Assembly: GCA_014380365.1 (NCBI GenBank)
Contig: JACMJZ010000001.1
Location: forward strand, 1-64,000
From: Pyrinomonadaceae bacterium
GTDB taxonomy: Bacteria > Acidobacteriota > Blastocatellia > Pyrinomonadales > Pyrinomonadaceae
Direction of reading: 5' to 3'
DNA: 64,000 nucleotides
The position numbers were made by a program, and so were the translations under genes. The notes beneath the pieces were generated by a model. It was not told the origin of the DNA and did no database searches. It worked only from the letters and a program-made list of their open reading frames with translations. Every line of letters begins with the position of its first letter. Position 1 is the stretch's first letter. This document shows, one piece after another, positions 1 to 64,000 of the stretch.

Positions 1-2
1 AT

Positions 3-182
3 GGTCGTGCGCTGAACGTCAATGAAGCTAAGCCCCGCGAGAATCGCGGTGGTGGCGGCGGTCGTGGCTTTGGCGGCGGCGGCACTCGCGGTGGCGGCGG
101 TGGCTACGGTGGAAACCGTGGCGGCGGTGGCGGCTACGGCGGTGGTGGCGGCGGCGGCGGCAATCGCGAGCCCCGCTGGTAA
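3..182 (+). CDS. C-terminal part of a glycine-rich RNA-binding (RRM) protein, cut by the window start
   Basis: Reading frame 3 is open from the first base to the TAA at 180-182 and gives 59 residues. It opens with GRALNVNEAKPRENR, which matches the last strand of an RRM domain in small bacterial RNA-binding proteins (the 'R.L.VNEA.PR' ending). A tail made almost only of Gly, Arg and Tyr follows and ends in NREPRW. These proteins bind single-stranded RNA and often act in cold or RNA stress. The helicase downstream, on the same strand, fits an RNA-handling pair. The start lies outside the window. The long alanine-rich reading of the same DNA in frame 1 is an artefact of GGC/GGT repeats. Confidence 0.8.
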   Translation, partial: GRALNVNEAKPRENRGGGGGRGFGGGGTRGGGGGYGGNRGGGGGYGGGGGGGGNREPRW

Positions 183-379
183 GCACTGCTTAACGCAGAC
201 GAGCGTTGGCAGAAACGGCACGGTCCAAAAAGCCGCGCTACTGCCAACGCCCGTCAGCGTTGATTTCAGTCAAACCCATCCAATTTCTCGGAGCATTGCG
301 CGGAACTGGATATCACTTACGCCAACGGCGTACACCTCTCCGCAACAGCTCTGCGCGGACTACAAACTAAAAGGAACTT

Positions 380-1597
380 ATGAATTTTTCTCAATTGGGA
401 CTTGCACCCGCACAGGTGCGGAGTTGCGAGTCTCTCGGATACACCGAACCAACACCGATCCAGCTACAGGCGATTCCTGTAGTGCTAAGCGGCCAGGATC
501 TGATCGGCTGTGCTGAAACCGGCACAGGCAAAACCGCCGCATTCTTGTTACCCATCATTCAGAGGATTACTGAAAAAGCGAAACCGGGTGTTCGCGTTCT
601 CGTCCTCGCGCCAACGCGTGAGTTGGCATCACAGATTCAAAAGAACTACAACGAGTTGAATCGTGTAAAGAACAATCGCTGCGCGATCATCATTGGCGGC
701 GCAAGTGCCCGCACACAGATTTCCGATCTTCGTCGTGGCGTGGCAGTTGCCATAGCCACCCCGGGCCGTTTGCTCGATTTAGTAGAGCGCGGTGCGATTA
801 ACCTTGCTTTGATCGAGGTTCTCGTTTTAGACGAAGCCGACCGTATGTTGGACATGGGATTCTTGCCGGCGATTCGTCGCATTCTGGCGATGCTTCCGGC
901 AAAGAAGCAGACCCTGCTTTTTTCAGCCACGATGTCTTCGGACATTGAGAAGTTGGCGCGCACTACGATGAAAGAGCCGAAGCTGATTGAAGTCAGTCCG
1001 CGTGGCCAGGCTGCCACGATGGTAGAGCAGAGTGCCTACCCAGTAGCACAGGAATCGAAGACAGCATTGTTGCTGGACTTGCTCGAGCGTGAAAAGTTTG
1101 AGCGAGTGCTGGTCTTTACCCGCACCCGCCGAGGCGCCGAACGCCTGTCGCATATTCTTTCAGCCCGCGACCACAGCGTTAATCGGATTCATTCCGATCG
1201 CACACAGCCACAACGTGAAGCAGCCCTGCGCGCATTCCGCGATGGCCGCACCCGCGTACTCGTGGCCACGGACATTGCGGCACGCGGTTTGGACGTCGAC
1301 GCTGTTTCACACGTTATTAATTTCGACGTGCCGTCAGCACCCGAAGACTACGTGCATCGCATCGGTCGAACCGGAAGGGCAGGGAACACCGGACGTGCGA
1401 TCACGATCGTCACACCAGTGGATGAACTGTCCATGCGGGCGATTGAACGATTGACGGGTCAAGCTGTGGCGCGAGTCGTTCTACCAGGATTTGGTGGACG
1501 AAAGGTTGAGCCGACGACGAGCAAAGGCTTCGGCCGCGCCGTCCCACGCTCTGCGGTTTTCACGCGCTCCTTTCGACCACGACGCGCTAGCAGGTAA
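380..1597 (+). CDS. DEAD-box ATP-dependent RNA helicase, RhlE-like
   Basis: The 405-residue protein is a two-domain RNA helicase that unwinds short RNA duplexes with ATP. Visible motifs are the Q motif near residues 20-30 (GYTEPTPIQ), Walker A AETGTGKT at 45-52, PTREL at 78-82, TPGR at 127-130, DEAD at 151-154, SAT at 182-184, and HRIGRTGRAG in the second RecA domain. A basic, Arg-rich tail follows, as in RhlE proteins of ribosome assembly and cold adaptation. AAGGAAC just upstream serves the ATG at 380. The 197-base gap after the RRM gene holds no gene. It leaves room for a structured leader, as cold-shock helicase transcripts often have, but I see no defined element. Confidence 0.93.
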   Translation: MNFSQLGLAPAQVRSCESLGYTEPTPIQLQAIPVVLSGQDLIGCAETGTGKTAAFLLPIIQRITEKAKPGVRVLVLAPTRELASQIQKNYNELNRVKNNRCAIIIGGASARTQISDLRRGVAVAIATPGRLLDLVERGAINLALIEVLVLDEADRMLDMGFLPAIRRILAMLPAKKQTLLFSATMSSDIEKLARTTMKEPKLIEVSPRGQAATMVEQSAYPVAQESKTALLLDLLEREKFERVLVFTRTRRGAERLSHILSARDHSVNRIHSDRTQPQREAALRAFRDGRTRVLVATDIAARGLDVDAVSHVINFDVPSAPEDYVHRIGRTGRAGNTGRAITIVTPVDELSMRAIERLTGQAVARVVLPGFGGRKVEPTTSKGFGRAVPRSAVFTRSFRPRRASR

Positions 1598-1600
1598 AGC

Positions 1601-1670
1601 GACGGACGACGGATGACGGGCGACCGATGGTAGATTATATTACCTGCGGTCAACGGTCGTCCGTCATCGG
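1601..1670. repeat. Inverted intergenic repeat upstream of infA
   Basis: The space between the helicase and infA is built from GACGGACGAC and ACCGATG-like words on one side (1601-1630) and their near reverse complement, CGGTCGTCCGTC then ATCGGT (1654-1672), on the other. The same CGGTCGTCCGTC word recurs after infA at 2016-2027. This looks like a dispersed palindromic intergenic repeat. A hairpin in the transcript is possible, but no T-run marks it as a terminator. Confidence 0.55.
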
Positions 1671-1708
1671 TCTGTTCACTAGCTAACTACCTAACAAGGA
1701 GCAACTAT

Positions 1709-1930
1709 TTGGCAAGAGATGATTTGATTCCGGCGGAGGGCACTATCATAGATAAGCAGCCCAACGCATTTTTCAAAGTCCAACTCGACAACACCGAACA
1801 CGTGGTGCTGGCAGCGATTTCCGGCAAGATGCGAAAAAATCGAATTCGCATTCTTGTTGGTGACCGCGTAAGCGTTGAGATGTCGCCTTACGACCTCTCA
1901 AGAGGCCGCATCACCTATCGGTACAAGTAA
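1709..1930 (+). CDS. infA: Translation initiation factor IF-1
   Basis: The 73-residue protein is a single OB-fold S1-type domain. It carries the family signatures [34 protein letters not shown] and the ending [14 protein letters not shown]-1 binds the ribosomal A site on the 30S subunit and helps IF-2 and IF-3 select the initiator tRNA. The start is TTG at 1709, chosen because AAGGAG lies 7 bases upstream (1696-1701) and the family begins M-A-(R/K)-(D/E)-D. In many bacteria infA sits with ribosomal protein genes. Here it stands alone between repeat-rich spacers, as in species with a second or relocated copy. Confidence 0.95.
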
Positions 1931-1989
1931 AACCGACCGCAGACGGCAGACCGGCGACCGGAGCTAGCCTTAGCCTGCGAATATCGTCG

Positions 1990-2027
1990 GTCGACGGTCG
2001 ACGGTCGACGGTCCTCGGTCGTCCGTC
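1990..2027. repeat. Short tandem TCGACGG repeat downstream of infA
   Basis: About three copies of an 8-base unit (TCGACGGT) stand in a row from 1991, followed by CGGTCGTCCGTC at 2016-2027. That word also occurs before infA at 1654-1665. The block fills the gap between convergent infA and rqcH. I see no T-run and so do not call a terminator. Confidence 0.55.
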
Positions 2028-2031
2028 CTGT

Positions 2032-3483
2032 TTACAACCGTTCCATCGTTTCGCCAGGTTCAACAGTAATCGACTTAAAGCTCGACATGCGCACGAGTCC
2101 TGGCGCCGCGCCTTTGGGTTTTGAAATAAACTTCCGGCGCGTGTAATGAACGGTAACCCTTGAGTCCTTACTTGCCTGACTAAATTTTGCCGCAAGCTGT
2201 GCTGCCTCGATTATCGTTTGGTGTGGGACTTCATCTCGCTTTGAATTGCGCACGATCACGTGCGAGCCAGGATAGTCGCCCGCATGCAGCCACAGATCGT
2301 TTGGCCGCGCCACTTTGAAGGTCAGTTGATCGTTATCGCGTGCTGATCTGCCCACCACCACTTCATACCCATCAGACGAACGGTAGCGCCGCATGCCTGG
2401 AAGGGCCGCCGCCCCAGCCTGTTTACCACTTGGTTTTCCTCCGCGTGATGGCGCCGTCTTTTTCGGTTCGGCAAACTCGGCGAGGGCTTCCAGGTTGCGG
2501 CGTTCGATAGCCTCTTCGAGCCGCGCGAGTTTTCCCTCAAGCTGGATCACCTCCTTATCAGTTTGCACCAGCCTCGATCCGATCTCTTCAATGGCCCGTT
2601 TGGCCTTGCCGTAGCGTGAAAACGACTCGCTGGCCGCCTCTTGTAAGGAAGCATTCTCGTCAATTTCTATCTCGATGATGGGTGAGCCTTCAGCGTAGTA
2701 GTCCTTGAGTCGCACGCTGTTGCCCTCGCGCTCTGCATTGGAAATGTTTGCGAGGAGAAGGTCACCCAGACGCTTGTGTTCGTCCGGCCGACCGTGCGCC
2801 ACAAGATCCTTCTGCAAGTTCATTTTTAGTTTTCGCCGCCTGCTGATCTCTTTTCGCAGTTTAGCTTCGAGATTCGCTGCCAGAGAAAAAAAGTACTGTT
2901 CAGCCTCAAGCTGGCGATAGTGTTCATCAGCGGCAGCGGAAACCGTTGCGAAGTTTCCTTGCTTAATTTCGGGCTCCTCGGAGACGGTTTTCGTCTGGCG
3001 ATGTGGGGGGCGATAGATGTCTCTTATCAATTGCCCCTCGCCTCGCGGCGCTCGGAACGCGTGGGTAATCAGAGACGCCGAGTCCAGTAGGAAAAGGTTA
3101 GCCGAACGGCCGGTTAGTTGGACAACGAAGGTTCGCGCGTGAGATTCACCTATCTCATCCGTCACGGAAAAAGCCAGCTGCATAATGCGCTCGTCTTCAT
3201 CCTTGGCGACAGACAGCAGTTGGCCGCCGCCAAAGTTGGCACGCAGCGCTTGGGTAAACGGCGAAGGAGGTATCGACATTTTCTCCAACTCGCGGGAGTT
3301 TCGCTTGATTAGGTAAATGCGAGGTGCTGACGGATCAATACTGATGAAGACATATCCAGCATTCTTGAGACCAAAGTCGATCGCCAGTGAAGTTGCTGAG
3401 AACTGGAAGAGTTTACCAAGAAAGCGACCGCGCAAAAGGCTGTCCAGTTCGACGGCGATAGCTTGAAGGGTCTGTTGATGCAT
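2032..3483 (-). CDS. rqcH: RqcH-like NFACT protein of ribosome quality control
   Basis: The 483-residue protein has the NFACT family layout. An N-terminal domain (about 1-160) carries the NFACT signatures LDSLLRGRFLGK and AFRAPRGEGQ, a charged coiled coil spans about 190-330, and a C-terminal NFACT-R domain covers about 365-480 with NDLWLHAGDYPGSHV and VHYTRRKFISKPKG. RqcH binds stalled 50S subunits carrying peptidyl-tRNA and recruits tRNA-Ala to add C-terminal alanine tails for degradation. It is somewhat shorter than the roughly 570-residue Bacillus protein. Older annotations call the family fibronectin-binding protein A. The gene lies after the RDD gene on the same strand, but a terminator separates the two, so it should have its own promoter. 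Confidence 0.9.
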   Translation of the reverse strand: MHQQTLQAIAVELDSLLRGRFLGKLFQFSATSLAIDFGLKNAGYVFISIDPSAPRIYLIKRNSRELEKMSIPPSPFTQALRANFGGGQLLSVAKDEDERIMQLAFSVTDEIGESHARTFVVQLTGRSANLFLLDSASLITHAFRAPRGEGQLIRDIYRPPHRQTKTVSEEPEIKQGNFATVSAAADEHYRQLEAEQYFFSLAANLEAKLRKEISRRRKLKMNLQKDLVAHGRPDEHKRLGDLLLANISNAEREGNSVRLKDYYAEGSPIIEIEIDENASLQEAASESFSRYGKAKRAIEEIGSRLVQTDKEVIQLEGKLARLEEAIERRNLEALAEFAEPKKTAPSRGGKPSGKQAGAAALPGMRRYRSSDGYEVVVGRSARDNDQLTFKVARPNDLWLHAGDYPGSHVIVRNSKRDEVPHQTIIEAAQLAAKFSQASKDSRVTVHYTRRKFISKPKGAAPGLVRMSSFKSITVEPGETMERL

Positions 3484-3510
3484 GCTCCGAGCTTTCTCGC
3501 TTGATCATCC

Positions 3511-3551
3511 CGAAAAACAAAAAGGCCCTGCTCTGGCTACAGAGCAGAGCC
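3511..3551 (-). terminator. Rho-independent terminator of the RDD gene
   Basis: On the minus strand, GGCTCTGCTCTG pairs with CAGAGCAGGGCC (one G-U pair) around a short loop, followed at once by TTTTTGTTTTT. It lies 22 bases after the stop codon of the RDD-domain gene and 28 bases before the rqcH start. Confidence 0.85.
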
Positions 3552-3572
3552 GGCGCGCGCTCGCGAGGCCGA

Positions 3573-4763
3573 TTAGATTCGAACAACTTCGGTGCGGGTA
3601 AAACGATCGTGGGCCGTACGCTTGTCCCGGTCGATGAACGTATACATTAGTGGGATGCCGGTGGACGCAACTGACAAAATGTAAACCAGCGCGCGCCCGG
3701 CTGATTGGCTGCCGGTGGGAAGCATTCTGGTGCGCGCGTCGATAACGCGCAACGAGAAAAGTTTCATACCCAACGACTGCCCGGTCAAAGCTGTGCAAAT
3801 CGTGGAATATAGAAAGGCCACAACAATAAAGGTGATAACCGCTAAAACGAGCGCGCTTCGGTCATGCCACGCCAAATCGGTTAGTCCTGACAACGCCAGC
3901 GGCACCCAGGAGAGCACGCCCACGACAACCAAATCGATCACAGATGAGAAGATGCGCAAATGTATCGGCGCGACATTCTTCGAGCAGTCGTCCACAGTTG
4001 TGGACGTCGGAATCGTGTCGAGGTAGTTAAGGGCAGGATCGTTTGGATCTCCTCCTATCAAACGCTTTGGCTTTGGCGTAGCACGGGAAGACTCCTCTTC
4101 AAAAGGCGCGACCTCGAGAATAGGAGCGTCCGCGGGCAACGGCAGGGGATTGGGCACCACAGCCAGATTGTGCACCCTTTCTGGCGCCACGCTTTTTTGC
4201 GGTTCCGCTGCAGACCCCGGAAGTGAATTAGGTCCAACCTCGCCGGCGATGGCGGATACTTCCGAAGTAAAGTCCGGTTGCTCAGCATAGGCAACAGCAG
4301 TAGCCCCTCCGAAATTTGTGTAGCTGCCGGCCGAATGCGCGGGAACGTGGGCGCGTTCAATTCGTGCCAAAGCCGCCACAACAAGGGGATTCAAAGGTGA
4401 AACTTCGGCTTGAGGAAGAAGTTCGAGCAGCGGGGTTTTCGCCCCATCCTCACCGGATGCAGTTTCACTGCCTCCGTTTTCCTGAGCAGTTTCTCGCAAT
4501 CGTCGCTCCTGCACTTCCCTCACACGTTCGCCCAGTTCTTTCCGCCATTGGGGCACTGAGTTCTTTGCGCCCGGAAACTCAATTAATGATCGAGTTTGCC
4601 TGGACTGGCTGATTGGCGAAGGAGTTGCGGCTGCGACAGCGGTGGTTTGGTTAGAAAGGAGTCGCTGGGAAGGGTCAACGGAGCTTTTGTGCCGGAACGC
4701 ACCACATTCTGGGCACTTCATCGAGCGTTTCTTACTAATCGCGCCGCACGAGGGACATTGCAT
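3573..4763 (-). CDS. Zinc-ribbon and RDD-family membrane protein
   Basis: The protein has an N-terminal zinc ribbon (CPSC ... CPEC within the first 25 residues), a long low-complexity linker, and a C-terminal RDD domain with three predicted membrane segments. The RDD part holds the Arg/Asp signatures (LRIFSSVIDL, GQSLGMKLFSLRVID, DKRTAHDRF). RDD proteins sit in the inner membrane; some act in ion or solute transport, but most have no assigned substrate. I chose the ATG at 4763, giving 396 residues, because GGAGG lies about 10 bases upstream (4773-4777). The in-frame start 11 codons earlier has no such site. A strong terminator follows the gene. Confidence 0.8.
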   Translation of the reverse strand: MQCPSCGAISKKRSMKCPECGAFRHKSSVDPSQRLLSNQTTAVAAATPSPISQSRQTRSLIEFPGAKNSVPQWRKELGERVREVQERRLRETAQENGGSETASGEDGAKTPLLELLPQAEVSPLNPLVVAALARIERAHVPAHSAGSYTNFGGATAVAYAEQPDFTSEVSAIAGEVGPNSLPGSAAEPQKSVAPERVHNLAVVPNPLPLPADAPILEVAPFEEESSRATPKPKRLIGGDPNDPALNYLDTIPTSTTVDDCSKNVAPIHLRIFSSVIDLVVVGVLSWVPLALSGLTDLAWHDRSALVLAVITFIVVAFLYSTICTALTGQSLGMKLFSLRVIDARTRMLPTGSQSAGRALVYILSVASTGIPLMYTFIDRDKRTAHDRFTRTEVVRI

Positions 4764-4961
4764 ACTAAGCTGCCTCCGAAAGGGGACGGTTTGCATCAGC
4801 TAGAGCTCTGAGACTTCGAAATCGCGATCCAGCTCCTGCGCAATCGGGCCGCATGGTATCAGGAACTACTTTAAGTGGTCAATCAGAAAATATAAGAGGC
4901 GTTAGAGTTGCCTCGTTGGGGAAGCTGGTGAGAAGTTATCCGGATCCTGTGGAAAACTTTA

Positions 4962-5339
4962 TTAGAGAGGGGTGCGGCCCCCGAATCCGGCGTCCAGGTC
5001 GTGCCACCACTCAAGTTCATCGCCTTCGCCCAGCTGCCAACACAGCAACACGACGCGGCCGTCCCGGAGAGAAGGGAAATCGATAAGACCGCGATCAAAA
5101 TCCTTCAATTGGACGCCCAGACCCTCAAGTTCAGCCATCTCGACGGTGAAGTCGGTCAAAATGTTCGCGTAAGCCACACCGCTGGCCATACCGCCGCCAC
5201 CGAGCTCAGCGCCTTCAGCCGCTAGTTTGGCCACGTCTCGGTAAGTGCCCAGTCGCCCGCGGGAGCGCTGGATCCTACGAAGGATTTGACGCACCGCCGG
5301 TAGCAACGCATTTGCTTCTTCTACGGTAAACAGCTTCAT
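4962..5339 (-). CDS. DUF2203 family protein
   Basis: The 125-residue acidic protein begins MKLFTVEEANALLP and contains CWQLGEGDELEWWHDLDAGF near its C-terminus. Both are the conserved ends of the DUF2203 family. The family is small, soluble and of unknown function, and its members often sit beside housekeeping genes. I chose the ATG at 5339 because family members start with this MK(L/Y)FT motif. A TTG 12 codons upstream is possible but adds unconserved residues. No clear ribosome binding site is visible for either. The 165-base gap to the RDD gene start holds nothing I recognise. Confidence 0.8.
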   Translation of the reverse strand: MKLFTVEEANALLPAVRQILRRIQRSRGRLGTYRDVAKLAAEGAELGGGGMASGVAYANILTDFTVEMAELEGLGVQLKDFDRGLIDFPSLRDGRVVLLCWQLGEGDELEWWHDLDAGFGGRTPL

Positions 5340-5462
5340 ATTCGGTTCTAAAGGCGGGCCGGGGCAGTAGCTCAACCGTCAGGGAGGGAGTCGCCGGCAT
5401 CCCACTAACGCCCTTCCTAACGGTGAGGTTACTGGCCCGCAATGCTTCCGGACTACTTCGAA

Positions 5463-6191
5463 TTAATGCTCGTCCAGAATGCGCACCAACTCTGCTGTGT
5501 TCATCTCGTCGGCGTCCGACTCAATGTTTGTTTCAACCACTACGACTCGCATGCCCGCTGGAAATCCTTCGGCAACAGGTTCCTGCATCTCGATATGTTC
5601 ATGGAGATACTGCGTGGGTTGTTGTCCGTGCATCTCGCGCTCATCGTAACGTGGGCCATGCATCTCCTTGCGAACCCGATCCGCGATCTCGCCCAAATCA
5701 ATGAAGTAGTCGGCAACGTCTATCAGCTTCGGCGCAGTGTTTGAACGAAATCCTGCGACTTCCACGCGACAGCCTTTGTAAGCGACAGCGTTTACCGCGT
5801 AGACGAAGTCTTCGTCGCCTGACACCAGGACCGCGGTGTCGTAGCGACCTGCGAGCGACAGCATGTCAACGGCTATCTCCACATCGAGATTTGCTTTCCG
5901 CGTTCCATCGTAAAATGTCTTCAACTCTTTTTGAATTACACGAAAGCCATTGCGGCGCATCCAGAGGAGAAATCCCTGCTGTCGTTCAGCACCCACGTCG
6001 ACGCCCGTGTAGAAAAACGCACGGAGCAATCGCCCATCTCCGAGTAACACTCTAAGAAGTTTGTTGTAGTCGATGTCGATGTTATGGAACCGCGCGGCGT
6101 GAAAGAGATTGTTACCATCGATGAAAACGGCCACCCTTCCACGGTGCCCTAGTTGCCACGAAACATTATTTGCAGGATCAAAATTGTTCAT
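5463..6191 (-). CDS. NYN-domain (LabA/DUF88-like) putative ribonuclease
   Basis: The protein is 242 residues long. An NYN/PIN-like fold fills about residues 15-170: VAVFIDGNNLFHAA holds the first catalytic Asp, ANLDVEIAVDMLSLA the middle acidic residues, and AVLVSGDEDFVYAVNA the final Asp pair. NYN domains share the metal-dependent active site of PIN nucleases and are thought to cut RNA, though many remain uncharacterised. The C-terminal 70 residues are acidic and not recognisable to me. GGAG lies about 12 bases before the ATG at 6191. The gene stands alone on its strand. Confidence 0.85.
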   Translation of the reverse strand: MNNFDPANNVSWQLGHRGRVAVFIDGNNLFHAARFHNIDIDYNKLLRVLLGDGRLLRAFFYTGVDVGAERQQGFLLWMRRNGFRVIQKELKTFYDGTRKANLDVEIAVDMLSLAGRYDTAVLVSGDEDFVYAVNAVAYKGCRVEVAGFRSNTAPKLIDVADYFIDLGEIADRVRKEMHGPRYDEREMHGQQPTQYLHEHIEMQEPVAEGFPAGMRVVVVETNIESDADEMNTAELVRILDEH

Positions 6192-6305
6192 CTATAGACC
6201 GCTCCAATAAGTTGTTTATGTCTTTCTAGCATGCTTTTTTGTCTCTGATTGGTCAAGCAGACCAAAAGGGGAGAGTGAGTTGAATCCGGCGGGACCCGGC
6301 GACAG

Positions 6306-7196
6306 CTATTTAACTTCGATCACTTCGCCGGTGATTGCGTCCAAGTAGGCAAGTCTGAAAGGAGCGTTGCTGAGTTCGATTTCCCAGGCCAGGCGAAACT
6401 CCAGGGCATCGGCCCGAGTCTTCGACGGCTGGACATGCGTGACTAGTTCACGTGGAGTTAACTGGGTGCTTGCCGGCAGTCGAAAGGTTGGCTTACCTGC
6501 TGCCGGATCTGAAGAGGGCAGGTCGTTCTCGCGTAGTTTCTTTGTCGCATCCTCGGCTGTCAATCGGGCGCTGACACCGCCGCCGGCGCCGAGACCGCGC
6601 AGAGCACTTCTAAGTTTATCGGCATCAGGGAGGCAGGTGCTGGAGATGCTGAGAATTCGGCGGTCGGCGGCAAAGCGAATCTGCAGTTTGCCGTAGTTGC
6701 CCCGGATGGGAAATCGGAAAGGGCGCTGCTCGTAGTTTGCCACGCTCGTCCCATCCGGTTGCACTAGATGATCGACGAGCGAAAGCCTGGCTGGCTCGGA
6801 GCCGATGATCTCACGCCAGTCTCTGATGAATCGTCGCAGCGACTCCCTGGTTTCTTCCTCGTTCATCACCGCATCCGCGCCAACCTTCGGAAGATAAACG
6901 CCACCACCACCATTCGCCGGCAAACTCTGAATCGTTGCGGTTATGGGGCTAAGATTGGGTTCAATGGATTCCAGACTGCGAGCTGGCGCGGTCGATTGCC
7001 GGAGTCTGTTAAGAGCGCCTTGTGCGGTTTCTCTTCGCGCGCTGTCTTCGGCCAGCAACACGGGATATGGCGGCTCGCTGCCCCGAGGCCCAGTCGGACT
7101 TGTGGGTTGTAGAGGCGCACAACTTGCGATCACGAGCGCGAGAGTAATCGCTAACAGAAAGAGGAGAAGTGTTTGGCTGCCTTTATCAGTCGTCAT
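6306..7196 (-). CDS. Putative lipoprotein with FTP/PepSY-like domains
   Basis: The 296-residue protein begins with a basic segment, a hydrophobic stretch and a lipobox (VIASC at about residues 22-26), so it should be a membrane-anchored lipoprotein. The middle part (NYEQRPFRFPIRGNYGKLQ) resembles the fungalysin/thermolysin propeptide fold. The last residues (LAYLDAITGEVIEV) match the end of PepSY-type domains. In proteases such domains inhibit or chaperone the enzyme, but no peptidase domain is present here. Function is therefore unknown. A lone inhibitor or structural envelope protein is possible. Confidence 0.65.
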   Translation of the reverse strand: MTTDKGSQTLLLFLLAITLALVIASCAPLQPTSPTGPRGSEPPYPVLLAEDSARRETAQGALNRLRQSTAPARSLESIEPNLSPITATIQSLPANGGGGVYLPKVGADAVMNEEETRESLRRFIRDWREIIGSEPARLSLVDHLVQPDGTSVANYEQRPFRFPIRGNYGKLQIRFAADRRILSISSTCLPDADKLRSALRGLGAGGGVSARLTAEDATKKLRENDLPSSDPAAGKPTFRLPASTQLTPRELVTHVQPSKTRADALEFRLAWEIELSNAPFRLAYLDAITGEVIEVK

Positions 7197-7276
7197 TAGT
7201 TGGCACCCCTCGTAGTTAAATATACTTCCGCGACAGGAACCCTATCCATCGTATAATCGCCGCCTCCAGGGAGGGT

Positions 7277-8392
7277 TTGTTGCACGACGATCACAAAAAC
7301 GCGAACGAAAAAGTTTCGTTTTCACTGCCCGCAGCTGATGGCCCAATGAACACCGAGCCCAAGCCATTTGCGCCCGATCAGATGATCCGGTGCGAAGAAT
7401 GCTTGCGAGCCAACGGTCCCACAAGAGTCAACTGCCTCTATTGCGGCGCGCCGCTCCCTTTCAATGAAACGTTAGTCAACCTGCAAAAGCCCGCGTTGAG
7501 GCCATTGGAAAAATGGGAGCAGGGATATAACAACATCCTTTTGCCTTCGTCCGCAAACCATCTGCCGCATGGTCCGCACCGGGTCAATTCTCCTCGGTTC
7601 AACCTCAGCGAGGCCGACATCGCAGAAGCCGCCGGTCTTCTTAAACTAACTGCCGACGACTTTGCGCGAATTCTGTCGCTTGGGCTACCGCTGCCACTTG
7701 CCCGGGCGTCAACCATGGACGAAGCCTCATTGGTTCAACGACGGCTCAGCCGCTTGAGAGTCGACACTGTGATCGTGTCGGATGTAGACCTCGGAGTTGT
7801 CGAGACACCGCCTGTCAGAGTTCGTGCCATCGTAGTCGAACCCGCCGGCTTCATCGCTTATCAAACGCCGGAGGCCACAGGGATTAACATTGCGTGGTCG
7901 AGCCTGGTGTTGGCCGTAGTCGGCCGGCTAGTCGTCAGGCGGGTCGAATTGAGGGAACAAAAAACCACGCGTGCTGAAAATCGCATTCTCGATGCGAACG
8001 AATTTTTTACTGATGAATTCGCGCTGGAGTTTTACACGCAGGCTCAAGCAACGCCCTATCGCATCAACGCGAACAGCTTTGATTTCTCCTGCCTTGGCGC
8101 AAGGAAGAGCCTGGTTGCGGGGGAAAACCTGGTGGCGCTGGTTGAGTTGTTTCGCGAACACGCTCCGCAACTTGAACGCGACGATTCATATAACTCCGCA
8201 AGGAAGGCGCTGGAGGCGGTGTGGCCATCCGAGCGACAAAACGAGGCAGGCGGTTGGCGACGGGATCGTCCGGGGAAATACAGCATCGGCAGCGCCACCG
8301 AGATAAGTAACGAGATGCAGTTTTTGCGCTACTCACGCTTGCGCCATTACTTTGGGTTCAGGTCCATGGATGGAAAAGATGAAGACGCGTAG
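7277..8392 (+). CDS. Conserved zinc-ribbon protein of unknown function
   Basis: The 371-residue protein has one zinc ribbon near residues 39-57 (CEEC ... CLYC) and no membrane segment. The rest, rich in hydrophobic strands around 150-230 (VDTVIVSDVDLGVV, VRVRAIVVEPAGFIAY), is not a fold I can name. The start is probably TTG at 7277 or 7280, because AGGGAGGG lies just upstream (7268-7275). The first ATG, 23 codons in, has no ribosome binding site. The 3' end overlaps the methyltransferase gene in another frame, which suggests coupled translation. Confidence 0.7.
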   Translation: MLHDDHKNANEKVSFSLPAADGPMNTEPKPFAPDQMIRCEECLRANGPTRVNCLYCGAPLPFNETLVNLQKPALRPLEKWEQGYNNILLPSSANHLPHGPHRVNSPRFNLSEADIAEAAGLLKLTADDFARILSLGLPLPLARASTMDEASLVQRRLSRLRVDTVIVSDVDLGVVETPPVRVRAIVVEPAGFIAYQTPEATGINIAWSSLVLAVVGRLVVRRVELREQKTTRAENRILDANEFFTDEFALEFYTQAQATPYRINANSFDFSCLGARKSLVAGENLVALVELFREHAPQLERDDSYNSARKALEAVWPSERQNEAGGWRRDRPGKYSIGSATEISNEMQFLRYSRLRHYFGFRSMDGKDEDA

Positions 8393-9248
8393 TCAACGTG
8401 GCGGCGGCGGTGCACGCGAGCGTGAAAACGTTGCCGCGACGGGGCGTGAGGCAGTAACGGCGGGGGCCGCTACCGACTCAGCCAACATTCTGTATGGATT
8501 GATTCCCGTGCTCGAGGCTTTGCGCGTTGGGCATAAACGACTTGAACAGATCACAATCGCCGAAGGGGCAAGGCACGAACGCTTACATGAGTTGCTTGAC
8601 CTCGCCAAACGGGCCCGGGTGCTGGTTCATCGTGTGCCGCGTGCTGCAGTGGATCGTGCACTGCCGGGAGTGATGCATCAGGGGGTCGTCGCAAGGATTG
8701 CTGCGGCCGACTACCGCGATGCCGATGAACTGCTTGAAGAACTGAGTGCGCAAGTGGGAACAGATAACCAGCCGTTGGTTTTGGGTTTGGACGCTGTCGA
8801 GGATCCCCGCAACCTGGGGGCGATCTTGCGTACGGCGGAATGCGCGGGCGTTAATGGCGTGTTCATTCCCGAACGCCGGGCGGCAGGCTTAACCGCTACT
8901 GTTGCGAAAACGGCTGCGGGCGCGCTGGAACACATCTCAGTCGCGCGAGTCACCAACCTGGTCCAATTGATAGAGCAGTTGAAACAACGTAACATCTGGG
9001 TAATTGGAGCTGCGGCGGATAGCGCTGTCGAATATACGGAATGGGACTGGACCGTTCCCAGCGCGCTGTTTCTGGGAGGCGAGGGAAGTGGCCTCCATCG
9101 GCTGGTGCGGGAACGATGCGACGCTTTAGTTCGTATTCCGCTGCGCGGGCGCATAGAATCACTGAACGTTTCGGTGGCGGCGGGAATAATTCTGTACGAA
9201 GCGCTGCGGCAGCGGTCACTGGGAAGTCGAACCAGCAGGAGTCAGTAG
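8370..9248 (+). CDS. rlmB: TrmH/SpoU-family 23S rRNA 2'-O-methyltransferase, RlmB-like
   Basis: The protein has an N-terminal substrate-binding domain (about 40-115, NILYGLIPVLEALR) and a C-terminal SPOUT knot. The three SPOUT motifs are visible: DAVEDPRNLGAILRTAE, FLGGEGSGLHRLVRERCD and IPLRGRIESLNVSVAAG. RlmB methylates the ribose of a guanosine in the 23S rRNA peptidyl-transferase P loop using SAM. Other TrmH enzymes look similar, so the exact target is inferred. The ATGs at 8370 and 8379 both fit, and both overlap the end of the preceding gene. Confidence 0.9.
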   Translation: MEKMKTRSQRGGGGARERENVAATGREAVTAGAATDSANILYGLIPVLEALRVGHKRLEQITIAEGARHERLHELLDLAKRARVLVHRVPRAAVDRALPGVMHQGVVARIAAADYRDADELLEELSAQVGTDNQPLVLGLDAVEDPRNLGAILRTAECAGVNGVFIPERRAAGLTATVAKTAAGALEHISVARVTNLVQLIEQLKQRNIWVIGAAADSAVEYTEWDWTVPSALFLGGEGSGLHRLVRERCDALVRIPLRGRIESLNVSVAAGIILYEALRQRSLGSRTSRSQ

Positions 9249-9295
9249 GGCGCCATCTGAAAGGGAAGCTTACTCAAGCTTGATTGGAGGTACGA

Positions 9296-9823
9296 ATGTT
9301 CTGTCCAAAATGTGCGACCCAGAATCTCGAAGGCGCAAGTTTTTGTCGTTCCTGCGGAGAAAATATCAGCTTGATTCCCCAGGCCCTTCAAGGAAAGTTG
9401 TTGCCGCAGGCTGAGCTTCTGAATGAAGAACGCAGAGACAGAAAGCACAGAAAAGAGCCGCGACTGGAACATGCATTCAAGAACGTCTTTATGGGTATTG
9501 CGTTTCTCTTCGTGTCGATGGCCCTCTCGTTTTCAAGTATGGGACGGGGTTGGTGGTTTTGGATGCTGATTCCGGCCTTCTCAATGATGGGAACTGGCAT
9601 CGCACAATATATCCGTCTGAAAGAGTATGAGAAGCGGATGCTTGGGCCCGGAAATTTTCCCCAACAGACAATTCAGCGTCCCGCGCGCATGCCGGCGTTT
9701 CCTGCTCGCAATACCGGCGAACTTGTACCGCCACCGCCCAGCGTTACAGAAGGAACCACGCGACACCTTGGCGCAGAAGCGCCGACACGGCATTTTGATG
9801 CGACGAGCGACGCGCCGAAGTAA
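9296..9823 (+). CDS. Zinc-ribbon membrane protein
   Basis: The 175-residue protein begins MFCPKCATQN with a second CRSC pair, making a zinc ribbon over residues 1-25. Two adjacent membrane segments follow (about 63-80 and 85-105), then a proline-rich cytoplasmic-type tail. Such 'zinc ribbon plus two helices' proteins are common in Acidobacteria and have no known function. GGAGG at 9286-9290 fixes the ATG at 9296. Confidence 0.75.
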   Translation: MFCPKCATQNLEGASFCRSCGENISLIPQALQGKLLPQAELLNEERRDRKHRKEPRLEHAFKNVFMGIAFLFVSMALSFSSMGRGWWFWMLIPAFSMMGTGIAQYIRLKEYEKRMLGPGNFPQQTIQRPARMPAFPARNTGELVPPPPSVTEGTTRHLGAEAPTRHFDATSDAPK

Positions 9824-9833
9824 CTGACATGGG

Positions 9834-9918
9834 CTGGGAGCGCAGGCTTCCTGCCTGCAACGCACGCTGGTTTCGTGCCTGGCGGCGCTCAGTGCAGGCA
9901 GGATGCCTGCGCTCCCAG
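9834..9918. repeat. REP-like long inverted repeat
   Basis: Two 26-base arms (9834-9859 and 9893-9918) are reverse complements with one mismatch and flank a 33-base loop. Each arm starts or ends with CTGGGAGCGCAGGC and contains its own GCAGG..CCTGC mini-palindrome. The element fills the gap after the zinc-ribbon gene. The design (palindromic arms, intergenic, GC-rich) is that of REP/BIME-type elements moved by Y1 transposases. No such transposase lies in the window. Confidence 0.75.
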
Positions 9919-10006
9919 GAATGCGCCCCAAGAATGCGTTCAAAGGAACGGCTTGACACCTTAGCTTCCTACTCGAACTTGAACCTGCCCAGGCGATGCT
10001 CCGCTA

Positions 10007-11593
10007 ATGTTGGTGAAGCGGCATCGCCATCGTTTTGTGATGGAACCCAAACAGCCTCGGATTTGCGTCTCGATCTGCGAGCGCACTGTTGACGACATCA
10101 GACTCGCGGCGATGCGGGCGGCTGAATCAGCTGACCTCATTGAACTCAGGCTGGATTATCTCGACCAATCCCTGGGCGTTGAAAGCCTACGCGAGATCAA
10201 AGCCCTTTTCCCCGTAATGCCAGTTCCCGTCATAGTCACTTACCGTCCATCTGAACAGGGCGGCCGGCGCGATTTAAGCGCAAAGCAACGTCTGCTGTTT
10301 TGGCTGTTCAATCGGCCGGCGGCAGATTTGTTTGATGTGGAATTCGATATCGCCAGCGCGCCGTCGGTGTTTGATTCCGACAAGCATTTTGACTGGGACC
10401 GCGTTATCTCCTCCTATCACAACTTTCGTGGAGTGCCCGACGATCTAGTGGCAATTTATGAGCGGATGTCGAACACCCGAGCACACATCCTGAAATTCGC
10501 GTTGCATGCGGATGACGCTATCGACTGTCTGCCCGTCTTCCATTTGCTTGAGCGGGGAATCAAGTCCGGGCACGAGATGATTGCCATCGCGATGGGAACT
10601 CCGGGTTTGGCCACGCGTATTCTTGGACCCTCACGCGGCGCTTTCCTGACCTACGCATCCCCAGACAATGAGAAGACAACTGCGCCCGGACAAATTTCAG
10701 CTCGTGAACTAAGAGAGGTGTACCGGATTGAAAGAGTTAACAGACAAACCCAGATCATGGGTTTGGTTGGGTTGCCCGTTGCACATTCAGTTTCACCTGC
10801 CATGCACAATGCGGCTTTTGAAGCGGCGGGAGTCGATGGTGTCTATGTTCCGTTTGAAGTTAAGGATTTGAAGGGATTCATTGATCGCATGGTGCATCCG
10901 AGAACGCGGGAGTTGGATTGGAACATGCGTGGGTTGAGTGTAACGGCGCCGCACAAATCAGCGGTTATGTCTCAGTTAGATTGGACCGACCCCGTGGCGC
11001 AGGAGATCGGCGCAGTAAATACGATCGTGGTGAATGGAGAAACGCTTCGAGGTTACAACACAGACTCCGCTGGCTTCATCGCGCCGCTGTTAGAGCGATG
11101 CGGCGACTTGAAAGGCGCGTCGTGCGCGGTTATCGGAACCGGGGGAGCGGCAAGGACAGCGGTGTGGAGCCTTCGCCGACGCCACGCCGAGGTCACTGTG
11201 TTTGCGAGAAACGCAGGGACGGCGAAGGGTTTGGCGGAGAGATTTGCCGCAGCGTGGGAGCCCCTGGAGGGAGCTACGTTCAAGAGCTTCAACATAGTGG
11301 TTAACGCAACTCCGCTGGGAACTGCGGGGCCGTTGGAATCTGTAACGCCGGCGACGGCGAGTCAGCTTGCCGGTGCGAGCTTTGCCTACGACTTAGTTTA
11401 CAATCCAACTCGGACACGATTTTTGCGCGAGGCGGAGGGCGTTGGTTGCGAAACTTTGGGCGGGTTGGAAATGCTTGTTGCCCAGGCCGAGGAACAGTTT
11501 AGATTGTGGACCGGCGTATCAGCGCCAGAGTGCGTGATGCGCGACGCAGCGAATCGCGCACTGAGTTCGAGCAGTTCAGAGTACCAACTCTAG
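10007..11593 (+). CDS. aroDE: Bifunctional 3-dehydroquinate dehydratase / shikimate dehydrogenase
   Basis: The 528-residue protein fuses two steps of the shikimate pathway. Residues 15-235 form a type I dehydroquinase with the barrel signature ELRLDYLD, His138 in SYHNF and the Schiff-base lysine Lys163 in HILKFALHADD. Residues 245-525 form shikimate dehydrogenase, with the substrate motif LPVAHSVSPAMHN, the catalytic lysine in TAPHKSAV and the NADP-binding GTGGAARTAV. Fusion lets the 3-dehydroshikimate product pass directly to the second site. This layout is known from plants and from some bacterial phyla including Acidobacteria. The start is ATG 10007 or ATG 10040; neither has a strong ribosome binding site. 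Confidence 0.93.
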   Translation: MLVKRHRHRFVMEPKQPRICVSICERTVDDIRLAAMRAAESADLIELRLDYLDQSLGVESLREIKALFPVMPVPVIVTYRPSEQGGRRDLSAKQRLLFWLFNRPAADLFDVEFDIASAPSVFDSDKHFDWDRVISSYHNFRGVPDDLVAIYERMSNTRAHILKFALHADDAIDCLPVFHLLERGIKSGHEMIAIAMGTPGLATRILGPSRGAFLTYASPDNEKTTAPGQISARELREVYRIERVNRQTQIMGLVGLPVAHSVSPAMHNAAFEAAGVDGVYVPFEVKDLKGFIDRMVHPRTRELDWNMRGLSVTAPHKSAVMSQLDWTDPVAQEIGAVNTIVVNGETLRGYNTDSAGFIAPLLERCGDLKGASCAVIGTGGAARTAVWSLRRRHAEVTVFARNAGTAKGLAERFAAAWEPLEGATFKSFNIVVNATPLGTAGPLESVTPATASQLAGASFAYDLVYNPTRTRFLREAEGVGCETLGGLEMLVAQAEEQFRLWTGVSAPECVMRDAANRALSSSSSEYQL

Positions 11594-11668
11594 TTTGCGG
11601 TTGGCGTCAAAATGGCAAGCTAGAGCTTGAACTCTGAACTTCCTGACTCAAACTGAGATCGAAGCGAA

Positions 11669-12688
11669 ATGAACGAACGTTATAGCCGACAGATTCTTTT
11701 TAACGGTATTGGCAAAGAAGGCCAGCGCCGTTTGCTCGAATCGCGCGCATTGATAGTTGGCTGCGGCGCACTCGGTTCAGCACACGCCGAGAGTTTGGCC
11801 CGAGCGGGCGTCGGTCATCTGAGGATAGTTGATCGCGACTTTGTGGAGGCTTCGAACCTGCAGCGACAGACAATGTTCACTGAGCGTGATGCCGCGGAGC
11901 GCACGCCCAAAGCAATTGCCGCCGCAAATCACATCCGCGAGATAACCAGCGACATCGAGGTGGAACCAGAGATTGCCGATGTGAATAACTCCAACATCGA
12001 GCAACTCATTAAAGATTGCGATGTGGTCTTGGACGGCACGGACAACTTCGCGACGCGTTATCTGATCAACGATGCATGCGTCAAGCATGACGTCAATTGG
12101 ATCTACGGCGCCGCTGTTGGATCTTACGGCGTAACGATGACGATTCGTCCGCATCAAAGTCCTTGCTTGCGTTGCGTCTTCGAAGAAGCACCACCCGCGG
12201 CGAGCGCTCCGACGTGTGATACGGCCGGCGTGATTATGCCGATCATCAGCGTAGTCGCCGCCGTTCAGGTCGCTGAGGCGTTGAAACTTCTGACCGGCCA
12301 TCTCGACATGCTTCATAGTTCGCTGATGCAGTTTGACGTGTGGCGAAATGAATGGCGCAAGATAAATCCCGGACCACCGTCGCCTGACTGCACTACCTGT
12401 GCTCTGGGGAAATTTACAACTCTGGAAGCGGCCGCAGCTGATTTCGCTGCGGTACTTTGTGGTCGAGACGCCGTACAAATTTCTCCAGCGCAGTCAACAC
12501 GAGTTGATTTTGAGAGTTTGGCGGAACGGCTTCGCGCTTCGGGCGAGGTGAAATTCAATGACTATCTCTTGCGATTTCGCACCGGAGATTTCGAACTAAC
12601 TGTCTTTCAGGACGCGCGCTCTATCATTCGCGGCACCAGCGAAATCAAAACTGCGCGAACTCTATATGCAAAGTTCATAGGGAACTAA
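11669..12688 (+). CDS. ThiF/MoeB/HesA-family adenylyltransferase (E1-like)
   Basis: The protein is 339 residues long. The nucleotide fold is clear: [20 protein letters not shown] at 31-50, [14 protein letters not shown] at 54-67, and [15 protein letters not shown] at 121-135. Zinc ligands are Cys166/Cys169 (CLRC) and Cys241/Cys244 (CTTC), with Cys183 at the position of the conserved loop cysteine. Such enzymes adenylate the C-terminal Gly-Gly of ThiS or MoaD for sulfur transfer. The last 80 residues are an extra domain in place of a rhodanese. Whether it serves thiamin or molybdopterin cannot be told here. The next gene starts 9 bases downstream. Confidence 0.88.
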
Positions 12689-12697
12689 GATCAACAA

Positions 12698-14908
12698 ATG
12701 TACCAGCCAAAACTAAACAACTACGCAGCCGCTATCCTTCTTTCTTTGGTTCTTGTCGGCGCGACTGCTTCCGCAACTTTTTCCGGCCAACCGGTGATTT
12801 GGGAAACCAGTGGTCGAGCCGAACTGTTGAAAGGCGATGCGCGCGGTGTTTCCATCAGCGATACGGGCAGGTTGATGTTAGCTCCGAATTTAATCGAAGT
12901 CTTCAACACCGAGCAGGCATTCGTCTGGTCGAGCGAAGTTGATAGTCGAGGCAACGTTTTTCTAGGTACTGGTCACGATGGCAAGATTTTTCGCGTATCA
13001 CCGGAGGGACGGGGAGCGTTGTTCTACGATGCCGCGGAACTCGATGTCACGGCGCTGGCGGCGGCTCGCGACGGTTCACTTTATGCCGGCACTTCGCCGG
13101 ACGGGAAAGTGTACCGCATCACGGCTGATGGTCGCGCCGAAGTCTTTTTTGACCCCGCCGACAAATACATATGGGCCCTGGCCGTCCTCACCGATGGCTC
13201 GCTTGCGGTAGCCACTGGTGACAATGGCAAGCTCTATCGCGTTCGCGCTGCCGGGGCCAAACCCGAGTCGTCACTTTTGATTTCAACGAACCAGACTCAC
13301 GTGATGTCGCTGGCCGTGAATGCTCAGGGAGACTTGATCGCCGGAACCGATCCGGGCGGACTAGTCCTGCGCATCTCGCCCGAGGGAAAAGCGTTCGCCT
13401 TGTTCGACGCTCCGCTCCGCGAAATACATTCGCTGGCGACCGCGGCTGATGGTTCAATTTACGCACTAGGACTCAGCGACGCTGCGTCAGGACGCCAGAC
13501 TTCGGCGGCGGCGGCTGCTGCCGTGCCAGATGCCAGCTCGCCATCAACTTCGGTCACGATCACCGCAATCGATGAAACTGGCGCGCCGATTCAGCCGCCG
13601 GGTCAGGCGGCGCGCAGTCGTTCCGATGTCTCGAACGCGCGCAGCGCCGTCTTTCGAATTCTGGCTGACGGGGGTAGCGACATTGTCTGGAGTTCGACAT
13701 CTATTACCGCCTTCGCGATCGCGCCCGCGCTGGAACCTGGTAGCGTTCTCATTGGAACAGCGGAAAAAGGGCGAGTCTATTCGGTCACAAATGATGGTCG
13801 GGATACGCTGCTGTTGCAGTCGAGCGAGGGCCAGATTTCTTCGTTCCTGGTACGAAACGGCCAGGTGTACGCGGCCTCGAGCAATCAGGGCAAACTGTTT
13901 CGCTTTGGAAAAGATTTGGTAGCGGAGGGGTCGTATGAGTCGCCGGTTCGCGATGCAAAGCTTACAGCGTCCTGGGGGCGCGTTTGGTGGCGAGGAAATG
14001 GTAACGTCGAGTTGCAAACCCGAACCGGCAACGGCGAGCGACCCGATGCTACGTGGAGCGACTGGAGTCCTGCGTATCGCGATCCCGAAGGCAACCAGAT
14101 TGCGAGCCCGCGCGCGCGCTTCGTGCAGTGGCGAGCCACCTTGCGGTCCGCCGGGACCTCCGTCCAGACCTGGTTGGAAGACGCGAGCCTGGCTTATTTG
14201 CCCAGGAATGTTGCTCCGGAAATACTCTCGATTAGCTCTTTGCCCATTGGAGTTGGTTTGCAACAAATGGTCCAGCTTCAGATCGATCCGAATGTGGAAT
14301 CGGCGGGGCTTGATCCTTCATTGTTCGGAGCTGCGGTTCAGGTTCCGCCTCGGCGACTCTTCCAGCGCGGCGCGCGGTCGTTTCAGTGGCAAGCGGAAGA
14401 TCGAAACGGCGACACTCTGGAATATGCGATCTACTACCGCGGGCTGAACGATGCCACGTTTCGACTCTTGAAAGACAAGTTGCGCGACAATTTTTACACG
14501 ATCGATGGAGCAACGCTTGCCGATGGACGCTACATCATCAAGATCACCGTTTCTGACGCGCCTGACAATCCACTTGGTCAGGCACTGACAGGAGAACGGC
14601 TAAGTGAGCCAGTGGATATTGACAACACTCCGCCAGTCTTGCGCGCGGTAAGCGCCTCGCCAGGGGGAAGCGTCGGCCGTTCCGTTTTCGAGGTCGATGA
14701 CGCAACCGGCAAAATCAGGCGCGCTGACGTTAGCGTTGACGGAGCGCCGTGGTTTCCGTTGTTTCCAGAGGATGGGCTCGCCGACAGCAGACGCGAGCGA
14801 TATTCGGTCGACCTGACTGCACTCGGCCCGGGCGAACATATGGTGAGCCTGCGCGCCTTCGACGCCAGTGGAAATGTCGGGACGCTCAGCGTTAACGTGC
14901 GTCGTTAG
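12698..14908 (+). CDS. Secreted beta-propeller protein
   Basis: The 736-residue protein has an N-terminal signal peptide (hydrophobic core AAILLSLVLVGA, about residues 10-26). Repeated blades follow, of the kind DGSLYAGTSPDGKVYRI and NGKLYRV at about 85-430, as in two-component-regulator or NHL-type propellers. The C-terminal half has Ig-like strands and the phrase DRNGDTLEYAIYYRG. No enzyme motif is visible. The protein probably acts in the envelope or periplasm as a binding or sensor module. It follows the ThiF gene by 9 bases, so the two may share a transcript, but I see no functional link. Confidence 0.75.
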   Translation: MYQPKLNNYAAAILLSLVLVGATASATFSGQPVIWETSGRAELLKGDARGVSISDTGRLMLAPNLIEVFNTEQAFVWSSEVDSRGNVFLGTGHDGKIFRVSPEGRGALFYDAAELDVTALAAARDGSLYAGTSPDGKVYRITADGRAEVFFDPADKYIWALAVLTDGSLAVATGDNGKLYRVRAAGAKPESSLLISTNQTHVMSLAVNAQGDLIAGTDPGGLVLRISPEGKAFALFDAPLREIHSLATAADGSIYALGLSDAASGRQTSAAAAAAVPDASSPSTSVTITAIDETGAPIQPPGQAARSRSDVSNARSAVFRILADGGSDIVWSSTSITAFAIAPALEPGSVLIGTAEKGRVYSVTNDGRDTLLLQSSEGQISSFLVRNGQVYAASSNQGKLFRFGKDLVAEGSYESPVRDAKLTASWGRVWWRGNGNVELQTRTGNGERPDATWSDWSPAYRDPEGNQIASPRARFVQWRATLRSAGTSVQTWLEDASLAYLPRNVAPEILSISSLPIGVGLQQMVQLQIDPNVESAGLDPSLFGAAVQVPPRRLFQRGARSFQWQAEDRNGDTLEYAIYYRGLNDATFRLLKDKLRDNFYTIDGATLADGRYIIKITVSDAPDNPLGQALTGERLSEPVDIDNTPPVLRAVSASPGGSVGRSVFEVDDATGKIRRADVSVDGAPWFPLFPEDGLADSRRERYSVDLTALGPGEHMVSLRAFDASGNVGTLSVNVRR

Positions 14909-14930
14909 CCGGCAGGACGGCATGCTGCAC

Positions 14931-14960
14931 GATACGGTGCGATCTGGTGCGATACGGTGT
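14931..14960. repeat. Three tandem 10-base repeats
   Basis: GATACGGTGC, GATCTGGTGC and GATACGGTGT stand head to tail. The period equals one helical turn. The repeat lies in the 205-base gap between the propeller gene and a small secreted-protein gene. It could be a protein-binding array or simple slippage. Confidence 0.6.
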
Positions 14961-15113
14961 GCGCGCCCGCTTTGAGTGTCAACTTATTCAGGGAAGAAGA
15001 TGGGATGTAGCGTTTGCTCGCTTTTTGGCATTGGTATTGCTCGTTAGGGGCCGGCGCATCTCTTAACTCTCCCTCCCATGCGCGCTTGATATGCATGAGG
15101 AGGACAGGAAAAA

Positions 15114-15332
15114 ATGTTCAATCTAAAGCGAAAATTGGTGACGGTAACGATGGCAGTGGTGATGGGCTGCCTGCTTTCCGTGGGTGCCTTTGGCCAGAAG
15201 CGGGGTGAGAACCAACGCCCGCCGAAGGAAAATAATAAAGTCGTCGTTAAAGAGAAAGAGCCAAGACCGCCACAGAACAACAACACTCAGCAGCCCAGAA
15301 ACGACGATAAGAGGGGAAAACCTTTAAACTAG
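15114..15332 (+). CDS. Small secreted proline- and asparagine-rich protein
   Basis: The 72-residue product has a signal peptide (MFNLKRKLVTV then a hydrophobic stretch ending near AFGQ at residue 28). A mature part of about 44 residues follows, rich in Pro, Asn, Lys and Arg and without cysteine. AGGAGGA about 8 bases before the ATG is a strong ribosome binding site, and a good terminator follows at 15412. The transcript therefore looks like a genuine single-gene unit. Function is unknown; the composition suggests a disordered periplasmic or exported protein. Confidence 0.7.
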   Translation: MFNLKRKLVTVTMAVVMGCLLSVGAFGQKRGENQRPPKENNKVVVKEKEPRPPQNNNTQQPRNDDKRGKPLN

Positions 15333-15411
15333 AGCCTGCTGGGCGTCGCGCTCGAGAATGGCTGGGACGCCGGCCAACGCCGCTGCTCGTCCCCAACAAC
15401 CGCCTGAAGCG

Positions 15412-15445
15412 AAAACCCGCGCCATCCAAGTGGCGCGGGTTTTTG
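15412..15445 (+). terminator. Rho-independent terminator
   Basis: ACCCGCGCCA pairs perfectly with TGGCGCGGGT around a 6-base loop, with A's before and TTTTT after. It ends the transcript of the small secreted-protein gene. Confidence 0.9.
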
Positions 15446-15554
15446 TGTCTGACCCCGAAGTTTAGCCAAACCACCCAGCATATTTATCGCTACGGTGGCT
15501 CACTGGCGACCGCCCATCCGGCACGTCGCCCTACCTTCAATTGTGGAAGAACTT

Positions 15555-15629
<75 letters not shown>

Positions 15630-15651
15630 AATATTTTTAACTAAGTATAAC

Positions 15652-16926
15652 CTACACCGCAACTTGCTGTTTTTCCAACGGCTTAACAGTATCGGACTGC
15701 TGGCTTGCTTGTCCCGATTGTCCTGTCTGTCCGTTAAATGTCCCCAAGAACTCCCCAACGCGATCCATTTCCTGGGTAGCAAGTATACAGCCCTGTTGGG
15801 TGGGATGCAGATAGATCTTGAACGACTCAAGCGACTTGTGGCCGCTATACGACATGACTAATGCGACGTCGTTTCCCGTAGCTTCCATCATTCGAGTGAC
15901 GAATGTGTGACGAAGGCTATGGCACGTGAAACCGTTGGTCCTGCCGTAGTTGAGATTTGCTAGCTTCCCGGCGTTACGGCAGGCTCGTGCTATGGCGTGG
16001 TCGAAGGTTAGCGTCTTCGCGCGAGGGAACAACAGCTCGCCGTCAGTGAGACCTTCACTGATGCGGCGCTTGACGACGTCTCTGATGCAATTCCATATCG
16101 GCAGGTCGCGCTGGTTTTCGGTCTTTGATGCATAGAGCCGGACCTGGCCTTTAGCCCACATGAATTGATCGAGTCTCATACGTACAATCTCGTTGAGTCT
16201 TCCTCCCGTCATTCGGAGGAGCTGCACTGCATCGCCAGCTTCGCGCCATAAGGCTTTGCGTTCCTCGCGACGAGACGGTGCCAGCGGCGGGTCGAGTAGT
16301 GTATGGACAAGCATTGCGTACTCGCTAGGTTCAACAACGCGGTGTTCGAATTCAGGTGTGCGATTGACTTTCAGTGTTGGGCGTAGCCAGTTGACTAAGT
16401 CGGGCTTCGACTTTTGTGCGGCCTTCAGCATTCCTTGAATGCGGCCTATGAAGACACCGGCGCTGTTCTTGTTGATGGTTGGACGAAAACAAAGTATTTG
16501 ATAGAACTCGCGCAGGTCGGTCTCTGTGCACTCGCGGACTAAACGGTTACGGCCAAAGTGGTTCACAAACTCCTGAATGACTTTGCAGTTGGATCTAACG
16601 TTGTGTCCGTATTGATAGCCTTTGTCCCGAGCTCTTACTTCCAGGTTGCGGCGGTAAATGTTGAGAGCTTCTTGGGCGGTGGTTGGTTTGGTTCTGATTT
16701 CGCCACGCTCTGTGGCGTCGATGTCATTCATCGCTTGCCGAAGGTCCTTTTCGGCTTCGCTCTTCGTGACGAAACCTTTTTTGCGAAGCTGGACGGTTTT
16801 GTATTGACGTTCGTACCCGTGAAGGGACTGCCCAGTTGGACCGGTATATTGATAGAAATTTTTCAACGTGAATTCCTTTTGCCGCGTTGCAAGCGTTGCT
16901 CGAAGATGTTTGCGAACGTACCTCAT
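15652..16926 (-). CDS. Tyrosine-type site-specific integrase at tRNA-Val
   Basis: The 424-residue protein has the catalytic set of phage-type integrases: Arg243 (TGGRLNEI), His336 and Arg339 (CHSLRHTF), His363 (SYSGHKS) and the nucleophile Tyr372 (FKIYLHP). The first 180 residues hold the arm- and core-binding domains. It would cut and join DNA at an att site, probably in or beside the tRNA gene. It points toward the tRNA and touches its 5' side, whereas most islands use the 3' end, so the att core may be unusual. A small HTH gene 38 bases upstream on the same strand looks like its directionality factor. All key residues are present, so it may be active. Confidence 0.93.
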   Translation of the reverse strand: MRYVRKHLRATLATRQKEFTLKNFYQYTGPTGQSLHGYERQYKTVQLRKKGFVTKSEAEKDLRQAMNDIDATERGEIRTKPTTAQEALNIYRRNLEVRARDKGYQYGHNVRSNCKVIQEFVNHFGRNRLVRECTETDLREFYQILCFRPTINKNSAGVFIGRIQGMLKAAQKSKPDLVNWLRPTLKVNRTPEFEHRVVEPSEYAMLVHTLLDPPLAPSRREERKALWREAGDAVQLLRMTGGRLNEIVRMRLDQFMWAKGQVRLYASKTENQRDLPIWNCIRDVVKRRISEGLTDGELLFPRAKTLTFDHAIARACRNAGKLANLNYGRTNGFTCHSLRHTFVTRMMEATGNDVALVMSYSGHKSLESFKIYLHPTQQGCILATQEMDRVGEFLGTFNGQTGQSGQASQQSDTVKPLEKQQVAV

Positions 16927-16964
16927 TGCTTGCAGCTAAATTTTCGGTTGCGTCAAAACGGAAA

Positions 16965-17258
16965 TTATAAAGTTAGTGCTGGCAGCTGTCCATGTGGTTC
17001 TTGATTATTGGCTGGGCCTCGCAATCGGCGTTGGGCTTGCTTTTCCTGTTTGTCGGCGAGCGCGAGAACTTCTTCAAGAATGAATCGGATTTGACGAGTG
17101 CCATTGCGTATTCGTGTGAGTTCCGCAGTACCAGCGCCGCCGTTATGTACCGTCTTTTCTGAACAGCCTATGATCTCGGCTACTCGTTTGGCAGCAATGC
17201 GTGTCTTTCTTGTAATTAAGCTCATAGCGTTTGTTGTGTGTACTAGCTGGATCGACAC
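16965..17258 (-). CDS. Excisionase-like small HTH protein
   Basis: The 97-residue protein has a MerR/excisionase-type winged helix over about residues 20-70: AAKRVAEIIGCSEKTVHN, then a turn and RQIRFILEEVLALADKQ, which matches the usual 'G.R.I.F..eel..l' ending. Excisionases bend att DNA and turn the integrase toward excision. It lies directly upstream of the integrase gene, so the two form an operon. GTG at 17258 has a weak AGG ahead of it. ATG at 17225, 11 codons later, is also possible and has no ribosome binding site. Confidence 0.7.
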   Translation of the reverse strand: MSIQLVHTTNAMSLITRKTRIAAKRVAEIIGCSEKTVHNGGAGTAELTRIRNGTRQIRFILEEVLALADKQEKQAQRRLRGPANNQEPHGQLPALTL

Positions 17259-17840
17259 ACTGCCTGGTGAAGGCCGGGCCTTCCCAGTTTGGAGTCTCGC
17301 GCGATCCCTTTAGAAGGCTTCCACCTCTACTAGGAGAAACCTAAATGATTTTCCCCAGCGAATGGGCGAGAGCGCGCACGTCCCACACTTTCGAGAATGC
17401 AAAGCTGCTTGGAGAGACGCTCCAGTGAGTGGCGAACTCGGGAACCGAGAGGTACTCTGCTCGAATTTATTTGATCGCTTAGAGCGAATGAGGGACATAA
17501 CTAAATCTCCTGTTCTAAATTTCTCCCGTTGGAGTCACCGCCCGTTTCTTGGATCCCTGCAGGAAGCGTTGAGAAAGTCAGTTGGTCTATCTCCTTCATC
17601 GTCGGTTACTCAGTATCTTCGCTGCGTGCTCCGCATAGAATCGTAGGGCACGTTCTGTGCCGCGACGACCATGGTTCAAGGGAAAGATTGGTCTATCTTG
17701 TTTTGCTTAGGTTTTATTGAGAAAAGGCCGGCCCAAGTTTCATCACCTCTACCTGGAAGCATGTTCTTATAACAGGACCTGTTTCTTAATTCTCATGTTA
17801 GTAAGCTCGTAAAGTCCTGCAACCGGCTGTAGGTGTTCGA

Positions 17841-17890
17841 GATCGCTGACAGTGTCGTGTTTTTTTCGGGGATGTTAGCGATCGCTAACA
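17841..17890. promoter_or_regulatory. 18-base perfect palindrome with a nearby half site
   Basis: TGTTAGCGATCGCTAACA at 17873-17890 is its own reverse complement. It is flanked by GGGGA on one side and CCCCCC on the other, which nearly extends the symmetry. GATCGCTGACA at 17841-17851 repeats the right half with one mismatch. The arrangement is that of a dimeric repressor operator. It lies upstream of the excisionase-integrase operon and could serve that operon or a lost regulator. Confidence 0.6.
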
Positions 17891-18253
17891 CCCCCCGCGA
17901 AATAACACCACTTACCTATTCCAAAAATTCCAAGCTCCCATCAATTGGAAAAGAATTTTCCTTAGGAGTGCATGCGGCCTTGCAGTCGTAACGAAGACCC
18001 ACATCCCCCAATGAAATTCGGAGCGTGGTTCCTCGAAGCCTCGAAAGAAGACTTGGGGATTACGATAGCGATCTGAGCGCGGCGAGTTCAATTTAGGGAA
18101 ACTCCGTCTTCGCGCGGTACAGGTATTGCCCAGCATGAACCGCTGCCAAGGAAGCAATACAAATCTTCTATTGGAACAATTGGTGTTGGTAAGGATGGAC
18201 AGGCCAGCACAATTCCGCTTAACACAATCCATCCAGCTACTTAGGAATTCTAC

Positions 18254-18290
18254 GGGAAAGGATTTCTTTCCCGGGAAAGATTTTCTTTCG
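18254..18290. repeat. Two adjacent GGGAAAG...CTTTC palindromes
   Basis: GGGAAAGGATTTCTTTCCC (18254-18272) is an inverted repeat with a 5-base centre. It is followed directly by a near copy, GGGAAAGATTTTCTTTCG (18273-18290). They stand 230 bases before the recombinase trio and could be recombinase- or repressor-binding sites. Confidence 0.5.
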
Positions 18291-18516
18291 TTTCATTCGA
18301 CGCTGCTCTGAAGATGGCCCTCAGATGCTCACTGCGCTTGCAGAGTGAGCTGCATTGGCCCTAGTTCGGTACTGCCATGGCCTGTCGTCCCCAGTGAGGA
18401 ATAACTATCTGCATCTTTGCTTAAGGGTCAAAGGTGCAAATGGATAATTGAGTTCCTTTATCAAAGGCCAGAGCCATGGTTTTCGATTAAGTCAGTTAAC
18501 TAAGAAGGGTATATCA

Positions 18517-19671
18517 ATGTCTTATCTACATCCTGTCACAGTCGCCACTCCACAACGATCACATCAGGAGATGCTTAAAGATCATAAGCAGATCCTGCAA
18601 AACTATCTTGACACCTTCATCATGCGCGGACTAAGCCGAAAAACAATAGATGGAGTCACTTGGTTCATCGAGCGCTGGTTTGAAAAAACTCGCGTTTGTG
18701 ACGAGAGCGGTGAGCGTCAGATTTTCATTTGGCAAGTGATGAACCTAGGCGAAGGGCGCAAGCGTATCAAGGAATTCTTAATGACGCTCAGCGCCCTCGA
18801 TGACGACAACAAAGTTTGTCTGCGGGCAAGTACAGTAAGGGCTTACGCGGGCCACCTCGAGCGCCTGTTTGTTTACACAACGGCGTTTCCATTCATAGAG
18901 GGGCTGCAAACAATCTCATCCAAATACGGCCCAATCGACAATCCATTCACTGGCGTCGAGTACCCTATCCATAGTCGTGATCACTTGCGCTCCGAAAGGT
19001 TTTTTCTGACGCCGGACCAGATTTTGGGCCTGCTCGTCTTCCTACGGGAAGTCTATCCCACCCTGACGCGTAGGAATTCTACTGCGGGACGGCTCTATAC
19101 GATAATAATGCTAATCACTGAGACCGGTATGCGCTGCGTTGAAATGATCAATCTCGACGCTCTCGGCGCAGACAGGGACATCTTCTATAACAAAGGAATC
19201 ATACAGACACGTTACGGCAAGGGACACAACTCATCTGGCCCTCAGACGCGGTTGATTCCCTTGACAGATCCTGCCGAAATCACGCTCAAGCAATACGAAC
19301 GAGAAGTGCGGCCGCAGTTCCGCAATCAGCTGATTGATCCGGCCCTGTTCCTGACTTCGAGCGGCAAAAGACTCTCTTACCCCACTCTGCGAGACACCTT
19401 TACACGAGTCATTAAGCTCGCCCGCAAGCATGGCGTCGACCTTCCGCCGAATCTGACGCTACACGACCTGCGCGCAAGTTTCGCCACTAATTACCTTGAG
19501 GCAAATCCCGATCAATTCGGCGAATTGATGGAATTACTCGGGCACGTCAGCTCCTCGTCAACGCGCCTCTATATCAGATCCAGGGGCAAGCACAGGATGT
19601 CGTCAATGAAGAAAGCGCGTGCACCCAGGTCAAGCAGGACGGGTTTCGGTGTGATGGTCTACAACACTTAG
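18517..19671 (+). CDS. Tyrosine recombinase, first gene of a transposition-type trio
   Basis: From ATG 18517 (AAGAAGGG about 8 bases upstream) the protein has 384 residues. It carries a full tyrosine-recombinase set: Arg near 206 (TETGMRCVEM), His and Arg near 316-319 (LHDLRASFATN), His near 342 (LLGHVSSSS) and Tyr near 352 (STRLYIRS). The N-terminal 170 residues should bind the core site. The next two genes follow with gaps of 4 bases each, so the three are one operon. The set of one canonical recombinase, a small protein and one large recombinase-like protein recalls Tn554 TnpA/TnpC/TnpB and the GInt modules, but gene order and the zinc ribbons differ. A TTG 23 codons upstream is a less likely start. 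Confidence 0.88.
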   Translation: MSYLHPVTVATPQRSHQEMLKDHKQILQNYLDTFIMRGLSRKTIDGVTWFIERWFEKTRVCDESGERQIFIWQVMNLGEGRKRIKEFLMTLSALDDDNKVCLRASTVRAYAGHLERLFVYTTAFPFIEGLQTISSKYGPIDNPFTGVEYPIHSRDHLRSERFFLTPDQILGLLVFLREVYPTLTRRNSTAGRLYTIIMLITETGMRCVEMINLDALGADRDIFYNKGIIQTRYGKGHNSSGPQTRLIPLTDPAEITLKQYEREVRPQFRNQLIDPALFLTSSGKRLSYPTLRDTFTRVIKLARKHGVDLPPNLTLHDLRASFATNYLEANPDQFGELMELLGHVSSSSTRLYIRSRGKHRMSSMKKARAPRSSRTGFGVMVYNT

Positions 19672-19675
19672 AAGG

Positions 19676-20116
19676 ATGAATACCTACGTGTGGAAAGTTA
19701 AAGAAATAGCGGCAAAGAGCCATCGGATCACGACCGCGGTTCAGCTTAAGGCATTTATTGAGGAGAACTTGGGAGTGATCGTTACCGTGCAAACTCTAAG
19801 GGCGCTAATGCGAGGCTCGCCAGTTGCACCGCGTGTAGAAATGATTCAACTGTTCTGCGATGCCTTCAATTGCCGTTCTGAGGCTTTCTACGTTTTCACT
19901 CCGAATGCTGCCAGAGCACAGCAGTGGGAGAAAGACAGGTCGGAAGGTAAGAAGGCATCACCCTTATATCAACCTAAAGCCAGCCCTCTCGATGAGATTG
20001 TGAAAGTGCCAGACGAGACTATTCAAGGTGAGAGCGCGGGGAAGCCAAAGTCCTTACGGGCTACGTTCACCGACCCAAGAACGCTCTACAAAGACAGATT
20101 GATATCCAAGGAGTAA
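19676..20116 (+). CDS. Small XRE/Cro-type HTH protein of the recombinase trio
   Basis: The 146-residue protein has a Cro/C1-like HTH over about residues 5-72. Helices are readable in VKEIAAKSHRI, AVQLKAFIEENL, TVQTLRALMRGSP and RVEMIQLFCDAFNCRSEAFYVF, the last being the usual XRE ending. The C-terminal half is charged and probably disordered. It starts 4 bases after the recombinase gene and ends 4 bases before the large zinc-ribbon gene. It may be the operon repressor or an accessory DNA-binding factor that positions the two recombinases, as small third proteins do in other multi-recombinase elements. It is not a known toxin or antitoxin. Confidence 0.75.
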   Translation: MNTYVWKVKEIAAKSHRITTAVQLKAFIEENLGVIVTVQTLRALMRGSPVAPRVEMIQLFCDAFNCRSEAFYVFTPNAARAQQWEKDRSEGKKASPLYQPKASPLDEIVKVPDETIQGESAGKPKSLRATFTDPRTLYKDRLISKE

Positions 20117-20120
20117 CGAA

Positions 20121-22058
20121 TTGAGTAACACATACAGTAGAAGGCCTTTTGTTGAGTGCAAGCGATGTCACAACCGCCGAAAGACCGTGTTGCTCGGGCA
20201 AATGATTTGCCAATGGTGCCATCGGAAAGAGCCGAAGACGAACTGCGGCGTCTGTGGCAAACAAAAACGGTTCGTGACGGATGGAGGTGGAGTTTGCCCT
20301 GAGTGCACTAAGAGAGCTTCAGTACCTACAGAGATAGAATGTGCCGGGTGCGGAAAGAAGAAACGACCGGCGAAGCGAGGCGGCAAATACTGCAAGCCAT
20401 GCCAGATGAGGGTGAATTGTGGTAGGGGGGTATGCTCAGGCTGCACAAGGGACCAGAAATATGTACACAAGACGAAGAGACTCTGTCAGCGCTGCGCTTT
20501 GAATCACTGGGCGCCGAATCGTCTACGAACCCTTATTGAAACGATAAGGATATCGGGCAAGTACAACCTAGCTCTATTTCGTCACCTCACTGGGTTAATC
20601 AATTGGGAGAGGGTCAACGACGAGGATCGCCTCCGGATCTATGATTTCGGCAGATTCCTCCAAAGTCACAAGTTCGAAGAGCCACTCTCATGGGGAAGTA
20701 TCCGCGAATTAAAAGCCGAATTATCGGGCGCGAAGTTCCGGTGTGTGCGCTCCTGTCTTGAGCAACTCGGCGAACTCCTGCTAGACCCAGCGAAAGACGA
20801 GGACTTGGAAGAGTGCCTGAGCGGGATCAACCCCCTCGTTCCCATTGCCTCCCTGCATGCGGATGTCATCGCAGTCTTAAAGAAATACGATCTCTGGCTC
20901 CGCACCGAGCGAAAGAACACCCCTAAGAGCAGGCGCAACCACTTCGACACGTTGGGTGGTTTCTGGAGGTGGAGCGCCACCCGAGGATTGATGTCGCTTG
21001 ATATGGTCAAAGCCACGCATGTCGAAGAATATCTACATACACTCGGGCTGAAATGGAAGTGTCGCCGCTGCTCTTTCACAAAGAACTTAACCAGCAGAGG
21101 CGAAGTTCCACCGAGCGCGTGCGAAAATTGGGAGTGCCGCGCGCTCGACTCCTATGAAAAGGTGATTCGTTGCGTAGAACGTTCGGTAGACAGGCACCGC
21201 GCTGGGCTCCGCGTCTTTTTTGGTTGGCTCAAAGACGTTGAAGAAGGGATCGAATTAAACCCTGCGCCGGCAGCTGAGAGGAGGAGGACGAGGAAGAAGA
21301 AGAGAGGCTGGAGACGAAAGAGAAAGGCTACAGCTACCATTCAGTATTACGACTGGGAAGTGATCGATGCCCTCTTGAAAGACATCGAAGAGCCGAATGC
21401 GCCGGCCGGGGAGGCGATGGCGCTGTATTTCCTCCTCCACCACGCTTTCTATTTGAGGGAACTCCAGACTGTACGAATCCCTTCGCAATGTCGACCGATA
21501 GCGCTCGGTGCGGCACCGCGGGAGTCGTTGGAAGATGTTCTCAGCCTCGAATGGCGACAACGGGAACTGTCGAGAAAGAGACAGTTTCTCGGTCGGACCG
21601 GAGAGATGCTGCAGATGGAACCAGCAGACGAGCCGTGGTTGCGAGATTTGGTTGTGCGATTCATACGAGAACGTAATCAGAAACTACGAGATCCAAAAAA
21701 CCCATACCTATTCGTCGGGACCCGTGGAAGCTCTCGCAGCGGACCCGTAGGCGGCCGATATATCCGTTCCTTGGTCGAGAGTGCCACCGCCCGCATTACG
21801 GGAAGATTATGCACGGCCAACATATTGGGTAAGTCTTCCAGGCTTCTCTACGCAGAGTTCGGGGGACATGAAGGCTTTCGGCATTTACGGGAACTTGGTT
21901 TGGGAGGCTCCCAAGCGCACACCTACGCATGGGCTAAACGAGTGAGGATGGTTCCCAAGCCAGCCAATCGAACCAAGAAGAAAGATGTTAGGCGGCGAGC
22001 ATCGGGTCTGACGGTTCCGCTGATAGATGTTTTCGGTATTCCAACCGACCTCGAATAG
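20121..22058 (+). CDS. Large zinc-ribbon protein with a degenerate tyrosine-recombinase domain
   Basis: The 645-residue protein starts at TTG 20121, with AAGGAG at 20108-20113. Its first 125 residues hold about ten CxxC pairs in short zinc ribbons (CKRC, CQWC, CGVC, CPEC, CAGC, CKPC, CSGC, CQRC). Another ribbon lies near 313-340. The C-terminal 200 residues line up with tyrosine recombinases: an Arg near 448 (FYLRELQTV), a final Tyr near 600 (AHTYAWAKR), and a Box II that reads GKSSR near 570 instead of HxxR. The His has thus become Lys, a replacement tolerated in some recombinases. It may bind element ends through the ribbons and work with the first recombinase. Confidence 0.78.
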   Translation: MSNTYSRRPFVECKRCHNRRKTVLLGQMICQWCHRKEPKTNCGVCGKQKRFVTDGGGVCPECTKRASVPTEIECAGCGKKKRPAKRGGKYCKPCQMRVNCGRGVCSGCTRDQKYVHKTKRLCQRCALNHWAPNRLRTLIETIRISGKYNLALFRHLTGLINWERVNDEDRLRIYDFGRFLQSHKFEEPLSWGSIRELKAELSGAKFRCVRSCLEQLGELLLDPAKDEDLEECLSGINPLVPIASLHADVIAVLKKYDLWLRTERKNTPKSRRNHFDTLGGFWRWSATRGLMSLDMVKATHVEEYLHTLGLKWKCRRCSFTKNLTSRGEVPPSACENWECRALDSYEKVIRCVERSVDRHRAGLRVFFGWLKDVEEGIELNPAPAAERRRTRKKKRGWRRKRKATATIQYYDWEVIDALLKDIEEPNAPAGEAMALYFLLHHAFYLRELQTVRIPSQCRPIALGAAPRESLEDVLSLEWRQRELSRKRQFLGRTGEMLQMEPADEPWLRDLVVRFIRERNQKLRDPKNPYLFVGTRGSSRSGPVGGRYIRSLVESATARITGRLCTANILGKSSRLLYAEFGGHEGFRHLRELGLGGSQAHTYAWAKRVRMVPKPANRTKKKDVRRRASGLTVPLIDVFGIPTDLE

Positions 22059-22143
22059 GAGCTGCGTAAAGACTAGAAACCTTTAGTCTCTGAGCTGCGG
22101 TCAGCAGCTCTTATATACCCTCCCAGCCGTAGCGAGGAAGGCA

Positions 22144-22208
22144 GTCAAGGGCGAAGCGAACTGTTTTCCGTTCGCGAAGTTCATCGGAGCGTAGCGAAGA
22201 CCCTTGAC
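22144..22208. repeat. Nested hairpin
   Basis: GTCAAGGG (22144-22151) pairs with CCCTTGAC (22201-22208) and encloses an inner hairpin of GCGAAC and GTTCGC (22156-22175). It lies 90 bases after the zinc-ribbon recombinase gene. Confidence 0.55.
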
Positions 22209-22517
22209 GGCCTCCACAGCGAAGGCTACAGGTTGGGCGCTCACACTTGGCGGTTTGGGCCATGCTGAAGCACTTTCAAAGCACCGTTCCATGAATGTCG
22301 AGCGTTTCGTAGCGCACGATTATTTGTAGCGCGCACCATTGAGTGACTCGAAGTCTTAAGATGCGACAACCGTTTGCATGTTCTAACGACGTCTCTAATC
22401 TTCAAGTAGCGCCAGCCCCCCTGCGGGGGCGTTAGCGAAGTGAGCACTGCGAGGCGCGCCGAGCGGGCGAGCGAAGCGGAGGTGCAACGGGGGAGAATTT
22501 GGAGACGCGGGCGTCTC

Positions 22518-22586
22518 GATAACAGAGATTACGTCCGGGCGCCTTTCCTGGGCGCGGGCTTTGGGAGGACGTAATCCGCTGTTATC
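22518..22586. repeat. Long bulged stem-loop next to the recombinase trio
   Basis: GATAACAGAGATTACGTCC (22518-22536) pairs with the segment at 22567-22586 through 8 bp, a bulge of 1 against 2 bases, then 10 bp. The loop contains a further GCGCC/GGCGC stem. The shape resembles folded recombination sites of tyrosine recombinases such as integron attC, but the attC core words RYYYAAC and GTTRRRY are not present. It may be the end or resolution site of the element, or a stable RNA. Confidence 0.6.
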
Positions 22587-22976
22587 AGATGACCGTCAGA
22601 TTAGAAAAACGCGGTGGAGTCTTTCCAAGAGGGAATGAAGGAGTGAGCGCAAGCGGGAACGCGATGCCTCAAGCGGGAAGGAAAGAGGGCAGGAAATCTT
22701 ACGTTCGGTTTCTGATGTGCGACCGAGTCGTCAAACTCGCCCGCGCCGGTTTTCAGTGATGACAGAAAGCGCTTGTCGTGTCGAGCATCAGCACACGAAC
22801 CGTCTGAGTTCGCTTGTCTTCACTCCAATGGTTCTTTCAGCATTTTTTCTAATCCACGAACGACTGCGAACCGCCGAGCGACCCTCTAATCAGTCTTTGT
22901 GTCGAGTCTCATCGACTATGTAAGTTTCTGACATCCTTGCTCAGATTCATCAGCATTCTTGGGCACACCTTGCCTT

Positions 22977-22999
22977 AGCTGCCGTGTGGCGGCTTTTTT
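22977..22999 (+). terminator. Rho-independent terminator
   Basis: AGCTGCC pairs with GGCGGCT (one G-U pair) around GTGT and runs into TTTTT. No protein gene lies close upstream on this strand, so it may end a non-coding transcript or read-through from the recombinase operon. Confidence 0.65.
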
Positions 23000-23123
23000 G
23001 TTTGGTTGGTAAGCACTGCCTGGAAGATAGTGACCAGATAACCGTCACGGGGTGGCAAGTTGTCGATGCCGGCTTGCCAAAGGTCTACCCCGCGCTAGAT
23101 ACCTGGTTGGACCATCGAGGCAG

Positions 23124-23360
23124 CTAGAAAGCTAGTGCCGTCAGTAACGCAGAAAGGGCAGCATCCGTTACTTGCTGTGCAAACCCACTTGTGGGGATGT
23201 CGCCCGGCGCAAACTGTGTGTTGTCTGGCAGAGTCTGACTTGTTATTTGGTTCGTTGCCGGAGGCGGTGGCGAGGGAGCGCCACTAGTGGGTATGTCGCC
23301 GGCAACAGCCGAGACGGCCAGGATGCACGTCAAGGACACCGCTGATAGAAATCGCTTCAT
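23124..23360 (-). CDS. Small secreted peptide with two GDIPTSG motifs
   Basis: The 78-residue precursor starts at ATG 23360, with AGGAGA 6 bases upstream. It has a classic signal peptide (MKRFLSAVSL, hydrophobic core, cleavage likely after SAVA at residue 20). The mature part of about 58 residues begins GDIPTSGAPSPPPP, repeats GDIPTSG after QFAP, and ends in a hydrophobic helix DAALSALLTALAF. The gene is divergent from a TPR regulator, and the space between holds repeated palindromes. From memory, similar small proteins occur in Blastocatellia genomes beside such regulators. I know of no assigned function. A secreted signal is the hypothesis; a structural envelope peptide is the alternative. 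Confidence 0.7.
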   Translation of the reverse strand: MKRFLSAVSLTCILAVSAVAGDIPTSGAPSPPPPATNQITSQTLPDNTQFAPGDIPTSGFAQQVTDAALSALLTALAF

Positions 23361-23387
23361 GGGTTGTCTCCTAGTCAAGGTTGGTGA

Positions 23388-23492
23388 TGCAAGAACTCTT
23401 ACATGAAAGGAGAATAACGCAGTATCGGGAAGTTCTTGCAAGGCTTAGAGGAGGCAGCTAATATTCGCGCGTAATTTGCAAGGTTCCTTGCA
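23388..23492. promoter_or_regulatory. Array of TTGCAAG palindromes in the divergent promoter region
   Basis: TGCAAGAACT (23388-23397) and AGTTCTTGCA (23431-23440) form a perfect 10-base inverted repeat. The second arm continues into CTTGCAAG (23435-23442), itself a perfect palindrome. A third site is TGCAAGG-TT-CCTTGCA (23477-23492), an inverted repeat with a 2-base centre just before the regulator gene. Spacings are near 40 bases, about four helical turns. This looks like a multi-site operator for one dimeric regulator acting on both genes. Confidence 0.7.
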
Positions 23493-23516
23493 CTCATCTT
23501 GAAGGGAAATCCTCCC

Positions 23517-25007
23517 ATGAAGACGGCCTCGCCAAAGTTAGACCAATCTTTCCTGATAACGAATGATGAAGCACTTCGGCGTTGTCAGACTGCTCTAGAC
23601 CTTAGAGATAGGAGCGACTACGAGGGCGTTCGCCGAGTAATGCACCCCTTGTGGAAGCGTGTGGGCGAGCATCCTGAGGTTAAGGGCCTTGAGCCTCCGG
23701 TTGTGGCGGAACTCCAGTTGTGCGTTGGAATATTGACGAGTTGGCTCGGTAGTAAAGAAGGGATTGAGGAATCACAAGAGGTCGCTAAAAATCTAATTAG
23801 CAAAGGAATCACATTCTTTGAATTGGTAGGAGATATGCATAAAGTTGCTGCCTCAAGGGCTGAGATTGCTTACTGCTATTTTCGCGAAGGTGCTTTGAAT
23901 GAAGCCCGAATCATGCTTACCGAAGCGCTTCAAAACCTGCCTACGGAAGGGAACACCAGAGCTCGAGCCCTGCTGAAGTTAATAACGGTCGAGTGGTCGG
24001 CTTCTAGATATAACGTCGCCTTATCAATCCTTACCGAAAATGCTTACCTTTTCAAGAAGGTTACCAATCATACGACCAGAGGGAATTATCACAATGAACA
24101 TGCGATCGTTCTTAGACATCTAGCCAAGTCGGATCCTTTGAAGAGAGACGATCTCTTACAACAGGCAATCAGAGAATTTAAGGCTGCTGATCATCACTTT
24201 CGGTTGGCCAAAAACAAAGTCTTTCAGGCTACTGTCAAAAATAACCTTGGACTCATCTTCTTTAACCTGTCTCGATTCAAGGACGCGCACAGCTATATGG
24301 CTGAAGCTCGAAGACTCGCGGTGAGTGTTAGAGAGAAAGCCATGATAGCTCAGGTTGATGAGAGTCGAGTGCAAGTGTTAATTGCGCAAAGAAAGCTCAA
24401 GGAAGCGGAATTCGTTGGCCGTGGCGCTGTTCGAGCGTTGGAAAAAAGCGGACATCAATGCCTATTGGCCGAAGCGCTTACCACATATGGTATTGCCCTT
24501 GCGCGGCTGGGCAAGACAGATCAAGCTCAGTTTAATTTTCAACGTGCGGTGGAGGTGGCGCATCAGGTTGGCGCGCTCAACAAAGCGGGGCTTGCAGCAC
24601 TGACAATGATTGAGGAGTTGGATGACTTGTCGCGAACGACCTTGCAGTGTTCCTTTCAGCGCGCCAGCGAGTGGCTGGCTAACGCGCAGAGCATGGAATT
24701 AGTGGCGAGGTTCACTGCAGCTGCCAACAAAGTGTATGTGGCTCTGAATGGTGAAGTGACTTCCGAAGAAGCTACGGAAGCTCTGGTCAACAAGCCATTT
24801 GATCTTCATGAGGAAGTGCTGAAGCTTGAGAACGCTTTAATTCGACATACGCTGGCGAAGGTGAATGGAAGCCTCACCCGCGCCGCCGAACAGATGGGGA
24901 TGACCTATCAGGGTCTGGCTTACATCATTCAGTCTCGGCACCCGAAGTTGCTCAAGGAGCGCTCGCCAGTGCGTCGTCGCTCGCCGAGGAAAGGCAAGCG
25001 AAGTTAG
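23517..25007 (+). CDS. TPR-repeat regulator with C-terminal Fis-type HTH
   Basis: The 496-residue protein starts at ATG 23517, with GAAGGGA about 10 bases upstream; a TTG six codons earlier is less likely. Most of it is helical repeats of TPR type, for example ARIMLTEALQNLPTEGN, AIREFKAADHHFRLAKN and ALARLGKTDQAQFNFQRAVEVA. The C-terminal 60 residues contain a Fis-like HTH (LIRHTLAKVNGSLTRAAEQMGMTYQGL, near 440-470) and a basic tail. Gram-positive peptide-receptor regulators (RRNPP family) also join TPRs to an HTH, but with the HTH first. No kinase or receiver domain is visible. The divergent secreted-peptide gene and shared palindromes suggest it controls, and perhaps senses, that peptide. 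Confidence 0.78.
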   Translation: MKTASPKLDQSFLITNDEALRRCQTALDLRDRSDYEGVRRVMHPLWKRVGEHPEVKGLEPPVVAELQLCVGILTSWLGSKEGIEESQEVAKNLISKGITFFELVGDMHKVAASRAEIAYCYFREGALNEARIMLTEALQNLPTEGNTRARALLKLITVEWSASRYNVALSILTENAYLFKKVTNHTTRGNYHNEHAIVLRHLAKSDPLKRDDLLQQAIREFKAADHHFRLAKNKVFQATVKNNLGLIFFNLSRFKDAHSYMAEARRLAVSVREKAMIAQVDESRVQVLIAQRKLKEAEFVGRGAVRALEKSGHQCLLAEALTTYGIALARLGKTDQAQFNFQRAVEVAHQVGALNKAGLAALTMIEELDDLSRTTLQCSFQRASEWLANAQSMELVARFTAAANKVYVALNGEVTSEEATEALVNKPFDLHEEVLKLENALIRHTLAKVNGSLTRAAEQMGMTYQGLAYIIQSRHPKLLKERSPVRRRSPRKGKRS

Positions 25008-25262
25008 CGAGTACCTGACTTTTGGAGAGCAAGTGGCCGAAATCAAAGAATTCATGGACTCGGTGTTTGGCTTACAAAGTCGTCTTTATTGGCAGCAATT
25101 CCGAGCCGGAGATGAGCTCCCAGCAATCTTTCTCGTTTTTAGTCGTTCGCGTGCGACTCACCGCTTAAGCCTCGCGCGGTCGATTTACTCATAACCGTTG
25201 TCGGTTGACGCACGAGTCTTCGTAGCTCGCGCGCGACGGACTACTTCCCGAAGGAACCTTAC

Positions 25263-28200
25263 ATGAAGTCCTCAAATCGCCCTGCTTCCAGAATATCTAC
25301 CCGATTGATCTCGTTGACGCTCTGCTCTTCGCTGCTGGCCGTTTCGCTTTCGCCAATCTGGGTGGAGGGCGCAGGACGACCTCTGCCACCGCGTAAGTCG
25401 GGGCAGGAGGGTGCCAGGCCGAGGAGCGGAGCGCCGGAAGGAGTTTTCCCGAATCTCGATGAGGTGAAGAGTCGGGCGCCTGCACGGCCGCGTGCACCGC
25501 AGGCCATACCTTCAACGGCGCGTTCGCGGCGTAAACCGCTCGTACCGAGAAACGGAAGACGTGTTGGTGACCCCTTGCCGATACCGTCGCCGGTCCCATC
25601 GCCTCGCACCTCGCCGCTTCCTTCACCTCTCCCGTCGCCACCACGGCTCGGCGCAGCCCAAGGCGTGGAGCGGGTCATGATGGGTAATCTGCTTGCCTGG
25701 AACTTCTCCCCGGACTCGTCATTCGGTTATCAGTTATTTGCTCGAGGCGGAGTGCTTTCTGATTCGCCGCTATCGCCCGCGTTTCATTCCGGGACAGATG
25801 TTCGCTTCCACCCCGGCTTTGATTTCTTCGCGATGCCCATGCCGCAAGCGGGAAGCTCAAAAATAGTCTTCACCAGCAATCGCGATGGTAGCGCGCAGAT
25901 CTATTCCATGAACGTCGATGGCAGCAGTCTGACTCGCCTTACGACCAATGCTTACAACGACGATCACCCACGCTGGTCGCCTAACGGCACGAAGATCCTC
26001 TTCCAGAGCGACCGCGACAATCCCGAGACTGGCAACTACGACATTTACGTCATGAACGCCAACGGCACGAGCCAGACTCGATTGACTTACGATGCTACCG
26101 ACGACAGTGCGGCGGAGTGGTCGCCTGACGGCAGCAAGATCGTTTTCCAGAGTTTGCGCAACGGACAGTTCTATCAGGTTTACGTGATGAATGCCGACGG
26201 CACGAACCAGGCAAACACTAGCGGCGGCTTTGCACCGGACTATCAGCCTTCGTGGTCGCCTAACGGTGCGAAGATCGCTTTTGCCAGCGAACGGGATCAT
26301 GCCGGACGCCCGAGTGTTTATGTAATGAAAGCCAATGGCTCGAACCAGACCAGATTAACTTTCACTGGCGAGCCATTCCGTGACGAACAGCCAGCCTGGT
26401 CGCGTGATGCCACTAAAATCGCTTTCGTCAGTACGCGCGATAGCGTCATTGAGACGTGGCAGGAAACAGATGATGAGGGAGGAATACTGAACAGGAGTCG
26501 TGTACGCACGAATAAAGAAGTCTATAAGATGAATGCGGATGGCAGTAATCAGATTCGGCTAACCACCACACTCGAAAACGACGATTCACCCTCCTGGTCC
26601 CCCGACGGCACCCAGATCGTCTTTCGCAGTGATCGCGAGCGCGACGCTTATGACCCTACTCAACAACTCTGGACGATGATCGCGGATGGCACGAGTCAAG
26701 CACTCATCAGTAGTAATGACTTTGGCGATTACAGTCCCAGTTGGAAGGCGACCAGTAATCAACCGCCTCTGGCAAACGGAGGCGGGCCTTATTCGGGTCT
26801 CAGCGGGTCATCGATTCAGTTCAACGGCGGCGGCTCATTTGATCCGGATGGCGCGATCGCGAGCTACCAATGGAACTTCGGCGATAATACCAGCGGCGCG
26901 GGAATAACCCCGACGCACTCTTATTCGACGGCTGGTAGCTACACGGTCACGCTGACAGTCACAGACAACGACGGCGCGACCGCGAATGCCACTGCCACCG
27001 CAACTGTTGCCAACAATCCGCCGGTTGCCAATCCGGGCGGGCCGTATAGCGGCGTAACTGCGCAAAACATTCCCTTCAATGGTTCCGGGTCCTCCGATTC
27101 GGACGGCACGATCACTAGTTATGCGTGGAGCTTTGGAGATGGCGGCACGGGTTTGGGCGCTGTGCCTACGCACGCTTACACCTCCGCCGGCACGTACACA
27201 GTTATGCTAACCGTCACGGACAATCAGGGCGCGCAAGCCAGCGCCAACACCAGCGTCACCATAACCGTCGCGGGCAGCGAGCAGTATCTGGCAAACTTCA
27301 ACCAAGCGGCGTTGGCGCGGGGGCTTTATCCGAATGAATCCGCTTACTGGAACGACCTCTTGCGCGCGGCTTACGCAAACGGTCAGAACTCAATGTTGTT
27401 GGCAGTGCGCGAGCTGGGGAAAACGCTCTTTGAATCTTCGTACTATGCGGCGCGGTTGGACCGACAAGGAACCCAACACGATGTCGACTACGTTTACGAC
27501 TTATATAAGACCTATCTCATGCGCGAGCCTGACGCGCCGGGGTGGGCCTTCTGGACAGATCAATGTGAGTTTTACGGACGCGAGAATGTGCGCCGGGCGT
27601 TTGATGAAAGCGGGGAATTTGCGGGTATTGTGGCCACCTTGACGCCTAGCGGTTCGCCATCGAGCGCGGTCTCGTCGTTCGCGTCCGCTCGGGTCGACCG
27701 CTTCAACCAACCGGGGAATGGTTTAGCGTCTCGAGATGCCGAGTGGAGCGTGCCGCTGTTGAGCTTACCTGGAAGAGCGGGACTGGATCTGGGGCTAAGC
27801 CTTTCTTACTCGTCAATGGTATGGACGCGTTCAGGTCCCTACATTTATTTCGATGAAGACAATGGTTGGCCGAGTCCCGGCTTCCGCTTAGGGTTCCCCA
27901 CGATTCAGGAGAAAGTCTTCGACGCACAGGCAGGCGACAATGTGTATCTGCTTATCTCAGGCAACCGAGTCTCACTCAGACAAGTAGGAACATCGAACGT
28001 TTACGAAGGAGCCGACTCATCTTATTTGCAGTTGATTGACAACGGCGGCAGTCTCTTACTGCGGGCGACAGACGGCACGCAGCTTGGTTATTCGAAGTTC
28101 AATAACGAGTGGCACTGCATGCAAATCAAAGATCGCAACGGCAATTACATCACGGTCAACTACGATTGGCTCGGACACATTACGACGATCATAGATACCC

Positions 28201-31200
28201 TTGCCCGCACCATCACCTTTAACTACGACACGAATGCGAATCTGACTTCGATAACTCAAAGTTGGACGGTTAATGGCGTGCCGACAACTCATACCTGGGC
28301 CACCTTCGGTTGGACCAATATGGCAGTGAACACAAGCTTCTCAGGTGTGATGGGGGTGGGTGCGCCAAATGGCTCGACAATTCCGGTGCTCAGTCAGGTT
28401 GGGCTAGGCGACGGCTCACGCCATACGTTTGAATACTCAACCGCTGGCCAGGTTTCAATCATCAAGCGCTTCGCTCAACCCTCGGACAACACGCCCAGGG
28501 CATACGTGGCTTACGACTACGAATATTTAGCCGCGGATTGTCCGCGTCTCTCGGCTACCCGAGTGGCCGCCGAAAACTGGACCGGTATCAATGGCGTACC
28601 GAGCGAAGTAGTCACGCAGTATGGTGTTGAGGGCAGCGCGCACACACTTACTGTCGTAGGTGATCCGAATAGTACGCTTTACAAGGAGTTCTATGGAGCG
28701 GGCTGGCAGCGAGGACTAACAACTCAAACTGAAGTTTGGTCTGCCGGAGTCAAACAGAAGTGGACCAGTAACAACTGGACGCAGGACAACACAGGCGTTA
28801 ACTATAAAACAAACCCGCGTGTCACAGAGTCGAACGTCTACGACTCTGGAGGCAATCATCGCCGCACAACGATTGATTACCAGACTTTCACATTACCGAG
28901 CGGCGTGAGTTGCAGTCTGCCTAGCGACATGCGCGAGTACGCTGGGGACGCGAGCACAATCTTGCGGCGCTCGCATACCAACTACCTCATGGACCCGGTT
29001 GCCGACGCGGCTTACCTATCTCGCCACATCATCGGTCTGGTAAAGGAACAAAGCCTCTTTGAAGTCAACACAAGCGGCGAAACGCTCATGTCCAAAGTAG
29101 GTTTTCAGTATGACGACACGGGCTCGATCCAAGGCACGGGTGCGCCCGTCGGGCATGACAACTCTTATGATGGCAACTTCGTTGCAGGCCGTGGGAATCT
29201 CAGCAGCGTGAAGCGGTACAATGTGATTAACAGTGGGCAGTGGACAGTGAGCAGTGTGCAGTACAACACAGCGGGTGCGGTGGTCGCGAGCATTGATCCA
29301 CTCTCGCATCGAACCACGATCAGCTACGCCGATTCATTTTCTGACGGCAATAACAGCCGCAGTACGCTAGCCTATCCCACCACGGTTACTGACGCGGATG
29401 GCTTTTCCTCGACCGTCACGTACAACTTTGATTTCGGCGCGGTAACGCGTAAACAAACTCCCCAGCCAAATACGATTGCGAACCTGCCCGGGCCAGTGCA
29501 GACATTCCTTTACGACGCAGCCGGACGAATTGAGAGGATAACGGCGACGACCAACGGCGCTTACCAGCGCTTCGTCTATGGGCCAAACTATGTGCAACAA
29601 TTTGGCAGCGTCAATAACCTCGCCGACGATTCGTCTGCGATTCAAGTGTTCGATGGCACGGGCCGGGTTTTCGCGAGTGCCAGTGCTCATCCCGGCAGCA
29701 CGGGCGGCCGCAGCGCCATCTACTCCATCCATGACGCGATGGGTCGCAGGACAATGCAATCAAACCCGACCGAGATTAACGGCGATTGGGTTCCGGTGGG
29801 GGATGATGCGACCGGCTGGCTGTTTACGCAACAAACTTACAACTGGCAGGGAAAGCCCCTAGTGACAACAAACACTGACGGCACTACCAAAGAAGCGAGC
29901 TATAGCGGTTGCGGCTGCGCCGGCGGCGAAGTGGTAACGCTCGCGGATGAGGTTGTGATACTTCCGCCCCAAAGCGGTGGGGGAGTTATGTCGCCGGACC
30001 GAAGGAAACGGAAAGTACACGCTGACGTGCTGGGACGCACAGTGAAGAGCGAGATACTGAACCGCGACGGCACTCCTTACATGACGACGGTTACCGAATA
30101 CAACGCCCGCGATCAGGTCAAGGCGGTCAAAGAGTACAAAGGCGCGGCTGTCAACGGGTCATGCCCCGCAACGACTTGCCAGCAAACGACGACCGAATAC
30201 GACGGTTACGGCAGGTTGAAAAGGCGTCATTTGCCCGAGCAGAACGCTGGCGCAGTGACCACTTGGAGCTACAACAATGATCACACCGTTGATAAGATCA
30301 CGGACGCTCGCGGCGCTTCAAGAACCTTTGGCTACAATGCCCGCCGTCTCGTCACAAGCATCACCTACGCATGGCCGGGAGGAGGCACAGTTCCGACGCC
30401 CGCCAGCTTTGGTTACGACGCCGCTGGGAACCGCACCTCAATGACAGACAGCACTGGTAGCGTCACTTATCACTATGACCAGCTCTCGCGGATGGATTGG
30501 GAAGAGCGCACTTTTGCCGGTCTCTACGGTGCAACATATCGTCTCACCTATGGCAGCTATAATCTTGCTGGGCAGTTGACGAGCCTCGCCGAACCCAGCC
30601 AGTTTGGATCGAGTGTTGGTTACGGTTATGACGAGGCAGGTAGATTGGAAGAGGTCACAGGTTCGAGCTTTCCTGACGGAGTTGCGTCTGAACTCAAGTA
30701 TCGTGCCTCGGGTGCTCTTAAGGAAATGAGTTACGGCAATGGTTCGCGGCTGAACAACAGTTTCAACTCAAGACTGCAAATAACCAGTTACCAGGTGAAA
30801 GTGCCCGGCACCCCCGTGGGGCAGGACGAGGCCGCGCGAAGCGAATACGAGTATGATGCAGGCGGGCGGATCACACGGGCTTACGACCGCACCGATCCCG
30901 GTTTTGACCGCTCATACCTCTACGACCTTGTCGGGCGGTTGATGAGTGCGTCCACCGTCAATTCAGCGTACTACCAAAATTTTAGCTATGACGAGTTCGA
31001 CAACCTCACCGTTCGCAGCAATGGCTCGTGGCGCTACCACGACACCACGCTGATGCAGTATGCGAACAACCGCAACATCAGCACGACGGTCTACCCTAAC
31101 GGCGTCCAGCCGAGGACCAGTTACTGGGTTTACGATGCTGACGGCAACGTGACCAACGATCACAACAAGCAATACACGTACGATGCCGCAGGGAACAAGC

Positions 31201-32459
31201 GGCTGGTGTTTGAGAATACCGATACGAGATCGCTATGGCTCCACCAGGACTACGACGCTGATGGCGAGCGGGTGAAGCGCGTCGAGCAAAACCTACCCGC
31301 CGGCGGCGTATTGTCCACGGTGACCAGCTACTATCTGCGCTCCAGCGTGCTGGACAGCGTGGTAGTTGAATTGGACCAAAACGGGCAGAAGCGCGAGAGC
31401 TACGTCTATGCGAACGGAGTTGTGATCGCACAGCAGAAGAACAATCAGGTGCAATGGGTCCACGTTGATCCTGTGACGGCAAGCCTGCGCGAGACCAATG
31501 GCTTGCGACGCGAGGTTGACCCGCTGGGGAACGACGCGCCTCTGTCGGACCCGGCACCGCCCGACGAGGCGACGCCCGATTACCTCTACACCGGCACCTA
31601 CGGCAACAGCGGCAACAACCTGGATACTCAGTCGGGGTGTTCGATAGACGGTCAACCAATGGACTGTAGCTTTGCCGTGAGATTAGTGAGCATGGGCGTA
31701 GCGGCGCAATGCCCGGACAATCGCTGCGGGCCACGACATAATGGCAACAGCTGGGAATTCTGGAATGCATCTACCGGTTGGGTGGCATCTAACGTACGGA
31801 AAAGGAAGCCGCCTAAGCTAAAATTCCTAACAAAAGGTGAACTTGCAGAGATGAAAAGGATAAAGAAACAAGGAGGAATAAATCCTTCCGGTGGAGGCGA
31901 CGATGAGAACTCACCGTTTGATGTCGGCACCATCACTACGAGGGTGTCGGCGGCCCTTGCCACGCCAGAATGCATTGAGTTTTATAAGACAGTTCTCAAC
32001 GGCGTTTCGAATAAGAGTAATCCCGTGTTGCACGGGGGTGATCTGCGGCAGATATTTACCGGCTTTCTCGGACAACCGAACGGAGGCTTTACCCGACGCC
32101 AACCTCCTGGAGCCAGCGGACCTGCGAACGGGAATGCTTTCGGAATAATCGGTAGTAAAAACTACCCGGCAGGAATTTACCTCAACGAGAGCAGTTTGCG
32201 CCTTCAAAATTTCTGGGATGCTTTCTTTACAGTTGGAGAGCTATTCCACGTGGCTGGGTCGAAAGGAACGTATTCTGATGAAGCGTTGTCTAAATTCATT
32301 CACAACCACACTAAATATGCGGATCGAGAAGATGAACTCTTCCGGCCCGAAGAGAACATCTTCAGCCCGCGCTATACAAACCAGAAGGATGGCGATGAGT
32401 ATGGCTACAGCAGTTACTTTCATCGAATTCAGCAGAGCATATGCTTTGTTCCTCGTTGA
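25263..32459 (+). CDS. Giant RHS/YD-repeat secreted protein with PD40, PKD and DUF4214 modules
   Basis: The 2398-residue protein has an N-terminal signal peptide (hydrophobic core LISLTLCSSLLAVSL). A proline-rich linker follows, then a TolB/PD40-like propeller (about 198-496, repeats of WSPDGTKI..S.R type), two PKD domains (about 499-671, FNGGGSFDPDG and WNFGDN), a DUF4214 domain (about 673-793) and a long YD-repeat shell (about 815-2110, YDAAGNRTSMTDS, YDQLSRM). RHS shells enclose a C-terminal toxin. Here the tail (2113-2398) is distinct and contains VGELFHVAG at 2325-2329, which resembles a metallopeptidase HExxH motif with its first His replaced by Gly. The toxin may therefore be inactive or of another kind. 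Secretion by Sec, then shell release, is the likely route. Confidence 0.88.
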   Translation: MKSSNRPASRISTRLISLTLCSSLLAVSLSPIWVEGAGRPLPPRKSGQEGARPRSGAPEGVFPNLDEVKSRAPARPRAPQAIPSTARSRRKPLVPRNGRRVGDPLPIPSPVPSPRTSPLPSPLPSPPRLGAAQGVERVMMGNLLAWNFSPDSSFGYQLFARGGVLSDSPLSPAFHSGTDVRFHPGFDFFAMPMPQAGSSKIVFTSNRDGSAQIYSMNVDGSSLTRLTTNAYNDDHPRWSPNGTKILFQSDRDNPETGNYDIYVMNANGTSQTRLTYDATDDSAAEWSPDGSKIVFQSLRNGQFYQVYVMNADGTNQANTSGGFAPDYQPSWSPNGAKIAFASERDHAGRPSVYVMKANGSNQTRLTFTGEPFRDEQPAWSRDATKIAFVSTRDSVIETWQETDDEGGILNRSRVRTNKEVYKMNADGSNQIRLTTTLENDDSPSWSPDGTQIVFRSDRERDAYDPTQQLWTMIADGTSQALISSNDFGDYSPSWKATSNQPPLANGGGPYSGLSGSSIQFNGGGSFDPDGAIASYQWNFGDNTSGAGITPTHSYSTAGSYTVTLTVTDNDGATANATATATVANNPPVANPGGPYSGVTAQNIPFNGSGSSDSDGTITSYAWSFGDGGTGLGAVPTHAYTSAGTYTVMLTVTDNQGAQASANTSVTITVAGSEQYLANFNQAALARGLYPNESAYWNDLLRAAYANGQNSMLLAVRELGKTLFESSYYAARLDRQGTQHDVDYVYDLYKTYLMREPDAPGWAFWTDQCEFYGRENVRRAFDESGEFAGIVATLTPSGSPSSAVSSFASARVDRFNQPGNGLASRDAEWSVPLLSLPGRAGLDLGLSLSYSSMVWTRSGPYIYFDEDNGWPSPGFRLGFPTIQEKVFDAQAGDNVYLLISGNRVSLRQVGTSNVYEGADSSYLQLIDNGGSLLLRATDGTQLGYSKFNNEWHCMQIKDRNGNYITVNYDWLGHITTIIDTLARTITFNYDTNANLTSITQSWTVNGVPTTHTWATFGWTNMAVNTSFSGVMGVGAPNGSTIPVLSQVGLGDGSRHTFEYSTAGQVSIIKRFAQPSDNTPRAYVAYDYEYLAADCPRLSATRVAAENWTGINGVPSEVVTQYGVEGSAHTLTVVGDPNSTLYKEFYGAGWQRGLTTQTEVWSAGVKQKWTSNNWTQDNTGVNYKTNPRVTESNVYDSGGNHRRTTIDYQTFTLPSGVSCSLPSDMREYAGDASTILRRSHTNYLMDPVADAAYLSRHIIGLVKEQSLFEVNTSGETLMSKVGFQYDDTGSIQGTGAPVGHDNSYDGNFVAGRGNLSSVKRYNVINSGQWTVSSVQYNTAGAVVASIDPLSHRTTISYADSFSDGNNSRSTLAYPTTVTDADGFSSTVTYNFDFGAVTRKQTPQPNTIANLPGPVQTFLYDAAGRIERITATTNGAYQRFVYGPNYVQQFGSVNNLADDSSAIQVFDGTGRVFASASAHPGSTGGRSAIYSIHDAMGRRTMQSNPTEINGDWVPVGDDATGWLFTQQTYNWQGKPLVTTNTDGTTKEASYSGCGCAGGEVVTLADEVVILPPQSGGGVMSPDRRKRKVHADVLGRTVKSEILNRDGTPYMTTVTEYNARDQVKAVKEYKGAAVNGSCPATTCQQTTTEYDGYGRLKRRHLPEQNAGAVTTWSYNNDHTVDKITDARGASRTFGYNARRLVTSITYAWPGGGTVPTPASFGYDAAGNRTSMTDSTGSVTYHYDQLSRMDWEERTFAGLYGATYRLTYGSYNLAGQLTSLAEPSQFGSSVGYGYDEAGRLEEVTGSSFPDGVASELKYRASGALKEMSYGNGSRLNNSFNSRLQITSYQVKVPGTPVGQDEAARSEYEYDAGGRITRAYDRTDPGFDRSYLYDLVGRLMSASTVNSAYYQNFSYDEFDNLTVRSNGSWRYHDTTLMQYANNRNISTTVYPNGVQPRTSYWVYDADGNVTNDHNKQYTYDAAGNKRLVFENTDTRSLWLHQDYDADGERVKRVEQNLPAGGVLSTVTSYYLRSSVLDSVVVELDQNGQKRESYVYANGVVIAQQKNNQVQWVHVDPVTASLRETNGLRREVDPLGNDAPLSDPAPPDEATPDYLYTGTYGNSGNNLDTQSGCSIDGQPMDCSFAVRLVSMGVAAQCPDNRCGPRHNGNSWEFWNASTGWVASNVRKRKPPKLKFLTKGELAEMKRIKKQGGINPSGGGDDENSPFDVGTITTRVSAALATPECIEFYKTVLNGVSNKSNPVLHGGDLRQIFTGFLGQPNGGFTRRQPPGASGPANGNAFGIIGSKNYPAGIYLNESSLRLQNFWDAFFTVGELFHVAGSKGTYSDEALSKFIHNHTKYADREDELFRPEENIFSPRYTNQKDGDEYGYSSYFHRIQQSICFVPR

Positions 32460-33420
32460 CAGAGTACTCCGCCTCTCAGGCGCGTTGGCCTTCCTGTTCT
32501 TGTTTGGTATTAATCTTCAGGCCAAGGACTGGCGGGGAATTACCCCACTGAAATCGACGCGTGCCGATGTCGAGCGTCTACTGGGAAAGGAAACTCGGGG
32601 CAGCTACGAATTTACTGACGAGAGGGCGTCTATTCGGTACTCGCAGGATCCGTGTGAAGGACCCTATCAACCTTTACGAAAGGACTACTGCGAATGCTTA
32701 GTGCCAAAAGACACCGTACTCTCAATTCACGTCATTCCGCGAGTATATAAGAAATTTTCCCCGCTTCAACTCGATGGGACCACGTATCGACGCGAGGTAT
32801 CCCGTCCAGGCTCAACGGAGTTTATTTATTCCAAGTCAGAGGAAGGCGTTACCTACACGGTTGACGAGTCGCGCGATAGGATTGTTGCGGTTGACTACGC
32901 CGCCTGTGCGAAGGACTGTCAAGAAGTCTCAAAGACAAGAGGTCAAGCGCAAAACTCTTGGCGCGGCCTTGTGCCCCTTCACTCGACCAGAGCTGATGTA
33001 GATCGATTGCTGGGAAGTCCGACATTTACAGTTCCGTCAGTCGGCGGTTACAAGACACAGAGCGAAGGCGTGATGGTCAGATATGTAAAACAGAGCTGCA
33101 GTTCAGGTGGCGTCTGGAATGTACCCCTCGACACTGTTCTGGAAATCCGAGTCACGCCGATGACTACAAGGCTGCTAGACCAACTTGATCTCGACCTTAC
33201 CAAGTACAGTAGAACAGAGAGCACGCATCCGGAGAATGTCTTCTATTACCTTAACCCAGACGATGGCGTAATGATCCAAACGAGATTACGAGGGGAAAGC
33301 GAAACACTAACAAGTATCACCTACGAGCATGCTGCAAAAGACAAAGACTTGCGTTGTCCCACTCCATCCAAGAAGTCTTCGCTCCAACCGGGGTCGTCAG
33401 TACACCCAACGTCTCGTTAG
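32395..33420 (+). CDS. Exported protein with two copies of a 'WRGIxPLxSTRADVxRLLG' domain
   Basis: From ATG 32395 (AGAAGG 6 bases upstream) the product has 341 residues and overlaps the RHS gene end by 65 bases, so translation is probably coupled. The N-terminus has a hydrophobic export segment (LSGALAFLFLFG). Two homologous halves begin DWRGITPLKSTRADVERLLG and SWRGLVPLHSTRADVDRLLG, each about 110-140 residues. Cysteines (CEGP, CEC, CAKDC) suggest disulfides outside the cytoplasm. I recall the domain as common in Blastocatellia but with no known function. Its position after the RHS tail makes a cognate partner or immunity role possible, yet its export and wide occurrence argue for a general role. 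ATG 32389 and 32401 are other starts. Confidence 0.65.
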   Translation: MSMATAVTFIEFSRAYALFLVDRVLRLSGALAFLFLFGINLQAKDWRGITPLKSTRADVERLLGKETRGSYEFTDERASIRYSQDPCEGPYQPLRKDYCECLVPKDTVLSIHVIPRVYKKFSPLQLDGTTYRREVSRPGSTEFIYSKSEEGVTYTVDESRDRIVAVDYAACAKDCQEVSKTRGQAQNSWRGLVPLHSTRADVDRLLGSPTFTVPSVGGYKTQSEGVMVRYVKQSCSSGGVWNVPLDTVLEIRVTPMTTRLLDQLDLDLTKYSRTESTHPENVFYYLNPDDGVMIQTRLRGESETLTSITYEHAAKDKDLRCPTPSKKSSLQPGSSVHPTSR

Positions 33421-33518
33421 AATACGAGGACGCCGACAATCGCACGTCGATGACGACTGACAGCACGGACCATCAATACAACCAACTCTCGCAATTAACT
33501 TCGGAGTCACGAGAGGCT
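33417..33518 (+). pseudogene. Orphan RHS/YD-repeat fragment
   Basis: This 34-codon open stretch reads LEYEDADNRTSM ... HQYNQLSQLTSESREA, the same YD-repeat unit found in the large RHS protein (YDAAGNRTSM ... YHYDQLSRMDWEER). It has no start or signal of its own and begins at the end of the preceding gene. It looks like a remnant of a displaced RHS C-terminus or of a second RHS gene. Confidence 0.7.
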
Positions 33519-34278
33519 AATCATGCGCATCGGACGGGTGCAACTCCTGGTCGGAAAGGAGTTTTGAGGCAGCGATGCGTTTGCCTAATAAAGTAGCCGA
33601 TGATCCGACTTGTGAGACCAAGCCAGGCGTGGAGAGTAATTGAAAATAAGAAGAGTGCTGGTCGCGTCAGTACGACCGCCTCATTTGTGCAGCGTGTTGA
33701 CCAGCTGCGGGTACAACGACGCTGTTGTGATCAAGTGATTATTTAAGGGTCGCTGGATTTTTTTAAAAGGAGTGTGCTCGCGCGGTTGTCGGACGCGCGA
33801 GCACTTTTCGATCATGTCCCGCTGAAGGAGGCTGTTCGGAGGAGTTTTTTGACCAGTTTTTAAGCGAGGAAACTCCGGCGTCCGGCAGTTGCTTGAGATA
33901 GGTCCGCAAGGTCTGGTTGCGCGGTTTCTCTTGTTGACCCGCCAACTGCATACCGCCTTCTTATTTTGGTCAGGGTCTAACGAAGAAGGGTTGGTACGAA
34001 GCTTGGTTGCGCTTAGTCACCGGCGCATCCGGGGGCACGGGACGATTAGCGTTATGTGGTTCCTACGACGATGTTGTGGCGACACCTTCGTCGCCAGCTT
34101 TTGAATAGGTTACGTCAAGTGGGAGCCGCGTTTGGACTTCCCCTTTAACAAGGTTTGCGTTGATCAGCGGTTGCCAGTTCAACCCAATTAAGCAATCCAC
34201 TTTTTGCTAGCCTAGTTCGGCACCGTCATGACAGCCCAACAGTTCAGGGCCACTTACCCGAAGAAACCGAGTGAACAC
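33519..34278. other. Gene-poor stretch between RHS locus and defence-like block
   Basis: I see no credible gene. The only clear element is the hairpin at 33774-33808. Several short frames here lack ribosome binding sites and family features. It probably holds decayed mobile DNA. Confidence 0.5.
33774..33808 (+). terminator. Strong hairpin followed by TTTT
   Basis: GTGCTCGCGCG (33774-33784) pairs perfectly with CGCGCGAGCAC (33794-33804) around a 9-base loop, then TTTT. An AAAAGGAG precedes it. It would stop transcription arriving from the RHS locus. The T-run is short, so efficiency is uncertain. Confidence 0.65.
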
Positions 34279-35034
34279 TCAAATCGGGCACCCGGAGAGG
34301 TTCTTGGCAAAATAGTATTCCTGACTGTTCGAGATCGCTTCCCGGTTCAGCCAAGCCACGTGCTCTTCAGTGAGCGTTCCGCTATCTACGGCGGACACAA
34401 GGCAAATGAGGGGTGAAATAGGGAGTGTCCTGCCGTACCAGAAGTTATCAGCAACCACAAATTCACCCTTTGCGGCTCTCATTATGCCCCACATTGCATC
34501 TTCAAGCTCATGTTCAACTTGGTGCATCCTCGATTGCATGACAATGCCGGCAATGCTTGGACTAGGAATAGTGAAATCGGGGCCGAAGCATATCACGTGA
34601 CGACCTTCCAAAGCCTCTTGCAGATCTCTAGATGTTTCGTATTTGAGCCCTATGGCACCAGGTATTCGTGTTTTGGGTGAGTGGCTAGATTTCCACTCGG
34701 CGCGAACAAAACACAGTGCGAAGAAGGCATTGATGATGCTCTTGTCATGTTCACCTAGTATTGAAACTGTGCCATCAACAATTGCCTGAGCTAATACTTG
34801 AAATGGCCGTTCGATCTTCCTACTAGAACCATCTTCGGCACGTTGGTCCCAAACACGCTTGGCGCAAAACAGCTCACTTTCAGGAGCAGCAAGAAACGAT
34901 TTGTTGGTTTTGATTCGATGGACATTTACACGGCCTGAGCCGTCTGCAAAACGAGCTATGCTTGCGCGAGGAAACGTGTGCTGGCGGATCGTAAGCCGAT
35001 GTGGATTTCCTTTTTGTAGTTTTCCAAACCTCAT
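34279..35034 (-). CDS. DUF4238-like protein
   Basis: The 251-residue soluble protein has the outline of DUF4238. An N-terminal 'H.(F/I)PR..L.RFAD..GRV.V' motif (RQHTFPRASIARFADGSGRV) is followed by SELFCAKRVWD, a central helical part, a 'VADNFWYGRTLPISPLICLV' strand-loop, and the closing 'LTEEHVAWLNREAISNSQEYYFAKN' helix. The family is found in accessory and defence-rich regions, often singly, with no proven activity. It is the last gene of a minus-strand group with the two small frames upstream and the 798-residue nuclease-like gene. Base use is more AT-rich than in the core genes. Confidence 0.65.
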   Translation of the reverse strand: MRFGKLQKGNPHRLTIRQHTFPRASIARFADGSGRVNVHRIKTNKSFLAAPESELFCAKRVWDQRAEDGSSRKIERPFQVLAQAIVDGTVSILGEHDKSIINAFFALCFVRAEWKSSHSPKTRIPGAIGLKYETSRDLQEALEGRHVICFGPDFTIPSPSIAGIVMQSRMHQVEHELEDAMWGIMRAAKGEFVVADNFWYGRTLPISPLICLVSAVDSGTLTEEHVAWLNREAISNSQEYYFAKNLSGCPI

Positions 35035-35108
35035 TTCACACAGTCATCGTCGCACGTTACTCCGGCAGAGAGACTTGCAGGCCCGCAGCTTGGGATCCAA
35101 AGTAATTG

Positions 35109-35657
35109 TCATGGCGCCGGTTCTGAAGTGGGATTATCTACGGCACCTTGGCTAATTGGTCCTTGAGTAGCGACGTGCGTAACTAGCGAGTCTAAGAACT
35201 GATCCATGTAAAGCTCGGCTTCTTCCGCGAGCCTTAGGGTTAATTGTTGAATTGCACGACGAGTCCGGTGAGCGGTGAGATAACTAATCTTTCGAGCAAC
35301 GTCAATTATGTCGGTTTCCATAGTGCTCAGCACTCGGCGTTGGCCATAACCCTTTATAAAGTTACTAAAGTACGCTACTGCATTTGTTGTGCTCGGCAGC
35401 TTCGCTTTTTCGCCCTCAAGCTCTGTAGCCTTTCCTATGAAATCATCGACCGTTTCATTGAAATCGGTTTGCGGTCGTCCACTCAATTGATAAGCAAGTA
35501 ACGGGTCGATCTTGGCGAGGTGATTTACGGATTCCTGATAACGCTCTTTTATTCTCTCAGGCGCAGCGAGCTTCATTTCCTTCAGAAGACTGATTAGAGG
35601 TGCTAGTGAGATGTCAAACATTGCATTCACCTGGTCTTGTTGTGCACCACGCCTCAA
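35109..35657 (-). CDS. Unrecognised helical protein, likely C-terminal part of a split gene
   Basis: The frame gives 182 residues from TTG 35657, or 170 from ATG 35621 (MFDISLAPLISLLKEM). It is rich in amphipathic helices and has no motif I know. The TTG overlaps the TGA of the preceding frame as ATTGA. The two frames may be translationally coupled, or may be one gene broken by a frameshift. The join looks natural: the preceding product ends with SLSTSFSKPY and this one continues as a helical domain of the same style. Together they would make a protein with one N-terminal membrane anchor and a cytoplasmic helical domain. Confidence 0.5.
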   Translation of the reverse strand: MRRGAQQDQVNAMFDISLAPLISLLKEMKLAAPERIKERYQESVNHLAKIDPLLAYQLSGRPQTDFNETVDDFIGKATELEGEKAKLPSTTNAVAYFSNFIKGYGQRRVLSTMETDIIDVARKISYLTAHRTRRAIQQLTLRLAEEAELYMDQFLDSLVTHVATQGPISQGAVDNPTSEPAP

Positions 35658-35884
35658 TAGGGCTTGCTGAAACTTGTCGACAAGGATTGGAGAGTTTCAA
35701 CATCTGCTCGCTTCAGCTCGACCCACAGATCCAACTGGTTGAATAGGACTTGCTTTAGAACTCGCTTGTCTTCCTGCGTGGCCCGCAAATAATCACCAAG
35801 CTGGCTCATTAAGAAACCAAGGACGATGCCACCGAAAGCGGTCAGCAAGGCAATGTTGGTTTGACTAAGCATCATGTTCGTCAA
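35654..35884 (-). CDS. Small membrane-anchored protein, likely N-terminal part of a split gene
   Basis: The 76-residue product begins with a membrane helix (IALLTAFGGIVLGFLMSQL, residues 11-29) followed by a charged helix (YLRATQEDKRVLKQVLFNQLDLWVELKRADVE). Membrane-anchored proteins of this style usually continue for 100-250 residues, which supports a frameshift or a TGA/TTG coupling at 35654-35657. It lies in the gene group upstream of the DUF4238-like gene. Confidence 0.5.
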   Translation of the reverse strand: MTNMMLSQTNIALLTAFGGIVLGFLMSQLGDYLRATQEDKRVLKQVLFNQLDLWVELKRADVETLQSLSTSFSKPY

Positions 35885-35900
35885 GGGTAGAGATTGCTAA

Positions 35901-35990
35901 CTGGGGTCAGCCCTTTGTTTTCTCGATTCTCAAGACAAATGACTCTTACTATATACGAGTGCGAATCGCAGAATCGGAGGCCTGACCCCC
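35901..35990. repeat. Inverted GGGGTCAG repeat between defence-block genes
   Basis: GGGGTCAG (35902-35909) and CTGACCCC (35982-35989) face each other across about 70 bases; the right end extends to GGCCTGACCCCC. This GGGGTCAGGCC word is a recurring end of short palindromic intergenic elements in many bacteria. It separates the split membrane gene from the 798-residue gene. Confidence 0.55.
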
Positions 35991-36040
35991 GATTTACATT
36001 TTATCTTTTACGTAAGCAGACTTGAATAGATTGGCAGCTG

Positions 36041-38437
36041 CTAGGATGATGGCAAGTCGGCGACGAGCACTTCCATTCTTTCATCGTAAGTCCAAGGATC
36101 ATGCATCACGACGAAACCTTGAATGATGGGTTGTTCGTCAACAATCGTAAGGAATCCCACCCAACTGTCGGCTTGGATTTGATATTTCTTCATCAAGCAA
36201 TAACTTCTAAGCTTGTGCATTGCCTCAGCCGACTTCGAAGGCACCGTGACGAAAAGCGTGACTCCAGCTTTGTCTTCAGTCGTTGCCATCGTGAAATCGT
36301 GAATTCCACGATTGAGGCGTGCCCGCTTTCGTATTTCCCCCATTCCCTTAACGATCTGTTCTCGCCCTTCGTCGTCCCAATTCAGCAACCGAATTATTGC
36401 CTCCGAGTGACCATCAGGTTCCTTGTGCGCATCAAGTTCCAGAATCATTCGCCGCAACAGCTCAGGCATCGGCTGAACAGGTTTCTTAGTTGGCTTAGTC
36501 CGAACGCCTTCCTTATGGAAATAATATGCGTCAAAATCGGCCGAAAATGAGCCGTCAAACATGACGAGATCTGCCTCATCGAATCTTCTATCTTTCTCAA
36601 AGTACAGCCCCCGCGAAAGGTATAGACCGAACCAATCGAGTTCGTCACCGGCGTAGAATTTCTTAAATTCATTTATCCGTAAACGTCGCGTTAGATAGTG
36701 AATAAACTGGGTGGGGAATTCATTCATCTCAGCAATCACGCGAAGATTGTCAAGAGAGACGGCCCAAGGCAAATCCTCTTCCTGTAAGAGCCCAGCGCTC
36801 ACAACTTCGTGCAAGGCGGCGTTGTATGTGTCTAACGGCTCAAGCGTCGTGGCTATAAGAAAAATTCTGACGAATCGATTCTTCTCGAAGGGAACCTCGG
36901 AGCCGTCAGCTGCAAAAAACTTTGGGTGGTCTGTTCCTTCAATATAATCGCGAGCCCGTAACGCCTGCTTGTGCGCTTTACCAAGCAACTCCTTGATGTT
37001 GCTCTTGATTCGCTCACGACCTCCACGCCGTGCAGAAGCTGTTAGAGCGCCAGCTTTCGACTCAACCAATAGAAGCGTGTGGTCAAACTGAACCATGCCA
37101 TCTAGCTCTACCGTCTTTTGCTCGCCATTTTCAACGACTGAATACTTGAGATTCCGGTACACCTCGTCAGTCCGTAGTGCGACGCCAAGTAGCCTGACGC
37201 TTTCAGCTTCCAGGTAATCAGATCGACGCTTTTCATACTTCCGCCATGCTTTCGCCGCGGATGAGGTGCTTTTGTTCAACTCAGCTTCAAGTCGATGTTG
37301 AAGTGCCCAAATCATGCTGCCGGGAACCGGATATAGGAATTGGCCGTCATGGTAAACCAAAGGATGCACGCGAAGTGGATGCGTGGGGGAGATCAAGAAG
37401 AAGTCGGAGGGCACTGAACCAAATTGAATTGCAAAAAATGATAGAACTGCGATCACGCGGTCAAGCGGCAGTTGGGTTTCTGCAGCTATTTCGTTCGCGT
37501 CGAAGGCCAGGCACGTGCTGCCGATAAAAGTCATTACCCAACCAATCATCATCGCTTTGATCTGGGCGGCAGCCTTTGATGGAGGAAGTTTACTCAGTTC
37601 TACAACCATTTCACTCAAGTCTGAGGCAGGTGCTTTGGATCTTCGGGCAGCACGAACTTCCGATTTCAGTTTACTGATCGCTTCTCGACCTTCCTCAAAG
37701 CGAGCTAGTATTTTGCGACTTGTGATTGCCTGAATAGCGTCTTCTACAGCAAACACGTCTGTTACATTAAAGCCTAGATTTTCAACCATCCATTCGCCAG
37801 ACGGCTCGAACAACCCTGCCAAGGTTTCTCGTTGGTGATGTTCATATCCGGGTGAACGAACACTAAGCTCATGCGTCATCGTGCGGTATCGCAACGAATC
37901 AAGTGTATCCCGCTCTTCGCCAACGAGTGTGGATCGTCTATCCGAACCGTAGTAGAGACCGGTCGTAAGATGGATCGCTCGTGCTGTTTTGTCGATTTCT
38001 TCGAGAGGCACTTGACCGATCGGCAGCAGCGAGCCGTCGTTGAATGGGTGTTTTAAATACAGGAGCGTTGCATACTCAACAATTGCAGGCAACCCGTGAT
38101 GTCCAGCAACAGTATCCTTCTCGGGATTAATGAAGAGCTGAGTCAGCGTTAGATTGCCGATCAAATCGAACGAATTGTATTGCAGCAACAGAGCTTCCAG
38201 TTTGGCTGCTTCATCTCGCAACCAATCAAACGTCTGCTGTCGCCAAATCTTGAATTTCTCGTCGTCCTCACGGGCCTCTTCCAGAGTTACAAAATTCTTT
38301 TGCTCCTCCGGTATCTCGGGTTGCTCCGCCGCAATAGACGCTATAACTGACTGGACATCAACAATTGAGATACCAGGGTTGCCTTGCGCCTTTTTCTTGC
38401 GGGATTTCTTTTTCACGTTACTTCGAATCAGGGTCAC
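36041..38437 (-). CDS. Large protein with a PD-(D/E)xK nuclease-like motif
   Basis: The 798-residue protein is not one I can name. Residues 1-400 are mixed helical, with a lysine-rich start (KKKSRKKK). Between 408 and 462 lies a restriction-endonuclease-like core: Glu410/Glu412 in an early helix, ELD with Asp446, and LLLVESKAG with Glu459 and Lys461. This is the ExD...ExK arrangement of NERD and Mrr-like nucleases. The C-terminal 300 residues are helical, with no membrane segment. It is transcribed away from the giant STAND NTPase gene, with only 121 bases between their starts, so the two may share control. A DNA-cutting role in defence is inferred from motif and context only. Confidence 0.65.
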   Translation of the reverse strand: MTLIRSNVKKKSRKKKAQGNPGISIVDVQSVIASIAAEQPEIPEEQKNFVTLEEAREDDEKFKIWRQQTFDWLRDEAAKLEALLLQYNSFDLIGNLTLTQLFINPEKDTVAGHHGLPAIVEYATLLYLKHPFNDGSLLPIGQVPLEEIDKTARAIHLTTGLYYGSDRRSTLVGEERDTLDSLRYRTMTHELSVRSPGYEHHQRETLAGLFEPSGEWMVENLGFNVTDVFAVEDAIQAITSRKILARFEEGREAISKLKSEVRAARRSKAPASDLSEMVVELSKLPPSKAAAQIKAMMIGWVMTFIGSTCLAFDANEIAAETQLPLDRVIAVLSFFAIQFGSVPSDFFLISPTHPLRVHPLVYHDGQFLYPVPGSMIWALQHRLEAELNKSTSSAAKAWRKYEKRRSDYLEAESVRLLGVALRTDEVYRNLKYSVVENGEQKTVELDGMVQFDHTLLLVESKAGALTASARRGGRERIKSNIKELLGKAHKQALRARDYIEGTDHPKFFAADGSEVPFEKNRFVRIFLIATTLEPLDTYNAALHEVVSAGLLQEEDLPWAVSLDNLRVIAEMNEFPTQFIHYLTRRLRINEFKKFYAGDELDWFGLYLSRGLYFEKDRRFDEADLVMFDGSFSADFDAYYFHKEGVRTKPTKKPVQPMPELLRRMILELDAHKEPDGHSEAIIRLLNWDDEGREQIVKGMGEIRKRARLNRGIHDFTMATTEDKAGVTLFVTVPSKSAEAMHKLRSYCLMKKYQIQADSWVGFLTIVDEQPIIQGFVVMHDPWTYDERMEVLVADLPSS

Positions 38438-38460
38438 AGTTGCGACATGCGATTTTCTGC

Positions 38461-38480
38461 CTCGCGACTCGTCTCGCGAC
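38461..38480. promoter_or_regulatory. Two CTCGCGAC repeats in the divergent promoter region
   Basis: CTCGCGAC occurs at 38461-38468 and again at 38473-38480, each containing the palindrome TCGCGA. The 12-base spacing places them on nearly the same DNA face. They lie between the nuclease-like gene and the STAND NTPase gene and could bind a shared regulator. Confidence 0.4.
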
Positions 38481-38558
38481 TGTTGTATTGTCTAATAACC
38501 TCGGATCCAACGCTAGAATAGCCGAATCGGGATCGTGTCCCGGTTTGCTTCTCGTTTC

Positions 38559-41500
38559 ATGAAAAACAATCGTTTGCGAATCGACACCGTAAGAGCTTCT
38601 CGAGACGGCCACGAGTTCCATGAGGCTTGGGCATCGCGAAAGGCGCTTCAGCTTGTTATGCCCACCGATGAGCTCGTGGGAATTGCTGTCGAAGGACTCG
38701 CGCCCGCCGACCAAAGCAAGGCCTCCTCAGAAACGGTTGAGATCGCTGATCTTGTTTTGTACTACGGAGCCGCGCCGAGATTTGAGTGGGCCAACACAGT
38801 TGTAATTGTGCAAGCAAAATACTCTATAAGTTTGGAGAGCGTCCCGTTCCGCGCGAGCGATGGTAAGAAGACGATTCGCAAATTCGCGGCAGCTTTTAGA
38901 AGTTACAAGAAAACACATGGCGCGAAAGCAGTTGAGAAGAAACTTGCGTTCGAGCTCATTACGAACAGGCCCATATACGACCAATTTACCAAAGCAATCG
39001 ATGGTATCGCGACTGGAATTCCGTTGAAAGGAGATGCAAAAAGACAAGCTGCTCAGTTCACATCCGCAAGCGGAATAAAGGGCAAGGAGCTTACTCAGTT
39101 TGCAACCAAGCTCAGGGTTACGGGTCTAAGTGGGACGTTAAAGCAAAACAAGCAATACCTGTCTCGTGTCCTGGCAGATTGGTCGGTCGCGCCCGACGCT
39201 ATGGCGCGGGCCAGGTTAGGAAACATGAGGCAAATGCTTCGCGATAAGGCAGGTTTGGCAGGTCAAGGGCAAAACGTCATAACTCGCACAGACGTACTCG
39301 ACGCCTTAGAGCTGCAGGGGCCAGAAGACCTCTTTCCTTGCCCAGCTAGCTTTCCCGATGTCGGCAAGATTGTTCAGCGCGAGCAACTGTCGTCGATTGT
39401 TAGTAAAATCCCGCAGCTGAGCAAGCCACTATTGATTCACGCTGATGGTGGCGCAGGTAAGACTGTTTTTCTCCAAAGCGTTGCGAAGGTTCTTAGTGAA
39501 ACTCATGAAACAGTTCTCTTCGACTGTTTTGGCGGCGGGGCGTATCGCGCACCGGAAGATGGAAGGCATCTGCCAAAGCGTGGTCTGATCCACATTATCA
39601 ATAATCTCGCGCATGATGGACTTTGCGACCCGCTTCTTCCAATCAATGAAAACGTGGAAGATCTCTTCAAAGCTTTTCGCACGCGTCTCACCCAAGCCGT
39701 GGCGACCCTGCGAAGGGGATCGCCTGACAAGCAAATCCTTCTATTCATTGATGCTATAGACAATGCTGCGGAGCACGCTAAGGACAAGGCAGAGTTGGCT
39801 TTTCCAACCCTCTTGCTTGAAAGCTTCTACCACAGCGGAGGGATTCCGGGCGTTCAGCTCATTTTGAGTTGTCGAACATACCGCCGTGCTGTTTCGCGAG
39901 GTACGCTTCCGGCCGAAGCATGCGAAGAATTACTTCTGAATCCTTTTAGCCCGCGTGAAGCGAAGAAGTATCTGCGCGATCGCATTCCAACAGTAACCGA
40001 CCTCGAAATCCACGTCGCGTTTTCCCGCTCTGAAGGTAATCCCCGGATACTCGAACACCTTGCCCTTAGCGACAGAGGATTGCTTGACCCCTCCCAAATA
40101 GCCAACGTAATAAAACTCGACGATCTCTTAAAGGAGCGCATTAGCCAGGCCCTTGCCGAAGCTCTAAAAAGAGGCTATGAGCAAGACGAACTCAATGCAT
40201 TCCTAGCCGGCTTATCTGTCTTGCCGCCGCCCGTTCCGCTCGAGGAATATGCGGATGCTCACGATCTCGATGTCAGCGTGATAAGAAGCTTCGCCGCGGA
40301 TCTGGCTCCTCTCCTGGAGCAAACTAGATTTGGGTTAATGTTTCGCGATGAACCTACCGAAACCCTCGTTCGGGAAGATTACGCTGCCAGGGAGGATACG
40401 TTGCGCCTTCTTGCCGATAATCTCTTCAAGAAACAAGCAACATCTGTATACGCAGCTAGCGCCCTTCCAGGTTTACTTCAGAAGCTCGACGACGCGAAGC
40501 TGCTATTCGAACTAGCATTCGATGAGCGCTTCCCTGCAGCAATAACAAGTACCGTCGGCAAGCAAAACATTCGATACGCACGTTTGAAGGCTGCCATTCG
40601 GCACGCTGCAAGAAAGGCGGATTATGATCGCCTTGTTCACCTTCTGGTAGAGCTTTCTACCATCGCTGCCGTCAACGAACGTGGTACGGATTATGTGCTC
40701 GATAATCCTGACCTGGTCATTGCATCGCACGATGTCGATGCGACTAGACGGCTTTTTGAAACGCGCACTGGGTGGCCTGGAACACGTTACGCGCGAATGA
40801 CCATCGCGAGTGTTTTGGCTGGCGATCTAAGCGACGCTTACCGGTACGTCGTACATGCAGATGAGTGGATACATCACTTCTATGCTCAGAGCGAGGATTA
40901 CCGCATTGACAGAGGAGGACCGGAAAAACTCGATCTGGCATCAGTGCCCTTATGTCTGGTCGCCCAAGATCGAGGCCTACTTGCAGCACAATCGATGAAG
41001 TACTGGAGGGACTGGTCCGCATACGAGATTTCTGAGCACCTCTTCACGCTACTTGAGCAGGCAGAACAAATGGGGGCAGTTTCGGGCGCCAACATCCGGC
41101 GCTTTTTGGATTCGCTTAGCTCACAACTGGGCGTTCTTGCAGGGGCTCTCTCTTTTTTGCATCTCGACAAGGCTGCATCTCGACGCTTGGTCCAAAAGCT
41201 CTCCAAATCCTGTGAGGACAAAAGAACGGTTGAAACCAGCCAACAATTCTACAGCGAGAGAGATTATCTCATTGAAGATGGTCTTCTGAAGGCTGCTGCA
41301 ATTGCTGTTGGACTGAAAATGCATAACGAGGCGCATGTAATTGCTGAAGCGATTTCCATCCAACGGCCTAATCTTTGGTCGTTTAACGACCGATTGTCGA
41401 ATAAGGATGCATTTCGCTTCATAACTTTCACAGCAATAACCGTCGCAGCGGATAACCGAAACATAAACGAGCACATGCTGCTACCGTCAGAGCTGGTTGA

Positions 41501-44500
41501 AGTAGGTGCGCGGGTGGCTGATGGCGTTCAAGGCGATGCCTTTCGAAAGGCTGTAAAGGCTGAATTGGAAAAACCCGCGAACAAAGAGGAAATACTGCTA
41601 GACGAGAAGAAGCCACGAATGAGTTACGACACGCGAAGAGCAGCGGAAAGATTTATCGACGACCGCCTTGCGCCACTACTGGACATGGCACAAGCGCTTT
41701 CAGCGATACTTGCTTCGCGAATAGGGAAAGCCGATGAGTCTTTCCTCAATCTCGTTGAGCTGTGGACGAAATATAAAATCAAGTCCGAACGTTACTCGGA
41801 AGCTCGCGAACGAGATCTATTTTTCGATCTCCTTGGTCGACAGTTATTAACCTTTTCCGTTTGGGCCCGTAACGATCTTAACTCGCGGTCGGTTAAGACT
41901 TTCGTTTCGCGTTTGATCGATGACAGGTTTGTACCCGTCTCAGCACTTCTTCAGCTGATTCCTGTTCTGTCGAAACGGGTGGATCTTCAGGAGTTGGCAG
42001 GAAGGCTCGCGAAGAGTGTGAAGGCAATGATTGAGGCAGAGGATGACGTAAGCCAGCGCGCCTCTCTCTTCGCACGGTTATCTAGAGCGACTATGCCAGC
42101 AAGCATCGAAGAGACGGCTTCGTATTTCCGTCTTGGCCTTGAACAGATGGATGCCATAGGCTCAGGCGACTATCAGTTCACGAGTGAACTGTTGGAATTC
42201 GCAGCAGGACTACGCGGCGACGAGCTTGAAGAAGTTGACTTTCACACCTTATCGAATATTTGCGAACTCAACATTTACGATCAAGATAAGTTTCCTTGGC
42301 TTGATTTCGGAAGGGCGTTCGCGCGGATATCCGGACAAAAGTCACTCGCGAAGCTAGCACGATGGGATGACAGGGAGAAGTGTTCTTTAAACTACACATT
42401 GCTCCCTTACCTTAATGCGCTGCTGGAGCAGGACAAGATTGATCCCTCAATTGCCTTAGGTCTGCTTCGCGTCTGTCTTCCTGCTGAGTTGTATGTTTGC
42501 GGCACAGAGCAATTGGCAGAACTGATCGCGAAAAAACAGTATCCGAACACCGAGGCCCTGTTGACCGAAGTAATTTTCCAGTTCGAACAAAATCACCCCG
42601 GCGTCTTCATGCCCGGCACTCTTGAGACACTTCGCACCCTAGCGGAACGTGAGCTAGGGAAAGATGCTGAACTAACGACCTATCTCTCGACAGCAGCGCC
42701 GAAATTCAAAGAGCTGCGCGATGAAAACAACGAGAACCGAAACTATCGGAGGCCTGAGTATTCGTCATCCGCTACGACATCAGCTGATGAGATGAAGGAG
42801 AATCGGCGCGCTTTTGAGAAGCTTGTCAATGAAACGGATCCCTCCGACGAGGCGTCCCTCTCACGAGCGATTGATGTGCTCAATGTTTCGCCGAACAGTT
42901 TCAGTTCGACGGGCGAGTTGTTTGACGAGTTACACAGAAAGCTTAAGTATTCCGACAGACCCCAGTATGTCAGAACAGTCGCGCGTCTTGAAGCCCTCGG
43001 AATCTATGCAAAACTCGATGAACTCAAGCGGTGCAAAGCCGAATGGGGGGCATCCTCGTCGGCAGTAGAAGAAGCGTTTCTCAACATCGGCGTTCCATTA
43101 ATCCAAATCCATGCAGATGACCTCGTTCACCATGATTATCTATCTAACCCCACATTGAACGATATATCCGAACTCAGCGGAATTTCGCCTAATGAATTAG
43201 TGCTCTCATTGATCCTTGTATTCGCGGAACCAGATTCTCATTTGCCCGCGTCAGTCTGGATGAGCCTGGCGACGATCGTCTGTCAAAAGGCAACACAAGG
43301 GGAAGGCCAAGTCGCACTCAAAAGACTGCTTGGCAGCAATGCCGCAAAGCTGAGTTCAACCGTAGTGGATGGCGTTTGGAAACAGGGGCTATATCCGAAG
43401 GCTAACGAAACGGAAATTGCAGCGGGGCTGGTTTGGCGAAGTCTTGGCTCGCCTTATGCTGCACAGCGTTGGATGGCTGCTCATAGTGTTCGATGCTTCG
43501 CACGTTTCCAAAGGTGGGACGTGATCGACGCTCTAATGCAAAGGTTTTTCTCCACGGATGCACATCCGTTTCAGGCAGCTGAACTCCCCTTCTATTTCCT
43601 GCATGCACGGTTATGGCTCCTGATTGCGACTGCTCGAATGGCGATCGATTACCCGACCGAAGTAGCGCAGTATGCCGGCACGCTGAAAGGAATTGCCTTC
43701 GATCAGAGTTCGCCGCATGTATTGATGCGTGACTTCGCTGCGCGCGCTCTTCTCACTTGTGCGGATTGTGGAACTATTACCTTGTCGGCGGCTGATGTCC
43801 AACGATTAAGGAGAATTAACACGTCAACGTTTCCCATGAGAACGACAAGAACCTACGTGAATGATTCGTTTTACGAAAGCCGCCCGGCGTCGATGCCGGA
43901 GCCTGAGCTGGAATTCAGTTTGGACTATGAGTTCGATAAGAATGATGTCACTGAGGTAAGCGGCATGTTTGGCCGATCTCGATGGGAAACGAGAGATGCG
44001 ATCACTGCGTGGGTTCGAAATTATGATGCGAATATAGAGAGTATGCGCGAAACCGGTGGGCGGTCTGTCCGTGAACGAGACCGTTATGGAATGACGACTC
44101 GATATCACACATACGGTCAGCAATTGGGATGGCATGCGCTCCACGTCGTCGCCGGCGAGTTCTTGGCTAAGTATCGAATTGTTCGCAGATCCTATGATCC
44201 TGGTAATCCGTGGGACGAGTGGATACAAGGTGAATCCATCACAAGAAGAGACGGACTATGGCTTGCGGATGGTGTGGACCTACCGCCTGTGGATGCTCAA
44301 TTGAACCTTTATGAGCAGGGAGAGCAGGGCCGTGTCCTCACTGGCGACAAAGCAAAGCTACTCTCTCTTCTCAAGATCGACTCAGTAATTGGTGACGAAC
44401 TTGTGGTGGCCGGAAGCTGGCAGTCAGCGGATGAGGTCGAGATTCGAATCACGTCTGCACTTGCTCCCATACGTAAAGCGAAGGGACTTGCGAGTGAGTT

Positions 44501-45041
44501 GTCTCAGACAGATCCTTTTCGAGCTTGGTTGCCGCGATTCGAGAAACATGACGGAAGCGGTGAGTATTCCCACTCGGAGAAGGAACCTTGGAAGCCATGG
44601 GTCGTGTGGCCTTCTAGGGAAGCAAGCCTTGATAAGACTGATCCGTTAGGTATAACGGCGGCAGTACAGCGGCCTTACTTTTCGAAAAGTATAAACGCGA
44701 TCAGTTCATTAACACCACGCGATCCGTTCCAACGTGCATGGGTAGATCCGCAGGGAGTCGTTGCGGCCCGATCCGAGGCTTGGGGCCGAAATCCAAGCCG
44801 TGAGGAAGGTGATGAGATTAGTGCCGAGCGGCTGGTTTGCAGTTCTTCCTTTCTAAAAGATGTACTACTCAAGCGACGTTCGAATCTTCTGCTATTAGTA
44901 GTATTACGTCGCTATGACAAAGGTTACAGTGGCCGAGACAGTCAATATTGGCACACCACTGCGGTCGTTCGAATTAGTAAGAAGTTGGATTTCGAATTCT
45001 TTCCGGGGCTCGTTAATCAGCTTCATATAACGAAATACTGA
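38559..45041 (+). CDS. Giant STAND NTPase with N-terminal nuclease-like domain (Avs-like architecture)
   Basis: From ATG 38559 the protein has 2160 residues; GTG 38535 would add eight. Residues 10-90 look like a Cap4/DUF4297-type PD-(D/E)xK nuclease: GHEFHEAW with conserved Glu, EIADLVLYYG with Asp64, and VVIVQAKYS with Gln85-x-Lys87. A P-loop NTPase follows, with Walker A GGAGKT near 297-302 and Walker B LLFIDAIDN near 394-402. The remaining 1500 residues are helical repeats of TPR/HEAT style. Effector, STAND NTPase and long sensor is the layout of Avs antiviral proteins, which recognise phage terminase or portal and then oligomerise and cut DNA. Homology to a specific Avs type is not established. 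The setting among integrase remnants fits a defence island. Confidence 0.8.
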   Translation: MKNNRLRIDTVRASRDGHEFHEAWASRKALQLVMPTDELVGIAVEGLAPADQSKASSETVEIADLVLYYGAAPRFEWANTVVIVQAKYSISLESVPFRASDGKKTIRKFAAAFRSYKKTHGAKAVEKKLAFELITNRPIYDQFTKAIDGIATGIPLKGDAKRQAAQFTSASGIKGKELTQFATKLRVTGLSGTLKQNKQYLSRVLADWSVAPDAMARARLGNMRQMLRDKAGLAGQGQNVITRTDVLDALELQGPEDLFPCPASFPDVGKIVQREQLSSIVSKIPQLSKPLLIHADGGAGKTVFLQSVAKVLSETHETVLFDCFGGGAYRAPEDGRHLPKRGLIHIINNLAHDGLCDPLLPINENVEDLFKAFRTRLTQAVATLRRGSPDKQILLFIDAIDNAAEHAKDKAELAFPTLLLESFYHSGGIPGVQLILSCRTYRRAVSRGTLPAEACEELLLNPFSPREAKKYLRDRIPTVTDLEIHVAFSRSEGNPRILEHLALSDRGLLDPSQIANVIKLDDLLKERISQALAEALKRGYEQDELNAFLAGLSVLPPPVPLEEYADAHDLDVSVIRSFAADLAPLLEQTRFGLMFRDEPTETLVREDYAAREDTLRLLADNLFKKQATSVYAASALPGLLQKLDDAKLLFELAFDERFPAAITSTVGKQNIRYARLKAAIRHAARKADYDRLVHLLVELSTIAAVNERGTDYVLDNPDLVIASHDVDATRRLFETRTGWPGTRYARMTIASVLAGDLSDAYRYVVHADEWIHHFYAQSEDYRIDRGGPEKLDLASVPLCLVAQDRGLLAAQSMKYWRDWSAYEISEHLFTLLEQAEQMGAVSGANIRRFLDSLSSQLGVLAGALSFLHLDKAASRRLVQKLSKSCEDKRTVETSQQFYSERDYLIEDGLLKAAAIAVGLKMHNEAHVIAEAISIQRPNLWSFNDRLSNKDAFRFITFTAITVAADNRNINEHMLLPSELVEVGARVADGVQGDAFRKAVKAELEKPANKEEILLDEKKPRMSYDTRRAAERFIDDRLAPLLDMAQALSAILASRIGKADESFLNLVELWTKYKIKSERYSEARERDLFFDLLGRQLLTFSVWARNDLNSRSVKTFVSRLIDDRFVPVSALLQLIPVLSKRVDLQELAGRLAKSVKAMIEAEDDVSQRASLFARLSRATMPASIEETASYFRLGLEQMDAIGSGDYQFTSELLEFAAGLRGDELEEVDFHTLSNICELNIYDQDKFPWLDFGRAFARISGQKSLAKLARWDDREKCSLNYTLLPYLNALLEQDKIDPSIALGLLRVCLPAELYVCGTEQLAELIAKKQYPNTEALLTEVIFQFEQNHPGVFMPGTLETLRTLAERELGKDAELTTYLSTAAPKFKELRDENNENRNYRRPEYSSSATTSADEMKENRRAFEKLVNETDPSDEASLSRAIDVLNVSPNSFSSTGELFDELHRKLKYSDRPQYVRTVARLEALGIYAKLDELKRCKAEWGASSSAVEEAFLNIGVPLIQIHADDLVHHDYLSNPTLNDISELSGISPNELVLSLILVFAEPDSHLPASVWMSLATIVCQKATQGEGQVALKRLLGSNAAKLSSTVVDGVWKQGLYPKANETEIAAGLVWRSLGSPYAAQRWMAAHSVRCFARFQRWDVIDALMQRFFSTDAHPFQAAELPFYFLHARLWLLIATARMAIDYPTEVAQYAGTLKGIAFDQSSPHVLMRDFAARALLTCADCGTITLSAADVQRLRRINTSTFPMRTTRTYVNDSFYESRPASMPEPELEFSLDYEFDKNDVTEVSGMFGRSRWETRDAITAWVRNYDANIESMRETGGRSVRERDRYGMTTRYHTYGQQLGWHALHVVAGEFLAKYRIVRRSYDPGNPWDEWIQGESITRRDGLWLADGVDLPPVDAQLNLYEQGEQGRVLTGDKAKLLSLLKIDSVIGDELVVAGSWQSADEVEIRITSALAPIRKAKGLASELSQTDPFRAWLPRFEKHDGSGEYSHSEKEPWKPWVVWPSREASLDKTDPLGITAAVQRPYFSKSINAISSLTPRDPFQRAWVDPQGVVAARSEAWGRNPSREEGDEISAERLVCSSSFLKDVLLKRRSNLLLLVVLRRYDKGYSGRDSQYWHTTAVVRISKKLDFEFFPGLVNQLHITKY

Positions 45042-45249
45042 TTCGTAGGAATTGGTTCATATGGATCGATTTTGCAACCACGAGAAGTTCTGCAAGATTG
45101 AGACTCAAACTCTTCGTAGGGATGCCGATTACGCATTTCATCGCAGACAAGAAGCTCAAACGGGGAAGGAAAGCTCGAACCCCGTCACGCTATGGTCACG
45201 TGGTGAGGTATTAGCCAGTATGCAGCAAAATCGGAATGAAAAATCGAAC

Positions 45250-45537
45250 CTAACTGTTAAGTGACGCTTCCGAAGGCAAGAGACCCTCAAGCTTGTCGCT
45301 CGCACCTTCCAGCTCTTCAGGCAGAACATGCGCGTAAGTATCTAATGTAAATGAAACTCTCGCATGGCCAGCTTGCTCGCTCACGACCTTTGGTGGTGCG
45401 CCACTCAACAAACCAAGAGCGACATAAGAATGCCGGAGATCATACAGCCGGATCTCTTCGGACAGACCAACCCTACGCAAAGTTGGCTTGAAGTGATAGT
45501 GGGTAAGAAACCGCCGCCGAGGACTTCTATGAGACAA
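45250..45537 (-). pseudogene. C-terminal fragment of a tyrosine integrase
   Basis: The 95-codon frame carries only the last catalytic boxes of a phage-type integrase: YDLRHSYVALG (Arg box II), QAGHARVSF (His) and LDTYAHVLPEE (Tyr). The N-terminal two thirds, including the first catalytic Arg, are missing. Upstream DNA on the strand does not continue the match in any frame. It marks an old insertion directly after the STAND NTPase gene. Confidence 0.85.
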
Positions 45538-45790
45538 GATCTCACTAATGCGGATGATGGAGCGGCGGCGATTTTGCGAGTGGCATCCTATCTTGGCCGA
45601 CCGCAGAAGTTCATGCCGGTGGCGGATGCGCGTGCCAAGTCACATAAACCAAATTGGTGTTCTTTATGCTGACAGGATTGTTTGAGTTCAAATGAGGGGA
45701 GCCATGCTGGTCCAGCCACGCGTTCTGCTGGCTTTCGGTTCTTCGTCGCACCGGGGCGACGCATAAATCCCGAGTAGCCAGCTTCTAAAT

Positions 45791-47986
45791 CTACTGTCGA
45801 GCTAACCGCTGCTCAATTAAGAGCTTAATCTTGGGGTTTAGCGTGCGATGGTTGAGCGGGCCATCAAAAAGCAGTTTTAATAAGCTGTCCTCCTCGAAAT
45901 ACTTTTCAGCCTCTTCCAATGTTTTGAGTTTTCTAAGTTCCAAGAGGCCTTGGACAATTGCGCTTTCCAGGATTTTGAACACCTTCCCTTTGGCTTCTTG
46001 CGCCTTCTGGTCATTTCTATACCTATCATCTGTATAGTAAATATATTTAAGACCGTGCAGTTCAGCCAAGGTTTCAGTGAATGCCGGTTGGCTTCCGGTC
46101 CCGAGCACCACGATGGCTTCCATGTCTTTCAGTGACTCACTGAAGAACGTTTCCATATCGCCAACATTGATCGTTTTAAGAGCTACCCTCAAATCTTCCG
46201 GATCTAATCCGACCGTACCGGAAAGAAATTGCATGGAATTCCACACTTTGTTATTGCGAAATGTGATATTGGCCTCCGTCGACCGGTTGTTGAGATCAAA
46301 GGCACGCTGGTTGGACGTCAGGGAGTCACCTATGGATTTGACGCTGTCTGCCCAAAGTTGTGGTTTCTCTTCTGAAGGCACTCCAGGTATTTTCTTTAGT
46401 AAGTCATGGGATTTTTGCGCCAAACACACACCGCTTACATTGCTTGCAGCCGCGACGTTGCGGTCTTTCTTAAACACCTCTCCTATTACAGCCAGCGTTT
46501 CGTCCGGTCTACCGCAAAAACCGAGCGGATAGAAGAGTTTTGGTGTCTTCAGAAGTAGCGCCCTCGACGCTACAAACTTATCGTTGCTGCGCCCAAGCTC
46601 ATCCAGAACTGTTTCGACGCTTTTCTCTGTCGCTTTGTTTTCGACTATTATTGTGTGCAGCACATCCACCAGTCTTAATAACTCATCAAACTTTTGGCTT
46701 GAAACTCCTCCGCTGCTAGAGTTTGCCTGCGAAGACTTCACCTCATTTACTCGCTCCTTGTGAAGGTCACTCGGAGAAAACAGGCTTATTTGGTTTATTG
46801 TTCTGTCGAGGTCTTGTTCGAGTTGTTTTTCGAAGTAAAACTCACGATTCTTCTCCAACTCTCGGTTGATATAATAATAGACCGTGATCCCAGTTAAGAT
46901 AGTAAACAAGAGAATAGCCATTACCTGTAGTCTACCGAATTTCAACTCTGGAGCGAGCCAATTAACAATCTTAGAAGTTGAGAGGCGAGCGGTTCTGTGA
47001 AGGTTTTCCGATTGGTTCTGATCACTAACAGGGCTTGCGTCGATGAGTGCTTCACGAGAATTATTTGGGGCTCGATCTGCCGCTGTATAAGGAAGCCCGG
47101 TCCGTTTAATCTCAGCATCCATGTCAAGCTTGTGCGCTAGACGCTTCAAATCAATAAAAAAATCTTTCGCAGTTTGATAGCGATCTTCTGCCTCTTTACT
47201 AAGCGCCTTCAGTACTATCCACTCCAACTCAGGTAATGTCTCGGTTGTAAAATGTGCGAGCGGCAATGGCTCCTTTTCAAGAATCGAAGCACTAGGATCG
47301 TTTGACGTACCATCAAGAAAGGGATGCCGACCAGCTATCATTTCGTATATAACGACGCCCAGGGTGAAAGTATCTGTCCGTTCATCCAGCGTAAGCCGTC
47401 TGATCTGTTCCGGCGACATATAAGCAACTGTTCCCCAAAGGGTGTTCGGGTCTGTTTTGGACCAAGTGGGGGCTTCACCATTTACTGCTTCCGTGTCGAA
47501 TCTAACCAGCTTCGCGATGCCAAAGTCCAAGACTTTTACCTGGCCGTCCAGGCAGAGCATGACGTTTTCTGGTTTGAGGTCGCGGTGAATTATTCCAATA
47601 TCATGCGCTGCCAAAAGAGCGGAAGAGATTTGCCAACCAATATTCAACGCTTCCACTACTTTCAAGCGCCTCCGCTTTAAGCGCTGGCGCAAAGTCTCAC
47701 CTTTAACGAACTCCATCGCGATGAAGTACATCTCGCCGCTCTTACCACTCTCATAAATCTGAGCGATATTTTGATGAGTAAGCGAGGCTAAGGTTTTCCC
47801 TTCCTGAACAAACCGACGCAAACGATCCTGATTTGCAGCGGCCTCGGGCGGCAAGATCTTTAACGCAACCTTACGACCGAGTTTTGTATCATCCGCTAAG
47901 TACACTTCACCCATTCCTCCAGCGCCGAGTCCCTCACAAATTTCGAAATGCTTTAGTTTGGTGCCGGGCGTAAGATTCCAAGTCAT
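45791..47986 (-). CDS. Membrane-anchored Ser/Thr protein kinase with unknown sensor domain
   Basis: The 731-residue protein has a Hanks-type kinase domain at about 12-285: glycine loop GLGAGGMGEVYLA, VALKIL with the ATP lysine, HRDLKPENVM, DFGIAKL and GTVAYMSPEQ. A single membrane helix follows near 355-377 (AILLFTILTGITVYYY). The outer 330 residues are helical, begin with a coiled coil, and match no domain I know; they are not PASTA, TPR or PD40. Kinase inside and ligand domain outside is the usual sensor layout. The gene sits between integrase fragments and next to a polytopic membrane protein, with which it may work. Confidence 0.88.
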   Translation of the reverse strand: MTWNLTPGTKLKHFEICEGLGAGGMGEVYLADDTKLGRKVALKILPPEAAANQDRLRRFVQEGKTLASLTHQNIAQIYESGKSGEMYFIAMEFVKGETLRQRLKRRRLKVVEALNIGWQISSALLAAHDIGIIHRDLKPENVMLCLDGQVKVLDFGIAKLVRFDTEAVNGEAPTWSKTDPNTLWGTVAYMSPEQIRRLTLDERTDTFTLGVVIYEMIAGRHPFLDGTSNDPSASILEKEPLPLAHFTTETLPELEWIVLKALSKEAEDRYQTAKDFFIDLKRLAHKLDMDAEIKRTGLPYTAADRAPNNSREALIDASPVSDQNQSENLHRTARLSTSKIVNWLAPELKFGRLQVMAILLFTILTGITVYYYINRELEKNREFYFEKQLEQDLDRTINQISLFSPSDLHKERVNEVKSSQANSSSGGVSSQKFDELLRLVDVLHTIIVENKATEKSVETVLDELGRSNDKFVASRALLLKTPKLFYPLGFCGRPDETLAVIGEVFKKDRNVAAASNVSGVCLAQKSHDLLKKIPGVPSEEKPQLWADSVKSIGDSLTSNQRAFDLNNRSTEANITFRNNKVWNSMQFLSGTVGLDPEDLRVALKTINVGDMETFFSESLKDMEAIVVLGTGSQPAFTETLAELHGLKYIYYTDDRYRNDQKAQEAKGKVFKILESAIVQGLLELRKLKTLEEAEKYFEEDSLLKLLFDGPLNHRTLNPKIKLLIEQRLARQ

Positions 47987-48177
47987 AGCGGGGTGACTTT
48001 TAACTACGAGGTAGTGATTCTCGACGTTAAGTCTACCTGATTTCGTGAAGGGAGACCATTATTTAACAACGCGGATGCATTTCACCTTATGCGTATTTTC
48101 AGACCATCTCGTTCGGTGTCCAGACACGCCGCTATGTGGGCTGAAGTGCGAATGCTACCTAGCCGCTGCCGAAGAAG

Positions 48178-48258
48178 CAGGTGGTGGAAGCACTCACAGG
48201 TGATCTCCATTACTTGCGTGCGCTAATTGTCATATCTCTTAACACCGGCATCAGGCGC
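48178..48258 (+). pseudogene. Integrase box I fragment
   Basis: A short open stretch reads QVVEALTGDLHYLRALIVISLNTGIRR when split over its 27 codons. The part HYLRALIVISLNTGIRR is the helix and Box I of tyrosine recombinases (usually LLALxTGxRxxE). The match stops at once afterwards. It is on the opposite strand from the other two integrase fragments, so it comes from a separate insertion or an inversion. Confidence 0.65.
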
Positions 48259-48262
48259 TTAG

Positions 48263-48382
48263 CTAAATATCAGTCCAAAGACAGTCCAAGCCTGGGAGCA
48301 AGGGTCGCGCGAGCCCGCTGACGCCGCGCTGAAGTTGCTTACGATCGCCAAGAAACATCCCGAGATCCTGCTTGAAGCTTGA
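48263..48382 (+). pseudogene. C-terminal fragment of an XRE-type antitoxin (HigA/NadS-like)
   Basis: Codons from 48263 to the TGA at 48380-48382 read LNISPKTVQAWEQG, then REPADAALKLLTIAKKHPEIL. This is the recognition helix and closing helix of HigA/NadS-type antitoxins (usually 'LGVSPKTVQAWEQG.R.P.GAALRLL.i..k.PE.l'). The frame is closed by a TAG a few codons upstream, and no toxin gene is visible. It is a decayed end of a toxin-antitoxin module. Confidence 0.72.
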
Positions 48383-48417
48383 ATGGCATTGATGTGCAAC
48401 CCGATGGTTGGTGAAGT

Positions 48418-49452
48418 TTAGAGAGGTGTTTCTTTATTCCAGCTTACTTGTCTGCTTGTTTGTTCACGTATCAATAAGATTCTGATTTCATGAACATATT
48501 CTGCGAGTATTCCAGTAGTAAATGCCCACACGAACACAAGCCAGAGAAGTACCTTTAGCGGCAATGCTACGGTTGTAGCAAGGAGATGCGCAACAGGATT
48601 ATCGTGGAAAGCTGCTGCTGTCGGCTGAATCACAGCGTAGAAGTAAAGAAGGCCTAGAGTTATAGAGCCTGGATCAATGATCTTGCTGCCCAACCGCCCT
48701 ACGACTAACGCAAGGGCTACACCGTTCAAGCATGAGGAAAACACGTCGAAAATATTTCTGATGAATGCTGCATTTGGGTCATTCGGATTATTCTGGCTAG
48801 AGGCGTACCACACAGGCACAACGACTAGGGCAAACACTCCGACGGAGACTACGCGATAATATACGTTACCACCGGTTGCTGGCATGACTGCTTTGTCTTT
48901 CTCTGTTTTTCTCCCCGCCTCACTCGGAGTTGGATCATCAATGGTGAGTTCGGCGAGTTCTATGTAAAGCCAGAATAACAACAAACTTGGAACCGTGTTA
49001 AGCGTGACCGAGATAGCCTGATCAAAGTGACTCTGGTCCAGCGTTAAGGACAACCCCGTAATGAGATAATAGAGTGACCAGGCAAGATATGTAGCTAAAA
49101 CAAATGAGTGAATTCTTTGGGAAGCTTTTTGGGCTGTCTCGCGGTCTAGGCTACTCACACCTTTGCGATGTGCCAAAGTGACCGTGCTCGCTCTCGGAAG
49201 CATCAGCGCTAGCAGTAAACAGGCGGCGGCTTGGATGAAAGCAAGGTTTGCTCTTTGCGGCGCTAGCTGATCGAAGAATGCTTTCATAGAATTGCCGGGT
49301 TGCAAGGTGGACCATTCTTCAAGCTTCAGATGCCTGATGCTAATAGCAGCGGCAAGAACAAATCCAACGCCGACAGCCTTTCTCAATAAGCGCGCAGTTG
49401 AAAATGCCCAAGATGCAAATTCCCTTTTTGAGTTTGAATTGGTTAACGCCAT
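48418..49452 (-). CDS. Polytopic membrane protein of unknown function
   Basis: From ATG 49452 (GAGG 8 bases upstream) the protein has 344 residues and about eight hydrophobic segments, for example AFIQAAACLLLALML, FVLATYLAWSLYYLITGL, VPSLLLFWLYIEL, VVSVGVFALVVVPVWYA and VLLWLVFVWAFTTGILAEY. A charged loop near 185-200 separates two halves. I recognise no transporter, receptor or enzyme signature. It is more AT-rich than the core genes and lies between integrase remnants and a kinase gene on the same strand, about 430 bases upstream of the kinase start. Confidence 0.6.
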   Translation of the reverse strand: MALTNSNSKREFASWAFSTARLLRKAVGVGFVLAAAISIRHLKLEEWSTLQPGNSMKAFFDQLAPQRANLAFIQAAACLLLALMLPRASTVTLAHRKGVSSLDRETAQKASQRIHSFVLATYLAWSLYYLITGLSLTLDQSHFDQAISVTLNTVPSLLLFWLYIELAELTIDDPTPSEAGRKTEKDKAVMPATGGNVYYRVVSVGVFALVVVPVWYASSQNNPNDPNAAFIRNIFDVFSSCLNGVALALVVGRLGSKIIDPGSITLGLLYFYAVIQPTAAAFHDNPVAHLLATTVALPLKVLLWLVFVWAFTTGILAEYVHEIRILLIREQTSRQVSWNKETPL

Positions 49453-49739
49453 TGATGTCCTCAACCTTCTTTAGAAATCAACGTGATAGGCGCGCGCGAG
49501 TTTATTTTTCAGCTATTAGCATTGCGGAAATGAGGGATACTTGGATTCAATCATATTAAGAAAGGCATGACGCTATGAGACTCTGCTTGATGGAGATGCG
49601 GAGGAAAAGTATGCCAGCCATGAGGTACTGTCAAGGCAAGGCATATTGTTTCTGATGGTTGATGTGAGGCTCGCAAAGAAATCAGAACTGTCTCAATTCA
49701 CCTTAATGCTTCGGCTGGAAGGTTCATAAGAAGTCTTAG

Positions 49740-50280
49740 CGCAGTGCAGAAATTGCTCGTGAACGCACTTCCCTTAGTCCCTTGCCGCACTCGATGAGCT
49801 ATGTCCGAGAATGTCACGTCGTACATGCTCGGGAACTCCCCTCTCAGCAGCCCGCGAGGACCACGTATGTCGATGGCGAAGGTCGTGGAAAGTGAGATTA
49901 ACGATCCCGCCATCACGGAAAGCGCTTACAAATCCCTTTTTTCCTATCAGTGAATTTCGATCCCGTCTTGATGCTCGTAAAGACATATTCACCAGTGGTA
50001 GCGTCTTCACAGAGCATTTCTAGAATCGTCTGCTCTCTCTGACTCATCGGAATCTTGCGCGGCGTACCCTTTTTCGTCTTCTCGATGAGAAGCCAACCGG
50101 AAGCTATCTCCCAACCTCTTCCTTGATTACACGCGTCACACTCATGCAGCCAAAATTAATGTCATCACGTTTCAGCCGGTGCAACTCGCCTCTCCCCATT
50201 CCGGTGCAAAGCGCTACTTCTGATTAGGTTTCTGATAAAGAAGTTCCACCGCTGATAGTTCATCACATGGTTCGGCGCGA
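49740..50280 (-). pseudogene. Frameshifted tyrosine integrase remnant
   Basis: Pieces in different minus-strand frames line up in order with one integrase. Box I reads ALCTGMGRGELHRLKRDDI (50150-50210) and ends at a TAG. It is followed in another frame by KKGTPRKIPMSQREQTILEML and GEYVFTSIKTGSKFTD. A third frame then gives NLTFHDLRHRHTWSSRAAE and ILGHSSSS (about 49780-49900). The Tyr end is lost. At least two frameshifts and one stop make it non-functional. It stands close to a visible change in base composition near 50.7 kb. Confidence 0.8.
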
Positions 50281-50752
50281 ATAGTAACTGTAAGGCTGCG
50301 TCACCGGGGGGCCGAGTCGCTGACTGGCATGGCTAATCAGTTGGCAACTCGAAAGAACTCCGGCCACGGAAGAACTGCGAGACGCGCTTTACAGGCGCAC
50401 GTGTTCCGGCGACATTGCCACGTGATTAGGCTGTATGGGGCTAATGGCAAGCGAAACTAATATGCACGCAGATGGCCTACCCTGCACAGACTTTGGTCCT
50501 AACCGACTTGCGAAAACCATGCCCTCAGATTCGATCCTTGGCACGTATGGAGAGAAGCTACTGACCCAGAAGCACGCGGTCCATATTTTGGGCAGTTAAG
50601 ACCGATATATCGGAGTTCAACAAATGATCGCGAAAGTCAGCTCGTGAGCGGGTGATGTCGCTGCGGTGTTGTTCGGCCCAGGAGTTGTGGAGGAGTTGTG
50701 GTAGGCACCCGAAGTCGTTTTTGTCGCCCTTTCTGCGCATTAAGGAACGGAG
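50281..50752. other. Junction without recognisable genes
   Basis: The 470 bases between the integrase remnant and the subtilisin gene hold no credible frame. They pass from moderately AT-rich island DNA to the GC-rich block that follows. I find no tRNA fragment that would mark the far attachment site of the tRNA-Val island. Confidence 0.45.
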
Positions 50753-52291
50753 ATGGATATCAGTGTGATAGAAATCAGCCTGGTTGAACCCATCACCTGC
50801 TCTCGCCTTGTCCCAAGCGACGGGCGCGGTGCCCTCATCGGCATCATCGATTCGGGCTTCGATCTGACCCACCCCAGCTTTCTGGACGCGCGCGGCAGGA
50901 CTCGGATTCTCGCTGCGTGGGATCAGGTGAATCTCGGCGGCTCGGCGGGCGCGCCACCGCTGGCCTTCGGCTACGGTGTCGAGTACACAGGTGCGACGAT
51001 CGATGAGCACGTGGCGGCTCAGAGCGTCGTAATCGTCAGGAATCATGAGGGCGCTGGTGCACACGGAACGTATGTGGCGGGGATCGCCGCAGGCAGCGGC
51101 GCGCCGCATGGTGTTTACAAGGGGGTCGCACCGGGTGCAGATCTCATTCTTGTCACCTACCGGAACGATGTGCCCGTAGGCGGGTCAGCCTACGTCTTGG
51201 ACGCGATAGATTACATACGGAAACACGCCCGAGCTTCCGGACGGCCCGTAGTCATCAATCTGAGCCAAGGCGATAACTTGGGCTCGCACGACGGCATGAG
51301 CCTGTTGGAACGCGCGATCGATTACGTGATCGAAGAGGGGCGTGTGCTGGTCGTAGTCTCGGCCGGTAACGAACGTGGCGGGCCGGCGAGTCACCACGCA
51401 CAAGGGAAGGTCGAGCAGGGGCGCGAACTCGCCCTGTCGTTCGCGCTCTCGGCGGGCCCGGGCCGCGTCGTGGATGGCGACACAATAGAACTCTGGTACG
51501 GCGGCAGCGACCGCTTCGCAGTCGCCCTGCACGCGCCCGACGGTAATAGGAGCGACTTCATCAAGCCGGACGGAATTGACGTTGTACTTGAATTCCCTGC
51601 CGGGAACCGCGCACACGTCCGTTCGCAGAGCGGCCACCCGACAAACGGCGACAACCGCATCGGTATTGTCCTAGAGCGGGGCGAGGGGTGGGGGACGGGC
51701 CTTTGGCAATTAATTTTGCGTGGCGACAAGGTCGAGCACGGCGACTTCGATGCCTGGGCCGACCGGCCGAATGCGGTTACGGTCATCGACTTTCGGAGTC
51801 ACCAGTCTGACGCCTCGACCATCACGCTCCCCGGCAACTCACGACGTGCTATCACGGTGGGCGGATTCATCTCGCGACCTTCACTGTGCAAGGATAACCG
51901 TGAGGTAAGGGGAGATTTTGCGTCCGGCTCAAGCACGGGCCCCACGCGCGACGGCCGCGTTAAACCAGACGTGACCGCACCTAGCACCCTCGTCATGGCC
52001 CCGAGAACGCGCAGAGATGGCCACCCCATTTGTTACGATCTCATGAGCGGAACAAGCATGGCCGCGCCACACGTGACGGGCGTCGTCGCACTGTTGTGGT
52101 CACTTTGGCCCGAGCTGGAGGCAGGGCAGATTCGCGACGCGCTTTTATCCACGGCCAAAAATGATGCATTCACGGGCATAACGCCAAACACGAACTGGGG
52201 ACAGGGGAAACTGGACGCCAGGGCGGCGTACGAAGCTTTATCTATCTTGGTTGAAAAGGAGAAGCGAAGATGTCAACAACGCGAGTCTTAG
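50753..52291 (+). CDS. S8 family (subtilisin-like) serine peptidase without signal peptide
   Basis: The 512-residue protein carries the full subtilisin triad: Asp33 in GIIDSGFDLTH, His104 in GAHGTYVAGIAAG and Ser435 in SGTSMAAPHVTG. The oxyanion Asn is in VVVSAGNERGG. A strand-rich insert of about 140 residues lies between the Asn and Ser motifs, as in CspC-like and bacterial intracellular S8 enzymes. No signal peptide, propeptide or anchor is present, so a cytoplasmic enzyme is likely. AAGGAACGGAG upstream supports ATG 50753, yet the enzyme begins only 25 residues before the Asp motif, shorter than many homologs. The next gene overlaps it by 22 bases. Confidence 0.88.
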   Translation: MDISVIEISLVEPITCSRLVPSDGRGALIGIIDSGFDLTHPSFLDARGRTRILAAWDQVNLGGSAGAPPLAFGYGVEYTGATIDEHVAAQSVVIVRNHEGAGAHGTYVAGIAAGSGAPHGVYKGVAPGADLILVTYRNDVPVGGSAYVLDAIDYIRKHARASGRPVVINLSQGDNLGSHDGMSLLERAIDYVIEEGRVLVVVSAGNERGGPASHHAQGKVEQGRELALSFALSAGPGRVVDGDTIELWYGGSDRFAVALHAPDGNRSDFIKPDGIDVVLEFPAGNRAHVRSQSGHPTNGDNRIGIVLERGEGWGTGLWQLILRGDKVEHGDFDAWADRPNAVTVIDFRSHQSDASTITLPGNSRRAITVGGFISRPSLCKDNREVRGDFASGSSTGPTRDGRVKPDVTAPSTLVMAPRTRRDGHPICYDLMSGTSMAAPHVTGVVALLWSLWPELEAGQIRDALLSTAKNDAFTGITPNTNWGQGKLDARAAYEALSILVEKEKRRCQQRES

Positions 52292-52575
52292 AGTTCGAAA
52301 CGAGCTTTCGGGAGAATCGCTATGGTGAACCCGCAGGGATGAGAATCAGAATCGACTTGGGCGACGATGCCGATCTCACTATCACCGGGACCTCCACCGG
52401 AGCTTACGATGGGGAATCTTACATGGGCACCTTGATGCTCCGAAAAGCGATAAGCGGATATGAAGGGGGCGATGAGTGCTGGGTTAACGGCGTGTGGGTG
52501 AGTCCGTGCCCTGCGAAGGAAACAGACGCCGACGAATCTTCCGCCACTGAGAGCAACACGGCCTCGGAGGAATGA
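52270..52575 (+). CDS. Small acidic protein coupled to the subtilisin gene
   Basis: The 101-residue protein overlaps the peptidase gene by 22 bases, and GAAGCGAAG precedes its ATG inside that gene. Residues 1-60 look beta-rich (TRVLEFETSF, GMRIRIDLGDDADLTITG). A segment YEGGDECWVNGVWVSPCP with two Cys follows, then a very acidic Ser/Glu tail. I do not recognise the family. Tight coupling suggests it is a partner of the peptidase: an inhibitor, a substrate or an adaptor. The Gly-Gly before a Cys/Trp-rich stretch could also fit a processed peptide, which is speculative. Confidence 0.6.
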   Translation: MSTTRVLEFETSFRENRYGEPAGMRIRIDLGDDADLTITGTSTGAYDGESYMGTLMLRKAISGYEGGDECWVNGVWVSPCPAKETDADESSATESNTASEE

Positions 52576-52625
52576 TCCCCCCGTCTTCGCCTGGCAGCGG
52601 CGCGGCAAGCCGTTCAGCGGGCTCC

Positions 52626-52706
52626 GCCATCACCGTGGACGAAATGTAAGCGACAGACCGCTGAAAGGCGGTCCGCCACGCCGCCCGACCGCCCATGGGT
52701 GATGGC
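52626..52706. repeat. Nested inverted repeats between convergent genes
   Basis: GCCATCACC (52626-52634) pairs with GGTGATGGC (52698-52706). Inside, GACCGC (52656-52661) and GCGGTC (52668-52673) form a tight hairpin. The element lies between the small protein gene and the convergent kinase gene. It lacks a clear T-run, so it may be a repeat rather than a terminator. Confidence 0.5.
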
Positions 52707-52716
52707 GCGCATGGAA

Positions 52717-55700
52717 TCACTCAAAAAGCCTGACGAGCACGGGCACGTACGCTTTTGTCATACGCACGCAAGCGAGTTGTTTCCCGTCGGGTGACCACGC
52801 GAAGGAAAGTATGTTGGCGTCCTTGAAATATGTTAGTTGCTGGGGTGCCCCACCTTCGAGCGGTTGCAGCCAGACGTTTGAGGCACCGTCGGCGCGGCTG
52901 ACGTAGGCGAGCCCCGAGCCGTCGGTCTTCCAGCGCAGCCTGTTGTCGGGCGTCAGGCGCAGGCCATTAAAAGGCGTGGTCGATTCGGGGAGTTCGAAAC
53001 GCCTGACGACAGCGAGGGAGTTGAGGTCGTACACTTCGATGTGCCACGTCTGACTCTCAGGCTGGTCGTTGGTGAAGAGGGCCAGCAGCCGCCCGTCAGG
53101 GGAAAGCACAGGGCAAAGCGCGCTCTTGTCGAATAACTTGATCGCATCTCCGCCGTCGATTGAGATTTTCTTGATGCTGTTTCCGGTGCGGTAAATCACC
53201 CACCTGCCGTCCGGCGTCACCGACGGCACGTCCTCGTATTCGCCGTCGGTGATCTGCTTCGGTTGCGTCCCGTCGGCGTTCATGCGCCAGATGTTCATCG
53301 CGCCGGCGCGTGTGGAAACGAACACGACGTGGTGCTCATCGTCCGACTGCGCGGGCTTGAAATTGTCCGCCTCGAAAGTCAACTGCCTCACCGACGCGCC
53401 CGGCTCTTGCACCCAGAGATTCGTGTGGATGCCGTCGCTGACGGTGTAAATAAACTTGCCCACCCCGTTCCAAAGGACTTCCGAAACGCCTTTCCGCTGG
53501 GTCACGTTCGTCACGTCAGGCCGCGCTTCGCCTGCCGCGGAAACTTGCCAGACGCTCGAGTCTTCTTCGATGTTCAGCGTGAGAAAGAGGCTCGAATCGC
53601 GTGCACCGGTGATGAGGGTGTAGTTGTGTGGGTCGTTCGTGATTTTGCGAACCTCTCCGCCGGGGTAGGCGAGTAGGTGGAGCTGCCACGGCGCGCCCAG
53701 TGCTGCGGCTGCCGATACCACAAGCCCGCTCCCGTCAGCCAGCCACGCCACGCGAGAGATGTCATACCATGATCCGGCGTTGAGGCGGCGGCCAGCGCCT
53801 GTCTCGACGTCGATCACCTCGAGATTCATTTCTTGTTCAGGGGACAACCTGAGGGTCGGGCACGCCAGCATCTTTCCGTCAGGCGACCATACGGGGCCAG
53901 CCCGCTTCATGTCGGACATAAAGGTGTCAGCGTCGGCACGGGTGCGCCGCGCCAGAATGCGTTCCGACGTCCCGTTGGCTTGCGCGACGATGAGGTCGGG
54001 CGTATCCAACGCGCGGTTGGTGCGGACGAAGGCCAGCCACGTGCCGTCGGGCGAGAAGGTGACGCCGGTGTTGACGTCGTCGAGAATCTTACGTCGGCCG
54101 CCGCCCAGCTTGGATACGCGGTAGAGGGTGCCGGTCTCAGCCTGATTCTCCAAGTAATAAAGGTACGTACCGTCGGGCGAGAAAGAGAGTCCGCTGTAAC
54201 TGGCCGCCGAGGGCTGCGCGATGCGCAGGTCGCTCGCCGTAGCGATCTCGGTGATGTAGATCGTGTATTTGCCCTCTTCGGCGACGACGCGGGCGACGTA
54301 CTTTCCGTCAGGCGAGAGCGTGATGTCGCTGATGTCTCCAGACAAGTTCAAGCGCTGAAACTTTAAGTGGAGCATCTTGCCGAGAAGCGGCAGCCCGCGT
54401 TGGCGAGCGAGGCTGAAGTAAAAGTAGATGCCGGCGGCCGCCAACGAGAGTAAGACGAGCCAGTAGACGGGACGCCACTTGCGTGTGAGCCTCGAGGCGT
54501 GCGTGCTGATGAGCGAGGCGAATTTAAAACCTGTCATCCGCCCCAACGCGCCGTAAGGGCGGTGGCTGGGTTCGGCGCTCGGAATAGCTGGCGCCTCGGG
54601 CGACGGGCCGGGCCCGTCGCGGAGCGTGTAGGATGATCCTGCGAGGTGAGAGGCACCTGACGAGACCGACCTTTCAATTAAGGGGCGACGGACGCGGCGC
54701 AATTCATCCACCATTTCCCGAGCGGACTGGAACCTTTCCTTCGTGCGCTTTCGCAACGCCTTTGCCACGATTTCCTGGAGTGCTCGGGGCAGTCCGTCTC
54801 TCACGCACCCAATGGGCTCGGGCTCACGCTCAAGTATTGAGACGATGACTTCGCGCGATTCGCCCCTTGGGAAGGGGCGCCGGCCGGCCAGCATTTCGTA
54901 GAGCACTACTCCGAGACTCCACAAGTCTGTGCGCTCGTCTACGGGCTGGCGTCGCACTTGTTCGGGCGACATGTAATCCGACGTGCCCATCAACAGTTCA
55001 GGCTCAGTGTGCAGGGAGGGGAGCGGTGTGGCTTCTGGGGTGCCAGCGTAAAGCCTGTTCTCGACGAGCTTGGCGAGACCGAAGTCGAGCACTTTAAGGT
55101 ATCCATCGACGCGCAGCACGACGTTCTCAGGCTTGATGTCGCGGTGGAGGACACCGGCTTCATGTGTAGCCACGAGCGCGATTGCAATCTGGGTGGCGAT
55201 GTCAAGCGCTTCGCAGACGTCCAGGGGTCCCCGCTGTAATGCCTGACGCAGCGTCATCCCATGGACATACTCCATCGCGATGTAGCGTCGCCCCTGCGCC
55301 TCACCGACCTCGTAGATATGTGCGACGTTAGGGTGGGAGATGGCCGAAGTGGCGCGAGCCTCCTGCTCGAAGCGGCGGACGCGCTCTTCGTCGTCGACGA
55401 TGGCGGCCGGCAGCAGCTTCAGCGCGACGCGGCGGTTCAGGCGGGGGTCGTGGGCGAGGTACACCTCCCCCATGCCGCCGCGGCCGAGCAGTTCGAGGAG
55501 TTGGTAAGGGCCGACCTCCTGGCCCTTTAGAGACTCAGGCTCGGCGTTCATCAGCATCAGCCCCACGCTCGTTAATGGTGCTTCCAGGAAACTGTCGGCG
55601 CTCTCCGCCGAGGAAAGAAGTGAGAGCACGTCGCGCCGCAACTCCTCGTCGCCGGCGCAGGCGATGGCGAGGAAGCCCTCGCGCTCGCGCACATCGATTT

Positions 55701-55752
55701 CGAGGGCCGCGTGGTAGAGCGCCTCTAACTGTTTCCATTGCTCAGAGTCCAT
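52717..55752 (-). CDS. Ser/Thr protein kinase with TolB/PD40-like propeller
   Basis: From ATG 55752 the protein has 1011 residues. A short helical domain typical of these kinases comes first (MDSEQWKQLEALYHAALE ... FLEAPL). The kinase domain follows at about 80-345 with LGRGGMGEVYLAHD, VALKLLPA, HRDIKPENVVL, DFGLAKL and GTSDYMSPEQ. A membrane helix lies near 432-450 (VYWLVLLSLAAAGIYFYF). The C-terminal 540 residues form a propeller with repeated LSPDGKYVA, FSPDGTYLYYL and WSPDGKMLA motifs. Such kinases probably sense something outside through the propeller. The ECF sigma gene lies 109 bases upstream on the same strand, a pairing common in Acidobacteria. An upstream TTG would add 31 residues and is unlikely. 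Confidence 0.92.
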   Translation of the reverse strand: MDSEQWKQLEALYHAALEIDVREREGFLAIACAGDEELRRDVLSLLSSAESADSFLEAPLTSVGLMLMNAEPESLKGQEVGPYQLLELLGRGGMGEVYLAHDPRLNRRVALKLLPAAIVDDEERVRRFEQEARATSAISHPNVAHIYEVGEAQGRRYIAMEYVHGMTLRQALQRGPLDVCEALDIATQIAIALVATHEAGVLHRDIKPENVVLRVDGYLKVLDFGLAKLVENRLYAGTPEATPLPSLHTEPELLMGTSDYMSPEQVRRQPVDERTDLWSLGVVLYEMLAGRRPFPRGESREVIVSILEREPEPIGCVRDGLPRALQEIVAKALRKRTKERFQSAREMVDELRRVRRPLIERSVSSGASHLAGSSYTLRDGPGPSPEAPAIPSAEPSHRPYGALGRMTGFKFASLISTHASRLTRKWRPVYWLVLLSLAAAGIYFYFSLARQRGLPLLGKMLHLKFQRLNLSGDISDITLSPDGKYVARVVAEEGKYTIYITEIATASDLRIAQPSAASYSGLSFSPDGTYLYYLENQAETGTLYRVSKLGGGRRKILDDVNTGVTFSPDGTWLAFVRTNRALDTPDLIVAQANGTSERILARRTRADADTFMSDMKRAGPVWSPDGKMLACPTLRLSPEQEMNLEVIDVETGAGRRLNAGSWYDISRVAWLADGSGLVVSAAAALGAPWQLHLLAYPGGEVRKITNDPHNYTLITGARDSSLFLTLNIEEDSSVWQVSAAGEARPDVTNVTQRKGVSEVLWNGVGKFIYTVSDGIHTNLWVQEPGASVRQLTFEADNFKPAQSDDEHHVVFVSTRAGAMNIWRMNADGTQPKQITDGEYEDVPSVTPDGRWVIYRTGNSIKKISIDGGDAIKLFDKSALCPVLSPDGRLLALFTNDQPESQTWHIEVYDLNSLAVVRRFELPESTTPFNGLRLTPDNRLRWKTDGSGLAYVSRADGASNVWLQPLEGGAPQQLTYFKDANILSFAWSPDGKQLACVRMTKAYVPVLVRLFE

Positions 55753-55861
55753 GAGCGTGAAGGAGCGCCGCCGCGAATGAAGTCGGGGTGTCAGGGTGAC
55801 CAACGGATAAAGCGCCCCTATGCATAACGCGACGGTCGCGCCCAAAAACTATCAGCCGCGC

Positions 55862-56422
55862 CTATCCTCCGCGCACCTGACTGCGGAGCCATGACTTCGC
55901 CAGACCCCAGTGCCTGATCACTGTTACCTCGGCAATGTTCAGAACCTCGGCTGTCTCTTTGACGCTCAACCCACCGAAATGTCGCAACTCAACAATGCGG
56001 GCCTTCAATGGGTCGAGGGCTGCCAACTGGTCGAGAGCCTCGTTGAGAGCTAGCAGCTCAGCGGACTTCTCGGGCGTCAGGACGGCCGCTTCATCGAGTG
56101 GCAGGTCGGCCGCCCCCCCACCCCTCTTGCCGCGCAGGTTGCGTCGCGCGTAGTCGATGAGTATGCGGCGCATGATCTTCGCGGCGATGGCAAAGAAGTG
56201 TGCGCGGTTGTGCCAGTGAGCGTGAGTCTGATCGACCAGCTTCAGGTAAACCTCGTTGACGAGCGCGGTGGTCTGGAGCGTATGCCCGGGGCTTTCGCGA
56301 CGCATCTGGTACTTGGCCAGGCGGCGCAATTCGCGTTCGACGAGCGGAATCAGCCGGTCGAGGGCGGAAGGGTCGCCGTCGTTCCAGGCGATGAGGAGAT
56401 CGGTCACGCTCTCGGTTTGCAT
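55862..56422 (-). CDS. ECF-subfamily RNA polymerase sigma factor
   Basis: The 186-residue protein has sigma region 2 (residues 5-95: DLLIAWNDGDPSALDRLIPLV, LVNEVYLKLV, FFAIAAKIMRRILIDYARR). Region 4 follows at about 125-180, with LDPLKARIVELRHFGGLSVKETAEVL and a recognition helix VTVIRHWGLAKSWLRSQ. The 'MRRILIDYAR' box is typical of the ECF group abundant in Acidobacteria and Planctomycetes, whose genes stand next to Ser/Thr kinases. The kinase downstream may control it by phosphorylation, as shown for related sigma-kinase pairs. No anti-sigma gene is visible. Confidence 0.92.
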   Translation of the reverse strand: MQTESVTDLLIAWNDGDPSALDRLIPLVERELRRLAKYQMRRESPGHTLQTTALVNEVYLKLVDQTHAHWHNRAHFFAIAAKIMRRILIDYARRNLRGKRGGGAADLPLDEAAVLTPEKSAELLALNEALDQLAALDPLKARIVELRHFGGLSVKETAEVLNIAEVTVIRHWGLAKSWLRSQVRGG

Positions 56423-56476
56423 AATAACGCTTTCGACATACTACAGGTGGAGTGAGTGCCTGATAGGGCGGAGCCC

Positions 56477-56492
56477 GCCCGCACGTGCGGGC
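56477..56492. promoter_or_regulatory. 16-base perfect palindrome upstream of the sigma gene
   Basis: GCCCGCACGTGCGGGC is fully self-complementary and lies 55 bases before the sigma-factor start. It could be an operator or a hairpin in the leader. Confidence 0.45.
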
Positions 56493-56531
56493 CAAACCTT
56501 CTAGCTAGTCGGCAAGAAAAAATTTGATTGA

Positions 56532-56546
56532 AGGTGATAGTCACCT
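56532..56546. promoter_or_regulatory. AGGTGA-TAG-TCACCT palindrome
   Basis: Two 6-base arms flank TAG in the 435-base gap between the divergent sigma and protease-kinase genes. The size suits a dimeric regulator. The rest of the gap holds nothing I can name, and a TTG- or ATG-led extension of the protease-kinase frame here has no ribosome binding site. Confidence 0.45.
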
Positions 56547-56857
56547 GTCTGTTTCAGCGCGTATGAAATGTGAGCGGGGAACCGCAGCACGAGCCGAGAA
56601 ACCGACGCTCGACCGAACGCCACTTATGAAGTCCGACAGACAGGGTCACCTTGGCGCGCGGGTCCGACGGGTGTGCATTCTATGTCCCCCACGCGTCGCG
56701 CGCAATAGACATTCTCGATTTTTATGGGCAGTCGCATTGGCAGCTTGCCCGGGCAGGCTTCACCCCAGAGGGCACGAAGGCAACGTCCCACCGTTGCTTT
56801 CGGCCCGGGCTCCGGGGACGTGTCGAGAGACAGTGGCCTTCGGGAGAAGAGGCGACC

Positions 56858-59209
<2,352 letters not shown>

Positions 59210-59265
59210 ATGGGACGCCCACATTCGCCAGGAGCTACCGAACCCATTTTCGAGGGTTATTGACG

Positions 59266-60978
59266 ATGGATATCAACGTTGGAAGCACAGAAATTCCCGA
59301 CGCTCTCCGCAACCAATGCAGGGATCTATTCAGCCAGTGTGAGGAAATGACCAGCCCTGACAGGCTCAGGGGGTTTGTTAGCGTAGTAGTGGAACTGAAA
59401 CTGGTAATGAGGTGCGTGCCCCTGTCGGGTGAGCTCGTTTACGACGAACTCATCGCCAAGCTGCTAGTGACGAAGCGGGGCCCCTCTAATCCTGCACTGT
59501 TCGATCTGCTGGACGCGCTCGCGAACCGCTACAAAGACGACATGAGGGCGGAGACATGCAGGCAACTGAAGGAGAAGATTAGGGAAGCGCTCCTAAAGAC
59601 TGAGAAGCCGGAGAAAGACTATCAGCAGCAGTTAATCGTGATTAGTGCCGCGAGCGACGAGAAGGGCGGCGAAGAGCGGGCGGCGCAATGGATCGAGGAG
59701 GCGGGCGATGATCTGGATGAACGGGCGCTACGTATCACGCTGGCTGTCTTTCACGGAACCACCTTCGAGATGATAGAGCGGGCGAAGAACGAGCTGCTGG
59801 AGGCGTTTCAGGAACTTGTCCCGCCACCACCGCCGCCGTACGCGCCAGATGCGCCGGCACCTGCGCGCCCAGCCCCACACATCCCGCTTATGCAGCGCAT
59901 GAAGAGGGCTGGCGCTTACGAAACGGCCGGTCAGGCGCCGGACTGGAGGAAAGTCGTCGAGCTGAAGGAGCCGGAGCTTGCCAGCGAGGCCCTTGCCTAC
60001 GCGTGGGATCTCTATCGCGAAACTAAGTGGCGGCAAAAGCTGATCGGCTGGCTAACGACTTGTGTCGCTACACGCCCGGCCGATGTGCGATCCCGCGCCG
60101 CAGTCGCGGCAGGTATCCTCGCCATCAAAGACTATCGCTTTGTTCGCGAGAACCTATTGGACCTCTGGGTGGAGGGTGACGACGCGAAATACAGAACGGC
60201 CATAGGCATGGCCCTCGGCGTCCTCGTCCGCGAAGAGGCGTGGGCGGCGGAGGTGCAGAGCTTGCTGCGGACGTGGTCTCAGTCACCTGAGCAAGCTGAG
60301 CGATGGGCGGCGCTGCGCGCCTACATCTACGTCGGTGCCTACTGCCAGCCGGTCAGTGAAGTGATCGCGCGTTGGCGCGCCATCGCGGACTCCGAATACG
60401 CCGCCATATTGATTCAGGTAACAGAGGACAGGGCGCTACAGTTGAACAACCCGATACACATGAGCCTGATGGACGCGATGGTGCGTTTCTTCGTGAGCGT
60501 TGCGCAGCTGCCCGAGGAAAAGAAGCGCTCGCTCCTCGCCGGCATCCTTGAAGGCCTGAAGAAATGGGTCGCGGATGCCAAAGCCGATGCGGGGCTCGGC
60601 CTCTTCATGTTCACCACGCTGGGGCGGTTGATTGTCGGCGGAGATAGTGAGTCGGACGGCGCGCCGGTGCTGCTGCAACTAGTCTCGGACGGGCCGACCG
60701 AGGACGAGGTCGGGTATCGCTCACAGCTCGCCGGGATGTTCGAGGTGGTGATGCGCAACGGGATCACCATCACGGAGGCCAGGGAGTTGCTGTGTGACTG
60801 GCTCGGATGGGTGGATGGGCTTCAGGACAATTCTTCGTCGTACGAGTCACGCATGCGTACGCTCGTCGAGGAGATCATCGCCGCTGACACGAGCGGCAGG
60901 ATGCGTGGCAAGTTGAGTCTCTGCCTTCGCGACTGTGGCAGGAAACAGGTAGTGGGACGAATTCTCTCTGATCTGTAG
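59266..60978 (+). CDS. EAD-like adaptor domain fused to a HEAT-like helical protein
   Basis: The 570-residue protein starts at ATG 59266; a TTG two codons earlier is also open. Residues 11-108 (RNQCRDLFSQCEEM ... LLDALANRYKDDMRAETCRQL) match the C-terminal domain of the protease-kinase upstream, which lies 56 bases away on the same strand. A second small helical domain follows (115-180), then a Pro-rich linker (PPPPPPYAPDAPAPARPAP) and about 370 residues of helical HEAT-like repeats. No enzyme motif is visible. The shared domain suggests the two proteins bind each other through like-with-like contacts, with this one as sensor or scaffold. Confidence 0.75.
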   Translation: MDINVGSTEIPDALRNQCRDLFSQCEEMTSPDRLRGFVSVVVELKLVMRCVPLSGELVYDELIAKLLVTKRGPSNPALFDLLDALANRYKDDMRAETCRQLKEKIREALLKTEKPEKDYQQQLIVISAASDEKGGEERAAQWIEEAGDDLDERALRITLAVFHGTTFEMIERAKNELLEAFQELVPPPPPPYAPDAPAPARPAPHIPLMQRMKRAGAYETAGQAPDWRKVVELKEPELASEALAYAWDLYRETKWRQKLIGWLTTCVATRPADVRSRAAVAAGILAIKDYRFVRENLLDLWVEGDDAKYRTAIGMALGVLVREEAWAAEVQSLLRTWSQSPEQAERWAALRAYIYVGAYCQPVSEVIARWRAIADSEYAAILIQVTEDRALQLNNPIHMSLMDAMVRFFVSVAQLPEEKKRSLLAGILEGLKKWVADAKADAGLGLFMFTTLGRLIVGGDSESDGAPVLLQLVSDGPTEDEVGYRSQLAGMFEVVMRNGITITEARELLCDWLGWVDGLQDNSSSYESRMRTLVEEIIAADTSGRMRGKLSLCLRDCGRKQVVGRILSDL

Positions 60979-61066
60979 TACGCGCAACCTAACATTAGCT
61001 GCGAAGTCATTCAACGCTCGTGCAAAAAGACACCAGAGTCAAAAGACGAAAGCGGAGGTAGGATCG

Positions 61067-62203
61067 ATGACGCAAACGCCCCCATTCGAAAGTGAGTCAA
61101 TCGCGATAATTATCGACAACAGCTACAGCGCTTCCTCGGCGCTCATGGAAGCTCGGCAAGCGGCGCAGAGGATTTGTCTCATGATCGGATCGGAGCAACT
61201 CAAGCTCTTCATGCTCGGCAGTTCAACCCCTATCTCCCAGACGATTTTGAAGCAAGTCATGCCGCAGGGTGTCAATCCCCAGACTCAACCGTGCAGTCTA
61301 ATTGCGCCAATCATCGGAACATTAACGCTGGAAGAGCAGAAGCACTCCGTAGTAATAATTGGCAATGGTGAAATCTTCGATCTGGATGACTGGACCGACA
61401 ATCCGCAAGTCGATGGCTGGCTGCTTATATGTACCGGTGAGGAATCGCTGCAGGCATCGTTGGGTAGAGTTGCCGAAGTCAAGTTAGACCAGATCCCATG
61501 GGATGACATCGAAACTCTACTGAGCTATTTCAGTCGCTCTGCCCAGCAGCCGGCCAGATCAAACTACAAGTCTTACGGCGCTGATCAGTATCAATGGCAA
61601 GTTGATACGACCGGATACCCGCTCATTCTTGTTGAACCGCTCGACGCCTACGTCCATCTCTTTCCCGTTACCAAACCGCAGTTTGAAAAATTTATCGCCT
61701 CGGGTCGCAAGCCCGGCTTCGGCGACGAGTGGTACACGGAACTGCTTGAACTGAATCCGCGCGTTTCATATCGCAGCGCGGACGTCTCGTCGCCTGATGG
61801 TTTGTTCATGACCGGAGTGACGACCGACGAAGCCTCAGACTTTTGTAGGTGGCTGGGGCGAGATTTCCGACTGCTAACCGCCGAGGGTTGGACTGCTTGT
61901 TACGACTGGTTTGCTGAACAGGGCGCGGTATCGATGCCCGATGAACTTAGGGGCCATCTCTCGCAAGATGCGGAGGCGATTTGGGAACTTATCGAGGACC
62001 AATGGTTGGATCCACAGTCGACCTTGCAAGACCTGTCGTTGATGAGGCGAGGAATACTGGAGTGGGTCGAGGAACGACCGGGTAGATATTGTGGTTTAGG
62101 AGAGCCGGCCTCGGCAAGGTTCCAGCGTAGTGCCAACGATCCCGTACGACCGCTGGGACGTTTGAAGAATCTCGGGTTCCGCTTGTGTACGAGGTTAACC
62201 TGA
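61067..62203 (+). CDS. vWA-like and FGE-sulfatase-like two-domain protein
   Basis: The 378-residue protein starts at ATG 61067, with GGAGG 9 bases upstream. The first 160 residues look like a vWA domain: IAIIIDNSYSAS holds the MIDAS pattern Asp17-x-Ser19-x-Ser21, and VVIIGNGEIFDLDDW has a later acidic site. Residues 185-378 resemble a formylglycine-generating-enzyme fold: FPVTKPQFEKFI, TTDEASDFCRWLGRDFRLLTAEGW, GILEWVEE and LGFRLCTRL. The active cysteines of true FGE are not evident, so it may be a binding version. Such vWA and FGE proteins occur with GAP1 and GTPase genes in bacterial conflict systems. The next gene overlaps by 19 bases. Confidence 0.72.
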   Translation: MTQTPPFESESIAIIIDNSYSASSALMEARQAAQRICLMIGSEQLKLFMLGSSTPISQTILKQVMPQGVNPQTQPCSLIAPIIGTLTLEEQKHSVVIIGNGEIFDLDDWTDNPQVDGWLLICTGEESLQASLGRVAEVKLDQIPWDDIETLLSYFSRSAQQPARSNYKSYGADQYQWQVDTTGYPLILVEPLDAYVHLFPVTKPQFEKFIASGRKPGFGDEWYTELLELNPRVSYRSADVSSPDGLFMTGVTTDEASDFCRWLGRDFRLLTAEGWTACYDWFAEQGAVSMPDELRGHLSQDAEAIWELIEDQWLDPQSTLQDLSLMRRGILEWVEERPGRYCGLGEPASARFQRSANDPVRPLGRLKNLGFRLCTRLT

Positions 62204-63630
62204 TGCAGCTTGCTGCCGCACAACTCGTTTCCGGGGTGCTTACCAGCCGTCAATCGCTCACGGGCCAGGCTGGCTATCAAACTCTTTTCTGCACGCGTGA
62301 CCTGCTCGCGACTGACGAAATCCGCATCATTGAACGTCAAGTACAGTTTAGTTTTTCAGGCGAGAGCGAGGCGAAATGGCAGTCTTACCGGTTGAGTTCA
62401 AATCGACATGTCATTTCCCGCATTATGCCGATAGCCGAGCCAGACGAATTTGGGCGGCGTGGACGCTTCTTCGCACATAGCCTCATCTTTGACGCTGCAG
62501 ACGTGGGCCAGATCGACGAGACGCTCTTCGACCTGTTGCAGGATGCGAGATTTTTTGTGTCCCTCGATAAAGTTCTTGCGTCGGCCGCGATGAGTGACGG
62601 CCACATTTCTGCGGTTGCGATTGAGTGCAAAAAGCAATGGGCCAAGGAAGCTCAGAACTCGCTGCGAGATTGGAGTGGGGAGCACTTAAATCAACTTTAC
62701 CAGCTCATGCGCGATCCGCAACAGTTGATTGACCAACGACAGCACGTAACTTTTGTAGGAAGCGAAGATGAGATCATCGCGGCTCTGAAAGTTGCATATC
62801 TGCTAGCTCCGGCGAGCGAACGAAAATCTTGTTCGTTCGATACGCGCGCCCCGGCTCGCCTCGAGCAATCAGATGTTGCGTTTTGGGGGCACGGAGTAAA
62901 AGCGGCAGAGACGGCCGATTATCTGATTGATGGGGGACGGCGGGAAGTCAGAATTCGGGCAGCGTCGCCGGTACTTGCCGACGGTTTTTCTCCGGAAAAG
63001 GTTTCACCCGCACTGAGCCTGGCAATCCTTGCCGGGCTTAGACGACCCTCGGAGCAAATGCTTTCCTCACTAGTCAATCGGCGATATGCAGGCTTCATCG
63101 CGGAACCAATCTATCAAGCCTTGCTGGCGAATGACTTGTCCCTTTCTGAGACTGAATTGGAATTCCTGGCGCAATTTGGACAGGAGCACGCGGGTCTCGC
63201 TTTATGCCTGTCACTGAAAACGGGAAACGAATCCTTAAGACTAAAAACTCTAGCCGCGATGGATGTCTACTCATATAAACAGCGGCTAAATGAGCTCGGA
63301 ACCATGTCAGGCTTCAAACCATGGCAAGGATTGTCTCCGGTGTTCATGACTACGTGGCTCACTCAATTCCACGGCAAGTACAGTATTGAAGACATAACCG
63401 CTGCCATCGCGGCGGTGGCAAAGCATGGCGACAAGCAAGACCGGGAATACATCGAGAGACTTCACGAGTATGTCGATGACCCAGAAGAAAGGCGGTCACT
63501 TTCGACATGGCTTAAATCATCTCCATATGACTTTCGCCGTTTGCAAGCCGAACTCGATAAGCCTGTGAGCGCGCGGACGAACAATCACGGTCCCTGGTGG
63601 CGACGCGCGCTACGCTTTGGCCGTAGATAA
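62185..63630 (+). CDS. GAP1-N2-like GTPase-associated protein
   Basis: The 481-residue protein starts at GTG 62185, inside the preceding gene. The N-terminal 170 residues match my memory of the GAP1-N2 family: a start of the type 'YEVNLMQLAAAQLVSGVL', then AKWQSYRL and EFGRRGRFFAHSLIFD. The middle (about 175-290) holds a strand-rich part (VTFVGSEDEIIAALKVAYLL, SFDTRAPARLE) and the end is helical. GAP1 proteins are named for their fixed association with GTPases in predicted multi-component systems; their biochemistry is not known. The GTPase gene follows 51 bases downstream, and the vWA-FGE gene overlaps upstream, so the three form one operon. Confidence 0.75.
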   Translation: MYEVNLMQLAAAQLVSGVLTSRQSLTGQAGYQTLFCTRDLLATDEIRIIERQVQFSFSGESEAKWQSYRLSSNRHVISRIMPIAEPDEFGRRGRFFAHSLIFDAADVGQIDETLFDLLQDARFFVSLDKVLASAAMSDGHISAVAIECKKQWAKEAQNSLRDWSGEHLNQLYQLMRDPQQLIDQRQHVTFVGSEDEIIAALKVAYLLAPASERKSCSFDTRAPARLEQSDVAFWGHGVKAAETADYLIDGGRREVRIRAASPVLADGFSPEKVSPALSLAILAGLRRPSEQMLSSLVNRRYAGFIAEPIYQALLANDLSLSETELEFLAQFGQEHAGLALCLSLKTGNESLRLKTLAAMDVYSYKQRLNELGTMSGFKPWQGLSPVFMTTWLTQFHGKYSIEDITAAIAAVAKHGDKQDREYIERLHEYVDDPEERRSLSTWLKSSPYDFRRLQAELDKPVSARTNNHGPWWRRALRFGRR

Positions 63631-63681
63631 GACGATCAGCGCGATCAATGCTCGAATTGTAGGTACAGGAGAATCTCCTCA

Positions 63682-64000
63682 ATGATCTGTCCATATTGTG
63701 TCGAAGACATTCCGCCTAACTCTACAAAACATGCAACGTGCACGAAGCTGAAGGACAGAGAGTTTCCGCCTTTCTATATTGACTTTCATGCCGAGGAGTA
63801 CTCCCGGGACCCTATTGTGCTCAGCGTTGTAGGCTTTACAGGGCACGGCAAAACAGTATTTCTGTGCGCCCTGTTCGATTATCTCGATCACTACCTGATT
63901 CGAGTCTGGCCGAAGTTTTATAATCAGCGACTGGATCAGGAGTCATTAACTACCGTCGATACAAATCTCGGCCAGCTATCCAAAGGGAAGCTGCCTCCGC
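63682..64000 (+). CDS. Zinc-ribbon P-loop GTPase (partial), DO-GTPase-like
   Basis: The frame is open from ATG 63682 to the window end and gives 106 residues. AGGAGA lies 11 bases upstream. The protein begins with a zinc-ribbon motif (MICPYCVEDIPP, later Cys20). Then comes a strand and a Walker A loop, VLSVVGFTGHGKTVFLCALF, with GFTGHGKT at 51-58. The G-x-x-G-x-G-K-T loop after a zinc ribbon, together with a GAP1 gene, is the arrangement described for double-GTPase (DO-GTPase) proteins. Later motifs, including any second GTPase domain, lie beyond the window, so the assignment is provisional. Confidence 0.75.
   Translation, partial: MICPYCVEDIPPNSTKHATCTKLKDREFPPFYIDFHAEEYSRDPIVLSVVGFTGHGKTVFLCALFDYLDHYLIRVWPKFYNQRLDQESLTTVDTNLGQLSKGKLPP

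Follow-up and report, generated by a model that had tools for sequence, protein, structure and literature searches.

Do a short secreted peptide and the TPR-HTH regulator encoded divergently beside it form a signalling pair? The question is raised by a locus in the window analyzed here, a 64,000-nucleotide stretch from a Pyrinomonadaceae bacterium (GCA_014380365.1, contig JACMJZ010000001.1, positions 1-64,000; host genome 4.98 Mb). Peptide pheromones that are re-imported and read by TPR receptors have been described for Firmicutes. An initial annotation, made from sequence alone, had proposed the two genes as a candidate signalling pair, and our analysis supports that proposal. We lean toward reading the locus as an RRNPP-like peptide-signalling pair with inverted domain order in a diderm phylum; processing, import, and binding are inferred, and there are no binding, processing, or expression data.

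The precursor gene (23124..23360, minus strand) encodes 78 amino acids, and homologous precursors adjoin the sensors of relatives. Its product reads MKRFLSAVSLTCILAVSAVA, followed at the predicted cut by GDIPTSG, then by a second GDIPTSG and a C terminus ending in ALSALLTALAF. Residues 1-20 (23301..23360, minus strand) are predicted from the sequence and a simple script score to form a Sec-type signal peptide cut between AVA and G; across 32 aligned precursors, A20 is invariant and G21 is present in at least 90%. The first motif copy (residues 21-27; 23280..23300, minus strand) sits at the predicted mature N terminus. A Pro-rich linker, evident in the sequence and the precursor alignment (23205..23279, minus strand), leads to the second copy (residues 53-59; 23184..23204, minus strand), after which comes a hydrophobic/amphipathic tail of a type common across the family precursors (23127..23183, minus strand). 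Within an 8-codon window, the second copy differs from the first by three synonymous changes and one amino acid change, the latter directly after the motif. Three peptides were scanned with NCBIfam, and one gave two weak matches that fall well short of the cut-off, to the PhrK pheromone (E 0.06) and to TigB (E 0.07). The annotated 78-residue secreted precursor with a signal peptide and two GDIPTSG motifs holds as to ORF and sequence, with the signal peptide predicted.

The regulator (23517..25007, plus strand) has 496 residues when read from the ATG at 23517; the mechanical ORF (23499-25007) starts from a TTG and has 502, and relatives align from the ATG rather than from the TTG at 23499. Pfam returns mainly TPR models (TPR_12, E 2.3e-11) and HTH_8, the TPR domain being N-terminal and the output C-terminal. 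The Fis-type HTH (24825..24923, plus strand; residues 443-475 of 502, E 3.6e-4) scores 20.6 bits, slightly below the 22-bit Pfam cut-off, which all three sister proteins scanned (L002, L003, L006) pass. The claim of a divergent TPR protein ending in a Fis-type HTH is upheld. In the AlphaFold model (mean pLDDT 91.0), supported by the Pfam TPR matches, approximately residues 60-386 of 496 form a TPR superhelix (23694..24674, plus strand). By VIA-align this predicted domain is closest in fold to the Rap and NprR pheromone receptors, which supply all of the top 8 of 955 chains (Z 27.7-29.3; best match 8rtc_B, Z 29.3 over 347 residues, rmsd 5.3), followed by APC/C chain O (Z 27.0) and MalT (Z 26.0). 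Absence of a family from the VIA-align list does not exclude that family. By Foldseek alone, LGN ranked first and Rap3T only 22nd, with other TPR proteins outranking Rap, and a profile search of PDB sequences found RapI (E 7e-4) amid many generic TPR proteins; the match to AfsR was weak. We note that TPR superhelices resemble one another, a caveat on any such ranking. Conserved polar residues showed no enrichment in A helices (15/141) relative to B helices (13/140), so conservation of the groove is unsupported. The predicted fold and the N-terminal position of the TPR domain lend support to the annotated view of a peptide-sensing architecture with its HTH at the other end.

The pairing of sensor and secreted peptide is real and far above chance. 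The host genome holds seven such TPR sensors, each with a divergent secreted peptide. Among loci from the same GTDB family (Pyrinomonadaceae-like, class Blastocatellia), a secreted-peptide ORF lies within 300 bp of 82 of 86 TPR sensors. Control genes reach only 20 of 342 (Fisher p 4e-63); these controls were mechanical ORFs, each at least 200 aa long, taken from those loci without restriction to divergent gene pairs. An enlarged, overlapping set gives 102 of 108, beyond which one further peptide lies 502 bp off and one adjoins a frame-broken receptor. Diverged relatives (L278-L292) are paired in 15 of 15 cases; L297 has no row in this check. Loci with short upstream sequence (3 in the first set, 6 in the enlarged set) and fragments (<400 aa and <500 bits, respectively) were left out before counting, and a tail filter, also used for the enlarged set, dropped 8 ORFs. 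To call signal peptides and cut sites we relied on a simple script (a hydrophobic stretch plus an AxA-like cut) rather than on SignalP, and some of its cut sites are plainly wrong (L098, L103). No recognized peptide was seen beside five examined sensors (L011, L076, L111, L204, and L253), of which L204 has unread bases upstream.

In the reverse direction, a peptide profile searched against seven genomes placed 40 of 41 strong matches within ~1.1 kb of a sensor. Rows of the profile itself account for 13 of the 41, and with those excluded 27 of 28 adjoin a sensor. One strong peptide of the host genome has no adjacent sensor. The cut, E 1.2e-5, was placed where the listed matches break off. Directly below it comes a secreted peptide at the end of a contig (G067:C18:316, 1.6e-4), which allows no judgment, and later matches sit in long ORFs. 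The initial annotation had named the lack of a conserved neighborhood in related genomes as grounds for refutation; this check was run, and the refutation fails because pairing is near-universal in the relatives inspected and strong peptide matches without a sensor are rare.

The gap between the two genes (23361-23516) carries operator-like palindromes, TGCAAGAACTCTTACA beside the peptide start (23388..23403) and TGCAAGGTTCCTTGCA beside the regulator start (23477..23492), both exact matches to the pattern TGCAAGRNNYCTTRCA, with the core CTTGCAAG, an 8-mer enriched in such gaps, between them (23435..23442). Exact TGCAAGRNNYCTTRCA occurs at four places in the 4.98-Mb host genome, every one inside the gap of a TPR sensor/peptide pair. 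With up to two mismatches allowed, it is found in 25 of 81 gaps vs 4 of 348 control upstream regions, after 21 of 102 gaps, each under 100 bp, were left out. Because the pattern was composed after inspection of such gaps, a separate count on 69 previously unviewed gaps was needed; here it occurs in 13 (p 3e-8) and is lacking at two mismatches in 56, and CTTGCAAG occurs in 14 of the 69 vs 2 of 348 controls. Palindromes are thus enriched in pair gaps, which supports the annotated suggestion that the palindromic space marks one control circuit; regulation itself is inferred. No sigma-70 promoters or terminators were found in the gap, an uninformative result.

The repeated motifs, 6-9 aa long, differ between precursors and are alike within them; usually one such motif opens the mature peptide. 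Sister codes of GDIPTSG include GDLPTAG, GDIPTCG, and GNITSRT. First 7-mers of the mature peptide are distinct in 99 of 102 precursors, and an exact internal repeat of at least 4 aa occurs in 50 of 102 (4.2 +/- 2.0 in shuffles) and is not found in the other 52. Among the codon pairs that encode the same amino acid in 48 repeat pairs, 160 of 325 carry a synonymous difference; the repeats are maintained despite synonymous change between copies. Motif distance does not correlate with TPR distance overall (rho 0.08; 0.05 as a partial on the signal peptide; permutation 0.138), whereas the distances of the C-terminal tail (rho 0.51) and the signal peptide (rho 0.36) do follow it. Resemblance between motifs is confined to close TPR domains (4.2 of 7 at distances below 0.2, 15 pairs). 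Co-variation of motif and TPR domain as a proof of specificity is rejected as unsupported overall, being present solely at short range.

The TPR sensor is modular, and its outputs are swapped. It is joined to at least four of them (HTH, HTH plus receiver, sigma-54 AAA+ plus HTH, and histidine kinase plus receiver), and the peptide accompanies it whichever output is attached, as well as standing beside TPR-only relatives. A universal third gene was sought within four genes and rejected. No neighboring family was shared by more than 14 of the 113 receptors, most families being unnamed, and we thus recognize no linked protease, exporter, or importer. Those that do recur include a family with DsbA/SurA-like domains in the one member scanned (directly downstream at 14/113), an unnamed same-strand upstream gene (13/113), and genes resembling the RHS-type giant of the window (within four genes at 11/113). 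SBP_bac_5 genes of the Opp/Dpp type are present in 5 of 5 genomes searched, with three in the host genome; their use in peptide uptake is inferred.

A scan of genome contigs with a single protein found no relatives; repeated with an alignment, it kept 80 of 121 loci. At E 1e-40, with just the first few candidates per genome scored, matches come from 5 of 297 genomes sampled phylum-wide, all in the host family; at 1e-20 within the class, 42 of 118 match, three outside that family. Nine further genomes included seven from outside the family, six of them with a match at 1e-10. Of the 12 resulting loci, 11 were inspected: eight had no complete ORF over the center by script and two yielded only a different, overlapping ORF, leaving L299, a TPR-HTH gene with divergent peptides, as the one locus effectively tested. 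Outside the family, the related TPR-HTH has short hydrophobic peptides instead. Sensor/peptide pairs also occur on five viral contigs. These viral copies, the seven host-genome sensors, the swapped outputs, and the conserved tail had gone unseen in the annotation.

In the reading that we favor, the precursor would be exported by Sec and cut at AxA/G, and further proteolysis would free from each repeat a short peptide of ~6-8 residues (in this locus GDIPTSG, 645 Da). Once back inside the cell, for example via an Opp/Dpp importer, the peptide would bind to the superhelical TPR domain of the neighboring regulator, altering the activity of its C-terminal Fis HTH on the palindromes between both genes (autoregulation) and perhaps on other targets. 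Each pair would have its own private code, and in relatives the same sensor would act through the other outputs named above. Computation shows the pairing, the signal-peptide-like N terminus, the kept repeats, the modular outputs, the palindrome enrichment, and the predicted fold. Maturation to short peptides, outer-membrane passage, import, TPR binding, direction of effect, and density dependence are all inferred; a quorum or self-signalling role remains an inference as to processing, uptake, binding, and effect, as the annotation itself had said. Against this reading stand the outer-membrane passage that a diderm cell also requires, the failure of motif distance to track TPR distance overall, the lack of A-helix enrichment, the Foldseek ranking, the missing linked protease, exporter, or importer, the 52 of 102 precursors without an exact repeat, and the absence of the palindrome from most unviewed gaps.

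The new pairs share with RRNPP/RRNPPA systems (Rap-Phr, NprR-NprX, PlcR-PapR, Rgg-SHP, AimR-AimP) an adjacent small gene for a Sec-exported propeptide, a cytoplasmic TPR receptor whose predicted superhelix is nearest Rap and NprR by VIA-align, a DNA-binding or signalling output, several pairs per genome, and copies on mobile elements. For Rap-Phr, propeptides that hold several copies of the pheromone have been described (PMC11343458). Unlike those Firmicutes systems, the new pairs are divergent and occur in diderm Acidobacteriota; their motif copies start at the signal-peptidase cut, with a hydrophobic tail after; their outputs are Fis-type HTH, receiver, sigma-54 AAA+, or histidine kinase modules and lie C-terminally, not N-terminally, and the criterion of a C-terminal TPR behind an N-terminal HTH or three-helix bundle is not met. 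Large repertoires per genome recall Paenibacillus, where some species reportedly have >25 pairs (PMC7425212), although in a Gram-positive host. MalT/AfsR type regulators likewise join a TPR sensor to a DNA-binding output (MalT domain III is the match noted above); such regulators have other ligands and are not known to have a paired secreted peptide. The sigma-54-type relatives share AAA+ and Fis HTH modules with sigma-54 enhancer-binding proteins, but their sensor is a peptide-linked TPR domain, and the window protein and its host-genome sisters lack the AAA+ module.

Another possibility, unlikely though conceivable, is that the peptide gene encodes an effector, either secreted or residing in the envelope (adhesive or antimicrobial, or a modified peptide of ribosomal origin), while its TPR-HTH neighbor is only a dedicated local regulator and senses something else. 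A divergent gene, a regulator, and a palindrome in many gaps fit simple local control; the hydrophobic or amphipathic tail and Pro-rich spacer would suit an effector, antagonistic peptides are likewise expected to have fast-changing motifs, and it is divergence of the tail, not of the motif, that tracks the TPR domain. However, the peptide accompanies the TPR domain across HTH, HTH-receiver, sigma-54 activator, hybrid kinase, and TPR-only relatives, no common maturase, exporter, or immunity gene was recognized within four genes, where most families are unnamed, and a motif that is shared within a precursor but varies from one precursor to the next is easier to reconcile with a ligand than with a structural protein.

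We similarly doubt that the ligand is the C-terminal tail, comparable to short hydrophobic pheromones, with the GDIPTSG-type repeat serving another role such as extracellular specificity or protease recognition. In its favor, tail distance rather than motif distance follows TPR distance (0.51 vs 0.08), the mature signal is the C terminus in most RRNPP propeptides (PMC10075063), and the out-of-family TPR-HTH relative is accompanied by short hydrophobic peptides. Yet tails are alike among many receptors of the family and offer little private specificity, their similarity may be no more than a trace of common ancestry, given that signal-peptide distance correlates with TPR distance too, and the repeats are kept despite synonymous change. 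Least plausible is a self-monitoring circuit without cell-cell signalling, in which the receptor would respond inside the cell to secretion stress or to precursor that has not been exported. The divergent pair with palindromes, the sensor without a signal peptide, and the lack of a recognized linked import gene (within four genes, 113 receptors) are compatible with it, but the private repeated motifs after the cleavage site are left unexplained.

To return to the signalling pair, we found no report of such a system in the open-access literature searched, with partial coverage for some topics. The two-gene unit, in one family of soil Acidobacteriota, may be an unreported peptide-signalling system, its signalling inferred. 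It was perhaps overlooked because RRNPP_detector, which discards clusters with an N-terminal TPR, was applied to Firmicutes and viruses (PMC10075063). A bolder reading, which we would neither press nor dismiss, is that diderm Acidobacteriota have a large system for communicating by peptides, parallel to RRNPP, in which a genome holds up to ~ten private secreted codes, a single TPR sensor module serves transcription, sigma-54, receiver, and kinase outputs, and phages carry copies, as with arbitrium in Bacillus phages. If true, a parallel system in a major, hard-to-grow soil phylum would give a handle on the communication of those bacteria, and perhaps of their phages, and would make dozens of peptide-receptor pairs immediately available for specificity testing.

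At 23124-23360 on the minus strand of the window (G000:C13:1-64000, part of a 4.98-Mb genome), a 78-aa peptide precursor carries a clean Sec-type leader and two copies of GDIPTSG. The gene diverging from it at 23499/23517-25007 encodes a TPR protein that has a Fis-type HTH at its C-terminus, and the ATG at 23517 is the point from which its relatives align. The window protein scores 20.6 bits for HTH_8, slightly under the Pfam cut-off of 22 bits, which all three sister proteins scanned reach. Searching the same genome at E 0.001 returns the window's TPR-HTH gene and five other full-length ones (52-61% identity), one fragment adjoining a full-length copy, and one diverged TPR protein (31%, 812 aa) with TPR, HisKA-HATPase, and receiver domains. 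A divergent secreted peptide lies beside 6/6 of the full-length genes, with the motifs GDIPTSG twice (window), GDIPSVG/GDIPSDG, GDMHGDG/GDIPTSD, GDVHTPE, GDVPSGD, and GDIPTCG twice; the peptide divergent from the 812-aa protein has five tandem GNITSR[TA] units.

That peptide and TPR sensor are functionally paired is all but certain. Among sensors of at least 400 aa with at least 500 bp upstream, taken from loci of family genomes (n = 86), a divergent secreted-peptide ORF was found within 300 bp of 82/86 and within 1100 bp of 83/86, leaving those at loci L011, L076, and L111 unpaired. The same script, applied to 342 other genes from the same loci (ORFs called mechanically, 200 aa or longer), gave 20/342 within 300 bp (Fisher p 4e-63, sensors versus controls) and 44/342 within 1100 bp, and most of the control "peptides" are probably chance ORFs. 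The initial annotation had described a secreted 78-residue, two-GDIPTSG precursor divergent from a TPR-HTH gene, which is borne out by sequence and Pfam with HTH_8 marginal, and had proposed checking whether such precursors adjoin TPR-HTH genes above chance, which they do (82/86 sensors versus 20/342 control genes paired within 300 bp).

In an enlarged set, overlapping the first, 102/108 sensors are paired within 700 bp. The misses include L043, with a peptide 502 bp away, and L156, a frame-broken receptor with a peptide adjoining; no peptide was found at 4/108 (L076, L111, L253, and L204, the last with unread bases upstream). Grouped at a TPR distance of 0.3, the 102 pairs make up 72 clusters and are therefore not a single lineage counted repeatedly; the median distance from receptor ORF start to peptide start is 138 bp. 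Inspection of diverged relatives (L278-L292, scoring 160-259 bits against the profile), some of which have TPRs alone or an unnamed domain at the C-terminus, gave a peptide at 15/15, as it did at L149 and L295. Of two testable genes at L293, the 796-aa gene has a peptide and the 923-aa gene none, and none was found at L294 in this inspection; in two more rows the upstream sequence was too short, and L297 had no row.

The reverse test used a profile built from 32 precursors and run on seven whole genomes. It returned 41 matches with E no higher than 1.2e-5, a cut placed where matches break off (the next, at 1.6e-4, is at a contig end), and a sensor lies within about 1.1 kb of 40/41. Tandem precursors occur among the 40 (three at G009:C17, two at G009:C22, two at G029:C33), and one of them adjoins a strongly diverged TPR-HTH gene (L149). 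We note that 13/41 matches are rows of the profile itself; with these excluded, 27/28 are paired with a sensor. The profile is incomplete: in these genomes, no match fell at the sensors of L076, L111, and L253, for instance. The sole unpaired match (G000:C7:77562; L148:5048-5332) is a precursor with five tandem G-D/E-[VI] repeats of the GDVSTPGIT/GEIGTPGVT/GDVLTPG type and no sensor adjoining, beside a gene that we take by its appearance to be pyruvate phosphate dikinase. This precursor could signal to a sensor located elsewhere.

The precursors are 50-94 aa long (median 78). With cut sites picked by script, the first mature residue is G in 83/102, followed mostly by D or E and then I or M, often with T/S at position 5 and P/G at position 6; most precursors continue with a linker rich in Pro and then a hydrophobic tail. 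The first 7-mers have a median mass of 711 Da, carry a net positive charge in 0/102, and are distinct in 99/102. Exact repeats of 4 aa or more within the precursor are present in 50/102 (35/72 counted by cluster) versus 4.2 ± 2.0 (maximum 11) in 200 shuffles, and the first 7-mer shares 4.17 identities with the rest of its own precursor versus 2.57 with other precursors (p 2e-10). Aligning the near-identical copies of 48 precursors gives 165 identical, 160 synonymous, and 44 nonsynonymous codons, the last figure being biased low because the aligned segments were selected for amino acid similarity; same-amino-acid codons are identical in 51% of cases versus 37% in random draws. Between copies, silent sites have diverged widely and the peptide has not. 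Regular tandem precursors were also seen beside long-output TPR sensors at L153 (five GNITV), L293 (GTISTTRT-type), and L295 (five GDLGTD).

Motif distance hardly tracks TPR distance (rho 0.08; partial 0.05, permutation 0.138), which is tracked instead by the tail (rho 0.51) and the signal peptide (rho 0.36). Motifs share 4.2 of 7 residues at TPR distances below 0.2 (15 pairs), 2.5 at 0.2-0.3, and ∼1.7 beyond 0.45. We consider the motif likely to be a fast-changing private code. A rival possibility is that the ligand is the precursor tail instead of the motif; it is still allowed, since the tail and not the motif tracks TPR distance. Our preferred reading is peptide signaling through TPR binding, which we regard as probable, with the binding itself inferred.

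The TPR domain is the constant element beside the peptide across outputs, which points to a sensor role and makes it the likely sensing part. It is joined to HTH_8 (window type), HTH_8 and a receiver (L056), a receiver without an HTH_8 match at the threshold used (L057), sigma-54 AAA+ and HTH_8 (L087, L082, L103, L112), HisKA-HATPase-receiver (L007/L043), or nothing recognized (L280). Some receptors have separate receiver-like genes nearby, and the one scanned (L103:4791) is a Response_reg. In the diverged sensors L279, L282, and L283, the C-terminal ∼140 aa (...ILGKIVGV...) have no Pfam match; a peptidase-like fold is possible but a guess. The AlphaFold model of the window protein, made with 55 relatives, has a mean pLDDT of 91.0. 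Ranks 1-8 of a VIA-align comparison with 955 chains are all Rap or NprR (phage Phi3T Rap, RapF, Rap-CSF complex, phage Phi105 Rap (entries whose titles mention peptide), and apo NprR; Z 29.3-27.7 over about 340-354 residues); next by Z come APC/C chain O (27.0), LGN (26.1), and MalT (26.0). Foldseek ranks LGN first and Phi3T Rap 22nd. A Rap/NprR-like fold, here predicted by a model, is no proof of function.

In the window gap, exact palindromes occupy 23388-23403 and 23477-23492, with a CTTGCAAG core between them at 23435-23442. The genome has four sites that match TGCAAGRNNYCTTRCA with zero mismatches, each of them in a pair gap (C2:72935, C5:480396, and two in the window); one mismatch adds three further gap sites and seven places elsewhere, the latter being background (11 rows versus 14 matches of the backward pattern). 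The gap bias is partly by construction, because the pattern was composed after own-genus gaps had been viewed. Among gaps of at least 100 bp, TGCAAGRNNYCTTRCA within two mismatches is found in 25/81 versus 4/348 control upstream regions and CTTGCAAG in 23/81 versus 2/348; the 69 gaps unviewed beforehand give 13/69 (p 3e-8) and 14/69 (p 3e-10), respectively. The pattern is enriched in gaps, yet most unviewed gaps lack it. The initial annotation had taken the shared palindromic space to suggest one control circuit: the palindromes are confirmed and enriched, and autoregulation, in which the Fis HTH would act on them, is the natural reading but inferred. Its quorum or self-signaling role, given there as inference, remains so, and the case for cell-cell or quorum signaling as such is evenly balanced.

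Five viral contigs from IMG/VR (L319-L323) encode the sensor, with a divergent secreted peptide at 5/5. Ten ORFs near these pairs were scanned, giving an integrase on two contigs (L320, L322) and a virion structural protein and DNA methyltransferase on L319; Rap and AimR also occur on mobile elements (PMC11343458). Upstream of the window pair is an integrase-family gene (Phage_integrase, 18448-19671). It sits in a three-gene cassette (18448-22058) with a 146-aa ORF without Pfam match and a 645-aa protein with sub-threshold matches only (zinc-ribbon, integrase SAM-like domains). Downstream of the regulator, 25263-32459 encodes a 2398-aa PD40/PKD/DUF4214/RHS-repeat protein, and genes resembling it are found no more than four genes away from 11/113 receptors, the window's counted. 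At L075:4656-6296 and 13 more receptor loci, a same-strand gene directly follows the receptor; the member scanned has DsbA-like thioredoxin and SurA/PPIase-like domains, which might matter for peptides rich in Cys or Pro.

At E up to 1e-10, a sensor match is present in 60/99 genomes and 26/29 genera of the same GTDB family, with up to 13 matches per genome, fragments counted; genus g9 has a match in just 1/21 genomes. A phylum-wide draw gave 5/297 matching genomes at E 1e-40, all five in the family. Public contig records (80 loci retained from 121) are labeled as MAGs named Pyrinomonadaceae, Blastocatellia, Acidobacteria/Acidobacteriota (some 'gp4'), and Chloracidobacterium sp.; from these relatives we infer that the window too belongs to Pyrinomonadaceae. 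In a different family of the class (G224:C31), a TPR-HTH gene is divergent from five tandem hydrophobic peptides of 33-37 aa and the form MNKIKQQLGQIDPITLLLALLLALGTGACPI (L310:3194-5580). The orthologues L312 and L313 have one similar 36-aa peptide each, and no similar peptide was found at the more distant paralogues L314-L318. These peptides represent a second kind of precursor, adjoining a related receptor.

RRNPP_detector, which was applied to Firmicutes and viruses, drops clusters with an N-terminal TPR (PMC10075063), and a study of RRNPPA evolution covered Firmicutes, in which the HTH is N-terminal (PMC9765709). In a partial search of the open-access literature, without preprints, no such system is reported for Acidobacteria, Blastocatellia, Pyrinomonadaceae, or Gram-negatives. 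The window system was checked for the domain order that defines RRNPP and lacks it, so we do not class it as a member; in its working, the system is nonetheless likely to resemble one.
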